Part shown: positions 1 to 40,128 of the stretch, in pieces | Position numbering within the stretch: position 1 is the stretch's first letter | Layout: every line of letters starts with the position of its first letter | Assembly: GCA_016938195.1 (NCBI GenBank) | Contig: JAFGVC010000106.1 | Coordinates: forward strand, 1-40,128 | Source of the DNA: Tissierellales bacterium | GTDB taxonomy: Bacteria; Bacillota; Clostridia; Tissierellales; Dethiosulfatibacteraceae | Direction of reading: 5' to 3' | Length of the DNA stretch: 40,128 bases | Notes under the pieces: generated by a model | Seen by the model: the letters and a program-made list of their open reading frames with translations, nothing else | The model's database searches: none | Told to the model about the DNA's origin: nothing | Translations under genes and position numbers: made by a program

Positions 1-2
1 AT

Positions 3-74
3 GGTGAATATGGTGTTACCACACCCGTCACCATTACGATTATCAACGAAGGAATCGAATTATTAGTGCCCTAA
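3..74 (+). CDS. C-terminal end of an unidentified protein (partial)
   Basis: The reading frame beginning at base 3 stays open to a TAA at 72-74 and encodes 23 residues ending in GIELLVP. The composition (alternating Thr, Val and Ile) looks like a beta-strand-rich C-terminus. The stop lies 17 nt before the photolyase ATG, which has its own AGGAGG Shine-Dalgarno, so the two are probably co-transcribed. The rest of the gene is outside the window and no family can be assigned. Confidence 0.5.
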   Translation, partial: GEYGVTTPVTITIINEGIELLVP

Positions 75-91
75 TCATATAGGAGGATTCC

Positions 92-1483
92 ATGGGGAAC
101 GAAAGAATTCAACATATCAAAAGCAGCAACGAATTGAAAGGGGATTACATCCTTTATTGGATGCAACAATCCCAGAGAATCACTTTTAATTATGCCCTCA
201 ATCTAGGCATTATCCTTTCTAACCTCCACGGCATCCCGTTGGTCGTCTATTTTGGTTTAACTGAAGATTATCCGGACGCAAATCAGAGACATTATAAATT
301 TATGCTTGAGGGATTAGCCTATTTAAAGCATAAATTTGTTCAAATGGGTATCAAATTTGTGATTTACAGAACCTCTCCTGAAGTTGGATGTATCAAGCTG
401 ATGCAAAACGCGTCTCATCTAATTATGGACACGGGATACACGCGTATTCAGAAGATTTGGAAACAAACCGTTGTAGAGAATGCTCTTAAAATCAGCACGC
501 TCAATATCCTGGAAGTCGAAAGCGATGTAATGGTTCCCGTCAGACTTGCCTCTGAAAAGGAAGAATACGCTGCCAGAACTATCCGTCCTAAAATTATTGC
601 TCAAATCGAAGCTTATATTTCCAAGCCGAAGGACATTTTTCCTTATTATAGGAGTCTTCATTTTGAAATCAAGACGGATATGGAAGAAATCAAAGCTCCC
701 ATGGAAATGCTTGATGTCCTGAAGCTTGATCGAACGGTCTCTTTGACTAATCGTTTTATCGGCGGGGAGGATGAGGCGATTAAAGCGTTTCACGAATTTA
801 TTCATTATCGTCTGCCCAATTATTTGCAAAGGAACCATCCTGAATTTGATTATTGCTCTTATCTCAGTCCTTATTTGCATTTTGGACATATTTCACCCGT
901 AAAAATTCTTTATCATATTCAAAAGCTACTGAAAACAAGCCCTGAGTTGGAAGAACCTGCCCAATCATTTATTGAAGAGGTCGTTGTCAGGAGAGAGCTA
1001 GCCATTAATTTTGTGAATTACAATGAGCATTATGATGATTTTCATTATATGACTTATGCTTGGGCCTATGACAGTATGCTTATGCATAAGGATGACTCTC
1101 GGGACTATCTATATACCCTATCGGAATTTGAGCAGTACCAGACGCATGACATTTACTGGAATACGGCGATGAAAGAAATGGTTCATACCGGTTTTATGCA
1201 TACCTATATGCGTATGTATTGGTGCAAAAAAATCATTGAATGGTCTCCTGATTACGAAACTGCCTATGATATCGCTCTGTATCTAAATAACAAATATTTC
1301 CTGGACGGAAGAGATCCCAACAGCTACGCCGGCATTGCCTGGTGTTTCGGAAAGCATGACCGTGCCTGGACAGAACGTCCCGTGTTTGGAAAACTCAGAT
1401 ATATGAATGCCAATGGGCTTAAAAGAAAGTTCGATATAGACAAGTATGTTGAAAAAATCAATGCCCTGACTGAAGGAGATTAA
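92..1483 (+). CDS. phr: Deoxyribodipyrimidine photo-lyase, class II CPD type
   Basis: This 463-residue protein resembles class II cyclobutane pyrimidine dimer photolyases, which use FADH- and blue light to split UV-induced dimers in DNA. The N-terminal part has the Rossmann-type antenna domain (ILYWMQQSQRITFNYAL at about 21-37). The C-terminal helical FAD domain carries the diagnostic class II stretch DGRDPNSYAGIAWCFGKHDR at about residues 405-424. Length matches the family (about 450-480). The ATG has AGGAGG 7 nt upstream. The TAA is one base from the rlmH TTG, so the two are translationally close and share an operon. A photolyase in an apparent anaerobe suggests some exposure to light. Confidence 0.95.
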   Translation: MGNERIQHIKSSNELKGDYILYWMQQSQRITFNYALNLGIILSNLHGIPLVVYFGLTEDYPDANQRHYKFMLEGLAYLKHKFVQMGIKFVIYRTSPEVGCIKLMQNASHLIMDTGYTRIQKIWKQTVVENALKISTLNILEVESDVMVPVRLASEKEEYAARTIRPKIIAQIEAYISKPKDIFPYYRSLHFEIKTDMEEIKAPMEMLDVLKLDRTVSLTNRFIGGEDEAIKAFHEFIHYRLPNYLQRNHPEFDYCSYLSPYLHFGHISPVKILYHIQKLLKTSPELEEPAQSFIEEVVVRRELAINFVNYNEHYDDFHYMTYAWAYDSMLMHKDDSRDYLYTLSEFEQYQTHDIYWNTAMKEMVHTGFMHTYMRMYWCKKIIEWSPDYETAYDIALYLNNKYFLDGRDPNSYAGIAWCFGKHDRAWTERPVFGKLRYMNANGLKRKFDIDKYVEKINALTEGD

Positions 1484-1484
1484 T

Positions 1485-1964
1485 TTGAAGATCACGATTA
1501 TATCAGTTGGAAAAATAAAAGAAGTCTACTTTAAAAAAGCCATCGAAGAATACACCAAGCGTCTTTCTGCCTATTGCAATCTTGAGCAAATTGAAATCCC
1601 TGATGAAAAAGCGCCTGAAAGCCTAAGTGTTAAGGAAGAAACCATCATAAAAAATAAGGAAGGGGAAAGGATTCTACAAAAAATAGATTCTTCCTCTTAT
1701 TTAGTTGTCCTTGATATAAAAGGTCTACAGCTTTCCAGTGAAGCTCTCGCTGAAAAAATCGAAGCTCTCGGTGTTTACGGCACCAGTCACCTGTCATTTG
1801 TCATAGGCGGTTCGCTAGGGCTATCCGATGAAATCATCAAAAAAGCTGATATGAAGCTGTCATTTTCTAAGATGACATTTCCGCATCAACTGTTCAAGGT
1901 TATATTGTTGGAGCAGATTTATAGGAGCTTTAGAATCATGAAGGGCGAACCGTACCACAAGTGA
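1485..1964 (+). CDS. rlmH: 23S rRNA (pseudouridine(1915)-N(3))-methyltransferase RlmH
   Basis: This is a 159-residue SPOUT-class methyltransferase that methylates pseudouridine 1915 in helix 69 of 23S rRNA on assembled ribosomes. The SAM-binding trefoil knot is visible as FVIGGSLGLSDE (about 105-116). The conserved C-terminus RSFRIMKGEPYHK is intact and length is exactly typical. The start is a TTG whose GGAG lies in the end of the photolyase gene. In Bacillus rlmH follows htrA and the CxxH/CxxC gene. Here those genes sit about 29 kb away on the opposite strand, so the usual linkage is broken. The stop codon TGA is the first three bases of a 21-bp repeat that recurs twice in the window. Confidence 0.97.
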   Translation: MKITIISVGKIKEVYFKKAIEEYTKRLSAYCNLEQIEIPDEKAPESLSVKEETIIKNKEGERILQKIDSSSYLVVLDIKGLQLSSEALAEKIEALGVYGTSHLSFVIGGSLGLSDEIIKKADMKLSFSKMTFPHQLFKVILLEQIYRSFRIMKGEPYHK

Positions 1965-1982
1965 CTGATCGGTGCCTGACAT
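1962..1982 (+). repeat. Short interspersed repeat, copy 1 (overlaps rlmH stop)
   Basis: TGACTGATCGGTGCCTGACA followed by T. The same 21-mer with two changes occurs at 3311-3331 and 8365-8385 in the same orientation. The first three bases serve as the rlmH stop codon. The core GGTGCCTG resembles REP-like elements seen around IS200/RAYT-type transposases in Firmicutes; that is inference, and no transposase is present here. Confidence 0.6.
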
Positions 1983-1989
1983 ATTACTT

Positions 1990-3180
1990 TTATATAAGAT
2001 TCAATTGATCCAAATCAAAATCATAGATTATTTTTCTTCCGTCTTTTCCTATTCTCAGTAGCTTTTCTTTATCTAATGCCTTTAACACTTCTCTAATTTT
2101 TGTTAAACCAAAATCTGTTAAATTTTCAAGTTCGTAAACGGATAGACCTTCTTCACCAAATAGTGAGTTTTTCAATAGCATATCCATCACTTGTTTTTTT
2201 ACATTATCATTGTCAGATAATAAATCAATTTTTTCTGAGAATACTTCTAATTTGTTTTTTCTTTCAATCAAAGCCTCATTTAAATCAAATAGCGCTTTTT
2301 CAATAATTTCTAAAAATCTAATCACAAAATAGGTTAAATCTCCTCTATTTATGGGATCATTTGTTATTTTGAACATTTTGTAATAGCCATTAATATTAGA
2401 AAATATTGCCTTAGAAAGCTGATATGCAACCATCTTTTCAAGTTTTTGCGAAAGAAGGTAGCTACTTATAAATCTGCTGAGTCTGCCATTTCCGTTATAA
2501 AACGGATGAACATAACCAAACATATAATGAAAAACACCTATTTTGATTAAATCATTGATCTCATGATACTTCATAAAATCTAATAGCTTTGTCATAATCT
2601 CAATTATTTTCTCTTCCGGTGTAATGCCTTCATGGATTATTTCACCATTTCTTCCAGTAACATAAACTCGTTCTTTCCTGAAAATATTTCCATCCGGTTG
2701 ATCCTTACTGTCTTCTTTTGAAATTTCCATTAAAAGAATGTCATCATATAACTTTCTTATATCATGACAGGTATCAATTTGGACATGACTTTCTTCTAAT
2801 TTTAAATATTTATTGATTAGACTACTAAATCTCTTTTTATCATCTTGATTGATTTTCAGTATTTCCTGAATTTCTTTTCTGGTACTGTACACGCCTTCTA
2901 TTTGATTAGTTAGTTTTATTTCATCAATGAGACATTTATTGGTGTACTGCTCTATCGCTATTTGAGGTATTTCTTTTTTAATCTTGATTAGTTTAATATT
3001 GTTTTGATAGATATGGCTGATCTTCTCAACAATCTCTTTGTCCATAAAAATAAAGGCTTCATTGTTTCTTATATTAAAACCTAATCTGTAAGTTGATTCA
3101 CTACTGAATCTTGTTTTATAAATCTCTTCATACTTTTCTTTACTAATGTAATAAATACTTTCAAGTTTCGTGTATTCCAA
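1990..3180 (-). CDS. Fic family protein (probable AMP-transferase) with C-terminal winged helix
   Basis: This is a 396-residue Fic-domain protein. The catalytic motif HPFYNGNGRLSR is at residues 225-236 and matches HPFx(D/N)GNGRxxR, with His225 as general base for AMP transfer from ATP to target hydroxyls. An inhibitory-helix motif of the (S/T)xxxE(G/N) type is present upstream as TNQIEG (91-96), so this is a class II, self-inhibited Fic protein. The last 70 residues (SVYELENLTDFGLTKIREVL) look like a winged helix-turn-helix. The start is TTG with AGAGGTGAT upstream. It is monocistronic and convergent with rlmH. Its promoter overlaps a 9-bp inverted repeat, which suggests autoregulation through the C-terminal domain (inference). 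The coding sequence is more AT-rich than its core neighbours, consistent with acquisition. Confidence 0.9.
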   Translation of the reverse strand: MEYTKLESIYYISKEKYEEIYKTRFSSESTYRLGFNIRNNEAFIFMDKEIVEKISHIYQNNIKLIKIKKEIPQIAIEQYTNKCLIDEIKLTNQIEGVYSTRKEIQEILKINQDDKKRFSSLINKYLKLEESHVQIDTCHDIRKLYDDILLMEISKEDSKDQPDGNIFRKERVYVTGRNGEIIHEGITPEEKIIEIMTKLLDFMKYHEINDLIKIGVFHYMFGYVHPFYNGNGRLSRFISSYLLSQKLEKMVAYQLSKAIFSNINGYYKMFKITNDPINRGDLTYFVIRFLEIIEKALFDLNEALIERKNKLEVFSEKIDLLSDNDNVKKQVMDMLLKNSLFGEEGLSVYELENLTDFGLTKIREVLKALDKEKLLRIGKDGRKIIYDFDLDQLNLI

Positions 3181-3195
3181 AATATCACCTCTTTA

Positions 3196-3228
3196 ACTTA
3201 TCATATATCTATTTTTATGATAAGTAAA
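3196..3228 (-). promoter_or_regulatory. fic promoter with overlapping inverted-repeat operator
   Basis: Reading the minus strand, TTTACT (3228-3223), a 17-bp spacer and TATGAT (3205-3200) form a sigma-A type promoter about 20 bp before the fic TTG. Perfect 9-bp arms ACTTATCAT (3196-3204) and ATGATAAGT (3217-3225) overlap the -10 and -35. Related half-sites occur at 3247-3254 (TTTATCAT) and 3297-3305 (ACTTATCAG). This is the arrangement expected of a repressor operator. Confidence 0.55.
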
Positions 3229-3310
3229 GTTGTATTTTGGATTTTATTTATCATTTCGATGCATATTTGATATTATTTCGTGTTTTCGTTATCTTTACTT
3301 ATCAGCATTA

Positions 3311-3331
3311 TGACTGATTGGTGTCTGTCAT
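3311..3331 (+). repeat. Short interspersed repeat, copy 2
   Basis: TGACTGATTGGTGTCTGTCA followed by T, the second copy of the 21-bp repeat also found at 1962-1982 and 8365-8385. It forms the left edge of the degraded duplicate that runs to about 3508. Confidence 0.6.
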
Positions 3332-3447
3332 ATTCATCCGCTTCTTTTTCAAAAATATTATTCATCCAAAATAGATCAATGGTGTATATTATTCGGAATA
3401 TATCCTACAATAGCCACTCATTAAATGATATAATATGAATGACATTT

Positions 3448-3507
3448 CCGGCTCCTTTTAGGAGAAGGAATGTATATTTTGAATTAGATGGTTTGCAGAG
3501 AGTTTAA
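3448..3507 (+). pseudogene. C-terminal remnant of the 126-aa gene at 8686-9066
   Basis: Nineteen codons plus TAA encode PAPFRRRNVYFELDGLQRV, identical to the C-terminus of the intact protein at 8686-9066 except Glu to Asp. The upstream coding part is missing, removed by the same internal deletion that defines the degraded copy. No start codon or function remains. Confidence 0.75.
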
Positions 3508-3508
3508 T

Positions 3509-3538
3509 TTGAAAAACAAAGGAAATATAGGTTATAAT
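3509..3538 (+). promoter_or_regulatory. Probable promoter of the mntA-hepT operon
   Basis: TTGAAA (3509-3514), an 18-bp spacer and TATAAT (3533-3538) lie 38 bp before the mntA ATG. It begins right at the edge of the upstream remnant. Confidence 0.55.
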
Positions 3539-3576
3539 ATAATAGAGAAATAGAACAAAATGGTAAGGAGCAAATT

Positions 3577-3879
3577 ATGTACAATTCAAGTGATATAATG
3601 AAAACGTTAAATAATGGTATGAGTTTTATAGAAAGGTTCCACGTTTCAAAAATAGGTTTATTTGGCTCTTTTGCAAGAAACGAGCAAACTGAAGATAGCG
3701 ATGTAGACATCCTTGTTGAATTTAAAGAGGGTCAAGAAACCTTTGACAATTATATGGACTTGAAATTCTATTTAGAGGATCTGTTTCAAAGAAAGGTAGA
3801 TTTAGTAATATTCAACTCAATTAAACCATCTATGAAACGCATAATAATGGAGAGTGTAAGATATGCAAAGGGAGCTTAA
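3577..3879 (+). CDS. mntA: MntA-like nucleotidyltransferase antitoxin (type VII TA)
   Basis: This 100-residue minimal nucleotidyltransferase carries the signature GSFARNEQTEDSDVDILV: Gly30-Ser31 followed by the metal-binding Asp pair D42 and D44, with a third acidic residue D75 in KVDLVIF. In characterised pairs the MntA enzyme adds AMP groups to a tyrosine of its HEPN partner and so neutralises the toxin. The ATG has AAGGAG 6 nt upstream. Its 3' end overlaps the HEPN gene by 17 nt, the usual coupled arrangement. Length fits the family (about 95-140). Substrate and partner are inferred from neighbourhood and motif. Confidence 0.9.
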   Translation: MYNSSDIMKTLNNGMSFIERFHVSKIGLFGSFARNEQTEDSDVDILVEFKEGQETFDNYMDLKFYLEDLFQRKVDLVIFNSIKPSMKRIIMESVRYAKGA

Positions 3880-4201
3880 GACCTATATAGAAGATATAAT
3901 TACAGCGGTAGAGAAAATAGAAAAGTATACTGCTGGTATGATAAAAGAAGACTTAATAAAAAATGAATTGGTCCAGGATGCAGTAGTTAGAAATCTTGAG
4001 GTTATTGGTGAAGCAGTTAAAAAGATTCCGGAGGATGTGAGAAGACAATATGAACATATACCATGGAGAAAGATTGCAGGACTACGTGATATATTGATTC
4101 ATGAATACTTTGGCATAAACATGAACATTGTTTGGGATGTTATAGAAAACAAACTGAAGCCTCTTAAAGCTGTTGTGCAAGAGCTACATACAACCTTATA
4201 A
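3863..4201 (+). CDS. hepT: HepT-like HEPN ribonuclease toxin (type VII TA)
   Basis: This 112-residue all-helical HEPN protein (DUF86) has the RX4HXY motif at R75, H80 and Y82 in GLRDILIHEYFG. The Arg and His are the RNase residues, and the Tyr is the residue adenylylated by MntA in characterised systems. The motif NLEVIGEAVKKIP (44-56) is also typical. It overlaps mntA, so toxin translation is coupled to antitoxin translation. All key residues are intact, so the toxin should be active. Function as a ribonuclease follows from family knowledge. Confidence 0.9.
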   Translation: MQRELKTYIEDIITAVEKIEKYTAGMIKEDLIKNELVQDAVVRNLEVIGEAVKKIPEDVRRQYEHIPWRKIAGLRDILIHEYFGINMNIVWDVIENKLKPLKAVVQELHTTL

Positions 4202-4241
4202 AGCTACTCAAAAATAATTATATATTATAAGAACGAGGCCG

Positions 4242-4261
4242 GCTTACTAATATTAGTAAGC
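4242..4261. terminator. Perfect palindrome after hepT
   Basis: GCTTACTAATATTAGTAAGC is a perfect 20-bp palindrome 40 bp after hepT, followed 11 bp later by a run of six T. It could be a weak terminator for the toxin-antitoxin operon or an operator in front of the RpiR gene. The sequence does not decide between them. Confidence 0.4.
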
Positions 4262-4296
4262 TGACTCTAATAATTTTTTAAAGGAGAATATGATTT

Positions 4297-5181
4297 TTGT
4301 TAATTCAATATCATATGACGAATGATATGGATACTAATATAGTATATGACTATCTTAAAAATAATTATGAACAATTGACTGCAAGTCAAAGAATGATTGG
4401 CGAATATGTCTTGGAAAACTATAGAGAGGTTGCTTTTATGTCAGCCATAGAGCTAGCTGAAAAAGTAAACGTAAGTGATGCCACCATTATCAGATTTTCC
4501 CGTTCAGTTGGATTTCATGGATTCACAGAATTCCGTAATTATCTGAAGGATAGCATACTGAATTTTGACCCACCACATATAAGGCTGATGAAAAATTATG
4601 ACACCTTATCTCAAGATAATAATGCTGTCATGGATGTTGGAAAAACCGATTTAAAAAATCTTGAGCATTTCTTATTGAATCTAGATGCAAAAAAAATCGA
4701 TTTAGCTGTTGATACCATAAGCCAAGCCCATACTATCTATATGTTTGGAACAAGAAATAGTGGCATCATTGTTGATTTTCTATCATTCCATTTAAGAAGA
4801 ATGGGATATAAAATCATTCAGATTACACAAAGTGGAGCGGTAACTCATGAAAAAATCATAAATATTACTGATAACGACCTCTTGATAACTTGTAGCTTGC
4901 CGAGATATTCTAAGCCCACCTACCAGGCAACAGTATATGCAAAATCAAAAAATGCTAAGGTTATGACTATTACTGATCATAACATTTCCGCCATAAGTGC
5001 AAAGAGTGACATCGTATTTGCGCTAGAAATAGAGAATTCATCTTATTTCAATTCCCATGTTGTTCCAATGGAATTATGCAATATACTTATTATGAGTCTT
5101 TTGGTCAAAAACAAGGATGAAATATACAAGAAGCTTAAAGAAAATGTTCAAGGAATGGATATATTTGATATCAATCTATAA
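4297..5181 (+). CDS. MurR/RpiR family transcriptional regulator
   Basis: This protein of up to 294 residues has an N-terminal HTH_6 domain and a C-terminal SIS domain. The helix-turn-helix is around residues 45-80 (AIELAEKVNVSDATIIRFSR). The SIS domain is around 125-270 (TIYMFGTRNSGIIVDFLSFH), which usually senses a small effector, often a phosphosugar. The TTG at 4297 is 10 nt after AAGGAG. ATG codons at 4315 and 4324 are in frame and may be the true start. It directly precedes abgT in the same orientation, and two related palindromic sites lie in the abgT promoter, so it probably controls the abgT-peptidase unit. A terminator separates it from abgT. Confidence 0.85.
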   Translation: MLIQYHMTNDMDTNIVYDYLKNNYEQLTASQRMIGEYVLENYREVAFMSAIELAEKVNVSDATIIRFSRSVGFHGFTEFRNYLKDSILNFDPPHIRLMKNYDTLSQDNNAVMDVGKTDLKNLEHFLLNLDAKKIDLAVDTISQAHTIYMFGTRNSGIIVDFLSFHLRRMGYKIIQITQSGAVTHEKIINITDNDLLITCSLPRYSKPTYQATVYAKSKNAKVMTITDHNISAISAKSDIVFALEIENSSYFNSHVVPMELCNILIMSLLVKNKDEIYKKLKENVQGMDIFDINL

Positions 5182-5205
5182 GGAAGATAATTCACAAGCT
5201 TTAAG

Positions 5206-5240
5206 AAGCCGCTGAGTCACTTTAAATAGCGGCTTTTATT
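5206..5240 (+). terminator. Rho-independent terminator after the RpiR gene
   Basis: AAGCCGCT (5206-5213) pairs with AGCGGCTT (5228-5235) across a 14-nt loop and runs into TTTATTAT. It ends the regulator transcript before the abgT promoter. Confidence 0.75.
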
Positions 5241-5299
5241 ATGCTATTTATAACACTCTCAAACAATTCAAAAAAACGTATTCCTTCACAAATAAAATA

Positions 5300-5344
5300 T
5301 GTTGCATTTACTACATATAAATGTTATTATGTTGTAAATACAAC
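5300..5344 (+). promoter_or_regulatory. abgT promoter with two candidate RpiR operators
   Basis: TTGCAT (5302-5307), 17 bp and TATTAT (5325-5330) form a plausible promoter. Two related palindromic sites overlap it: TGTTGCATTTACTACA at 5300-5315 and TGTTGTAAATACAAC at 5330-5344. Their centres are 30 bp apart, close to three helical turns. The form TGT-G-A/T-rich-AC-ACA resembles operators of RpiR regulators, and the RpiR gene is immediately upstream. Assignment to that protein is inference. Confidence 0.5.
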
Positions 5345-5381
5345 TCGAGGCGTATAAATATTTTGAAAGTGAGGAAATACG

Positions 5382-6980
5382 ATGTCAAATTCTAATGGTA
5401 CCTTTAAAAAGGACCCGAAGAATGTGGGAAAAACCAAGAAATCAAAAATGGACCGTTTCATTAAAAGTATTGAAGTTGCAGGAAATAAACTCCCTCATCC
5501 ATTCAATCTGTTTGTTATTTTTGCTCTTGTAACCATTATCATCTCAGTAATTCTCGCAAGCATGGGCGTATCCGTTGATTATATGGCGGCAAAGGCTGGA
5601 GAAGCTCCTGTAGAAACAACGATTGCAGTCAAAAATCTACTCACCTTTGATACAATGAGAGATATGGCCAAGAACTTTACAAAGATCTACGTAAATTTTC
5701 CACCTTTAGGATTAGTTATGGTCATGATCATGGGAATAGGACTTTTTGAATACTCAGGCTTAATGTCTGCCCTAATGAGAAAAACCATTATGGGAGCACC
5801 TACTTATATGGTCACGGCTGCTTTGGTTTTTGTCGGTATCAACTCTAATTTAGCCTCTAACGCAGGAATTATTTTTGCAGTAACCATCGGCGGCGCATTA
5901 TTCAAAGCTTTAGGCAGAAATCCTCGTATCGGCGTAGTTACCGGATTTGCTGCAGCTTCTGGAGGATTTACAGCCAATTTATTTATTGCAGGAACCGATT
6001 CATTACTAGCAGGCATCACAGAATCTGCCGCAAAAAGCATGGGAGTTGAAGCAGCTGTTCATCCATTAATCAATTGGTATTTTATGATTGCTGCGACTTT
6101 TGTTTTAACGATAGTGATTACTTTAGTTACCGAAAAAATTATCGTTAAGATCTTTGGTGATGATGGAGGCATCCTTGATGCATCAGAATTAGAGCAACAT
6201 AAGCTCACCGAAAATGATAAAAGAGGCTTGCGATGGGCAGGAATCGGATTTATCATTTTCATTGTAATAATGGCCGTATTAGCTTTGCCTCAAGGTAGCT
6301 TCTTTAGAAATGACGCCGGCGGATTTTTGCCGAAATCTCCTCTAATGGATTCAATCGTCCCTATTATTTTCTTCTTTTTCGCAATTGTTGGTATTGCATA
6401 TGGCATTGGTGCTAGAACGATTACTTCCGAAAGCGATATTCCTAAACTCATGCAAAAAGGATTATCGACTACGCTTCCTTTCATTGTCGTATCATTGTCT
6501 TCAGCAATATTCCTAGAATTATTAAGTAGGAGTAATATGGCAACTCTCTTAGCTGTAAAAGGCGGATTGTTCCTCGAAACTTCAAATATTGGTCCGATAC
6601 CTTTATTAATAGGATTAATTTTATTGACAGCCCTTATTAATCTAACGATGACTAGCGGCTCACAAAAGTGGCTAATTCTAGCTCCGATATTTGTACCGAT
6701 GTTCTCAGTCATGAATATATCTCCTGCAATGACTCAACTTATATACAGGATTGGAGATTCGGCTACAAATATCATTTCACCTGTTCAGTCAACTATCCCA
6801 ATTGTTCTGGGTTTATTCGAGATGTATCGATCAGACCCGAATGAAAAAGTCGGTATTGGCAGTATTTTTTCAATGACGATACCCTATTCTATAGCTATAT
6901 TAATTACATTGACACTTTTAGCTATCGCGTGGTTCTTACTTGGATTACCTTTAGGTCCCGGAGCATCCGTTGCATTATAA
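5382..6980 (+). CDS. abgT: AbgT family transporter
   Basis: This 532-residue membrane protein has about 12-13 hydrophobic segments and the AbgT family layout. It has an N-terminal NKLPHPFNLFVIFAL segment at about 36-50 and conserved SNAGIIFAV and AASGGFTANLFIAGTDSLLA stretches in the first half. The hairpin LTMTSGSQKWLILAPIFVP and RIGDSATNIISPVQ are in the C-terminal half. E. coli AbgT takes up p-aminobenzoyl-glutamate, and some relatives export sulfonamides. The downstream M20 peptidase favours an uptake role. GTGAGG lies before the ATG. A 13-bp-stem hairpin without a T tract lies between it and the peptidase gene, so the two are likely co-transcribed. Confidence 0.93.
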   Translation: MSNSNGTFKKDPKNVGKTKKSKMDRFIKSIEVAGNKLPHPFNLFVIFALVTIIISVILASMGVSVDYMAAKAGEAPVETTIAVKNLLTFDTMRDMAKNFTKIYVNFPPLGLVMVMIMGIGLFEYSGLMSALMRKTIMGAPTYMVTAALVFVGINSNLASNAGIIFAVTIGGALFKALGRNPRIGVVTGFAAASGGFTANLFIAGTDSLLAGITESAAKSMGVEAAVHPLINWYFMIAATFVLTIVITLVTEKIIVKIFGDDGGILDASELEQHKLTENDKRGLRWAGIGFIIFIVIMAVLALPQGSFFRNDAGGFLPKSPLMDSIVPIIFFFFAIVGIAYGIGARTITSESDIPKLMQKGLSTTLPFIVVSLSSAIFLELLSRSNMATLLAVKGGLFLETSNIGPIPLLIGLILLTALINLTMTSGSQKWLILAPIFVPMFSVMNISPAMTQLIYRIGDSATNIISPVQSTIPIVLGLFEMYRSDPNEKVGIGSIFSMTIPYSIAILITLTLLAIAWFLLGLPLGPGASVAL

Positions 6981-7020
6981 TTTCACTTAATATTTATACA
7001 GCAAATTACACTAAATTAGA

Positions 7021-7052
7021 GATATAGGTAGACGTAATAGTCTACCTATATC
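7021..7052 (+). promoter_or_regulatory. Perfect intercistronic hairpin between abgT and the peptidase
   Basis: A perfect 13-bp stem (7021-7033 with 7040-7052) and a 6-nt loop GTAATA end just before the peptidase translation start. No T tract follows, so it is unlikely to terminate. It may stabilise or process the mRNA, or tune expression of the second gene. Confidence 0.5.
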
Positions 7053-7072
7053 GTATGACGAGGAGAATAATC

Positions 7073-8227
7073 ATGCAACACTTTCAATTTGATATAAATA
7101 AATACTTGAACGAACTAGAAATGCTAGTCAATATTGATAGCGGAAGCTACGATGTGGATGGTGTTAAGAAAATAGCAGCCTATTTTGAAAGCCTGTACAA
7201 GGAGCTTGGGTGGACAGTAAAATATTTGGATTTTGATGACCGCGTAGGACCTTGTCTTGAAATTAGGAATACTGCAAATGAAAAAATTGATATCTTACTG
7301 ACGGGACATATGGATACTGTATTTCCAAACGGGACATCTGCCCTGAGACCTTTTAGCATAAAGAATAATAGAGCTTACGGACCAGGTGTTGCCGATATGA
7401 AATCCGGTTTACTTTCTATCTATTATGCCGTTAAAGAACTGAATTTTGACAACTTTATAAAAATACCATCCATTTGCATTGCTTTGAACAGCCATGAAGA
7501 AATTAGTTCTGCTTATTCTTATGAATGGATACAGCAGCTTGCGACTAAAAGTAGTTATGCCTTTGTTTTAGAACCTGCAAGAAAAAATGGAGATTTGATA
7601 CGTGCGAGGAAAGGAATTTTAAAATATAGTTTAGACCTCACCGGAATTTCTGCGCATGCCGGTGTTGAACCCGAAAAAGGAATTAGTGCTATTACAGAAT
7701 TAGGCTATTGGATTATGAAACTGGACCAACTTACCAATTATGAAATGGGAACCACCTTAAATGTAGGTTTGATTTCTGGAGGCACAGCAGCAAATGTTGT
7801 AGCCGAACATGCTAGTGCTGTTATTGATGTTAGGTATACACGAGTAAGTGAAATGAAAAAATTAGATGAAATGTTCAATCATATTCAACAGCATGCAACT
7901 GCTAAAGGAATTATATCTAAAATCAATAGAGTTGGATTTCGTCCACCCATGAACCCATCAGAAAAAGGCGAAGATTTGATTGCTTTAGCTAATAACATCG
8001 GAAAAAAACTAAATATTGAATTTGGTTGGGCAAGCACTGGAGGTGGCTCTGATGCAAATTTCATTTCCGCTGAAGGAGTTCCCACAATCGATGCACTCGG
8101 TCCTATCGGAGGCGGAACTCATGGAATTGATGAGTACATAGAACTCAATTCCATTGAACCTCGTATTAATCTGTTGAGGGAAATACTCTTAGAGGTTATT
8201 TGCAATAAATTAAACACCCACTCTTAA
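7073..8227 (+). CDS. M20 family metallopeptidase (carboxypeptidase G2-like)
   Basis: This is a two-zinc exopeptidase of about 384 residues, most like glutamate carboxypeptidase (CPG2) and related M20 enzymes. Metal and catalytic residues are visible in order: H79 and D81 in GHMDT, D108 in GVADMKSG, E142-E143 in SHEEIS, E167 in VLEPAR, and H350 in GGGTHGIDEY. The dimerisation-domain His195 lies in SAHAGVEPEKG. The start at 7073 is chosen because AGGAG sits 7 nt before it; an upstream in-frame ATG at 7055 would place that site inside the gene. Next to abgT it probably cleaves an imported aminoacyl-glutamate such as p-aminobenzoyl-glutamate, releasing glutamate (inference). Confidence 0.88.
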   Translation: MQHFQFDINKYLNELEMLVNIDSGSYDVDGVKKIAAYFESLYKELGWTVKYLDFDDRVGPCLEIRNTANEKIDILLTGHMDTVFPNGTSALRPFSIKNNRAYGPGVADMKSGLLSIYYAVKELNFDNFIKIPSICIALNSHEEISSAYSYEWIQQLATKSSYAFVLEPARKNGDLIRARKGILKYSLDLTGISAHAGVEPEKGISAITELGYWIMKLDQLTNYEMGTTLNVGLISGGTAANVVAEHASAVIDVRYTRVSEMKKLDEMFNHIQQHATAKGIISKINRVGFRPPMNPSEKGEDLIALANNIGKKLNIEFGWASTGGGSDANFISAEGVPTIDALGPIGGGTHGIDEYIELNSIEPRINLLREILLEVICNKLNTHS

Positions 8228-8271
8228 TCTCATGGACCTCGTTGTAAATATTATTTATTATGTATATAAAG

Positions 8272-8316
8272 ATAAGCTACAAATCATCTTTGAGTGAAAG
8301 ATGATTTGTAGCTTAT
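8272..8316. terminator. Long perfect hairpin after the peptidase gene
   Basis: Perfect 20-bp arms at 8272-8291 and 8297-8316 enclose a 5-nt loop GAGTG, 45 bp past the peptidase stop. There is no clear T tract on either strand. It probably acts as a transcript end or stability element; a small palindromic repeat element is also possible. Confidence 0.5.
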
Positions 8317-8364
8317 GTTCTAACGACTTAACGATAACCAGTTCAAATTTCTAGTGCTTTATGT

Positions 8365-8385
8365 TGACTGATTGGTGCCTGTCAT
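8365..8385 (+). repeat. Short interspersed repeat, copy 3
   Basis: TGACTGATTGGTGCCTGTCA followed by T. It has two mismatches to the copy at 1962-1982 and one to that at 3311-3331, all in the same orientation. Confidence 0.6.
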
Positions 8386-8520
8386 AATAAATCCACAGAA
8401 TATTGCATCTTTTTTCTCCTTAGCATATTCATCCGCTTCTTTTTCAAAAATATTATTCATCCAAAATAGATCATGTGACATATTCTTCGGAATATATCCT
8501 ACAATAAGCCACTCATTAAA

Positions 8521-8529
8521 TGATATAAT
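8521..8529 (+). promoter_or_regulatory. Extended -10 promoter of the 45-aa/126-aa pair
   Basis: TGATATAAT fits an extended -10 (TGnTATAAT) 32 bp before the 45-aa ORF. No good -35 is seen. The same sequence survives in the degraded left copy. Confidence 0.4.
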
Positions 8530-8561
8530 ATGAATGACATTTAAATGAATTGGAGGTTATG

Positions 8562-8699
8562 ATGCCTAAATATAAATTAATGGACAAAGATGCGCTACTC
8601 AATATTTGCGCTCAATACATCTCATTAAATTTGATAGGTGAAAGACAAATGAGGTTTTTACAATATTTAGGAAAGGATTTAGGTTATGATTGGAAATAG
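8562..8699 (+). CDS. 45-aa protein of unknown function, upstream partner
   Basis: This short ORF begins ATGCCTAAATATAAA after a GGAGG 5 nt upstream and ends at TAG 8697-8699, overlapping the next gene by 14 nt. The protein (MPKYKLMDKDALLNICAQYI then GERQMRFLQYLGKDLGYDWK near the end) is basic and probably two helices. The strong ribosome site and overlap with the following gene suggest a coupled two-gene unit of toxin-antitoxin style. No family is recognised. An in-frame ATG at 8559 is an alternative start but too close to the ribosome site. Confidence 0.55.
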   Translation: MPKYKLMDKDALLNICAQYISLNLIGERQMRFLQYLGKDLGYDWK

Positions 8700-9066
8700 C
8701 TATCTTGAAGTGTTATATGAATATGAAGATATGGATACAAGCCTAAATCAACTGCTAGAGTATATCAAATTCGAGGATAAATATTTTATAGAAAGCATAT
8801 TTGACGAACCTGTATATTTAGATGCATGTGATTCTGAGGAGCTGTTCTTTTTGACTGTTTCTTCGGCAATTATGGACTATTTTTTTCAGATAAAGGGATT
8901 AGATATTCCTGAATGGATAAGAGATGAACGGTTAGCCTTTGATACACCCTACTATTACTCGAAGAGACTGAATGATATCAAAAAAGTGAAGCTTCAATTT
9001 TCAAATCCGGCTCCTTTTAGAAGAAGGAATGTATATTTTGAATTAGAGGGTTTGCAGAGAGTTTGA
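8686..9066 (+). CDS. 126-aa acidic protein of unknown function
   Basis: The protein is acidic in its first half (EYEDMDTSLNQLLEYIKFED) and basic at the end (NPAPFRRRNVYFELEGLQRV). A segment around residues 72-90 (GLDIPEWIRDERLAF) contains an IPEW motif. The C-terminal P-A-P-F-R-R-R-N-x-Y/F pattern recalls small proteins paired with nucleotidyltransferase-type antitoxin systems; that is weak recollection only. Translation appears coupled to the 45-aa ORF upstream. A remnant of the same C-terminus is at 3448-3507, so this locus was once duplicated. No transmembrane segment is visible. Confidence 0.7.
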   Translation: MIGNSYLEVLYEYEDMDTSLNQLLEYIKFEDKYFIESIFDEPVYLDACDSEELFFLTVSSAIMDYFFQIKGLDIPEWIRDERLAFDTPYYYSKRLNDIKKVKLQFSNPAPFRRRNVYFELEGLQRV

Positions 9067-9137
9067 GTTATTATTAGGTTCCCAATAGCATCTTTTATGT
9101 GATACGTTTGTAATGATTGCAATTATAATTAAGCTAA

Positions 9138-9171
9138 AGTAGCCAATAACCTGATGGGGTTATTGGCTACT
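9138..9171. terminator. Hairpin between convergent genes
   Basis: Perfect 14-bp arms 9138-9151 and 9158-9171 with a 6-nt loop TGATGG lie between the 126-aa gene and mobB, which converge. No strong T tract follows on either strand. It probably serves as a bidirectional transcript end. Confidence 0.5.
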
Positions 9172-9212
9172 GAAGCGTGTTATTATATAAAAAATAGGAT
9201 GAACCGTATTTT

Positions 9213-9776
9213 TTATGCCGTAATAATATGACGCGCTACTTTATGCTTGACTCCTGTAGTGATATTGGTATGCTTATTTGCTCTAGATTCAATTTGCTCT
9301 TGGCACAACTTAGCCATAGCTTCAACATCATTTAAGTCAACATATCTTGAATCACTGTAGATAAAATCACAGGCGTAGGCAATGACGGTACAAGGCTTGC
9401 ATGAAGGTTGACTAGACCTGTTTTCGCGAAGTATCTCAATTTTAGGATAATCTGAATATTTGAAGCCTTCAAGAAAGATCAAATCCATGTCTTGAAAAAT
9501 CTCAATGATTTTTTCATCCAAGTGTCCTGATATTTTTTCTTTATGATTCCAGTCTTTTACCACCATGAATTTGTTGTCTGACAAAACTGCCGTGCCCACA
9601 GCGCCTGATTGCTTATGTAAATATGAATCCGTCCCTGGTACATCCGCCTCAAAATCATGTCCATCATGCTTGATAACAGCAATTCTATATTGAGGAGACA
9701 AAATACCGATAAGCTTTGTGATTAGTGTTGTTTTGCCGAAATTTTTCCATCCGCTTACAGCTATGATTGCTGGCAT
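9213..9776 (-). CDS. mobB: Molybdopterin-guanine dinucleotide biosynthesis protein MobB
   Basis: This 187-residue P-loop NTPase has the Walker A motif GWKNFGKTTL at residues 9-18. MobB binds GTP and assists MobA in attaching GMP to the molybdenum cofactor, making the MGD form used by DMSO-reductase family enzymes. Conserved pieces include VIKHDGHDFEADVPGTDSYLHKQSGA and DLIFLEGFKYSDYPKIEI in shorter form across residues 35-120. The gene is last in a minus-strand operon whose second gene encodes a molybdopterin enzyme, so it probably supplies cofactor to that partner. It lies 15 nt after the ferredoxin gene. Confidence 0.93.
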   Translation of the reverse strand: MPAIIAVSGWKNFGKTTLITKLIGILSPQYRIAVIKHDGHDFEADVPGTDSYLHKQSGAVGTAVLSDNKFMVVKDWNHKEKISGHLDEKIIEIFQDMDLIFLEGFKYSDYPKIEILRENRSSQPSCKPCTVIAYACDFIYSDSRYVDLNDVEAMAKLCQEQIESRANKHTNITTGVKHKVARHIITA

Positions 9777-9791
9777 GTCTAATCACTCTCC

Positions 9792-10286
9792 TTATTTTCC
9801 TAAAATATGTCTTAACCTTTTATCTAGCTTCTCTTTTTCAATATCAGAGGTCTCTTCGAATTTTATAGCTCCTGAGGGACATGTTTTGACACATACGGGT
9901 TCTAATCCATGCTTCACTCTTTCTAAACATCCATCGCATTTGGTCATTTTATTTTCACGGTCAAATTTTGGCGCTCCGAAAGGACATGCCATTAAACAAC
10001 TATGGCAACCAATGCATTTGGATCGATCTACCTGCACAAGTCCGGATTCAGCATCTTTATAAATAGCACCTGTCGGACAGGCAAAAAGACAAGGCGTATC
10101 TTCACAATGCATACAACTAATTGCAATGGTACTAATCATTCTTTTTTCTTCGTTTTCATAACTGACCACTTGTCGAAGACTTGGCCCTTCCTCATTGATA
10201 TCATAATGTTGATCATTGCATGCTACAACACATGCAAAGCAACCGACACATCGATCTAGATCTAAATCTAATTTTCTCTTAGCCAT
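9792..10286 (-). CDS. Four-cluster [4Fe-4S] ferredoxin-type electron-transfer subunit
   Basis: This 164-residue protein resembles the DmsB/HycB-type subunits that pass electrons to or from molybdopterin catalytic subunits. Cysteine motifs are visible in order: CVGCFACVVAC (13-23), CMHCEDTPCLFACP (about 58-71), CIGCHSCLMACP (about 90-101), and CDGC followed by CVKTCP near 117-135. That makes four cubane sites. No twin-arginine signal or membrane anchor is present, so it should be cytoplasmic. It starts 2 nt after the molybdoenzyme stop, indicating tight coupling and a physical complex. Confidence 0.93.
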   Translation of the reverse strand: MAKRKLDLDLDRCVGCFACVVACNDQHYDINEEGPSLRQVVSYENEEKRMISTIAISCMHCEDTPCLFACPTGAIYKDAESGLVQVDRSKCIGCHSCLMACPFGAPKFDRENKMTKCDGCLERVKHGLEPVCVKTCPSGAIKFEETSDIEKEKLDKRLRHILGK

Positions 10287-10288
10287 TT

Positions 10289-12448
10289 TTACTTTCCTCC
10301 TGTTGTCTCAACATTTTTCTTGTCAATCCTACACGGAAAATTCTTAAATCCGGGGTATCCTGATATCGGATCCAGGTAATTGTGATCCATGAGTTGATTG
10401 ACATCTGCATTGACGTTTCCGTGATACATATGGACAACTCCCTTTTGAACTGCCATGTTGACGCGTATCGTTGCTTCTATACTCCCTTTTGGCGTTGAAA
10501 TAATAACCTTGTCGTTATTTTTCAAATCCAGCTCGGCTGCATCTTCTCTACTAATATCTAAAAGGTCAATCGGTTCAAGCTCTCTAATCCATCTCATTCT
10601 AAAAGTTCTGGAATGCATATATTGTGGCTTTCTCGAGCCGCTATTCATAATCAGCGGATAATGACTATCCTCATATCCCTTGCGAATCTCTGAAAAAGGC
10701 TTATATATGGGTAAAACATCATATCCGTATTCATCCGCATATTTCTCGATTAATGTCGATAATAATTCTACTTTTCCTGAAGGCGTATTAAATCCTGATT
10801 TCAAATATTTCTTTTCTTCATAGCTTCCCGACAGGTATTTTGTCTCCATCAACCCACCGTTGCTTCTTATTTCTTCGATCATTCTTCCTGTAGGCTCTAT
10901 GATATAGTTCATATATTCATCATTGGTCATGTTGAGCTTCTCATCCTTGATGCCCAGGTGTCTGGCAATATCAAATATAATCTCAATATCATTTTTAGAT
11001 TCTCCAAGAGGCTCAATAGCCGGATCCAGGCACTGTATCGTATTTTCCGGGAATATCTTGACGTCGCACCTTTCAAACGAAGAGCAAGCCGGCAAAACGA
11101 TATCTGCATATTTACATACTTCTGTCATAAATAAATCAGTAGAAACTAAAAACTCAAGCTCTTTAAGCGATTTTAAAAGATACTTCGTGTCTGGCCACAT
11201 CATATGACTCATCCCTGCTGCATACATGGCTTTAATCTCGTAGGGCTTTCCTTCTAAAATGTATTGTGGAAGCATCATCGCTTGGCCTTGCTCCGGATTC
11301 AGGGCAGCCCAAACCGGAAATTCTTTGAACCCAATAGCCGGCATGTCATCGCATTTTTTCCCCACGTATTCATGCTCGTTACATGGTGTAAAGGAAGATA
11401 CGTGCAAATAGGACCACGACATAACGCGATTTCCTCCATGGATATCAAAATTGCCTGTCAAAGCAACAAGACTGATGACCGCACGATAATTTTGAATGCC
11501 ATTAACATGATGGACAACAGGAGAGGCCGATGTAAGAATGGCGGCGGGCTTAGTCTTGGCATAGAGTCTCGCTGTCTCTTCAATCATAGCTTCAGGCACT
11601 CCTGTGATTTTGGATACTTTATCCAGCGGGTATTCTTTAACCATTTCTTTAAATTCTGAAAATCCATGGACATACTTTTCCACAAAATCCTTATCGTATA
11701 ACTCTTCCTCAACAATAATCTTAGCCATCCCCAAAGCTAAAGCACCGTCTGTTCCAGGCTTTAATTGAAGATGCATATAAGCCTTCTGAGAAATAGGCGT
11801 GATCCGCGGGTCAACAACAATCATTTTCAATCCTCTTTCAATCGCTTCATAAAAGCCACGATTGTTATCTAGGTTTGAATACACCGGATTTCTACTCCAA
11901 ACAATCAATAGCTCCGTACGTTGATAATCAGCTGGTCCTAAGTCACCAAAAACGAGTTCCCATGCCATCTTGTGCGCTTCTTGGCATGTGCTGCCTTCTG
12001 TAATATAATTTGGACTCCCAAAGGCATTAGCTAACTTTAACAAAGGTGGACGATACCATTTTTCAAATCCCACCATAAAAGCAACCGAATGAGCGCCATG
12101 CCGTTCCTTATATCTATTAAATTTTTCGGCAATTGTTTGATAAGCCTCTTCCCATGTTATTTTTTCAAATTTCCCTTCGCCTTTCTCACCTATTCTTTTA
12201 AGTGGATGCAGAATCCTTTCATCTGAGTATATGTATTGTCTGTTGGCTGCTCCTCTAGGACATAATGTCCCCTTGGTATGTGGATTATCACTTGAACCTT
12301 CTATTTTAATAATTTTCCCATCTTTGATATAAGCGTCTATGGCACAGTGAGAGTAGTGATTACAAATATCACAGCATGTTTTTTTAATGGTGATGCCTGT
12401 TTCTTCACATGCAATTTTATTTTTTATTAAGCTATCTAACTTAGTCAT
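10289..12448 (-). CDS. Molybdopterin (bis-MGD) oxidoreductase catalytic subunit, DMSO reductase family
   Basis: This is a 719-residue DMSO-reductase superfamily enzyme. The N-terminal Fe-S motif is C26-x2-C29-x5-C35-x27-C63, wider at the third cysteine than the common C-x2-C-x3-C. A candidate Mo/W ligand is Cys155 in EGSTCQEAHK. The molybdopterin-binding domain follows, with a C-terminal dinucleotide-binding domain around 600-710 (LIMNSGSRKPQYMHSRTFRM). There is no twin-arginine signal, so it is cytoplasmic. It clusters with a ferredoxin, an FAD oxidoreductase and mobB under a sigma-54 promoter. It looks most like the acetylene hydratase/transhydroxylase/thiosulfate reductase-like branch, but the substrate cannot be told. 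Confidence 0.92.
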   Translation of the reverse strand: MTKLDSLIKNKIACEETGITIKKTCCDICNHYSHCAIDAYIKDGKIIKIEGSSDNPHTKGTLCPRGAANRQYIYSDERILHPLKRIGEKGEGKFEKITWEEAYQTIAEKFNRYKERHGAHSVAFMVGFEKWYRPPLLKLANAFGSPNYITEGSTCQEAHKMAWELVFGDLGPADYQRTELLIVWSRNPVYSNLDNNRGFYEAIERGLKMIVVDPRITPISQKAYMHLQLKPGTDGALALGMAKIIVEEELYDKDFVEKYVHGFSEFKEMVKEYPLDKVSKITGVPEAMIEETARLYAKTKPAAILTSASPVVHHVNGIQNYRAVISLVALTGNFDIHGGNRVMSWSYLHVSSFTPCNEHEYVGKKCDDMPAIGFKEFPVWAALNPEQGQAMMLPQYILEGKPYEIKAMYAAGMSHMMWPDTKYLLKSLKELEFLVSTDLFMTEVCKYADIVLPACSSFERCDVKIFPENTIQCLDPAIEPLGESKNDIEIIFDIARHLGIKDEKLNMTNDEYMNYIIEPTGRMIEEIRSNGGLMETKYLSGSYEEKKYLKSGFNTPSGKVELLSTLIEKYADEYGYDVLPIYKPFSEIRKGYEDSHYPLIMNSGSRKPQYMHSRTFRMRWIRELEPIDLLDISREDAAELDLKNNDKVIISTPKGSIEATIRVNMAVQKGVVHMYHGNVNADVNQLMDHNYLDPISGYPGFKNFPCRIDKKNVETTGGK

Positions 12449-12457
12449 TTAGTCCTC

Positions 12458-13708
12458 CTAAATATATTTTTTGACTAATTCTTCAGTGAAGTGGTCGTAA
12501 TTGAATTGACCCTCATTCATGCTGCTATTTAATTCAAGTCCTTTGAAAAACATATTTTTCAGATATCCTGATATTTCTTTATAGTTTATGAGATTTACGC
12601 ATCGTATTTGTCCCTGGTTTCTTACAATACGGATATATTTTTTATTCTGCCGGTCAAATTTTTCAAATATTTCTCCGGTAGCATACGGATCTCCAATGCC
12701 TACAAAATCAGTATTTAAAAAATATGTGATGTTATGAGGCGTACTGCCGGAATACTCATCTATCACGCCACAAAGATTTTTTGCAGCTGTTCTTCCTTGA
12801 TATCTCGCATTCGCTAAAAGTCCAATAATCCTATTTTCTTTTGCCATCATGTCATATCCCTGTGCACAATCTCCGGCCGCATATAGCCCTTCAACATTCG
12901 TTTTCATTTTCTTATCAACGATAATTCCTCTATCAACCATGACTTGATCTTTATCTACAAAGTCAATATTGGGTCTAACACCGATTGCCATAATCACAAT
13001 ATCTGCTTCTTCCGGCTTTTTTTCATCTAAAAAATGTACTAGCGTCTTGTTCCCACGTTGTTCGATTTTTTCCACACAAGCTGAAAATCTCAAATTAATG
13101 CCATGCTCGGATACAATATCTTCAAGTATGGTGCCACAGGCAGGATGCGCTGCAAGAGGAAACAGGGATGAAGCTGCATCTGCTAGGCAACACTGAATCC
13201 CTTTCTTGTTAAAATATTCAGCCATTTTTATGCCCACCATTGATGCCCCAATAACGACGGCTTTCTTCACTTCTCTTTGCTTCATAAATCGATTAATCTT
13301 GACGGTATCTTCAAACGTTCGAACTGCAAATACATTATCTAAATCCTTGCCTTCCATATTTGGAATGAAAGGAGAAGCTCCCGTAGCAATAATACATTTA
13401 TCATATTTAATCATTTGACCATTCTTTAATTTAATTTCCTTTTCGTGGGCGTCTAAATGTACCACGGGACTACCCATAATCAAATTTACATCATTATCAC
13501 TATAAAACTTAGTGCCGTCATCAAACTGAAAAAAATCCTCAAGATCAATTTTCCCCGCTAAGTAGTAAGTTGTAAGCATGGGATTATAGGCTTGCCACAC
13601 GCTATCCGAAATAATCATAATGGATTCCTTGCAGCCCAAATCTCGAATTGTAGTCATTGCGCTTAATGCGGCGCAGCCATTACCTATAACTGCTATTGAT
13701 GATTTCAT
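12458..13708 (-). CDS. NAD(P)/FAD-dependent oxidoreductase
   Basis: This pyridine nucleotide-disulfide reductase-fold flavoprotein of 416 residues starts MKSSIAVIGNGCAALSA, whose glycine-rich turn binds FAD. A second nucleotide fold VVIGASMVGIKMAEYF (about 150) binds NAD(P)H, and LYAAGDCAQ (about 268-276) is the second FAD motif. It resembles NADH oxidase/nitrite reductase-type reductases without their Fe-S domains. The start at 13708 has GGAGG 5 nt upstream. A longer reading frame to 13834 is rejected because it would run through the sigma-54 promoter. First gene of the operon, it probably passes electrons between NAD(P)H and the ferredoxin-molybdoenzyme pair. Confidence 0.9.
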   Translation of the reverse strand: MKSSIAVIGNGCAALSAMTTIRDLGCKESIMIISDSVWQAYNPMLTTYYLAGKIDLEDFFQFDDGTKFYSDNDVNLIMGSPVVHLDAHEKEIKLKNGQMIKYDKCIIATGASPFIPNMEGKDLDNVFAVRTFEDTVKINRFMKQREVKKAVVIGASMVGIKMAEYFNKKGIQCCLADAASSLFPLAAHPACGTILEDIVSEHGINLRFSACVEKIEQRGNKTLVHFLDEKKPEEADIVIMAIGVRPNIDFVDKDQVMVDRGIIVDKKMKTNVEGLYAAGDCAQGYDMMAKENRIIGLLANARYQGRTAAKNLCGVIDEYSGSTPHNITYFLNTDFVGIGDPYATGEIFEKFDRQNKKYIRIVRNQGQIRCVNLINYKEISGYLKNMFFKGLELNSSMNEGQFNYDHFTEELVKKYI

Positions 13709-13744
13709 TTTACCTCCAATAAAAATATAATCACGGAACAGTTT

Positions 13745-13760
13745 TGCAATATCCATGCCA
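13745..13760 (-). promoter_or_regulatory. Sigma-54 (-24/-12) promoter of the molybdoenzyme operon
   Basis: The minus strand reads TGGCATGGATATTGCA, matching TGGCAC-N5-TTGCA at all but one fixed position with the required 10 bp between GG and GC. The first gene's ATG is 37 nt downstream of the element. A sigma-54 activator gene is divergently transcribed next door. Confidence 0.8.
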
Positions 13761-13830
13761 ATCTTAAAGCAGCGTTGAAAGATATCAATATAGCTATACT
13801 TGTTTTTATGAAATGTATTTTTCGGTTTGT

Positions 13831-13870
13831 GCAAAATGATTTTGCGCCATTATTTTCTGCAATCGCAGAA
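13831..13870. promoter_or_regulatory. Candidate enhancer (UAS) palindromes for the sigma-54 activator
   Basis: GCAAAATGATTTTGC (13831-13845) is a perfect odd-centred palindrome. TTCTGCAATCGCAGAA (13855-13870) has perfect 6-bp arms. They lie about 105 and 130 bp upstream of the expected start of the sigma-54 promoter at 13745-13760, the usual range for enhancer sites. A further ATTGCG at about 13875 could be an extra half-site. Confidence 0.5.
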
Positions 13871-13959
13871 TTTTATTGCGATATTAGGCATAAACCCATT
13901 TTAATCACTCCGAAAATTGAATGTCTTGTTTTATAATTTATTTTTATTATTAAATTGAC

Positions 13960-13987
13960 TTGAAAAACAAAAAAAATCCATTTATAC
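13960..13987 (+). promoter_or_regulatory. Possible sigma-A promoter of the sigma-54 activator gene
   Basis: TTGAAA (13960-13965), 16 bp and TTATAC (13982-13987) lie about 70 bp before the activator ATG. The region is AT-rich, so the match could be chance. Confidence 0.35.
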
Positions 13988-14058
13988 TTTAAAATAAGAT
14001 AATGCCCATAATAGAACTAAAAATTTAAGACGACTACTAAAATTCGAGGAGAGATCAA

Positions 14059-15744
14059 ATGATTTCTATGAATATTATCTGTCAAGTAGATACCAATAAT
14101 ATCATACGCAATATTATCTCTATCAACCGTTCTAATAACAATAATAAAAGGTTTGATATCTATATCAATCAGCCCTTGGAAAGCTTCATCAATCTAGATG
14201 ACAGCTCCACCTCAGGCATTATTTCAATTGAAGGCACCACCGCCAACTACTATAAATTTCATAATCCTTTACACAACGGTTACACTGTCTTTATCACAAA
14301 CTCAATTTATAACTTGAATATCTATGAATCCTCCCTTGACGAGGTATCTGAAGGTGTAAACGTATTTGACAAAAAAGGTTATTTGCTTTTCTCTAACAAA
14401 AAAGCCCAAGAAATTGAGCATTCCAATAGAAAAATAACGATAGGAAAGCATATACAGGATATCTATCAGCTGGACTCAGAGGAAACACAAAGATTCCATT
14501 GCATCAAGAGTAAGACACCGCTTTACGACTACTGTGATTATTATAAAACTCAATACTCAGACGACTATATTGTTACACTTAATTCAACCGTTCCCATTTT
14601 TGTCAACAACGACATGGAAGCGGCGGTTTGCGTAATTAATTCTAAAGAAAACATTGAATTTACAAGTAAAAAGCTGAGAAAGCTTGAAGCCTGCAAGCAA
14701 AGCAAAAGCATAACTATTAACTCTCAATCTATCAATTTGTATTATACTTTCTCGGATATTGTTGGAAGCAATCAAGCTTTTACCGAGGCCATTAATCTAG
14801 CAAAATTTGTAGCCGAGAGAGAATGCTCTGTCCTTTTGCACGGCGAAACAGGTACCGGCAAAGAATTGTTTGCTCAAAGCATTCATTCATCAAGCATGAG
14901 AAAAAACAAGCATTTTGTAGCACTCAATTGCGCAGCTATTCCTGAAACGTTAGCTGAAAGCATCTTATTTGGGACTGAAAAAGGAAGCTTTACAGGGAGC
15001 ATGACTAAAGAAGGATTGCTACACGAGGCCAACGGAGGAACACTCTTTTTAGATGAAATAAACTCAATGGATATAACTATACAAGCAAAGCTATTGAGAG
15101 TCCTCCAAGAGAAAAAATTCAGGAAAGTGGGAGGATTGAAGGACCTTGATTGTGATGTCAGAATTATCTCTTCTACAAATGAAGACCCTATAGAAGCAAT
15201 GAAAAAAGGAAAAATACGTTCCGATTTATATTACCGTATTAATACTGTAAAAATCGATATTCCCCCTCTTAGAGAGCGCATTGATGATATTGAGACTTTA
15301 TGCGAATATTTTTTGAGCAAATATTCCTGTCGAGGCAATCGCATATGCTACGACATTGATCCAACTGTCATTGAACATTTCAAAAAATATAGTTGGCCCG
15401 GAAACACAAGAGAATTATTACATGCAATAGAATTCGCCGTCACAATTGCAAAGGAAAATACAATCACTATCGATGAGATGCCTGCTCACATCAAGAATTT
15501 CGAACAACAATTTTCTTCTGTTACGGATGTAAATATCAAACAACTAAAGGATACTAATGCACCTCCTCCACTTGATGTATCCGCACATTACCAACAAACA
15601 CTAGAAGATATAATGGCTTATTATGAAAAACAAACCCTAGTCAACGTCCTTGCTCAGCATGGCGGCAATGTAACCAAATCAGCAGAAGCACTAGGTATTC
15701 AAAGACAAAGCATGCAATATCGAATGAAAAAATACGACCTTTAA
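14059..15744 (+). CDS. Sigma-54-dependent enhancer-binding transcriptional activator
   Basis: This 561-residue activator has three parts. The N-terminal sensor (about 1-225) includes a PAS-like stretch near 95-200 (EGVNVFDKKGYLLFSNKKAQ). The central AAA+ domain has Walker A GETGTGKE (262-269) and Walker B GTLFLDEI. The C-terminal Fis-type HTH is GGNVTKSAEALGIQRQSMQY. The sigma-54 contact loop reads GSFTGS (309-314) instead of the classic GAFTGA, keeping the FTG core. No receiver domain is present, so it probably senses a small molecule. GGAGAG precedes the ATG. Sigma-54 promoters lie on both sides of the gene and read outward, defining its likely regulon. Confidence 0.93.
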   Translation: MISMNIICQVDTNNIIRNIISINRSNNNNKRFDIYINQPLESFINLDDSSTSGIISIEGTTANYYKFHNPLHNGYTVFITNSIYNLNIYESSLDEVSEGVNVFDKKGYLLFSNKKAQEIEHSNRKITIGKHIQDIYQLDSEETQRFHCIKSKTPLYDYCDYYKTQYSDDYIVTLNSTVPIFVNNDMEAAVCVINSKENIEFTSKKLRKLEACKQSKSITINSQSINLYYTFSDIVGSNQAFTEAINLAKFVAERECSVLLHGETGTGKELFAQSIHSSSMRKNKHFVALNCAAIPETLAESILFGTEKGSFTGSMTKEGLLHEANGGTLFLDEINSMDITIQAKLLRVLQEKKFRKVGGLKDLDCDVRIISSTNEDPIEAMKKGKIRSDLYYRINTVKIDIPPLRERIDDIETLCEYFLSKYSCRGNRICYDIDPTVIEHFKKYSWPGNTRELLHAIEFAVTIAKENTITIDEMPAHIKNFEQQFSSVTDVNIKQLKDTNAPPPLDVSAHYQQTLEDIMAYYEKQTLVNVLAQHGGNVTKSAEALGIQRQSMQYRMKKYDL

Positions 15745-15764
15745 TCAATGCGCCTTATAAAAAT

Positions 15765-15780
15765 TGGCATGATATTTGCT
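15765..15780 (+). promoter_or_regulatory. Sigma-54 (-24/-12) promoter of the symporter operon
   Basis: TGGCATGATATTTGCT matches TGGCAC-N5-TTGCW with one change and correct spacing. It is 20 bp after the activator stop and about 145 bp before the symporter ATG. It shares TGGCAT with the left-hand promoter at 13745-13760. Confidence 0.8.
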
Positions 15781-15923
15781 TAACATATGAGTGTAAGATG
15801 ATTATTCGTTTTACACATCCTAGTAGTTATATGTAAACGTTGTCAAAATAATGTAAGGAGGTAAATTGATTTAATAATCTTGATTTGTTTACACAAGACT
15901 ACAAGAAATCAAAGGAGATATGT

Positions 15924-17348
15924 ATGTTAATAGGAACAATTGATATTATTACAATCTTTGTTTTTTTCGGTTCTTTAATGGCCATTGCCTATTTTTACTC
16001 AAAGAAAATCAAAAATATGAAAGACTTTGTCTTAGGTGGAAAAAGACTTCCGTTGACTATTGCAATTGGGACCATGATGGCTACGTGGCTTTGCACCTTC
16101 AGTCTTGCTGAATTAACTTTTACTACCGGTATTGTCGCTTTCGTTTCGATGGGATCCCTTTCACACTACAGCAAAATCCCCATGGCTGTCTGGGTCGGTC
16201 CTAAGGTTCAATTTTCTGACACTTTGACCCTTCCGGAGTTAATGCAAAAGATGTACGACAAAAAAACAGCTCTTTTAGCCGCTTTCTTAATGGTCTTTTA
16301 TTGTACCGCTCTTTATGGCGTAACAGGTCTCAAGATTATAGGCGCTACTGTTTTCGGAATGGACCCTCTTCTCTTCACGGCTGTCTGGGTTGTCATCGTC
16401 ATCGTCATCGCACTCTCGGGTGGATTGCTATCTGTTGCAGTTACTGACTTCATTCAGATGATTTTCATGATGATCGCAGTTGCCCTTGCGCTATTGTTTG
16501 CATGGCCTGCTGCCGGTGGATGGGCTGGTATCACAGAGGTTTTGACTGCCGCAGGTAAGGCTGAAACACATTTAGCTGCTTTTGGAAATAACGCTAAGCA
16601 AATACAATATATTATGGTCTACTTTGTTATTTCGTTTTCTGCGTATGCAGACCCTACCTTCTATCAACGGTTCTCGGCATCAGATTCTGCTAAATCAGCA
16701 AGAAGAGCATTGCTGACCTGTATCCCGTTATGGTTAGGCTGGAGCTTCTGTGTCAGCATGCTGGGATTATTAGGTCTGGTCATGTTCCCTGAAGCAACAC
16801 CTGGCGGCGCTTATCTAACAGTTTGTTTGACCTATTTACCACCCGTACTAAAAGGCATATTCGTTTGTGGTCTAATAGGCGGATTTGTATCAACTCTGAC
16901 TTCTTACTGGTTACTCGGCGGCACTTCAATCGCAAGAGATATTTACTCAGTAGCGATTAATCCAAATGCTAGTGAAAAAACAATCCTGACCTTAACTAGA
17001 TTTTCTGTTGTCGCTTTGGGTGTATTCACATTCTTCCTTGCTAATCAATTTACAATGATGGCTACTGCATGGGCCTTCATGGGCAGTATTTGGACAAGTG
17101 GCGCGTTAGCACCGGTTGTGATGGGATTGTTCTACAGAGGAAGAATTTCTGCTAACAGCGGATTTTATTCTCTCGTCTTAGGAATGGTAACCACCGGGTT
17201 GGCGATGTACTTTAAATCAGCCGTTGTATTAGGTATTCAACCCTTATTTATAGGCTTGCCAATTTCAGTCCTCGTATTTATCATCGCCGGTCAATTTGGA
17301 AAAGAAACGGTTATTAATAGAGAAGGAGGCGTTATTCATGTCGCATGA
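15924..17348 (+). CDS. Sodium:solute symporter family protein
   Basis: This 474-residue membrane protein of the SSS family (LeuT fold) has about 13 hydrophobic segments. The family region KNMKDFVLGGKRLPLTIAIG near residue 30 and the downstream ATWLCTFSLAELTF segment are recognisable. A stretch SAYADPTFYQRFSASDSAKS (about 240-260) matches the conserved SSS loop. The start at 15924 is chosen for AAAGGAG 6 nt upstream; an in-frame TTG at 15885 lacks a ribosome site. A small membrane protein gene overlaps its end. Coregulation with the molybdoenzyme suggests it imports that pathway's substrate (inference). Confidence 0.92.
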   Translation: MLIGTIDIITIFVFFGSLMAIAYFYSKKIKNMKDFVLGGKRLPLTIAIGTMMATWLCTFSLAELTFTTGIVAFVSMGSLSHYSKIPMAVWVGPKVQFSDTLTLPELMQKMYDKKTALLAAFLMVFYCTALYGVTGLKIIGATVFGMDPLLFTAVWVVIVIVIALSGGLLSVAVTDFIQMIFMMIAVALALLFAWPAAGGWAGITEVLTAAGKAETHLAAFGNNAKQIQYIMVYFVISFSAYADPTFYQRFSASDSAKSARRALLTCIPLWLGWSFCVSMLGLLGLVMFPEATPGGAYLTVCLTYLPPVLKGIFVCGLIGGFVSTLTSYWLLGGTSIARDIYSVAINPNASEKTILTLTRFSVVALGVFTFFLANQFTMMATAWAFMGSIWTSGALAPVVMGLFYRGRISANSGFYSLVLGMVTTGLAMYFKSAVVLGIQPLFIGLPISVLVFIIAGQFGKETVINREGGVIHVA

Positions 17349-17586
17349 GCCAAATAAACGTAAAGAAGAATTAGAAAAGTATAAATCCCTGACGAAGCTT
17401 CACACAGTAGACGTATTATTAATTGTTGGCACTACAATATTTCTCATATTGTTATATGCCACACTACATCTTAAAATAGAATGGACCGTACGCTACTTAC
17501 TTCCTTATGGTTACCTTGCCGTAGTTGTGGTCATTTTGAGATTTTTCTATACCGACATCAAAGAGATGAACAAAAAATTTGATTGA
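17338..17586 (+). CDS. Small two-TM membrane protein, symporter partner
   Basis: This 82-residue protein has a charged N-terminus (MSHEPNKRKEELEKYKSL), two hydrophobic segments (about 24-43 and 52-70) and a charged tail DIKEMNKKFD. The layout fits the small accessory subunits often encoded with SSS transporters. It overlaps the symporter gene by 11 nt, with AGGAGG placed 7 nt before its ATG, so translation is coupled. The exact family (for example DUF997-like or DUF4212-like) cannot be decided by eye. Confidence 0.75.
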   Translation: MSHEPNKRKEELEKYKSLTKLHTVDVLLIVGTTIFLILLYATLHLKIEWTVRYLLPYGYLAVVVVILRFFYTDIKEMNKKFD

Positions 17587-17608
17587 TAAATTTTAAGAGG
17601 TGATTTTA

Positions 17609-18133
17609 TTGCCGGACATTTTAGCTACACCTATTACTGTTTCTAAAGAAGCGGCCCTTGCACAGGCACAAAAATATTACTTAGCAAGATTAATTAGCAG
17701 AAGCCGACCGAAAGAAGCTGAATTGCATTATTTCCCCTATTACAATTACAAGGTGGAAATGGAATTGCAAAAAAGTGTTAATCCTTTTTTCAAACCAAAG
17801 GAATCTAATATTTCATTGGATGTCATCGTCAGCGCCACAGGCGGCAAGGTTTCAATGAGTGATTTCTCACCTAAAACCTTGAAGGTCAAGTGCAATCCAA
17901 GCAACATTGTGGATGCCAGAATTAGTCAAAGTGACGTTGCAAAAAAAGTTGAAAAAGAAGTTAAGACCACTGTTTTCAGAAGAATGCGAAAACGGGTTGA
18001 TATTTCAGAGATGAAATCAGATTTCTTTTATAGACCTTTATGGGTTGTGTTCTATGGAGAAAAAAAAGAAGGATCACGCGTTCATTATGTTATTGTCCCT
18101 GCGGATGGATATGATATTAAACGAACCACGTAA
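17609..18133 (+). CDS. Protein of unknown function in the symporter operon
   Basis: This protein of about 174 residues has no signal peptide or membrane segment and no motif I recognise. It begins PDILATPITVSKEAALAQAQ, is rich in Lys and Arg, and has aromatic-rich patches (ELHYFPYYNYKVEM, SDFFYRPLWVVFYGEK) suggesting a beta-sheet core. The TTG at 17609 follows AAGAGGTGAT at good spacing; a GTG at 17600 is an alternative inside that site. It is third in the symporter operon, 22 nt after the small membrane protein, and a terminator follows. It may be an accessory or binding protein for the imported compound (inference). Confidence 0.75.
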   Translation: MPDILATPITVSKEAALAQAQKYYLARLISRSRPKEAELHYFPYYNYKVEMELQKSVNPFFKPKESNISLDVIVSATGGKVSMSDFSPKTLKVKCNPSNIVDARISQSDVAKKVEKEVKTTVFRRMRKRVDISEMKSDFFYRPLWVVFYGEKKEGSRVHYVIVPADGYDIKRTT

Positions 18134-18147
18134 ATGCTAACTTGAAT

Positions 18148-18184
18148 AAAACAGAGGTCAATATTTTTATATTGACCTCTGTTT
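18148..18184 (+). terminator. Terminator of the symporter operon
   Basis: Perfect 15-bp arms at 18148-18162 and 18170-18184 (core AGAGGTCAAT) enclose a T-rich loop, 15 bp after the unknown gene. The downstream T tract is weak. Confidence 0.7.
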
Positions 18185-18218
18185 AAATCATGCGGATACT
18201 TTAATTTTTTTAAGATTG

Positions 18219-18227
18219 TGCTATAAT
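18219..18227 (+). promoter_or_regulatory. Extended -10 promoter of the EFR1 ferredoxin gene
   Basis: TGCTATAAT matches TGnTATAAT, 40 bp before the ATG at 18268. No clear -35 is present, as is common for extended -10 promoters. Confidence 0.5.
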
Positions 18228-18267
18228 AAATAGGTCAATTACCAAATAAATCAATTAGGAGTACTCC

Positions 18268-19050
18268 ATGGAAATCAAAAGAATTGTTAGTTTGTATTTT
18301 TCACCCAATAGAGGCACAAAAAAAATAGTAAGTCTGATGGCTAAAAATTTAGATGCCGAGAAAAAAGAGGAAATCAATCTCACGCTAAAAAAAGACCGCC
18401 TCGTGGAAAGAGCCTTTGGAACGGACGATTTAGTCATTGTTGGCCTTCCTGTCTATTCCGGTCGCATTCCTTCTATTTCGAATGAAATATTTGACAACCT
18501 TAGGGGAAATGGCGCATTGGCTGTCGCATTAGCTGTCTATGGCAACAGAGACTATGATGACGCGCTACTCGAGCTCACAGACTCATTAACTCAATCGGGA
18601 TTCAATGTCATTTCTGCAGCTGCAATGATTGCCAAGCACTGTCTCAATACCACCATAGCCAGTCGAAGACCGGACCAACAAGATAAAGAAATCATCAATA
18701 CTTTTGCAACTCAAACCTTAGATAAAATATCAACTCTTAATGACCCTTCGGAGCTTAATCAACTTTCTGTCAAAGGTTCTTTTCCTTATAAAGAAAGGAA
18801 AAAGTCTTTGTACCCCGTTGGCAATGACAAATGCCTACAGTGCCAAATTTGCGCAAAATTCTGTCCGGTAGATGCGATTGATTTTAATGACTGTAAAATC
18901 ACTGATGGTGAAAAGTGCATCCTTTGCGGAAGCTGTATCAATGTATGTCCCGTCAGTGCGAGACATGTCGTTGAAGAAGCTTTCAAAACTTCCATGGAGA
19001 GATTAGCCTTGGTCACGCTCGATAGAAGAGAGATTGAATTATTTATCTAG
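18268..19050 (+). CDS. EFR1 family ferredoxin (flavodoxin fused to 2[4Fe-4S])
   Basis: This 260-residue fusion protein has an N-terminal flavodoxin-like domain (about 1-160), including the FMN loop region SLYFSPNRGTKKIV and LVIVGLPVYSGRIPS. The C-terminal bacterial ferredoxin domain has CLQCQICAKFCPVDAI and CILCGSCINVCPVSAR, two complete four-cysteine sets. EFR1 proteins are cytoplasmic electron carriers in anaerobes with no fixed partner. It has AGGAG before the ATG and its own extended -10 promoter. It lies downstream of the symporter operon terminator, so it may or may not belong to that pathway. It overlaps the convergent kinase gene by 8 nt. Confidence 0.92.
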   Translation: MEIKRIVSLYFSPNRGTKKIVSLMAKNLDAEKKEEINLTLKKDRLVERAFGTDDLVIVGLPVYSGRIPSISNEIFDNLRGNGALAVALAVYGNRDYDDALLELTDSLTQSGFNVISAAAMIAKHCLNTTIASRRPDQQDKEIINTFATQTLDKISTLNDPSELNQLSVKGSFPYKERKKSLYPVGNDKCLQCQICAKFCPVDAIDFNDCKITDGEKCILCGSCINVCPVSARHVVEEAFKTSMERLALVTLDRREIELFI

Positions 19051-19990
19051 TTATACGGTCGCGATTAAATTCAATCCCATACTGGTTCCAACCAATAATT
19101 AAGGCCCCTACACCGGCATCAAACGCAGGCGGAGATAGCTGAAGCTTCGAATAGAAAACACAAAGCCGACTTTCGACTCCTTTTCTTAATCTCTCCACAT
19201 GGGTAATAACACCCCCCATGAAAGACATTGGGATGATATCTTGTTCATGATAGAGCTTTCTGATTACGGCTATAGCCATTTCAGTAAGCTCTTTTGCTGC
19301 TTCATCAATAATATTTAAAGCGACTTGATCTCCCTGGTCGGCGCATTCAGCAACCAATAAGGCTATTTCAGCGATTCTTTTTTTATCTGCCAAGGGTCCG
19401 TGAATGAATCCAATGATATCTTCCGGATTTTGAATGCATAGGTTTTTCAATATCCTCTCGGTTAAAACCGTCTGTTCAAGTCTTCCGTCATAGGCTTTCA
19501 TCACAGACCGTAGCCCTTTCATGCCAATGTTAAATCCGCTTCCTTCATCAGCCAACAAATGCCCCCAGCCACCGGCACGATAAGCTACGCCATTTCTAAT
19601 GCCCAGCACTACCGACCCCGTTCCTGCAATCATCATAATGCCTTCTTCCTTTAAAAAAGCGCCTGCAAGTGCCGCTCTGGAATCGTTGTTAACGAAAATA
19701 TCACAAGTAATTCCATCGTGCACCAATAAATTTTTGATAAAAATCTTATCGATTTCACGGTCCACCCCTGCTAATCCCAATGATAAGAAAGCCAGTTGGT
19801 TATTTTCAAAATCATGTTTTTTTTCAAAAAAACGGATTGCATCAAGAAAAACTTCTTTAGCGGCTTCAACTCCAACTGAATAGTAATTAGAGGGTCCAAG
19901 CGTCATTCGATCAATCACATTTCCTTCCATAGTGCCCAAGTAGGCGAGTGTTTTCGTGCCGCCTCCATCAAATCCTATGCAATAATTCAT
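19043..19990 (-). CDS. BadF/BadG/BcrA/BcrD-type ATPase, probable N-acetylglucosamine kinase
   Basis: This 315-residue ASKHA-fold kinase starts YCIGFDGGGTKTLAYLG, the phosphate-1 loop. The second phosphate motif MMIAGTGSVVLG is near residues 118-129, followed by GGWGHLLADEGSGFNIG, typical of GlcNAc kinase-like members. It would phosphorylate an amino sugar, perhaps recovered from the cell wall. Its ATG overlaps the 3' end of the threonine aldolase gene by 23 nt, so they form an operon. The convergent EFR1 gene overlaps its stop by 8 nt. Sugar specificity is not proven. Confidence 0.85.
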   Translation of the reverse strand: MNYCIGFDGGGTKTLAYLGTMEGNVIDRMTLGPSNYYSVGVEAAKEVFLDAIRFFEKKHDFENNQLAFLSLGLAGVDREIDKIFIKNLLVHDGITCDIFVNNDSRAALAGAFLKEEGIMMIAGTGSVVLGIRNGVAYRAGGWGHLLADEGSGFNIGMKGLRSVMKAYDGRLEQTVLTERILKNLCIQNPEDIIGFIHGPLADKKRIAEIALLVAECADQGDQVALNIIDEAAKELTEMAIAVIRKLYHEQDIIPMSFMGGVITHVERLRKGVESRLCVFYSKLQLSPPAFDAGVGALIIGWNQYGIEFNRDRITR

Positions 19991-21038
19991 GCTTTCTTCT
20001 CCTATATATGTCGTGAAGATCGCTTATAAACTCATCGATTACCTTTAAATCAGTCGCCCATGAAGTCACCAATCTCACCGATGAGTGATTTTCGTCCACT
20101 TTGCTCCAAATATAAAAGCTATATTGACGGCTCAACTCTTCTATGACTAAATTTGGAAATATTGGGAATATTTGGTTGGAGGATGGTTTTCCCAAAAATC
20201 CAAATCCAAGCTCTTCTATAGCCTTAGCCATTTTTTTTGCCATCAAATTCGCGTGTGTAGCGTTTTCTAAATAGAGTTCATCTCTGAACAACTCTCTAAA
20301 TTGAAGGCCCAGAAGGCGACCCTTGGCAAGTAAGCCTCCATTCTGCTTGATGTAAAATCTGAATTTTTGTTTCAGAGCATCATTAACAATCACGATGGCT
20401 TCGCCTATCAAGGCGCCATTTTTGGTCCCACCTATATAAAAAGCATCCGTTAATTGAACAAGGTCTTCGAACTGAAGATCACTCTCTGAAGACATCAATG
20501 CAGATCCCAGTCTTGCGCCATCCATAAACAGATATAGTCCTTTTTCTACACAAAATTGATGCAAATCGCTTAATTCTTTACGTGTATATACCGTTCCTAT
20601 CTCTGTTGAATTGGAAATATATACCATTTTTGGTAAAACCATGTGCTCATCGGTATGAAATGTCAGGACTTTCTGAATCTCTTCCGTTTTTAACTTCCCG
20701 TCTTCAGTGACAATCGAATTGATTTTGTGTCCTTTTGCTTCCACAGCGCCTGTTTCATGTACATTAATGTGCCCCGTAGCTGCTGATACTACAGATTCGT
20801 AAGGTCTCAACGCTGAAGAAATAACAATATAGTTGGCCTGCGTTCCCCCTGAGACAAAATGGATATCGACATGATTGCTCTTGAGTCTTTTTTTAATCAA
20901 CTCGGCGGCCTCTACACAATAGGCGTCCTCCCCGTATCCCGCTTGCTGTACATAATTAGTCTCTTTTAAAGCCTCCATGATTCTCGGATGCGCCCCTTCA
21001 CTATAATCATACAAAAAACTATACTTAATTTTCTCCAT
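19968..21038 (-). CDS. ltaE: Low-specificity L-threonine aldolase (PLP enzyme)
   Basis: This 356-residue fold-type I PLP enzyme is of the threonine aldolase/beta-eliminating lyase family. Motifs include DYSEGAHPRIMEAL (about 11-24), FVSGGTQANYIV (61-72), the PLP-contact LFMDGARLGSAL (170-181) and the Schiff-base lysine K206 in YIGGTKNGAL. It cleaves L-threonine or L-allo-threonine to glycine and acetaldehyde. Length is normal (about 340-360). It is first in a two-gene operon with the sugar kinase, an unusual pairing with no obvious shared pathway. A promoter with TATAAT lies about 70 bp upstream. Confidence 0.92.
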   Translation of the reverse strand: MEKIKYSFLYDYSEGAHPRIMEALKETNYVQQAGYGEDAYCVEAAELIKKRLKSNHVDIHFVSGGTQANYIVISSALRPYESVVSAATGHINVHETGAVEAKGHKINSIVTEDGKLKTEEIQKVLTFHTDEHMVLPKMVYISNSTEIGTVYTRKELSDLHQFCVEKGLYLFMDGARLGSALMSSESDLQFEDLVQLTDAFYIGGTKNGALIGEAIVIVNDALKQKFRFYIKQNGGLLAKGRLLGLQFRELFRDELYLENATHANLMAKKMAKAIEELGFGFLGKPSSNQIFPIFPNLVIEELSRQYSFYIWSKVDENHSSVRLVTSWATDLKVIDEFISDLHDIYRRRKHELLHRI

Positions 21039-21103
21039 GGCTTAACCTTCCTTTAATTGGTCTGTATTATTTGATTCTTGCCTTTCATTCTCCATACACT
21101 TAT

Positions 21104-21131
21104 ATTATACTGTTATTTTTTAATTATTCAA
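21104..21131 (-). promoter_or_regulatory. Promoter of the threonine aldolase operon
   Basis: Minus strand TTGAAT (21131-21126), 16 bp, TATAAT (21109-21104), about 65 bp before the ltaE start. The rest of the 21039-21209 gap is AT-rich with no clear promoter for the divergent membrane gene. Confidence 0.5.
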
Positions 21132-21209
21132 AACAATAAATACATTAATGGTAGACTAATAAAACGACATATGGTCTAATATAAATAAGAAATTGCAATG
21201 GAGTCTCTT

Positions 21210-22061
21210 ATGGATCCGATAAAAAAATCTCAAATTCAAGAAATAGCAAAAAGATATAAGCATCACTATGTCACTGCGTTTAGCGCTCAAATGGCTTTTT
21301 TTCTTTTCCTGTCTGTTTTTCCTTTGATTATCTTTATTCTATCATTGGCCTCTCGTTTAAATTTAAATACAGATATTTTGTTTAAAAATTTACAAAGCGC
21401 TCTGCCTCCTGACATTAGCGAGCTTGTGCTTACTCTGATTAATAGCTATTTTGTCAACAATAGTCTTAGTTTGCTTTCTGCCTCGGGTCTGGTGGCTTTG
21501 TGGTCCGCTTCAAGAGGCGTTAATGCGCTCACAAGGGCCTTTAACATGGCGTATGGCTACCGAGAGACTAGGAACTTTATTAAGCTTAAATTTACGGGCA
21601 TGTTTTACACCTTAATCATCGTGATTTCCATCATCGCAACTTTAGCTCTTCCCGCTATCGGACAAGGTTTTTTTGACTTTGTTTCAAGATTTATTCCTAT
21701 ACCACACTACATTATTTCATTCTTTTACTTTATTCGGCTTCTGTTAAACATTGCGGTATATGTCTTCTTCATTTTATCAATTCACAAGGTTTTGCCCGCC
21801 GGTCACCTCAAATATAGTGATACGCTCTATGGTTCCTTATTTTCAATTATTGGATGGTTTTTACTAACCAAGGCTTTTTCTTTCTTTGTAAGAACCTTCA
21901 CGGACTATGCTGTTTTCTACGGTAGTCTCGCTTCCATTGTCACTTTAATGATGTGGTTGTATTTTATGAGTACTGTGATGATGCTTGGTGCTGAAATCAA
22001 CTCAGTTATTATGGCTTATAAAAAAAACGCGCCGCCATTTGACATAAAAAATGACGACTAG
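21210..22061 (+). CDS. YihY/virulence factor BrkB family membrane protein
   Basis: This is a 283-residue inner-membrane protein with about six hydrophobic segments. The family signature is visible as TAFSAQMAFFLFLSVFPLII near the N-terminus and ALWSASRGVNALTRAFNMAY (about 90-110). The C-terminal half has FYGSLASIVTLMMWLYFMST followed by GAEIN, also conserved. Its molecular role is not established; it was once misannotated as RNase BN. The ATG at 21210 has GGAG about 6 nt upstream; the in-frame ATG at 21198 overlaps that site. It converges with recX and overlaps it by 4 nt. Confidence 0.9.
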   Translation: MDPIKKSQIQEIAKRYKHHYVTAFSAQMAFFLFLSVFPLIIFILSLASRLNLNTDILFKNLQSALPPDISELVLTLINSYFVNNSLSLLSASGLVALWSASRGVNALTRAFNMAYGYRETRNFIKLKFTGMFYTLIIVISIIATLALPAIGQGFFDFVSRFIPIPHYIISFFYFIRLLLNIAVYVFFILSIHKVLPAGHLKYSDTLYGSLFSIIGWFLLTKAFSFFVRTFTDYAVFYGSLASIVTLMMWLYFMSTVMMLGAEINSVIMAYKKNAPPFDIKNDD

Positions 22062-22687
22062 TCTTCTTCGTTAAATTCGTTAATAGCTTTATGAATCAAC
22101 GGATAATCATATCCTTTTCCGGCTAAATACCGATAAAGTCTTGCTTTTTTCTTATGCTCTTCCAAATCCTTTAATGTGACGGCCTTCTTACGGATGAGCG
22201 TTTTTGCATTATTAAGCATTTCCAATTCTTCGATTTTTTCTAGTCCATTACTGATGAGCTCTTGATCTATTCCCCGATTCATCAGCTGATGCCTTATTTT
22301 GAGACTGCCGTATTTTTTTAGCTTGATTTTATCCCTAATGAAATCAGCAACGTACTTTTCATCATTCAAATAGCCTACTTCAACGAGCTTGTCTAATATA
22401 ATCCCAATGATTCCTTCGTCATAACCTTTCGCTTTTAGCCTTTCGTCTATTTCGTGCAGGGTCCTTTGTTGATAAGACAATAGATTCAATGCGGCATTCA
22501 GTGCTTTATGATGCTCCTCTTCTACGATGACTGAATGCAAAAATTCATCATCAATTTCCTGTCCTTCGAATAATCCACATTGAACAGAAGTGTCACTGTC
22601 CAGTCCAAAGGCAAACTGATTGTCAATGTAAATGCTAACTCTATGCTCGTTCTTTTTTTGCTTTTCTATCTTTGTAATAATCATCAC
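22058..22687 (-). CDS. recX: Regulatory protein RecX
   Basis: This 209-residue RecX/OraA protein is a helical three-repeat modulator of RecA filaments. The pattern ALNLLSYQQRTLHEIDERL (about 66-84), LVEVGYLNDEKYVADFIRDK and ARLYRYLAGKGYDYPLIHKA is typical. The N-terminal extension ITKIEKQKKNEHRVSIYID matches Firmicute RecX proteins. The start is GTG at 22687 or ATG at 22684; both overlap the stop of the upstream DUF4405-type gene (GTGATG), showing translational coupling. The two therefore form a small operon. Confidence 0.93.
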   Translation of the reverse strand: MMIITKIEKQKKNEHRVSIYIDNQFAFGLDSDTSVQCGLFEGQEIDDEFLHSVIVEEEHHKALNAALNLLSYQQRTLHEIDERLKAKGYDEGIIGIILDKLVEVGYLNDEKYVADFIRDKIKLKKYGSLKIRHQLMNRGIDQELISNGLEKIEELEMLNNAKTLIRKKAVTLKDLEEHKKKARLYRYLAGKGYDYPLIHKAINEFNEED

Positions 22688-22893
22688 TTGCTCAGAATAT
22701 TTTTTTTGATCCAGTTAAAATTCAAATATACATGCACAAAAACCATTGTCGTTAATATATAGCCAAACAAAGGATGTATATTTCGATAGATATTATAGGG
22801 AATGCTATCATGCAATAAAGCCGAGAGAATTAACGCCAAAAAAGATATCGCTAAGATTGAATTAACGGGTTTTAGGTACTTTTGTTTGTTCAT
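22684..22893 (-). CDS. Small membrane protein, DUF4405-like
   Basis: This 69-residue protein has two hydrophobic segments (about 10-27 and 38-58) and the pattern IHPLFGYILTTMVFVHVYLN followed by WIKKNI. The two histidines in membrane segments resemble the DUF4405/cytochrome b-like small proteins that may bind haem. The start at 22893 has GGAGG 8 nt upstream; a longer frame lacks a ribosome site. It precedes recX with a 4-nt overlap, a pairing that is probably incidental. Haem binding is inference. Confidence 0.75.
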   Translation of the reverse strand: MNKQKYLKPVNSILAISFLALILSALLHDSIPYNIYRNIHPLFGYILTTMVFVHVYLNFNWIKKNILSK

Positions 22894-22993
22894 ATCAAAC
22901 CTCCATTCATTGATATTTTTATTATACCACATCACACCCTTTTTCGATTTCAATAATTTAAAAAATCAATAATTGATAATATTTCTCAATCGT

Positions 22994-23022
22994 TTGAGTT
23001 TTAACTGAAAATATGTTATGAT
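22994..23022 (+). promoter_or_regulatory. Sigma-A promoter of ctc
   Basis: TTGAGT (22994-22999), exactly 17 bp, TATGAT (23017-23022), 36 bp before the ATG of the L25 gene. It differs from a sigma-B type promoter. Confidence 0.65.
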
Positions 23023-23058
23023 AGAATAAATATACACTGACATAGGGAGGAAAAGATT

Positions 23059-23673
23059 ATGAAATTAAGTTGTATTCCAAGAGATGTGACCGGCACCGGC
23101 GTCTCAAGAAGATTAAGAAATAGCGATTTTATCCCGGGTGTTATTTACGGGAAGGCAGTCAATCCTGAAAACATCTCTATTAACAGAAAAGACCTTGAAA
23201 GAGTCATTAAAAGCGATGGCGAAAACGCTCTTTTAGATTTGGAGATTAATGGGAAATCGTATTATACCATGATTAAAGATATTCAGCGTGACTATCTCAA
23301 GGATGCTATTCTGCATGTTGACTTTCAAAGAATCAGTAAAACACAGTTGGTACAAGTATCCGTACCTATTCATCTTTTGAACACAAATACCGTGCTTACA
23401 GAGGGTGCTTTAGTTCACCAAATTGACCAGTTGGATATCGAGTGTACACCTGATATGATTCCAAAAAGCTTTACATTGGATGTTGCCGGATTGAAAATCG
23501 GTCACGGTATCACCGTAGGCGAGCTGGAAGTAGATGAAAACATCAAGGTTCTCCAAGACAAAGATGACGTAATCGTTATTTTATCACCTTTTAGAGTTTC
23601 TGAGGAGCCTGAATCCGAAGATGAAGAAGAAATAAAAGAACCGCCTTTAGTAGGAGCTGAGGAAGAAGCTTAG
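23059..23673 (+). CDS. ctc: 50S ribosomal protein L25/general stress protein Ctc
   Basis: This 204-residue L25 protein of the long TL5/Ctc form binds 5S rRNA. The N-terminal L25 domain (about 1-90) has SRRLRNSDFIPGVIYGKAVN and ILHVDFQRI. The C-terminal TL5 beta domain follows. The acidic tail (ESEDEEEIKEPP) is common in Firmicutes. GGGAGG lies before the ATG. The D-2-hydroxyacid dehydrogenase gene starts 11 nt downstream with its own AGGAGG, so the two probably share a transcript. Confidence 0.95.
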   Translation: MKLSCIPRDVTGTGVSRRLRNSDFIPGVIYGKAVNPENISINRKDLERVIKSDGENALLDLEINGKSYYTMIKDIQRDYLKDAILHVDFQRISKTQLVQVSVPIHLLNTNTVLTEGALVHQIDQLDIECTPDMIPKSFTLDVAGLKIGHGITVGELEVDENIKVLQDKDDVIVILSPFRVSEEPESEDEEEIKEPPLVGAEEEA

Positions 23674-23683
23674 GAGGATAAAA

Positions 23684-24628
23684 ATGAAAATATTAGTATC
23701 CGCTTTTCCCTTTCATGATGAGGGATTATTGAAGCTAAAAGAGGATTTTCCTGAAGTTGATTTTGTTTTTACTAAAACCAAAGATGCATTGAACGAAGAA
23801 ATAAAAAATGCCGATTCGGCGATTGCGTTTAATTTGACTTATGAACAAATTGAAAGGGCCCAAAAGCTCAAATGGATTCAATCCTTATCCGCGGGTGTAG
23901 ACGCTTATCCTTTAAAACTTATTGAATCAAAGGGAATCATGCTCACTACCGGTCGTGGAATTCATAAAATTCACATGTCTGAATATGCTATCAGCATGAT
24001 GATTATGGCTGCCAGAAGGCTCGATCTAATGATTCTGAATCAAAACAAGAGGAGCTGGCATCGGGATATTGAACAAAAAGAAATATTTGGAAAAAAACTA
24101 GGCATCATAGGGCTTGGTTCAATCGGGCAAGAGGTCGCAAAAAGAGCTTCAATTTTAGGCATGGAGGTCTATGGTGTTAAAAATTCTGTTGAAGTCATCG
24201 AAGGTGTAACTCAAGTCTTCACAATGGAAGATATTGACTTTATCGCTAAAAATTGTGACTACATCATTAATCTTTTACCTCATACTGAAACAACAAACAA
24301 AATCATTGGCAAAAGCTTCTTTGATCAAATGAAAGCCTCTGCCGTGATGATTAATATGGGTAGGGGAGGAACTGTGAATGAACAAGAGCTTTTATCAGCT
24401 CTTCTAGAAAAGAAGTTTGCTCTCTACATATCTGATGTGTTCGAAAAAGAACCTCTGCCTGAAGAAAGTCCTCTATGGAAGCTTGAAAACATCATCATCA
24501 CGCCCCACATCTGCGGTCCCAATGAAAACTACATCGATAAGGCCTACGAAATCGCAAATAAAAATATACGACACTACATTCAAGGCGAGAAGCTTGAAAA
24601 TGTTTATTCGTTTATAAAGGGCTATTAA
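23684..24628 (+). CDS. D-2-hydroxyacid dehydrogenase (NAD-binding)
   Basis: This is a 314-residue member of the D-isomer-specific 2-hydroxyacid dehydrogenase family. The nucleotide-binding motif GIIGLGSIGQEVAKRA (about 140-155) follows a split catalytic domain. Catalytic positions seen are the Arg-containing INMGRGGTVNEQELL (about 224-238), the Glu region DVFEKEPLPEESPLW and the His in IITPHICGPNENY. Substrate cannot be assigned; hydroxypyruvate or glyoxylate-type activity is usual for this subgroup. It follows ctc closely and ends at a strong hairpin shared with the next gene. Confidence 0.92.
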   Translation: MKILVSAFPFHDEGLLKLKEDFPEVDFVFTKTKDALNEEIKNADSAIAFNLTYEQIERAQKLKWIQSLSAGVDAYPLKLIESKGIMLTTGRGIHKIHMSEYAISMMIMAARRLDLMILNQNKRSWHRDIEQKEIFGKKLGIIGLGSIGQEVAKRASILGMEVYGVKNSVEVIEGVTQVFTMEDIDFIAKNCDYIINLLPHTETTNKIIGKSFFDQMKASAVMINMGRGGTVNEQELLSALLEKKFALYISDVFEKEPLPEESPLWKLENIIITPHICGPNENYIDKAYEIANKNIRHYIQGEKLENVYSFIKGY

Positions 24629-24656
24629 AAAAAATGAAACCTGCTGATGCAGGTTT
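24629..24656. terminator. Bidirectional terminator
   Basis: AAACCTGC (24637-24644) and GCAGGTTT (24649-24656) form an 8-bp stem with TGAT loop. On the minus strand it is followed by ATTTTTTTT, on the plus strand by a weaker TATCCTTTT. It ends the dehydrogenase transcript and the convergent small gene. Confidence 0.85.
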
Positions 24657-24904
24657 TATCCTTTTAAGTATTCTAAAATTAATCCTATTTCTTCTTCGCT
24701 TAAATCCCTAAGTTCAACGTCAGAATAAGCTCCTAAATCATTGGAAAAGAATTCACACAAATCGTCTACAAGCATGTCATCGGTGTCTGCAAAGCAATCG
24801 ATCACCAAATCTTTAAATGTCTCAAAATCTACATCATTATGCTTGTCCAGAGATTTGATAAGTTTCTTCCAATCCTTGATATTAGATTCATAGATACTCT
24901 TCAA
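24656..24904 (-). CDS. Small acidic protein of unknown function
   Basis: This 82-residue, strongly acidic, predicted all-helical protein (FADTDDMLVDDLCEFF, DLSEEEIGLILEYLKG) has no recognised domain. The TTG at 24904 is chosen because GGGAG lies 8 nt upstream. A longer frame from a TTG at 24937 has no ribosome site and starts at the predicted transcription start of the promoter at 24942-24970. Monocistronic, ending at the shared terminator. Candidate roles such as an anti-factor or DNA mimic are speculative. Confidence 0.7.
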   Translation of the reverse strand: MKSIYESNIKDWKKLIKSLDKHNDVDFETFKDLVIDCFADTDDMLVDDLCEFFSNDLGAYSDVELRDLSEEEIGLILEYLKG

Positions 24905-24941
24905 GAATTTCACTCCCTCATCAAAAATATAATGCAAAATA

Positions 24942-24970
24942 ATTATAAATCCATTTTAAGAAAATATCCA
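24942..24970 (-). promoter_or_regulatory. Possible promoter of the small acidic gene
   Basis: Minus strand TGGATA (24970-24965), 17 bp, TATAAT (24947-24942). The predicted start falls at about 24935, supporting the shorter TTG start at 24904. Confidence 0.45.
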
Positions 24971-25055
24971 CTATTTTTTTTTAAATTTCAAAAAATATAT
25001 GTTTTAAAATCATAATGTGGTAAAATGAATTGATACATTGATATGGGCGGTTAAA

Positions 25056-25892
25056 ATGAAAGGCATTGAAACAATAATTCCTTCTTTTGAAGATTATATC
25101 AGCATGGTTTTTACAGATTTTGAATCAAATTTCAAAATCTGTAAAAACCATGCTGATGAAGATGCCGTACACGATGTTAGAGTTGCTTTAAGACGTCTCA
25201 TCTCACTTGCATCATTTCTAGATTCTATAAATGACTCCTCTACTTTGAAGTCTTTTCGCAAAAGGGCTAAAAAATATCAAAAGCTCTTCAGTCCGGTTCG
25301 AGATGTTCACGTAACACTAAAATTCCTTGAGACGTCAAAGCTTAAGCAGTTTGAGGTATCTGATTTTATAAGCTATCTCCAAGAAATAAGGTCGGCTGAA
25401 GAAAAAAACCTTCTGCAAGCCTTAATAGAAACCAAAGCTTCCATCCTTATAAATTATAAAGAGGCTCTTCTAAATTCCGCTACGTCAGTATCTAGCGATC
25501 TCCAAATCGAAAAAAGGTTGCTTGTAGTGATTGACGATGCTTATCTCAATCTAATAGATAAACTCTTGAAAATTAATCCCAATCAGTTTGAGACCTTGCA
25601 TGCCGTTAGAATCGCGCTAAAGGATTTTCGCTATAAAATGGATATTATATCTCTTTCTAATATAGAATATCAGGCCATTGTGAATCATACGAAAAAGCTT
25701 CAGGATAATTTAGGAGAAATCCAAGACTTACGAGTCCTTATCCACTATTTCACACAATTTGACATAAATTCTGCTCATACGTCTAAAATTGACCCATTTA
25801 TCACCTGCCTGGAGGAAAACATCTCAAGCCTATCGCATGCTTTTTATAATCAACGCTTTGAAATCCACCAGCTCTGGGAGGTTACCACATGA
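25056..25892 (+). CDS. CHAD domain-containing protein
   Basis: This 278-residue helical CHAD protein carries the hallmark HDVRVALRRL near residues 42-51, and a second HAVRIALKDFRYKMD (about 187-201) in the C-terminal half. CHAD domains bind inorganic polyphosphate through conserved His and basic residues. No CYTH triphosphatase domain is fused and no such gene is adjacent. The ATG at 25056 is preferred over the in-frame TTG at 25038, though its ribosome site is weak. Bases 25098-25157 form a perfect 27-bp inverted repeat inside the gene (see findings). It overlaps pcm by 4 nt (ATGA). Confidence 0.88.
   Translation: MKGIETIIPSFEDYISMVFTDFESNFKICKNHADEDAVHDVRVALRRLISLASFLDSINDSSTLKSFRKRAKKYQKLFSPVRDVHVTLKFLETSKLKQFEVSDFISYLQEIRSAEEKNLLQALIETKASILINYKEALLNSATSVSSDLQIEKRLLVVIDDAYLNLIDKLLKINPNQFETLHAVRIALKDFRYKMDIISLSNIEYQAIVNHTKKLQDNLGEIQDLRVLIHYFTQFDINSAHTSKIDPFITCLEENISSLSHAFYNQRFEIHQLWEVTT
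25098..25157. repeat. Perfect 27-bp inverted repeat inside the CHAD gene
   Basis: Arms 25098-25124 and 25131-25157 are exact reverse complements over 27 bp with a 6-nt loop TCAAAT. The left arm begins ATCAGCATGGTTTTTACAGA. The arms encode residues about 15-34, just before the first CHAD motif. Such a match is far beyond chance. Confidence 0.95.
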
Positions 25893-26473
25893 ACACCAAC
25901 GACAAGATAAAAAAATATTTTTATAAATTGGATCGTCGTCTATTCTTAGATGCCTATAAAGAATCCTCAGAAATCGATTTGCCTTTACCAATCGGCTATG
26001 GACAAACCATTTCACAACCCTCGCTTGTTCTTGACATGACACTTATGCTCATGCCGGAGCCTCATCTAAGAACACTTGAGATTGGAACCGGTAGCGGCTA
26101 TCAAACCGCAATTCTATCAGAATTTTCTAAAGAAGTCTTTACAATAGAACGTATTTCTCAGCTTTATGAAAAGGCAAAAATCAGATTGGATGGATTGGGC
26201 TACCAAAATATTTATTATAAACTAGATGACGGCACGATGGGATGGAAAAGCTTTGCGCCTTTTGATCGCATCATGGTAACTGCCGCCGCTCGATTTATTC
26301 CTCCTGCCTTGACTGATCAGTTGGCTGTCAATGGACGAATGGTCATCCCTGTTGGGGGATCTTCCGGTCAAGAATTGCTACTGGTAACGAAAGCTGCCGA
26401 TGGTGTTATCAATACTGAAATAAAAGGATATGTTCAGTTTGTACCACTTATTGGAAAATATGAAACGCCTTAA
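25889..26473 (+). CDS. pcm: Protein-L-isoaspartate O-methyltransferase
   Basis: This 194-residue SAM-dependent methyltransferase repairs isoaspartyl residues in aged proteins. The N-terminal substrate region GYGQTISQPSLVLDMTLML (about 36-54) and SAM motif I LRTLEIGTGSGYQTAILSEF (about 60-79) are conserved. Further pieces are DDGTMGW, FDRIMVTAAARFIPPALTDQL and GRMVIPVGG. Length is slightly short for the family (about 205-220). Its ATG overlaps the CHAD stop as ATGA, so translation is coupled. It converges on the C-S lyase gene across a 4-nt gap. Confidence 0.95.
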   Translation: MNTNDKIKKYFYKLDRRLFLDAYKESSEIDLPLPIGYGQTISQPSLVLDMTLMLMPEPHLRTLEIGTGSGYQTAILSEFSKEVFTIERISQLYEKAKIRLDGLGYQNIYYKLDDGTMGWKSFAPFDRIMVTAAARFIPPALTDQLAVNGRMVIPVGGSSGQELLLVTKAADGVINTEIKGYVQFVPLIGKYETP

Positions 26474-26492
26474 AAAATCATTGATTTAAGGC
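26467..26492. terminator. Shared hairpin spanning pcm and patB 3' ends
   Basis: GCCTTAAA (26467-26474) pairs with TTTAAGGC (26485-26492) across a 10-nt loop. It covers the pcm stop and the last codons of the convergent lyase gene, so one element probably ends both transcripts. Confidence 0.45.
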
Positions 26493-27656
26493 CTGACACA
26501 ATCCTTCCAGCCCTTTCATAAGCAACTGCCTTGGACAAGCAAAATTGATTCTTATAAAACCATTTCCGTTTTCTCCAAACCATGTTCCCCCGTCAAAGGC
26601 TACCTTTCCTTTTTTTGCAATGCGTTCCTCGAGTATTTTTCCGTTTTTTTCATAGGCTCTCAAGTCGACCCATGCCAAATACGTGGCCTGCGTTTCAATT
26701 ATTTTGGCATCAGGCAAATGTTGAGATAGATAAGTGCTCATAAATTGCTTGTTGATTGTTAAGTAATCCAATAGCTGATCGAGCCAATCTCTACCGTGCC
26801 TATAAGCTGCTTCAACAGCAGAAATACTAAGCGGATTTTGCATATTGATGTTGTTTTGTGTCAATATTTTAGCATATCTTTCGCGAATGCTTTCGTTTGG
26901 AATAATAATGTTGGAAGATTGCAGGCCAGCGAGATTAAATGTTTTGCTAGGCGCTGTACAGGTAATTGAGTGTTGCGCAAATTCTTCACTAATAGAAGCA
27001 AACATCGTATGCTTATATCCCTTAAACACGAGATCATTGTGAATCTCATCCGACACAATCAATACTTCGTTGTCAATGCATAGCCTGCCGATTTTAATGA
27101 GCTCTTCCTTTGTCCACACTCTAGATATAGGATTATGGGGGCTAGACATGATAAAAATTTTGATCCTCGGGTCTCTTGCTTTTTCTTCAAAATCAGCAAA
27201 ATCTATTTCATAATGCTCCCCATTATAATAAAGGTCATTACTGACAACAACACGTTCATTATTTAAAATAGACTTTGCAAACGGATAATAGACCGGTTCT
27301 TGGATTAGCACCTTGTCTCCCTCTTCACAAAAGGCCTGAATGGCATAATTGATTGCCGGCACAACACCGGGAACATAGGCTATCCATTCCTTTTTAATTT
27401 CCCACCCAAAATATTGCTTCGTCCAGTCTATGATAGCTTCATAATAGGAGTTCGGTCTTATACTATAGCCATAAATGCCATGAAGAGCCTTTTTAACAAC
27501 CGCATCAATTATAGGTTGTGCGGTCTTAAAATCCATATCCGCAACCCAAAATGGAAGCATTTGCGGTTCACCAAACATTTCTTCTAAAATTTCAGGCTCC
27601 CACTTCAATGAATTAGTATTGTGGCGATTAACTATGTCTTCAAAATTATATTTCAT
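26478..27656 (-). CDS. patB: MalY/PatB family cystathionine beta-lyase (C-S lyase)
   Basis: This 392-residue fold-type I aminotransferase-like PLP enzyme is of the MalY/PatB group. The opening NRHNTNSLKWEPEILEEMFG and LPFWVADMDFKTAQPI are typical. PLP contacts include FIMSSPHNPISRVW (about 168-181) and VSDEIHNDLVF, and the Schiff-base lysine lies in CTAPSKTFNLAGLQSS. It cleaves cystathionine or related sulfur amino acids to pyruvate, ammonia and a thiol. The ATG has a modest ribosome site. It is monocistronic, divergent from the cobalamin riboswitch region. Confidence 0.92.
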   Translation of the reverse strand: MKYNFEDIVNRHNTNSLKWEPEILEEMFGEPQMLPFWVADMDFKTAQPIIDAVVKKALHGIYGYSIRPNSYYEAIIDWTKQYFGWEIKKEWIAYVPGVVPAINYAIQAFCEEGDKVLIQEPVYYPFAKSILNNERVVVSNDLYYNGEHYEIDFADFEEKARDPRIKIFIMSSPHNPISRVWTKEELIKIGRLCIDNEVLIVSDEIHNDLVFKGYKHTMFASISEEFAQHSITCTAPSKTFNLAGLQSSNIIIPNESIRERYAKILTQNNINMQNPLSISAVEAAYRHGRDWLDQLLDYLTINKQFMSTYLSQHLPDAKIIETQATYLAWVDLRAYEKNGKILEERIAKKGKVAFDGGTWFGENGNGFIRINFACPRQLLMKGLEGLCQALNQ

Positions 27657-27771
27657 CCTGACCTTGCATACTTAATGATTTTTTCAGCATGCTCTCCTTC
27701 ATTTTTATTGTAAAATCCGTTGCAAAGTGATTTACGATAAATATTTTATCACATAACAATAAAAAACACCA

Positions 27772-27800
27772 TTGACAGATTGCACTCTATTATCTATAAT
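27772..27800 (+). promoter_or_regulatory. Consensus sigma-A promoter upstream of the cobalamin riboswitch
   Basis: TTGACA (27772-27777), exactly 17 bp, TATAAT (27795-27800). Both hexamers match consensus perfectly, the strongest promoter in the window. Its start falls at about 27807, just before the riboswitch. Confidence 0.9.
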
Positions 27801-27819
27801 GGCTTTAATTGAATTAAAG

Positions 27820-27970
27820 ATTTCAGGTGCCTTTTATAGGAGAATAGGGAATCGGGTTTAAATCCCGAACGGGCCCGCCACTGTAAGGAATAGTGCTTTT
27901 TATACGCCACTCCGGTTTAGGGGGAAGGCAAAAAGCATGTTAAGTCCGAGTCAGGAGACCTGCCTGAAAT
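27820..27970 (+). ncRNA. Cobalamin (adenosylcobalamin) riboswitch
   Basis: The terminal helix pairs TTTCAGG (27821-27827) with CCTGAAA (27963-27969). The conserved core includes GGGAATCGGGTTTAAATCCC, followed by the B12 box GCCACTGT. The 3' part has AAGTCCGAGTCAGGAGACC before the closing strand. It precedes cobT and is followed by a terminator hairpin, so binding of cobalamin should shut off cobT transcription. Confidence 0.95.
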
Positions 27971-28017
27971 GCATAATCTTTTTCTAAGCAAAAAAGAAAT
28001 ATGGTATGGACAATGGA

Positions 28018-28050
28018 AAGTTCACACTTCTAAAAGTGTGAGCTTTTTTA
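28018..28050 (+). terminator. Riboswitch expression-platform terminator
   Basis: TTCACACTT (28021-28029) pairs with AAGTGTGAG (28034-28042), one G-U pair included, then TTTTTT. It lies between the cobalamin aptamer and the cobT ribosome site. Confidence 0.85.
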
Positions 28051-28067
28051 AATTTAAGGAGGAAGCT

Positions 28068-29117
28068 ATGAATTTACTTACAAACACATTGAATCAGATT
28101 GAGGATCTCGACGAAAAAACGATGTCTCTCACAAAAGAAAGAATTGACAATCTTGTCAAGCCTGTTGGTAGTCTAGGAAAATTAGAGGAGATCGCCATAC
28201 AAATATCAGGAATTACCAAAGAGCTGTACCCTGTTCTAAAGGACAAGAAGATTATTGTTATGTCGGCAGACAATGGCGTTTGTATTGAAGGTATTGCCGC
28301 CGCACCTCAGGTCGTTACGGAAATCCAAACTTACAACATCGCCAAGGGCGTCAGTGGCGTCGGCCCTTTATCTGCACTTTCCGGCGCGGAAATTATTGTC
28401 GTTGACATTGGAATCAATGCTGAAATGAATTATGAAAAAATTATTAATCGAAAAATCAGATACGGAACAGGCAATATAGCCCATGAAGCCGCAATGACAC
28501 GAGAAGAAGCTATTCGAGGCATAGAAGTAGGCATTGAGATTACGAATGAAGTCATCAAAAATGGTGCCCGCTTGATTGGTACCGGCGAAATGGGAATAGG
28601 CAATACAACCCCAAGCACCGCTATGCTATCCGTGCTTGGCAATTATCATCCTGAAGAAATCACAGGCGTAGGCGCAAACTTGCCTTTAGACCGACTTTCT
28701 CACAAAACCGCTGTCATTGAAAAAGCAATCTCATATAATCAACCAGACAAGAATGACGTTTTAGATGTATTGTCGAAGGTGGGAAGTCTTGATATTGCCG
28801 GTATGACAGGAATTATTCTATCTTGTGCAGCAAACAGAGTCCCCTGTGTGATTGATGGGTATATTTCTACTATTGCAGCTATTATAGCTTGTAAATTGAA
28901 TCCTAAAACAAAAAAATATATGATTGCTTCTCATGCTTCCATGGAAAAGGGAGCCAAGGCCGCTTCTGATTATCTCGGACTTCAACCCATGCTAGACATG
29001 AACATGCGATTAGGAGAAGGAAGCGGCGCTGCTTTAGCTTTCAATATCATCGAAGCAGCCCTGCTGATGAATAAAAACATGATTACCTTTGAAGAAGCCG
29101 GCATCGGAGTGGTATAA
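28068..29117 (+). CDS. cobT: Nicotinate-nucleotide--dimethylbenzimidazole phosphoribosyltransferase
   Basis: This 349-residue CobT enzyme transfers phosphoribose from nicotinate mononucleotide to the lower-ligand base, making alpha-ribazole phosphate for cobalamin. Motifs are KPVGSLGKLEEIAIQI at the N-terminus, MSADNGVCIEG, GEMGIGNTTPSTAML in the centre and LGEGSGAALAF near the end. The start at 28068 has AAGGAGG 6 nt upstream; the longer frame from 27969 runs through the terminator of the riboswitch and is rejected. No other cobalamin gene is adjacent, so the rest of the pathway must be elsewhere. Confidence 0.96.
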   Translation: MNLLTNTLNQIEDLDEKTMSLTKERIDNLVKPVGSLGKLEEIAIQISGITKELYPVLKDKKIIVMSADNGVCIEGIAAAPQVVTEIQTYNIAKGVSGVGPLSALSGAEIIVVDIGINAEMNYEKIINRKIRYGTGNIAHEAAMTREEAIRGIEVGIEITNEVIKNGARLIGTGEMGIGNTTPSTAMLSVLGNYHPEEITGVGANLPLDRLSHKTAVIEKAISYNQPDKNDVLDVLSKVGSLDIAGMTGIILSCAANRVPCVIDGYISTIAAIIACKLNPKTKKYMIASHASMEKGAKAASDYLGLQPMLDMNMRLGEGSGAALAFNIIEAALLMNKNMITFEEAGIGVV

Positions 29118-29136
29118 ATCCCTAACTAAGCTGATA

Positions 29137-30027
29137 TCAAGTTTTTTGCCGATTAAACAAAATGACCGATCCGATAATAAGACCTCCGCTTACCAAATTA
29201 AGCTTATAGAGCGTCTCTCCAAGAAATGCTACTGCAAATAAGGTGGAAAATACCGGCACCAAATTTATAAATAACGCCGCTTTACCTGCACCTAATTCTT
29301 TAATCGCTGTCTGTTGAATCGTATAGCCTATGACTGAGGGGAAAATCGCCATATATAATACGGCCAAAAAGGGCATCCATCCAATTGCAACAAAATCTAA
29401 TTTAGATATTTCAAGGATTGCAAAGGGTAGAGTGATAACAGAAGCAAACAAAAAGGTATAGGATGTAAGCTTAAGGGGTGTAAAGTAGGGCATCACTTTT
29501 CTAACTATCACTGAATAAGATGCCCACAAAAACGCCCCTACCAGCATAAGCAAATCACCTTTATTTAGATTGAAATGAATAATATCTTGAATATTCCAAT
29601 TGGTTAAAGTCAATATGACGCCTAGTAATGCAGTCAAAATAAAAAAAATCTTTCTGGGCGACAACTTTTCTCCCACAAACCAAGTTGCCAAAACAGCCGT
29701 CATGAGTGGATTTACTGCATTAATCATGGCCGCTTTTGAAGCATCCGTATATTTCAAGGCGTAAAAGAAAAATAAATGATAACCTGTCATCCCTACCAAT
29801 GCAGTCGCCAGCGCATATTTTACGCTGGTTCTTTCAATTTTCCAGTTTTTTTTCTCTTTCAGGACCATGAAGGGGAAAATAATGAGTGTCGCGATTGCCA
29901 TTCTAAGGAATGTCAATACAATTGGGCTCAATAAATAAACTCCCATTTTGCCTGTTATGAAAGCTCCTGCCCAAAAAACAGTTCCCATGAGCATTAATAA
30001 TGTCATCTTTCTTTCAATAGGTGTCAT
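29137..30027 (-). CDS. EamA/DMT family transporter
   Basis: This 296-residue membrane protein has ten hydrophobic segments arranged as two EamA repeats. The first begins LLMLMGTVFWAGAFITGK and the second LLMLVGAFLWASYSVIVRKV. Typical pieces include ALVGMTGYHLFFFYALKYTDA and ATWFVGEKLSPRKI. These carriers export amino acids or metabolites; the substrate is unknown. The ATG at 30027 is used because GGGAGG is upstream and the longer TTG frame includes that site. It converges with cobT across 19 nt. Confidence 0.9.
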   Translation of the reverse strand: MTPIERKMTLLMLMGTVFWAGAFITGKMGVYLLSPIVLTFLRMAIATLIIFPFMVLKEKKNWKIERTSVKYALATALVGMTGYHLFFFYALKYTDASKAAMINAVNPLMTAVLATWFVGEKLSPRKIFFILTALLGVILTLTNWNIQDIIHFNLNKGDLLMLVGAFLWASYSVIVRKVMPYFTPLKLTSYTFLFASVITLPFAILEISKLDFVAIGWMPFLAVLYMAIFPSVIGYTIQQTAIKELGAGKAALFINLVPVFSTLFAVAFLGETLYKLNLVSGGLIIGSVILFNRQKT

Positions 30028-30070
30028 TTGGCAACCTCCCAAACCATTTATCTGTTATATTTCATATGAA

Positions 30071-30094
30071 AAAGCCAGAGATATCTCTGGCTTT
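30071..30094 (-). terminator. Terminator of the rpsF-ssb-rpsR operon
   Basis: A perfect 24-bp palindrome with arms AAAGCCAGAGAT and ATCTCTGGCTTT lies just after rpsR; on the minus strand it runs on into TTTTT-like sequence (CTTTTTCAT). Confidence 0.8.
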
Positions 30095-30102
30095 CAACGC
30101 TC

Positions 30103-30369
30103 TTATTCTACCGAATAAGGTAATAAAGCAATACTCCTAGCTCTTTTGATTGCCTCTGTTACCATTCTTTGATGCTTTGCACAAGTACCTGTAATTCTCT
30201 TAGGTAAAATCTTGCCTCTTTCTGTCGTATATTTTCTTAATTTTCCGACATCCTTGTAGTCAATTTGGGTTACTTTATCTCGACAAAAGTTACAAACCTT
30301 TTTACGCGGTCTTCTTCTTTTGTTGTCTCTACTGTTTGCACTACTACTGCTGTTTGAATATCCAGCCAT
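30103..30369 (-). CDS. rpsR: 30S ribosomal protein S18
   Basis: This 88-residue S18 has a Ser/Asn-rich N-terminus, then [20 protein letters not shown] and the core [22 protein letters not shown], followed by [20 protein letters not shown]. The CxxC plus C-x2-H pattern is the zinc-ribbon (C+) form. Last gene of the operon, directly after ssb with AGGAGG upstream; rplI, often nearby, is not present. S18 binds S6 in the small subunit platform. Confidence 0.97.
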
Positions 30370-30383
30370 TCTTTAAACCTCCT

Positions 30384-30845
30384 TTAAAATGGAATATCGT
30401 CATCATCTGTAGGCTGAAAAATATCATCCGCTGTGAAATCCGGGAAGCTATCATGGTCATTGTTGAATGACTTTGATGGTGCTTTCGGAGAAGAAGCATT
30501 TTTTTCTGCCCATTCGATAAATTCTACTTTATTTGCTAAAACTTCAGTCACGTATCTCTTTTCGCCATTACCGGCAGTATAAGACCTTGTTTGAATTCTT
30601 CCGCTTACAGCGGTCATTTTGCCCTTCGCCAGATAATTAGCGCAATTCTCTGCTATTTTCCCATATACAACGACCGGAATAAAATCTGCGGTCTGTTTCC
30701 CCTGCGAAGCAAATTCAGCCTTTTTGTCTTTAGATAAATCTTTGTCCACGGCCAAAGTAAAATTTGTAACCGCCATACCATTTGAAGGTATGAATCTTAA
30801 TTCGGGATCTTTTACTAGTCTTCCTATCATTATGACGCTATTCAT
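30384..30845 (-). CDS. ssb: Single-stranded DNA-binding protein
   Basis: This 153-residue SSB starts MNSVIMIGRLVKDPELRF and has the OB-fold through VTEVLANKVEFIEW (about residue 108). The acidic tail DDIFQPTDDDDIPF carries the partner-binding DDDIPF end. The ATG at 30845 has AAGGGGGG upstream; a longer frame from 30935 overlaps the rpsF end in another frame and is rejected. It sits between rpsF and rpsR, the classic Firmicute order, coupling replication and ribosome genes. Confidence 0.97.
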   Translation of the reverse strand: MNSVIMIGRLVKDPELRFIPSNGMAVTNFTLAVDKDLSKDKKAEFASQGKQTADFIPVVVYGKIAENCANYLAKGKMTAVSGRIQTRSYTAGNGEKRYVTEVLANKVEFIEWAEKNASSPKAPSKSFNNDHDSFPDFTADDIFQPTDDDDIPF

Positions 30846-30858
30846 GAAAATACCCCCC

Positions 30859-31146
30859 TTATTTTTCGTTTCGGATAACCATATGTCTAAGCATCTTTTC
30901 GTTGATGCCGCAAACTCTGGAAATCTCTTTAACAACCTCAGGTTCTGCTGTGAAATTGATTAATGCGTAATAACCTTCTTTAGATTTCTTGATTTCGTAA
31001 GCCAACCTTCTTTGACCCCACAAATCAACATTGTCTATAGTACCGTTAAAACTAGCAATAACATTTTTCAGTTTTTCAATCTCAGCATTTCTTACTTCTT
31101 CCTCAAGATTCGGATAGAAAATAAAAACTCCTTCGTACTTGTTCAA
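30859..31146 (-). CDS. rpsF: 30S ribosomal protein S6
   Basis: This 95-residue S6 begins NKYEGVFIFYPNLEEEVR and includes VDLWGQRRLAYEIKKSKEGYY. The start is taken as TTG at 31146, 8 nt after GGAGG; a GTG at 31155 directly abuts that ribosome site and is less likely. First gene of the rpsF-ssb-rpsR operon. Its 5' leader folds into a two-helix hairpin that may allow S6:S18 feedback. The promoter is at 31206-31234. Confidence 0.96.
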   Translation of the reverse strand: MNKYEGVFIFYPNLEEEVRNAEIEKLKNVIASFNGTIDNVDLWGQRRLAYEIKKSKEGYYALINFTAEPEVVKEISRVCGINEKMLRHMVIRNEK

Positions 31147-31163
31147 TGTATTCACCTCCTTTT

Positions 31164-31200
31164 GGACTTAAGGCCCTTTATAAGGGCAAGGATATAAGCC
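31164..31200 (-). promoter_or_regulatory. Structured 5' leader of rpsF
   Basis: On the minus strand GGCTTA (31200-31195) pairs with TAAGTCC (31170-31164, one bulge), and GCCCTT with AAGGGC (31187-31182 and 31178-31173). The result is two stacked helices with an asymmetric internal loop from near the transcript start to just before the ribosome site. Position fits an S6:S18-type leader, but the classic CCG element is not clearly present. Confidence 0.4.
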
Positions 31201-31205
31201 ATAAT

Positions 31206-31234
31206 ATTTTATCATTACCACCCGAAAATATCAA
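31206..31234 (-). promoter_or_regulatory. Promoter of the rpsF operon
   Basis: Minus strand TTGATA (31234-31229), exactly 17 bp, TAAAAT (31211-31206). The start falls at about 31199, giving a leader of about 50 nt. Confidence 0.7.
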
Positions 31235-31265
31235 GCGGATATTGAACATTAGCCTTTAATTCTTT

Positions 31266-31433
31266 TTAATAGAATTCCTCCGGTCTCCTAACTAGATAAA
31301 CCGCCATTCTATCACAATAATTGCATTTTTCGCCTGCATAACTAAGGACTTCCGGAGCCGCTTCATTATCATTAACAAAATCATCCATAGCCATATCAAT
31401 ATGCTCTTCACATGCGTATATTTCATTTTTCAT
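31266..31433 (-). CDS. CxxH/CxxC protein (BA_5709/YyzF-like)
   Basis: This 55-residue protein has CEEH at residues 8-11 and CNYC at 37-40, with HIDMAMDDFVND and APEV between and AVYLVRR after. That matches the small CxxH/CxxC family found next to htrA and rlmH in Bacillus. The four residues probably bind zinc (inference). The ATG at 31433 overlaps the flavodoxin gene end by 11 nt (GATGAAAAATGA), so translation is coupled. It keeps the htrA side of the usual neighbourhood but rlmH is elsewhere. Confidence 0.88.
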   Translation of the reverse strand: MKNEIYACEEHIDMAMDDFVNDNEAAPEVLSYAGEKCNYCDRMAVYLVRRPEEFY

Positions 31434-31917
31434 CTTGGTCATCCTTATCCATTACAATTCTGAATCTGTCTGCAAAATCCTCTAGATGCTTATAATATAA
31501 ATCCGTGTCTATGTCCGTATTAACAATATCGTGCCCTGCAATGGCCTCTTTTAATATTTTTCTAAAATGGAGATGCGTCTTTTTACTGATCTGATCATTG
31601 CTGTTGATAATAAACCCGTAATTCTTCATGCTTGCGATATGATCAGTAATATAAGTTCTCACAGCAGCCGGAAGCTTTCCTGCACAAACCGAGGATACAA
31701 TCACCACTGATGTATACTGAGATGGATCTTCCTTAAATCGAATACCAGTCGTGTTTTCAAAATAGGCATCTAGCTTCATCCTAAAATATCCGGTTAAGCC
31801 CTTATAGGGCTGTAGATTTGTTATTTTATCAAGCTTTCCGTTTAATATTGTAGCTACATCATGAGCAATTTTTTCACTGCTACCTTCGGAATAATAAACA
31901 ATCAGTACACCGCTCAT
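31423..31917 (-). CDS. Flavodoxin-like domain protein
   Basis: This 164-residue flavodoxin-fold protein starts VLIVYYSEGSSEKIAHDVAT, an FMN phosphate-loop-like segment. A second region is VVIVSSVCAGKLPAAVRTYI (about 71-90). It has no Fe-S motif, and its role in electron transfer or as a regulator is not known. It follows htrA with its own promoter and GGGAGG before the ATG. The CxxH/CxxC gene overlaps its end, so these two form a unit. Confidence 0.75.
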   Translation of the reverse strand: MSGVLIVYYSEGSSEKIAHDVATILNGKLDKITNLQPYKGLTGYFRMKLDAYFENTTGIRFKEDPSQYTSVVIVSSVCAGKLPAAVRTYITDHIASMKNYGFIINSNDQISKKTHLHFRKILKEAIAGHDIVNTDIDTDLYYKHLEDFADRFRIVMDKDDQDEK

Positions 31918-31949
31918 TAAGAGCCTCCCGTGTTAAGATTCGCTTTATT

Positions 31950-31978
31950 ATAATAAACAATAAACACGTATTTGTCAA
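31950..31978 (-). promoter_or_regulatory. Promoter of the flavodoxin-CxxH unit
   Basis: Minus strand TTGACA (31978-31973), exactly 17 bp, TATTAT (31955-31950), beginning only 8 bp after the htrA stop. It lets these two genes be expressed apart from the walRK operon. Confidence 0.7.
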
Positions 31979-31985
31979 AGTATTA

Positions 31986-33119
31986 TTAAAAATCATTCGG
32001 TTTTTTTTCAAAAACCACTTTTATCTCAGTCTTATCACCATTTCGAAATATTTCCAGCTTAGCCTCTTGTCCTGGCTTATACTGGAAAAGCTTACGTTGA
32101 ATATCCCCCATATCCTCAATATCGGTATCATCAATTTTTTGGATTACATCTCCTGAAACTAAGCCTGCTTTTTCCGCAGGTGAACCCGGCAAGACTTCAA
32201 CAACGACAACACCATACTCAGCCGTCAAATCTACATTGAGCTGACTTTCATATATGGCTAGCTCAACGCCTTTAATTCCTATGTATACATCAGATAATTC
32301 ACCCTCTGCAATAATTTCCTCTACAATACTTCTAGCAACATTGATCGGAATCGAAAATCCTAAGCCTTCTGCCGATGTAATTTTAGCCGTATTGATACCA
32401 ATCAATTGACCCTTAGCATTAAAAAGAGGACCTCCGCTATTGCCGGGATTGATGGAAGCGTCCGTCTGAATTAATGGTTTCATAACGGTATATTCATCAA
32501 TTTGAATAGATCTGTCAAGCCCACTCACAATACCTGTGGTAACTGTTCTATCCAGCTCCAGGCTTAGCGGATTACCAATAGCCACGACCGGTTCTCCAAT
32601 CACCAAAGTATCAGAGTCTCCAAATGTAGCAGCATGTAATCCTTCTTTATTTACTTTTACGACAGCTAAATCTAAAGTTTTATTATTCCAAAGCAGCTCG
32701 CCCTCTAATTCAGCTCCGTCAACAAATTTTACTACGATTGATTCCGCCGCACCATCCGCTACAACATGTGAATTAGTTAAAATATATCCCTCTGTATCAA
32801 CAATCACTCCTGAACCCATTCCTTCATAGGTTTGCGGTCCAAACAAAAAATTTTCATAGGTCTCACGTGTAATAATACCAACAACCGTGTCCATCGATTT
32901 TTCAGCCACTGCCGCCGCAAAATAAATATCATCAGAAGTATTGATGCTAATCTCATGCGGGGTTAATTCCGATTCTTTCATACTTGTATCAGGAACCTGA
33001 CCTAAATAATAATAGAGCCCGCCGGCTCCAATCATCATTCCTACTAACACACCGGCAAATCCTGTCCAAAAATATCCTTTTTTACTCTGCTGGTTATCAT
33101 TGTGTTCATATAAATCCAT
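31986..33119 (-). CDS. htrA: HtrA/DegP-like serine protease (S1C), membrane-anchored
   Basis: This 377-residue protein has one N-terminal membrane segment (about 18-40), a trypsin-like domain with H118 (LTNSHVV), D150 (KTLDLAVV) and S228 (PGNSGGPL), and a C-terminal PDZ domain (about 270-370, VLPGSPAEKAGLVSGDVIQK). It degrades misfolded exported proteins at the cell surface. GGAGG precedes the ATG. It is the last clear member of the walRK-linked cluster, 66 nt after yycJ, the standard order in Firmicutes. Confidence 0.96.
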   Translation of the reverse strand: MDLYEHNDNQQSKKGYFWTGFAGVLVGMMIGAGGLYYYLGQVPDTSMKESELTPHEISINTSDDIYFAAAVAEKSMDTVVGIITRETYENFLFGPQTYEGMGSGVIVDTEGYILTNSHVVADGAAESIVVKFVDGAELEGELLWNNKTLDLAVVKVNKEGLHAATFGDSDTLVIGEPVVAIGNPLSLELDRTVTTGIVSGLDRSIQIDEYTVMKPLIQTDASINPGNSGGPLFNAKGQLIGINTAKITSAEGLGFSIPINVARSIVEEIIAEGELSDVYIGIKGVELAIYESQLNVDLTAEYGVVVVEVLPGSPAEKAGLVSGDVIQKIDDTDIEDMGDIQRKLFQYKPGQEAKLEIFRNGDKTEIKVVFEKKPNDF

Positions 33120-33185
33120 AACATTACCTCCAATCTTACTTCAAATTAATGCTATAAATTATTCCTTAATTTTATCTGAATTAAA

Positions 33186-33974
33186 TTATAATTCTTCTAT
33201 TTTAGCACATCTATCCCGATGCGTCATATTTAAAATAACATCAATCCCCATCTGTATATTGTTTTCTTGCAAAATATTGACAACCGTTCTGTAAGCCAGC
33301 TCCGGAAAATTATTTTCTTGACTCAGATGTCCCAAAAATACTCTTTCGCCACCCTTTTTCAGAACATCACTTAAAAAATAACCCGCATTTTCATTTGAGA
33401 GATGGCCGTACTCACTCATAATTCGTTGCTTTAGAGGCCAAGGATAAGATCCCGCTTTGAGCAATTCTACATCATGATTAGTCTCTAAAAGTAACAAGTC
33501 AAATCCCGATATGCTCCTTTTAATATAGTCATTAATGCAACCCGTGTCCGTCAACAAGCTTATTTTTTTGATTCCATCGGTTACATTAAAGCCAAAGGGC
33601 TCAACTGCATCATGAGAAATATTGAAAGGAGTTATGGATAATTCCTTAATTGAAAAAGGACGGTCAACTTCAATCACTCGAATATTCTCAGCTGCAATTT
33701 TCCCTACTCTACAAAACATCGCCTGCCAAGTCATTTCAGAAGCATAAACAGGAATGTTGAATCTTCTAGATAAAACGCCCACCGATTGAATATGATCAAT
33801 ATGCTCGTGCGTCACCAAAATGCCGTCAACAAGTGCCGGATTAGCTTCGATTTTTTTCATTTCTTTCTGAATCTTGATGCCGCTTAATCCTGCGTCAATC
33901 AACAGATGAGTTTTATCGGTGCCTATATAAGTACAATTGCCACTGCTTCCGCTAAATAAAGAACAAAATTTCAT
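33186..33974 (-). CDS. yycJ: MBL-fold metallohydrolase YycJ/WalJ
   Basis: This 262-residue metallo-beta-lactamase fold protein has the metal motif THEHIDHI (H56, H58, D60, H61), with later histidines in FNISHDAVEPFGF and HLSQEN. It starts FCSLFSGSSGNCTYIG, typical of WalJ. WalJ is linked to DNA replication or wall homeostasis and resembles a 5'-to-3' exonuclease; the exact role here is inferred. It lies between murA and htrA in the walRK cluster, with GGAGGG before the ATG. Confidence 0.95.
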   Translation of the reverse strand: MKFCSLFSGSSGNCTYIGTDKTHLLIDAGLSGIKIQKEMKKIEANPALVDGILVTHEHIDHIQSVGVLSRRFNIPVYASEMTWQAMFCRVGKIAAENIRVIEVDRPFSIKELSITPFNISHDAVEPFGFNVTDGIKKISLLTDTGCINDYIKRSISGFDLLLLETNHDVELLKAGSYPWPLKQRIMSEYGHLSNENAGYFLSDVLKKGGERVFLGHLSQENNFPELAYRTVVNILQENNIQMGIDVILNMTHRDRCAKIEEL

Positions 33975-34009
33975 CTATAAAACCCTCCGTCGATTCATCC
34001 ATTGTATGG

Positions 34010-35296
34010 TCAACGAATCATCTCTGCGCTGTTTTCCTCGTCATCTTCAACTCTTCTGATTTTAGCTCCGAGGTTCATGAATTTATTTTCAATAAATTCA
34101 TAGCCTCTGTCGATGTGGTATATATCGTGAACGGTTGAAACGCCTTCTGCGGCTAAACAAGCCACGACCAAAGCCGCACCGGCTCTCAAATCTGTCGCCT
34201 TGACTTCAGCCGATTTTAATTTTTCAATACCGCTAATAGCCGCAACTCGACCTTCTACCTTTATGTTAGCTCCCATTTTATGAAGCTCCTCAATATATCT
34301 AAATCGATTCTCAAAAATACTCTCTATAACAATACTTTCGCCTTTGACAGTGGATAACAAGACAGTCATAGGCTGCTGTAAATCTGTCGGGAATCCAGGA
34401 TATGGCAATGTTTTTATATTGACAGGAACCAATTCCTTTTCATAATGAACTCTCAGAGAATCTCCGTATTCCTCTATTGACATTCCCATTTCCTTTAGCT
34501 TTGCCGTTACCGGTTCTAAATGCTTCGGAATGATATTATTAATAATTAAGTCCCCTTTTGTGACAGCTGAGGCAATCATATACGTACCCGCTTCCACTTG
34601 GTCCGGTATGACACTGTAGGTTCCACCATGTAGCTCTTGAACTCCTGTAATTCTAATCACATCTGTCCCTGCGCCACGTATATTGGCACCCATTGCATTT
34701 AAAAAATTGGCCGTATCGACAACATGTGGTTCCTTCGCAGCGTTTTCTATCACCGTTTTTCCCTCGGCAAATACGGCCGCCATCATAATGTTAATTGTAG
34801 CTCCGACGCTCACTACATCTAAATAAATTTTGTTCCCAATAAGTTTTTCAGCACTAACCTTGATAAGACCGTCATTGACTTCAAATACCGCTCCTAAAGC
34901 CTCTAAACCCTTGACATGCTGGTCAATCGGTCTTAATCCTATGTCACAACCACCCGGATAGGATATGGTCACTTCTTTGAATCTACCCAACCCTGCTCCA
35001 AGAAGATAGTATGATGCTCTCAATTTTTTAGTCAGGCCATTAGGTAAATTACAGGCTTGAATTTTTGAGGTGTCAATGACCATTGTGCCTGAATCTGATA
35101 AACTAGCCTCTCCACCAAGCTTCTTTAATATATCCTGATACACAATCACATCCTGGATGACCGGAAGATTCTCTACTACACAAACACTACCTGTCAATAT
35201 CGTTGCAGGAATAATTGCCAAAGCGGCATTTTTAAATCCGCTTATATTTACTTTTCCTCTTAATCTGTTGCCGCCTTCTATCAATAACTTCGCCAT
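34010..35296 (-). CDS. murA: UDP-N-acetylglucosamine 1-carboxyvinyltransferase
   Basis: This 428-residue EPSP synthase-fold enzyme catalyses the first committed step of peptidoglycan synthesis, adding enolpyruvate from PEP to UDP-GlcNAc. The substrate-binding Lys22-Asn23 is in SGFKNAAL. The catalytic Cys117 is present in [14 protein letters not shown], so it should be fosfomycin-sensitive like other Cys-type enzymes. Length is typical. It is inserted between yycI and yycJ in the walRK cluster, linking wall precursor supply to the wall-stress regulator. Confidence 0.96.
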
Positions 35297-35383
35297 TTTT
35301 CCATCCTTATATTGAATGCCTTAGCATTTATTCTAATTTTACAACAGAATTATATTATAATAAAACGATTAAATTATCAACTG

Positions 35384-36205
35384 TTATTCCGATTCTATGA
35401 GATATTTTATTATTCCGCTTCGAAAAGTCACCTTCCAAGTCGGGTCCATATTGTCAGAAACTACATTTTCCCAGTCTAGTCCTGCCTCATCGATATAATA
35501 GCAGGTTTCCATTTTAATGATTGTATCATTAAAAATTTCCGGATATTGAAGTAATCGAAGCAAAGCTTCATCTCCTCTAGACATAGACACCTCGCCACGT
35601 ATCATTTTTATGCTCTTAACGTCCTGATGTTCAACCTTGAAAATGCCGTTGGCGTCTCCCGAAAAATAATAGTAGGAATTCTCTAGCGTTATCCCTTCGT
35701 AAAGTTCTCGGTAAATAATACTAACTCCCCCTGGAGCTTCATTTACATGGTCTGCACTATAATTTTCAAGATTTATTTTATGATTATTGCAAAACATTTC
35801 CACCTCGGTCAAAAATCTTTCCTTCGAGGTCCTATTAGCTTCGTCAGCTTCTCTATAAGTCACAACCAGCTTTTTTCCTTGAACAATCTCTAAGGTCGCA
35901 CCTCGATCGTTTAAAAAAAATGTTTCCGGTGTAGCCTCTGTAAAATTTTCTCCTAAGAAATTTTTAATTTGAATGCTTTTTGAATCATAGAGATTGAATT
36001 CCACTTCCAAGATAGGCAGTATTTGTTGGTTTAAATTAATGTCGGCATCTATGTTAATATTCTTGGCTTCAAGCTGCAAAGAGATGGCTTCACTAAAAGG
36101 AAGATTGTTATTCTCTTTTTTAGACGCCATCACATTAACCAATAGAAAAATATCTATGACGACAAAAGCGATGATTAATATTGATTTCGCCTTATTCCAG
36201 TCCAT
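35384..36205 (-). CDS. yycI: YycI-like two-component system regulatory protein
   Basis: This 273-residue protein begins DWNKAKSILIIAFVVIDIFL, a single membrane anchor typical of YycI, followed by an extracytoplasmic region. YycI partners YycH to modulate WalK. The ATG at 36205 overlaps the yycH end by 14 nt and has GGGGAG upstream; the longer frame lacks support. Sequence is diverged from Bacillus, so identity rests on the N-terminal anchor and position. Confidence 0.85.
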   Translation of the reverse strand: MDWNKAKSILIIAFVVIDIFLLVNVMASKKENNNLPFSEAISLQLEAKNINIDADINLNQQILPILEVEFNLYDSKSIQIKNFLGENFTEATPETFFLNDRGATLEIVQGKKLVVTYREADEANRTSKERFLTEVEMFCNNHKINLENYSADHVNEAPGGVSIIYRELYEGITLENSYYYFSGDANGIFKVEHQDVKSIKMIRGEVSMSRGDEALLRLLQYPEIFNDTIIKMETCYYIDEAGLDWENVVSDNMDPTWKVTFRSGIIKYLIESE

Positions 36206-37616
36206 ATGAATACTCCCCTTGTACCATTTGTTCTTCAATTATCGCCCCGGTAATGGCGTTAAAGACATACTGACGGTCAAACGTTTTAAAAACCCAGACG
36301 CTCCTCAATAATTGATCCTTTGACTTCCTAGATGGATCAAAGTAGGCTAATTGAATTTCATAGATTGAATTCAGTATTTTTTCTTTAGTTTGTTCAAAAT
36401 CCATGTCTTGATGATTTTCGTCTTCCAAATATAGGGTAGTAATAAAGTCGATATTTTTAGTCATTATTTTCCCGGGTGAAATCACTGAAACTTCTTGCAT
36501 TTCAGTCTCCATCTTATCATCCAAATCTCTGATGAATCTTTGATAATAAACAACCTTACTGCCTATAACGTCGACTTGCATCGCTTTCTCTTCTCTTATT
36601 TGACTAAAAATAACCGGTCTGTCATACAAAAGATAGGAAAAAATAAATCGATAGCCATATTTACCATCCTTTGAAAAAGTAACAACATTACTGAGATAAG
36701 CATTTTCAGGAAATCCTAAAAAGTCTTCTATAAAATTTAAAGCAATGATAAATGAACGATGAACATCGCTATCGTCAAGCGTGCTCTCTAAAGAATCATA
36801 GAATTCTAACAATCCTTCATTATAAATCCTAAGCACCTTTTCATTCCTATATATATAATTGATATTTCCGGAGCTCTCCATCGTCTTTCTTACATAATCA
36901 TATTGCTCTTTAAAATAATCCTTTGCAATGCTTTCTATAAACAACGTATCCTCGAAATCTATTTCCGACTTTACAAAAACAGGATTATAAACCAATTCAT
37001 CTTCTGAAACCGGAATCGATGCGGCTGAATCACTCACTGAGAAAAGTTGATTGTATTTTTGTTCAACAAATAGTTTTATATCACGATAGATATCTAGCAT
37101 TATTGCCTGATCAACGGGCACAGCTACAGAATAGGTGTTCTCACCATCGTTATAATAATACTTGTTGCCTTCTATACTGCATCCAATCCATAAAATTTTC
37201 TGTATCCTTTTCGAAAAGGTCTGATTGGAAATACCTAAACCCTCCGAAAATAACGCTGTCGGTATAGGATTGTCAAAGTGAATCTTTAGAAGGTCCTCTG
37301 TTGGTTCCTCAATAAATAGCGTATCTTCGTTGAAGGTTGTTTTTAAAGTCATACGCAGCGTATCTAAGAAAACGCGCCAAGTCTGTGTCACTAAATCTTC
37401 ACTAAATACATAGTACTCGTATTGTTCGGAAATTGAAATCCTTGAAGGTCTGATCTTATCCCAGAGATAAATATCCTCGTATTGTTCTGTGTCAGTTTTT
37501 CCCGATATTGAAATAATATCAAATTTCAACCAAGTCTGGGAAGAAAGGTAAACCGCCATCAGCACAAGAAATACCAAAACTAAATTTTTGATTTTTTCCT
37601 TATGCATATTCCTCAC
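36192..37616 (-). CDS. yycH: YycH-like two-component system regulatory protein
   Basis: This 474-residue protein has one N-terminal membrane segment (KNLVLVFLVLMAVYLSSQTW) and a large extracytoplasmic part. It fits YycH, which acts with YycI on WalK. The gene overlaps walK by 17 nt and yycI by 14 nt, so all are translated together. No catalytic motif is expected or seen. Assignment relies on order, size and topology. Confidence 0.85.
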   Translation of the reverse strand: MRNMHKEKIKNLVLVFLVLMAVYLSSQTWLKFDIISISGKTDTEQYEDIYLWDKIRPSRISISEQYEYYVFSEDLVTQTWRVFLDTLRMTLKTTFNEDTLFIEEPTEDLLKIHFDNPIPTALFSEGLGISNQTFSKRIQKILWIGCSIEGNKYYYNDGENTYSVAVPVDQAIMLDIYRDIKLFVEQKYNQLFSVSDSAASIPVSEDELVYNPVFVKSEIDFEDTLFIESIAKDYFKEQYDYVRKTMESSGNINYIYRNEKVLRIYNEGLLEFYDSLESTLDDSDVHRSFIIALNFIEDFLGFPENAYLSNVVTFSKDGKYGYRFIFSYLLYDRPVIFSQIREEKAMQVDVIGSKVVYYQRFIRDLDDKMETEMQEVSVISPGKIMTKNIDFITTLYLEDENHQDMDFEQTKEKILNSIYEIQLAYFDPSRKSKDQLLRSVWVFKTFDRQYVFNAITGAIIEEQMVQGEYSYGLE

Positions 37617-39411
37617 CTCTGTGAACAGTCGGAATAATTATTCTAAATTCTGTTCCTTCATCAACGACGCTATCTACCTCAATCGTTGCATGATGGGCCT
37701 CAAGAATACGTTTAACAATAGCTAATCCTAGACCTGTTCCACCATTGTCACGCGATCTCGCTTGATCAACACGGTAAAATCGATCAAAGATTCTCCCGCG
37801 GTGCTCGTCAGATATACCGATGCCATTATCTTTGATGCAAACAATTGCATTATTTTCATTTTTATAGCAGTTAATCTTGATGAAACCTTCCTCCGGTGTG
37901 TATTTTACCGCATTGCTAATAATATTTTGAAAAACTTGTTCAAGTCCATCTTTATCAAAAAGCACGTCTATATGCTCATCGACAGACTCAAAAGCTACGG
38001 TCTGATTCTTTTCTGAGATAACTAGACTGAATTTTTCTAACACCTCTACCAGTACTTCACAAGGATTGATAATAACCTTGTTCCAATCCGTTTGATTGTA
38101 TTCTATTCTGGATAATCTCAGAAGATCTCCAACAAGCCTAGACATTCTCTCGCTTTCATTATTGATAACCTTCAAGAAGCTTTGCACCGTTTCCTTGCTA
38201 TCAATATCCCCTTCCAAAAGAGTTTCTGTATAACTTTTAATGGTTGTAATCGGTGTCTTTAACTCGTGAGACACATTGGCAACAAATTCTTTTCTCATGT
38301 TTTCAAGCTTTTGCTGTTCTGTGATATCCTGAATAACAAAAATAACGCCGCCAATTTCATCAACTTCATTCCTAAACGGGGCATAATTGATGTTATAAAT
38401 ATAATCATTGATATTGACCATAGTCCTACCAGTGTAATGGTATTCCTTTAACACCATTAAAGAAAGCTGGTAATCAATTCCGGAAAGAAGCTTTTCTCCA
38501 TCTATCTCCAAAGTCTCATCAATATCTAAAATTTTCCTGGCAACGGGATTGGCATGAATCATACTGCCGTCCAAGTTAAACGTGATAACCCCATCTGCCA
38601 TATAATTGAAGGTGGTTTCCATTTTACTCTTTTCCTGATAAACCTTTGAAATGTTTTTTTTCAGTTCTTGGGTCAAAAAATTGAACATGATCGCTAGCTG
38701 GCCAATTTCATCGTTGGACATGACTTCAACTGATTGATCAAAATTACCCTTTGACATTTCACTCGCTTTTCGGGTAACGTCCTTTATCGGTCCTGTGATA
38801 CTGTTAGCCAGAAAAAAACCTAAAATAACGGTCACAAAGAGTGCCAAAATCGTAGCCCTTGTCAACATAAAGGTCGTGTCTTCAACAATGGCATAAACCG
38901 CGTCTAATTTGTATGTCAAATAAATAATGCCTTCAATTATACCGTCATTATTTTTCACCGGATAAGCCATATGCTTAATCTTTTCCGTTACGCCATCATA
39001 GCTCACTGACGTGATTGTCTCTACGATTTCACCTTTTAAGGCTTCAAGCACCAACAGGTTATTAATTCTATTACTTTCAAAAGCACTTAGAGACACCACA
39101 CTACTTATTGATGAGGCAATGATTCTTTTATCATCGGTATTGATAATAATATAAAGATTCTCATCATATCCAATTTGGACATTTTTTTCTACCATCTCTC
39201 GAATATCCTCAGCTTGATTAGCCCAGTCTTTAGACTGCAACGCAGTTGAACTGGCTAAAATTGAAGAAATGTGTCCCTTCATAGACTGTGTGATAGAATC
39301 CAGTTGAATTTTTTCTAATTGATTCGTGAGATAAAATCCGATAATCGACATGGCCAAAAAAATCAGCAATAAATATATTGTGATGAATCGCCACCTTATG
39401 CTTTTAAACAT
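37600..39411 (-). CDS. walK: Cell-wall-metabolism sensor histidine kinase WalK
   Basis: This 603-residue kinase has two membrane segments (about 10-28 and 180-203) around an extracytoplasmic sensor, a HAMP linker (about 204-256), a PAS domain (about 264-370), HisKA with phosphoacceptor H382 in VSHELKTPITT, and HATPase_c with N box ISNAVKYTPE, G1 DNGIGIS and G2 GGTGLGLAIV. It phosphorylates WalR and controls autolysin and wall genes. One base separates it from the walR stop. Confidence 0.96.
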   Translation of the reverse strand: MFKSIRWRFITIYLLLIFLAMSIIGFYLTNQLEKIQLDSITQSMKGHISSILASSTALQSKDWANQAEDIREMVEKNVQIGYDENLYIIINTDDKRIIASSISSVVSLSAFESNRINNLLVLEALKGEIVETITSVSYDGVTEKIKHMAYPVKNNDGIIEGIIYLTYKLDAVYAIVEDTTFMLTRATILALFVTVILGFFLANSITGPIKDVTRKASEMSKGNFDQSVEVMSNDEIGQLAIMFNFLTQELKKNISKVYQEKSKMETTFNYMADGVITFNLDGSMIHANPVARKILDIDETLEIDGEKLLSGIDYQLSLMVLKEYHYTGRTMVNINDYIYNINYAPFRNEVDEIGGVIFVIQDITEQQKLENMRKEFVANVSHELKTPITTIKSYTETLLEGDIDSKETVQSFLKVINNESERMSRLVGDLLRLSRIEYNQTDWNKVIINPCEVLVEVLEKFSLVISEKNQTVAFESVDEHIDVLFDKDGLEQVFQNIISNAVKYTPEEGFIKINCYKNENNAIVCIKDNGIGISDEHRGRIFDRFYRVDQARSRDNGGTGLGLAIVKRILEAHHATIEVDSVVDEGTEFRIIIPTVHRGEEYA

Positions 39412-39412
39412 A

Positions 39413-40099
39413 TTATGCCCTCCTGAAATAATACCCTACGCCTCTTTTAGTGATTATATATCTGTCCTCTTGGCTTTCAATTTTTTCTCTTAATCTTCTG
39501 ACTGTCACATCCACCGTTCTCAAATCTCCAAATTCATAACCCCATACTTCTTTTAATAATTTTTCCCTTTCAAACACCTTGTCGGGATTGAGAGATAAAA
39601 ATCGGAGCAGCTCAAACTCCCTATTCGTCAAATCTACTTTTTCACCACTTTTAAAAACTTCAAAATTGTTAAAATCAATCATTAAATTGCCATGAGTCAT
39701 CCGTTTTGTTTTTCTCTCTTCCTCCGGGTCTTTGTACTTCACGCGTCTGATATTCGCCTTCACCCTCGCAAGTACCTCTTTCATGCTGAAGGGCTTTGTA
39801 ATATAGTCGTCAGCACCTAGGTCCAGTCCAATAATTTTATCTGTTTCTTCTTCTCTTGCCGTTAAAAGCAAAACAGGCATAGTTAACTGCGTCCTGATTT
39901 CCTTCAGTACGTCAAAACCACTTTTTTTAGGTAGCATAACATCTAACAACATTAAATCAGGTACCATTTCAATAGCTTTTTTAACCGCTTCTTCTCCGTC
40001 ATAAGCCGTATCAACAAAATAACCTTCCTTTTCCAGATTATATTTTAGAATATTAGCTATGGGTCTTTCATCATCTACAACTAGGATTTTTTCATTCAT
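39413..40099 (-). CDS. walR: Response regulator WalR (OmpR/PhoB family)
   Basis: This 228-residue regulator has a receiver domain with D9-D10, phospho-acceptor D53 in LMLLDVMLP and the conserved Lys in DYITKPFS, followed by a winged-helix DNA-binding domain (about 130-226, LTNREFELLRFLSLNPDKVF and DVTVRRLREKIE). It is first in the walRK-yycHI-murA-yycJ-htrA run. Its ribosome site AGAAGG is at about 40106-40111; the promoter lies beyond the window end. Confidence 0.97.
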   Translation of the reverse strand: MNEKILVVDDERPIANILKYNLEKEGYFVDTAYDGEEAVKKAIEMVPDLMLLDVMLPKKSGFDVLKEIRTQLTMPVLLLTAREEETDKIIGLDLGADDYITKPFSMKEVLARVKANIRRVKYKDPEEERKTKRMTHGNLMIDFNNFEVFKSGEKVDLTNREFELLRFLSLNPDKVFEREKLLKEVWGYEFGDLRTVDVTVRRLREKIESQEDRYIITKRGVGYYFRRA

Positions 40100-40128
40100 T
40101 GGTTTACCTTCTTTTCTAAATTCTTATA

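Follow-up and report, generated by a model that had tools for sequence, protein, structure and literature searches.

Introduction

Template switching makes clustered mutations. At the thyA hotspot and in lacZ quasipalindrome reporters of E. coli, where quasipalindrome conversion is established, one arm is copied from the other, which leaves a perfect repeat with a short spacer (PMC7202029). Template switching is also documented in the coding genes of yeast, where the homogenisation of arms within coding DNA produces clustered amino-acid replacements, at the extreme five neighbouring ones (PMC8604942). The mitochondrial coding palindromes of Nematomorpha, which reach 284 bp, are perfect intragenic repeats whose two arms are both compatible with the protein family (PMC6649704), and RNA hairpins of template-switch origin have stems that were created or perfected in one step (PMC8794818).

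Here we describe a perfect palindrome within a CHAD-domain gene of a Tissierellales bacterium (assembly GCA_016938195.1), located in a 40,128-nt stretch of contig JAFGVC010000106.1 that is referred to as the window. The CHAD palindrome is similar to, but distinct from, each of these systems. In contrast to the E. coli quasipalindromes, the CHAD event is reconstructed from distant relatives only, with donor and ancestral states unobserved. Up to nine residues would be affected if it was a single event, as against the five of the yeast survey, and unlike the palindromes of Nematomorpha the repeat is 27 bp long and confined to one bacterial gene, with no genome-wide abundance. No RNA function is indicated for it, which sets it apart from the RNA hairpins. 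The kind of mutation is already known, and the CHAD palindrome is an unusually long and clean example. It is real and, within the sample, private to its lineage, and it is most likely a fossil of template switching in a working gene.

Results

The palindrome is located in the 5' part of a gene whose product matches the CHAD profile with 98.4 bits, compared with a curated cut-off of 25.6. Polyphosphate binding is known for the CHAD family (PMC6537752), and the product is probably a polyphosphate-binding protein. An AlphaFold2 model, calculated from a six-sequence alignment, has a mean pLDDT of 86.6 and a pTM of 0.85, with 10-residue blocks above 90 across residues 11–50. The top Foldseek matches of this model are the CHAD structures 6qva, 6qv5, 3e0s and 6qv7, with query TM scores of 0.65–0.73 for the first five matches, in agreement with the helical fold of solved CHAD structures. 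The first predicted helix (residues 11–31) covers both the left arm and the spacer and extends over most of the right arm. The CHAD stop codon overlaps the start of a gene for protein-L-isoaspartate O-methyltransferase (PCMT; Table 1). Further downstream, we note a cobalamin riboswitch (RF00174, window 27808–27981) just 5' of a phosphoribosyltransferase gene (PF02277, CobT-like).

A repeat search of the window and direct reading both bear out the claim of an earlier note that two exact 27-nt arms separated by a 6-nt loop lie inside the CHAD gene. The arms are 100% complementary, and together with the spacer the palindrome comprises 60 nt. The same note had placed the right arm just before the conserved HDVRV motif and, indeed, the residues encoded by this arm are followed directly by EDAVHDVRV. 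The arms share the reading frame of the CHAD gene and thus also that of one another, such that codon position 2 pairs with codon position 2, a register that corresponds to phase 2 as defined in PMC6649704. A near-repeat, TCAAATT/TCAAAAT, is present in the spacer and right arm (window 25120–25138), so that the spacer-proximal TTTGA of the left arm could additionally pair out of register with the spacer and might in this way have seeded a strand switch.

Table 1. Palindrome components and surrounding coding features, with positions given in window coordinates.
Feature	Position	Strand	Description
CHAD-domain gene	25056–25892	+	278 aa; PF05235, E 8e-28; ATG at 25056
Left arm	25098–25124	+	ISMVFTDFE, residues 15–23, within helix 1
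Spacer	25125–25130	+	TCAAAT, 6 nt; residues SN; N25 common to most relatives
Right arm	25131–25157	+	FKICKNHAD, residues 26–34; C29 identical in all six aligned family sequences
Conserved motif	25167–25184	+	VHDVRV, residues 38–43; 3' of the right arm
PCMT gene	25889–26473	+	PF01135, E 1e-50; overlaps CHAD stop

With loops of 3–20 nt allowed, the palindrome is the longest perfect hairpin in the 1,238,801 nt of host genome that were surveyed (1.24 of 2.50 Mb), the runners-up being 22 bp, and the sole hairpin of more than 15 bp inside coding sequence. An order-3 Markov null yields 32.8, 7.6, 3.8 and 0.8 hairpins of 10, 11, 12 and 13 bp per 1.24 Mb, a drop of approximately 2- to 5-fold per additional base pair that extrapolates to the order of 1e-8 at 27 bp. 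Hairpins of 16–22 bp are common between genes, as expected for terminators and operators. Among the 103 hairpins scoring at least 12 in the host's own and relatives' sequence, 14 fall within open reading frames of at least 120 aa, and apart from the CHAD palindrome none of these exceeds 15 bp. Two long hairpins within open reading frames were rejected as coding, namely those of 20 bp in L120 and of 19 bp in L094, both of which are located 5' of the apparent start codon. In L094 the hairpin contains a CIRCE-like operator and precedes an HtpG-like gene; operators of this type (TTAGCACTC/GAGTGCTAA) are found among the long intergenic hairpins at L094 6550–6594 and L135 9093–9143. A second truly coding hairpin, with 15 bp and a 3-nt loop, is located at approximately codons 11–22 of a gene that, judged by sequence only, is histidine ammonia-lyase-like (L051 16478–16510), and a 13-bp hairpin resides just 5' of the start codon of the same gene.

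Chance aided by composition could in principle produce such pairing, if a helix that is amphipathic and rich in Lys and Phe, encoded by an AT-rich genome, happened to be self-complementary in the antisense register. Pairing of position 2 with position 2 does place Phe, Val and Ile opposite Lys, Asn and Asp, and with the CHAD protein held fixed and the codon usage of the window, 18.0 of the 27 pairs are expected. The residual probability that all 27 form is, however, 1.4e-6; compatibility at all nine residue pairs is improbable in its own right (~6e-8 for random pairs), and in relatives whose helix is of the same kind, pairing is at the background level or little higher, which makes this explanation very unlikely. 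With 27 of 27 positions paired across a spacer of 6 nt, the repeat exceeds chance and has the form of a conversion product. Given the protein, perfect pairing that includes all wobble positions points either to a recent event or to maintenance at the nucleic-acid level.

Maintenance would be expected if the hairpin were a functional RNA or DNA element under selection that, for example, slows early elongation or alters the stability of the CHAD-PCMT mRNA. The RNA hairpin is very stable (-41.1 kcal/mol, z -13), sits at codons 15–34 and has every wobble position paired. Yet five relatives in which the CHAD-PCMT pair is retained lack it at the homologous register, and Rfam has no match at the stem. 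A terminator scan found no terminator-like site there, and an intrinsic terminator consisting of stem and U run was therefore rejected. The proposal that the mRNA hairpin limits translation finds no support at initiation, since the start region (-40 to +40) is not paired with the stem but folds separately at -7.3 kcal/mol, and the first base of the stem is located 42 nt 3' of the A of the ATG. Overall, we regard a selected element as unlikely, while the hairpin may have a mild effect on elongation or on the stability of the mRNA.

Five members of the same family share the CHAD-PCMT pair in synteny, namely Dethiosulfatibacter aminovorans, a Dethiosulfatibacter sp. MAG, a Clostridiales MAG, an Eubacteriales MAG and a Tissierellia MAG. 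Identity to these relatives is 60–71% for PCMT, but only about 33% for CHAD, with none closer than about 34%, indicating that CHAD evolves fast. In two further family genomes, both incomplete assemblies, PCMT is present without a CHAD match or an adjoining CHAD open reading frame, and the CHAD gene thus seems dispensable there. When genome and viral contigs were scanned with the CHAD protein, no closer relative emerged, and an alignment-based contig scan recovered the same five family members only. Searches across the order and class returned only more distant CHAD proteins, a plasmid collection gave no match, and none of the searches for CHAD relatives found a genome of the same genus. At the homologous register, the relatives pair at 8, 7, 12, 11 and 10 of 27 positions, compared with means of 6.3–7.4 for slid registers, and at ~33% protein identity they are too distant to reveal the ancestral sequence of the arms. 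Perfect pairing would thus have arisen after divergence, and within this sample the hairpin is private to the lineage of this genome.

The alignment of the six CHAD proteins is gap-free across residues 14–48, so that the palindrome replaced existing sequence and inserted none; the exchange was intragenic and of equal length. This bears on the in-frame insertion of a palindromic element, mobile or selfish, similar to those of Rickettsia. The palindrome is indeed in frame within a coding gene. However, a Rickettsia-type element would be an additional in-frame insert that is repeated in the genome, whereas here there is no insertion relative to homologues and no second genomic copy beyond short chance matches, and the palindrome measures only 60 nt. 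This candidate was rejected, and we consider such an origin extremely improbable.

To score the fit of each arm to the family, 9-mers drawn from neighbouring genes served as the null. The left arm, compared with the five relatives, outscores 99.2% of sense 9-mers (P 0.008) and 99.7% of antisense 9-mers (P 0.003), and the right arm 99.97% (P 0.0003) and 99.9%, respectively. Both arms therefore carry family signal. This contradicts the view that left-arm residues are free of family constraint; rather, these residues form part of helix 1 in the model.

The same scores weigh against a sequencing or assembly artefact, in which a fold-back chimera would have made the inverted copy, a caveat also raised in the earlier note. 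The host assembly is a draft of 194 contigs, and fold-back chimeras are known as an artefact of whole-genome amplification and long reads (PMC6218980, PMC12870357). A fold-back would, however, add or truncate sequence, whereas the length and frame of CHAD equal those of its homologues exactly. The model is confident across the arms, and there is no surplus of other long coding hairpins that would hint at a systematic artefact. As neither residues that fit nor a conserved length would be expected of a chimera, an artefact, while conceivable, is quite improbable.

The direction of conversion is less clear. The right arm is favoured as the donor by the invariant C29 and by its better DNA match to the nearest relatives, with 17 of 27 positions identical to L003 for the right arm and 9 of 27 for the left. 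The relatives L005 and L006, however, match the left arm better (11 compared with 7 of 27), which renders the direction ambiguous. Third-codon-position GC skew on the + strand is negative in genes of both orientations (-0.17 and -0.15). The leading strand is usually G-rich, and the leading nascent strand would therefore probably be extended leftward and copy the right arm before the left. Overall, the sequence comparison weakly favours conversion from the right arm to the left.

Discussion

Perfect pairing that extends to the wobble positions, absence of the hairpin in relatives and conserved gene length together fit quasipalindrome conversion. We consider it likely that one or a few short-range template switches within the lineage, probably from the right arm to the left, produced the palindrome as their footprint. 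During replication, the nascent strand would stall near the spacer and fold back, or jump strand, such that one arm templates the other, before rejoining its proper template; approximately 27 nt would be overwritten with the length of the gene unchanged. The product would survive because the antisense of one arm encodes residues that fit helix 1 of the fast-evolving CHAD protein. We infer the mechanism, its direction and a single as opposed to a stepwise event. A strand switch during replication, as the earlier note had suggested, is thus retained as the best explanation, with the direction it named weakly favoured, but its argument from an unconstrained left arm was wrong.

In one step, as many as nine residues could have been replaced, which exceeds the extreme of five in the yeast survey (PMC8604942). 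We tentatively propose, as a less probable version of the event, that a single template switch recoded a run of helix 1 residues, up to nine in a row, whereby phase-2 pairing turned a polar face into a hydrophobic one and the antisense peptide was accepted. The phase-2 exchange of hydrophobic for polar residues would explain how an antisense peptide can fit an amphipathic helix. Alternatively, the conversion may have been stepwise.

Long, clean and still-perfect examples of template switching in apparently working bacterial coding sequence are useful. Such cases show that positive selection is not required for several neighbouring residues to change jointly, and that a helix can keep its amphipathicity under phase-2 antisense pairing. 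The CHAD site provides a concrete locus at which the joint change of residues can be tested.
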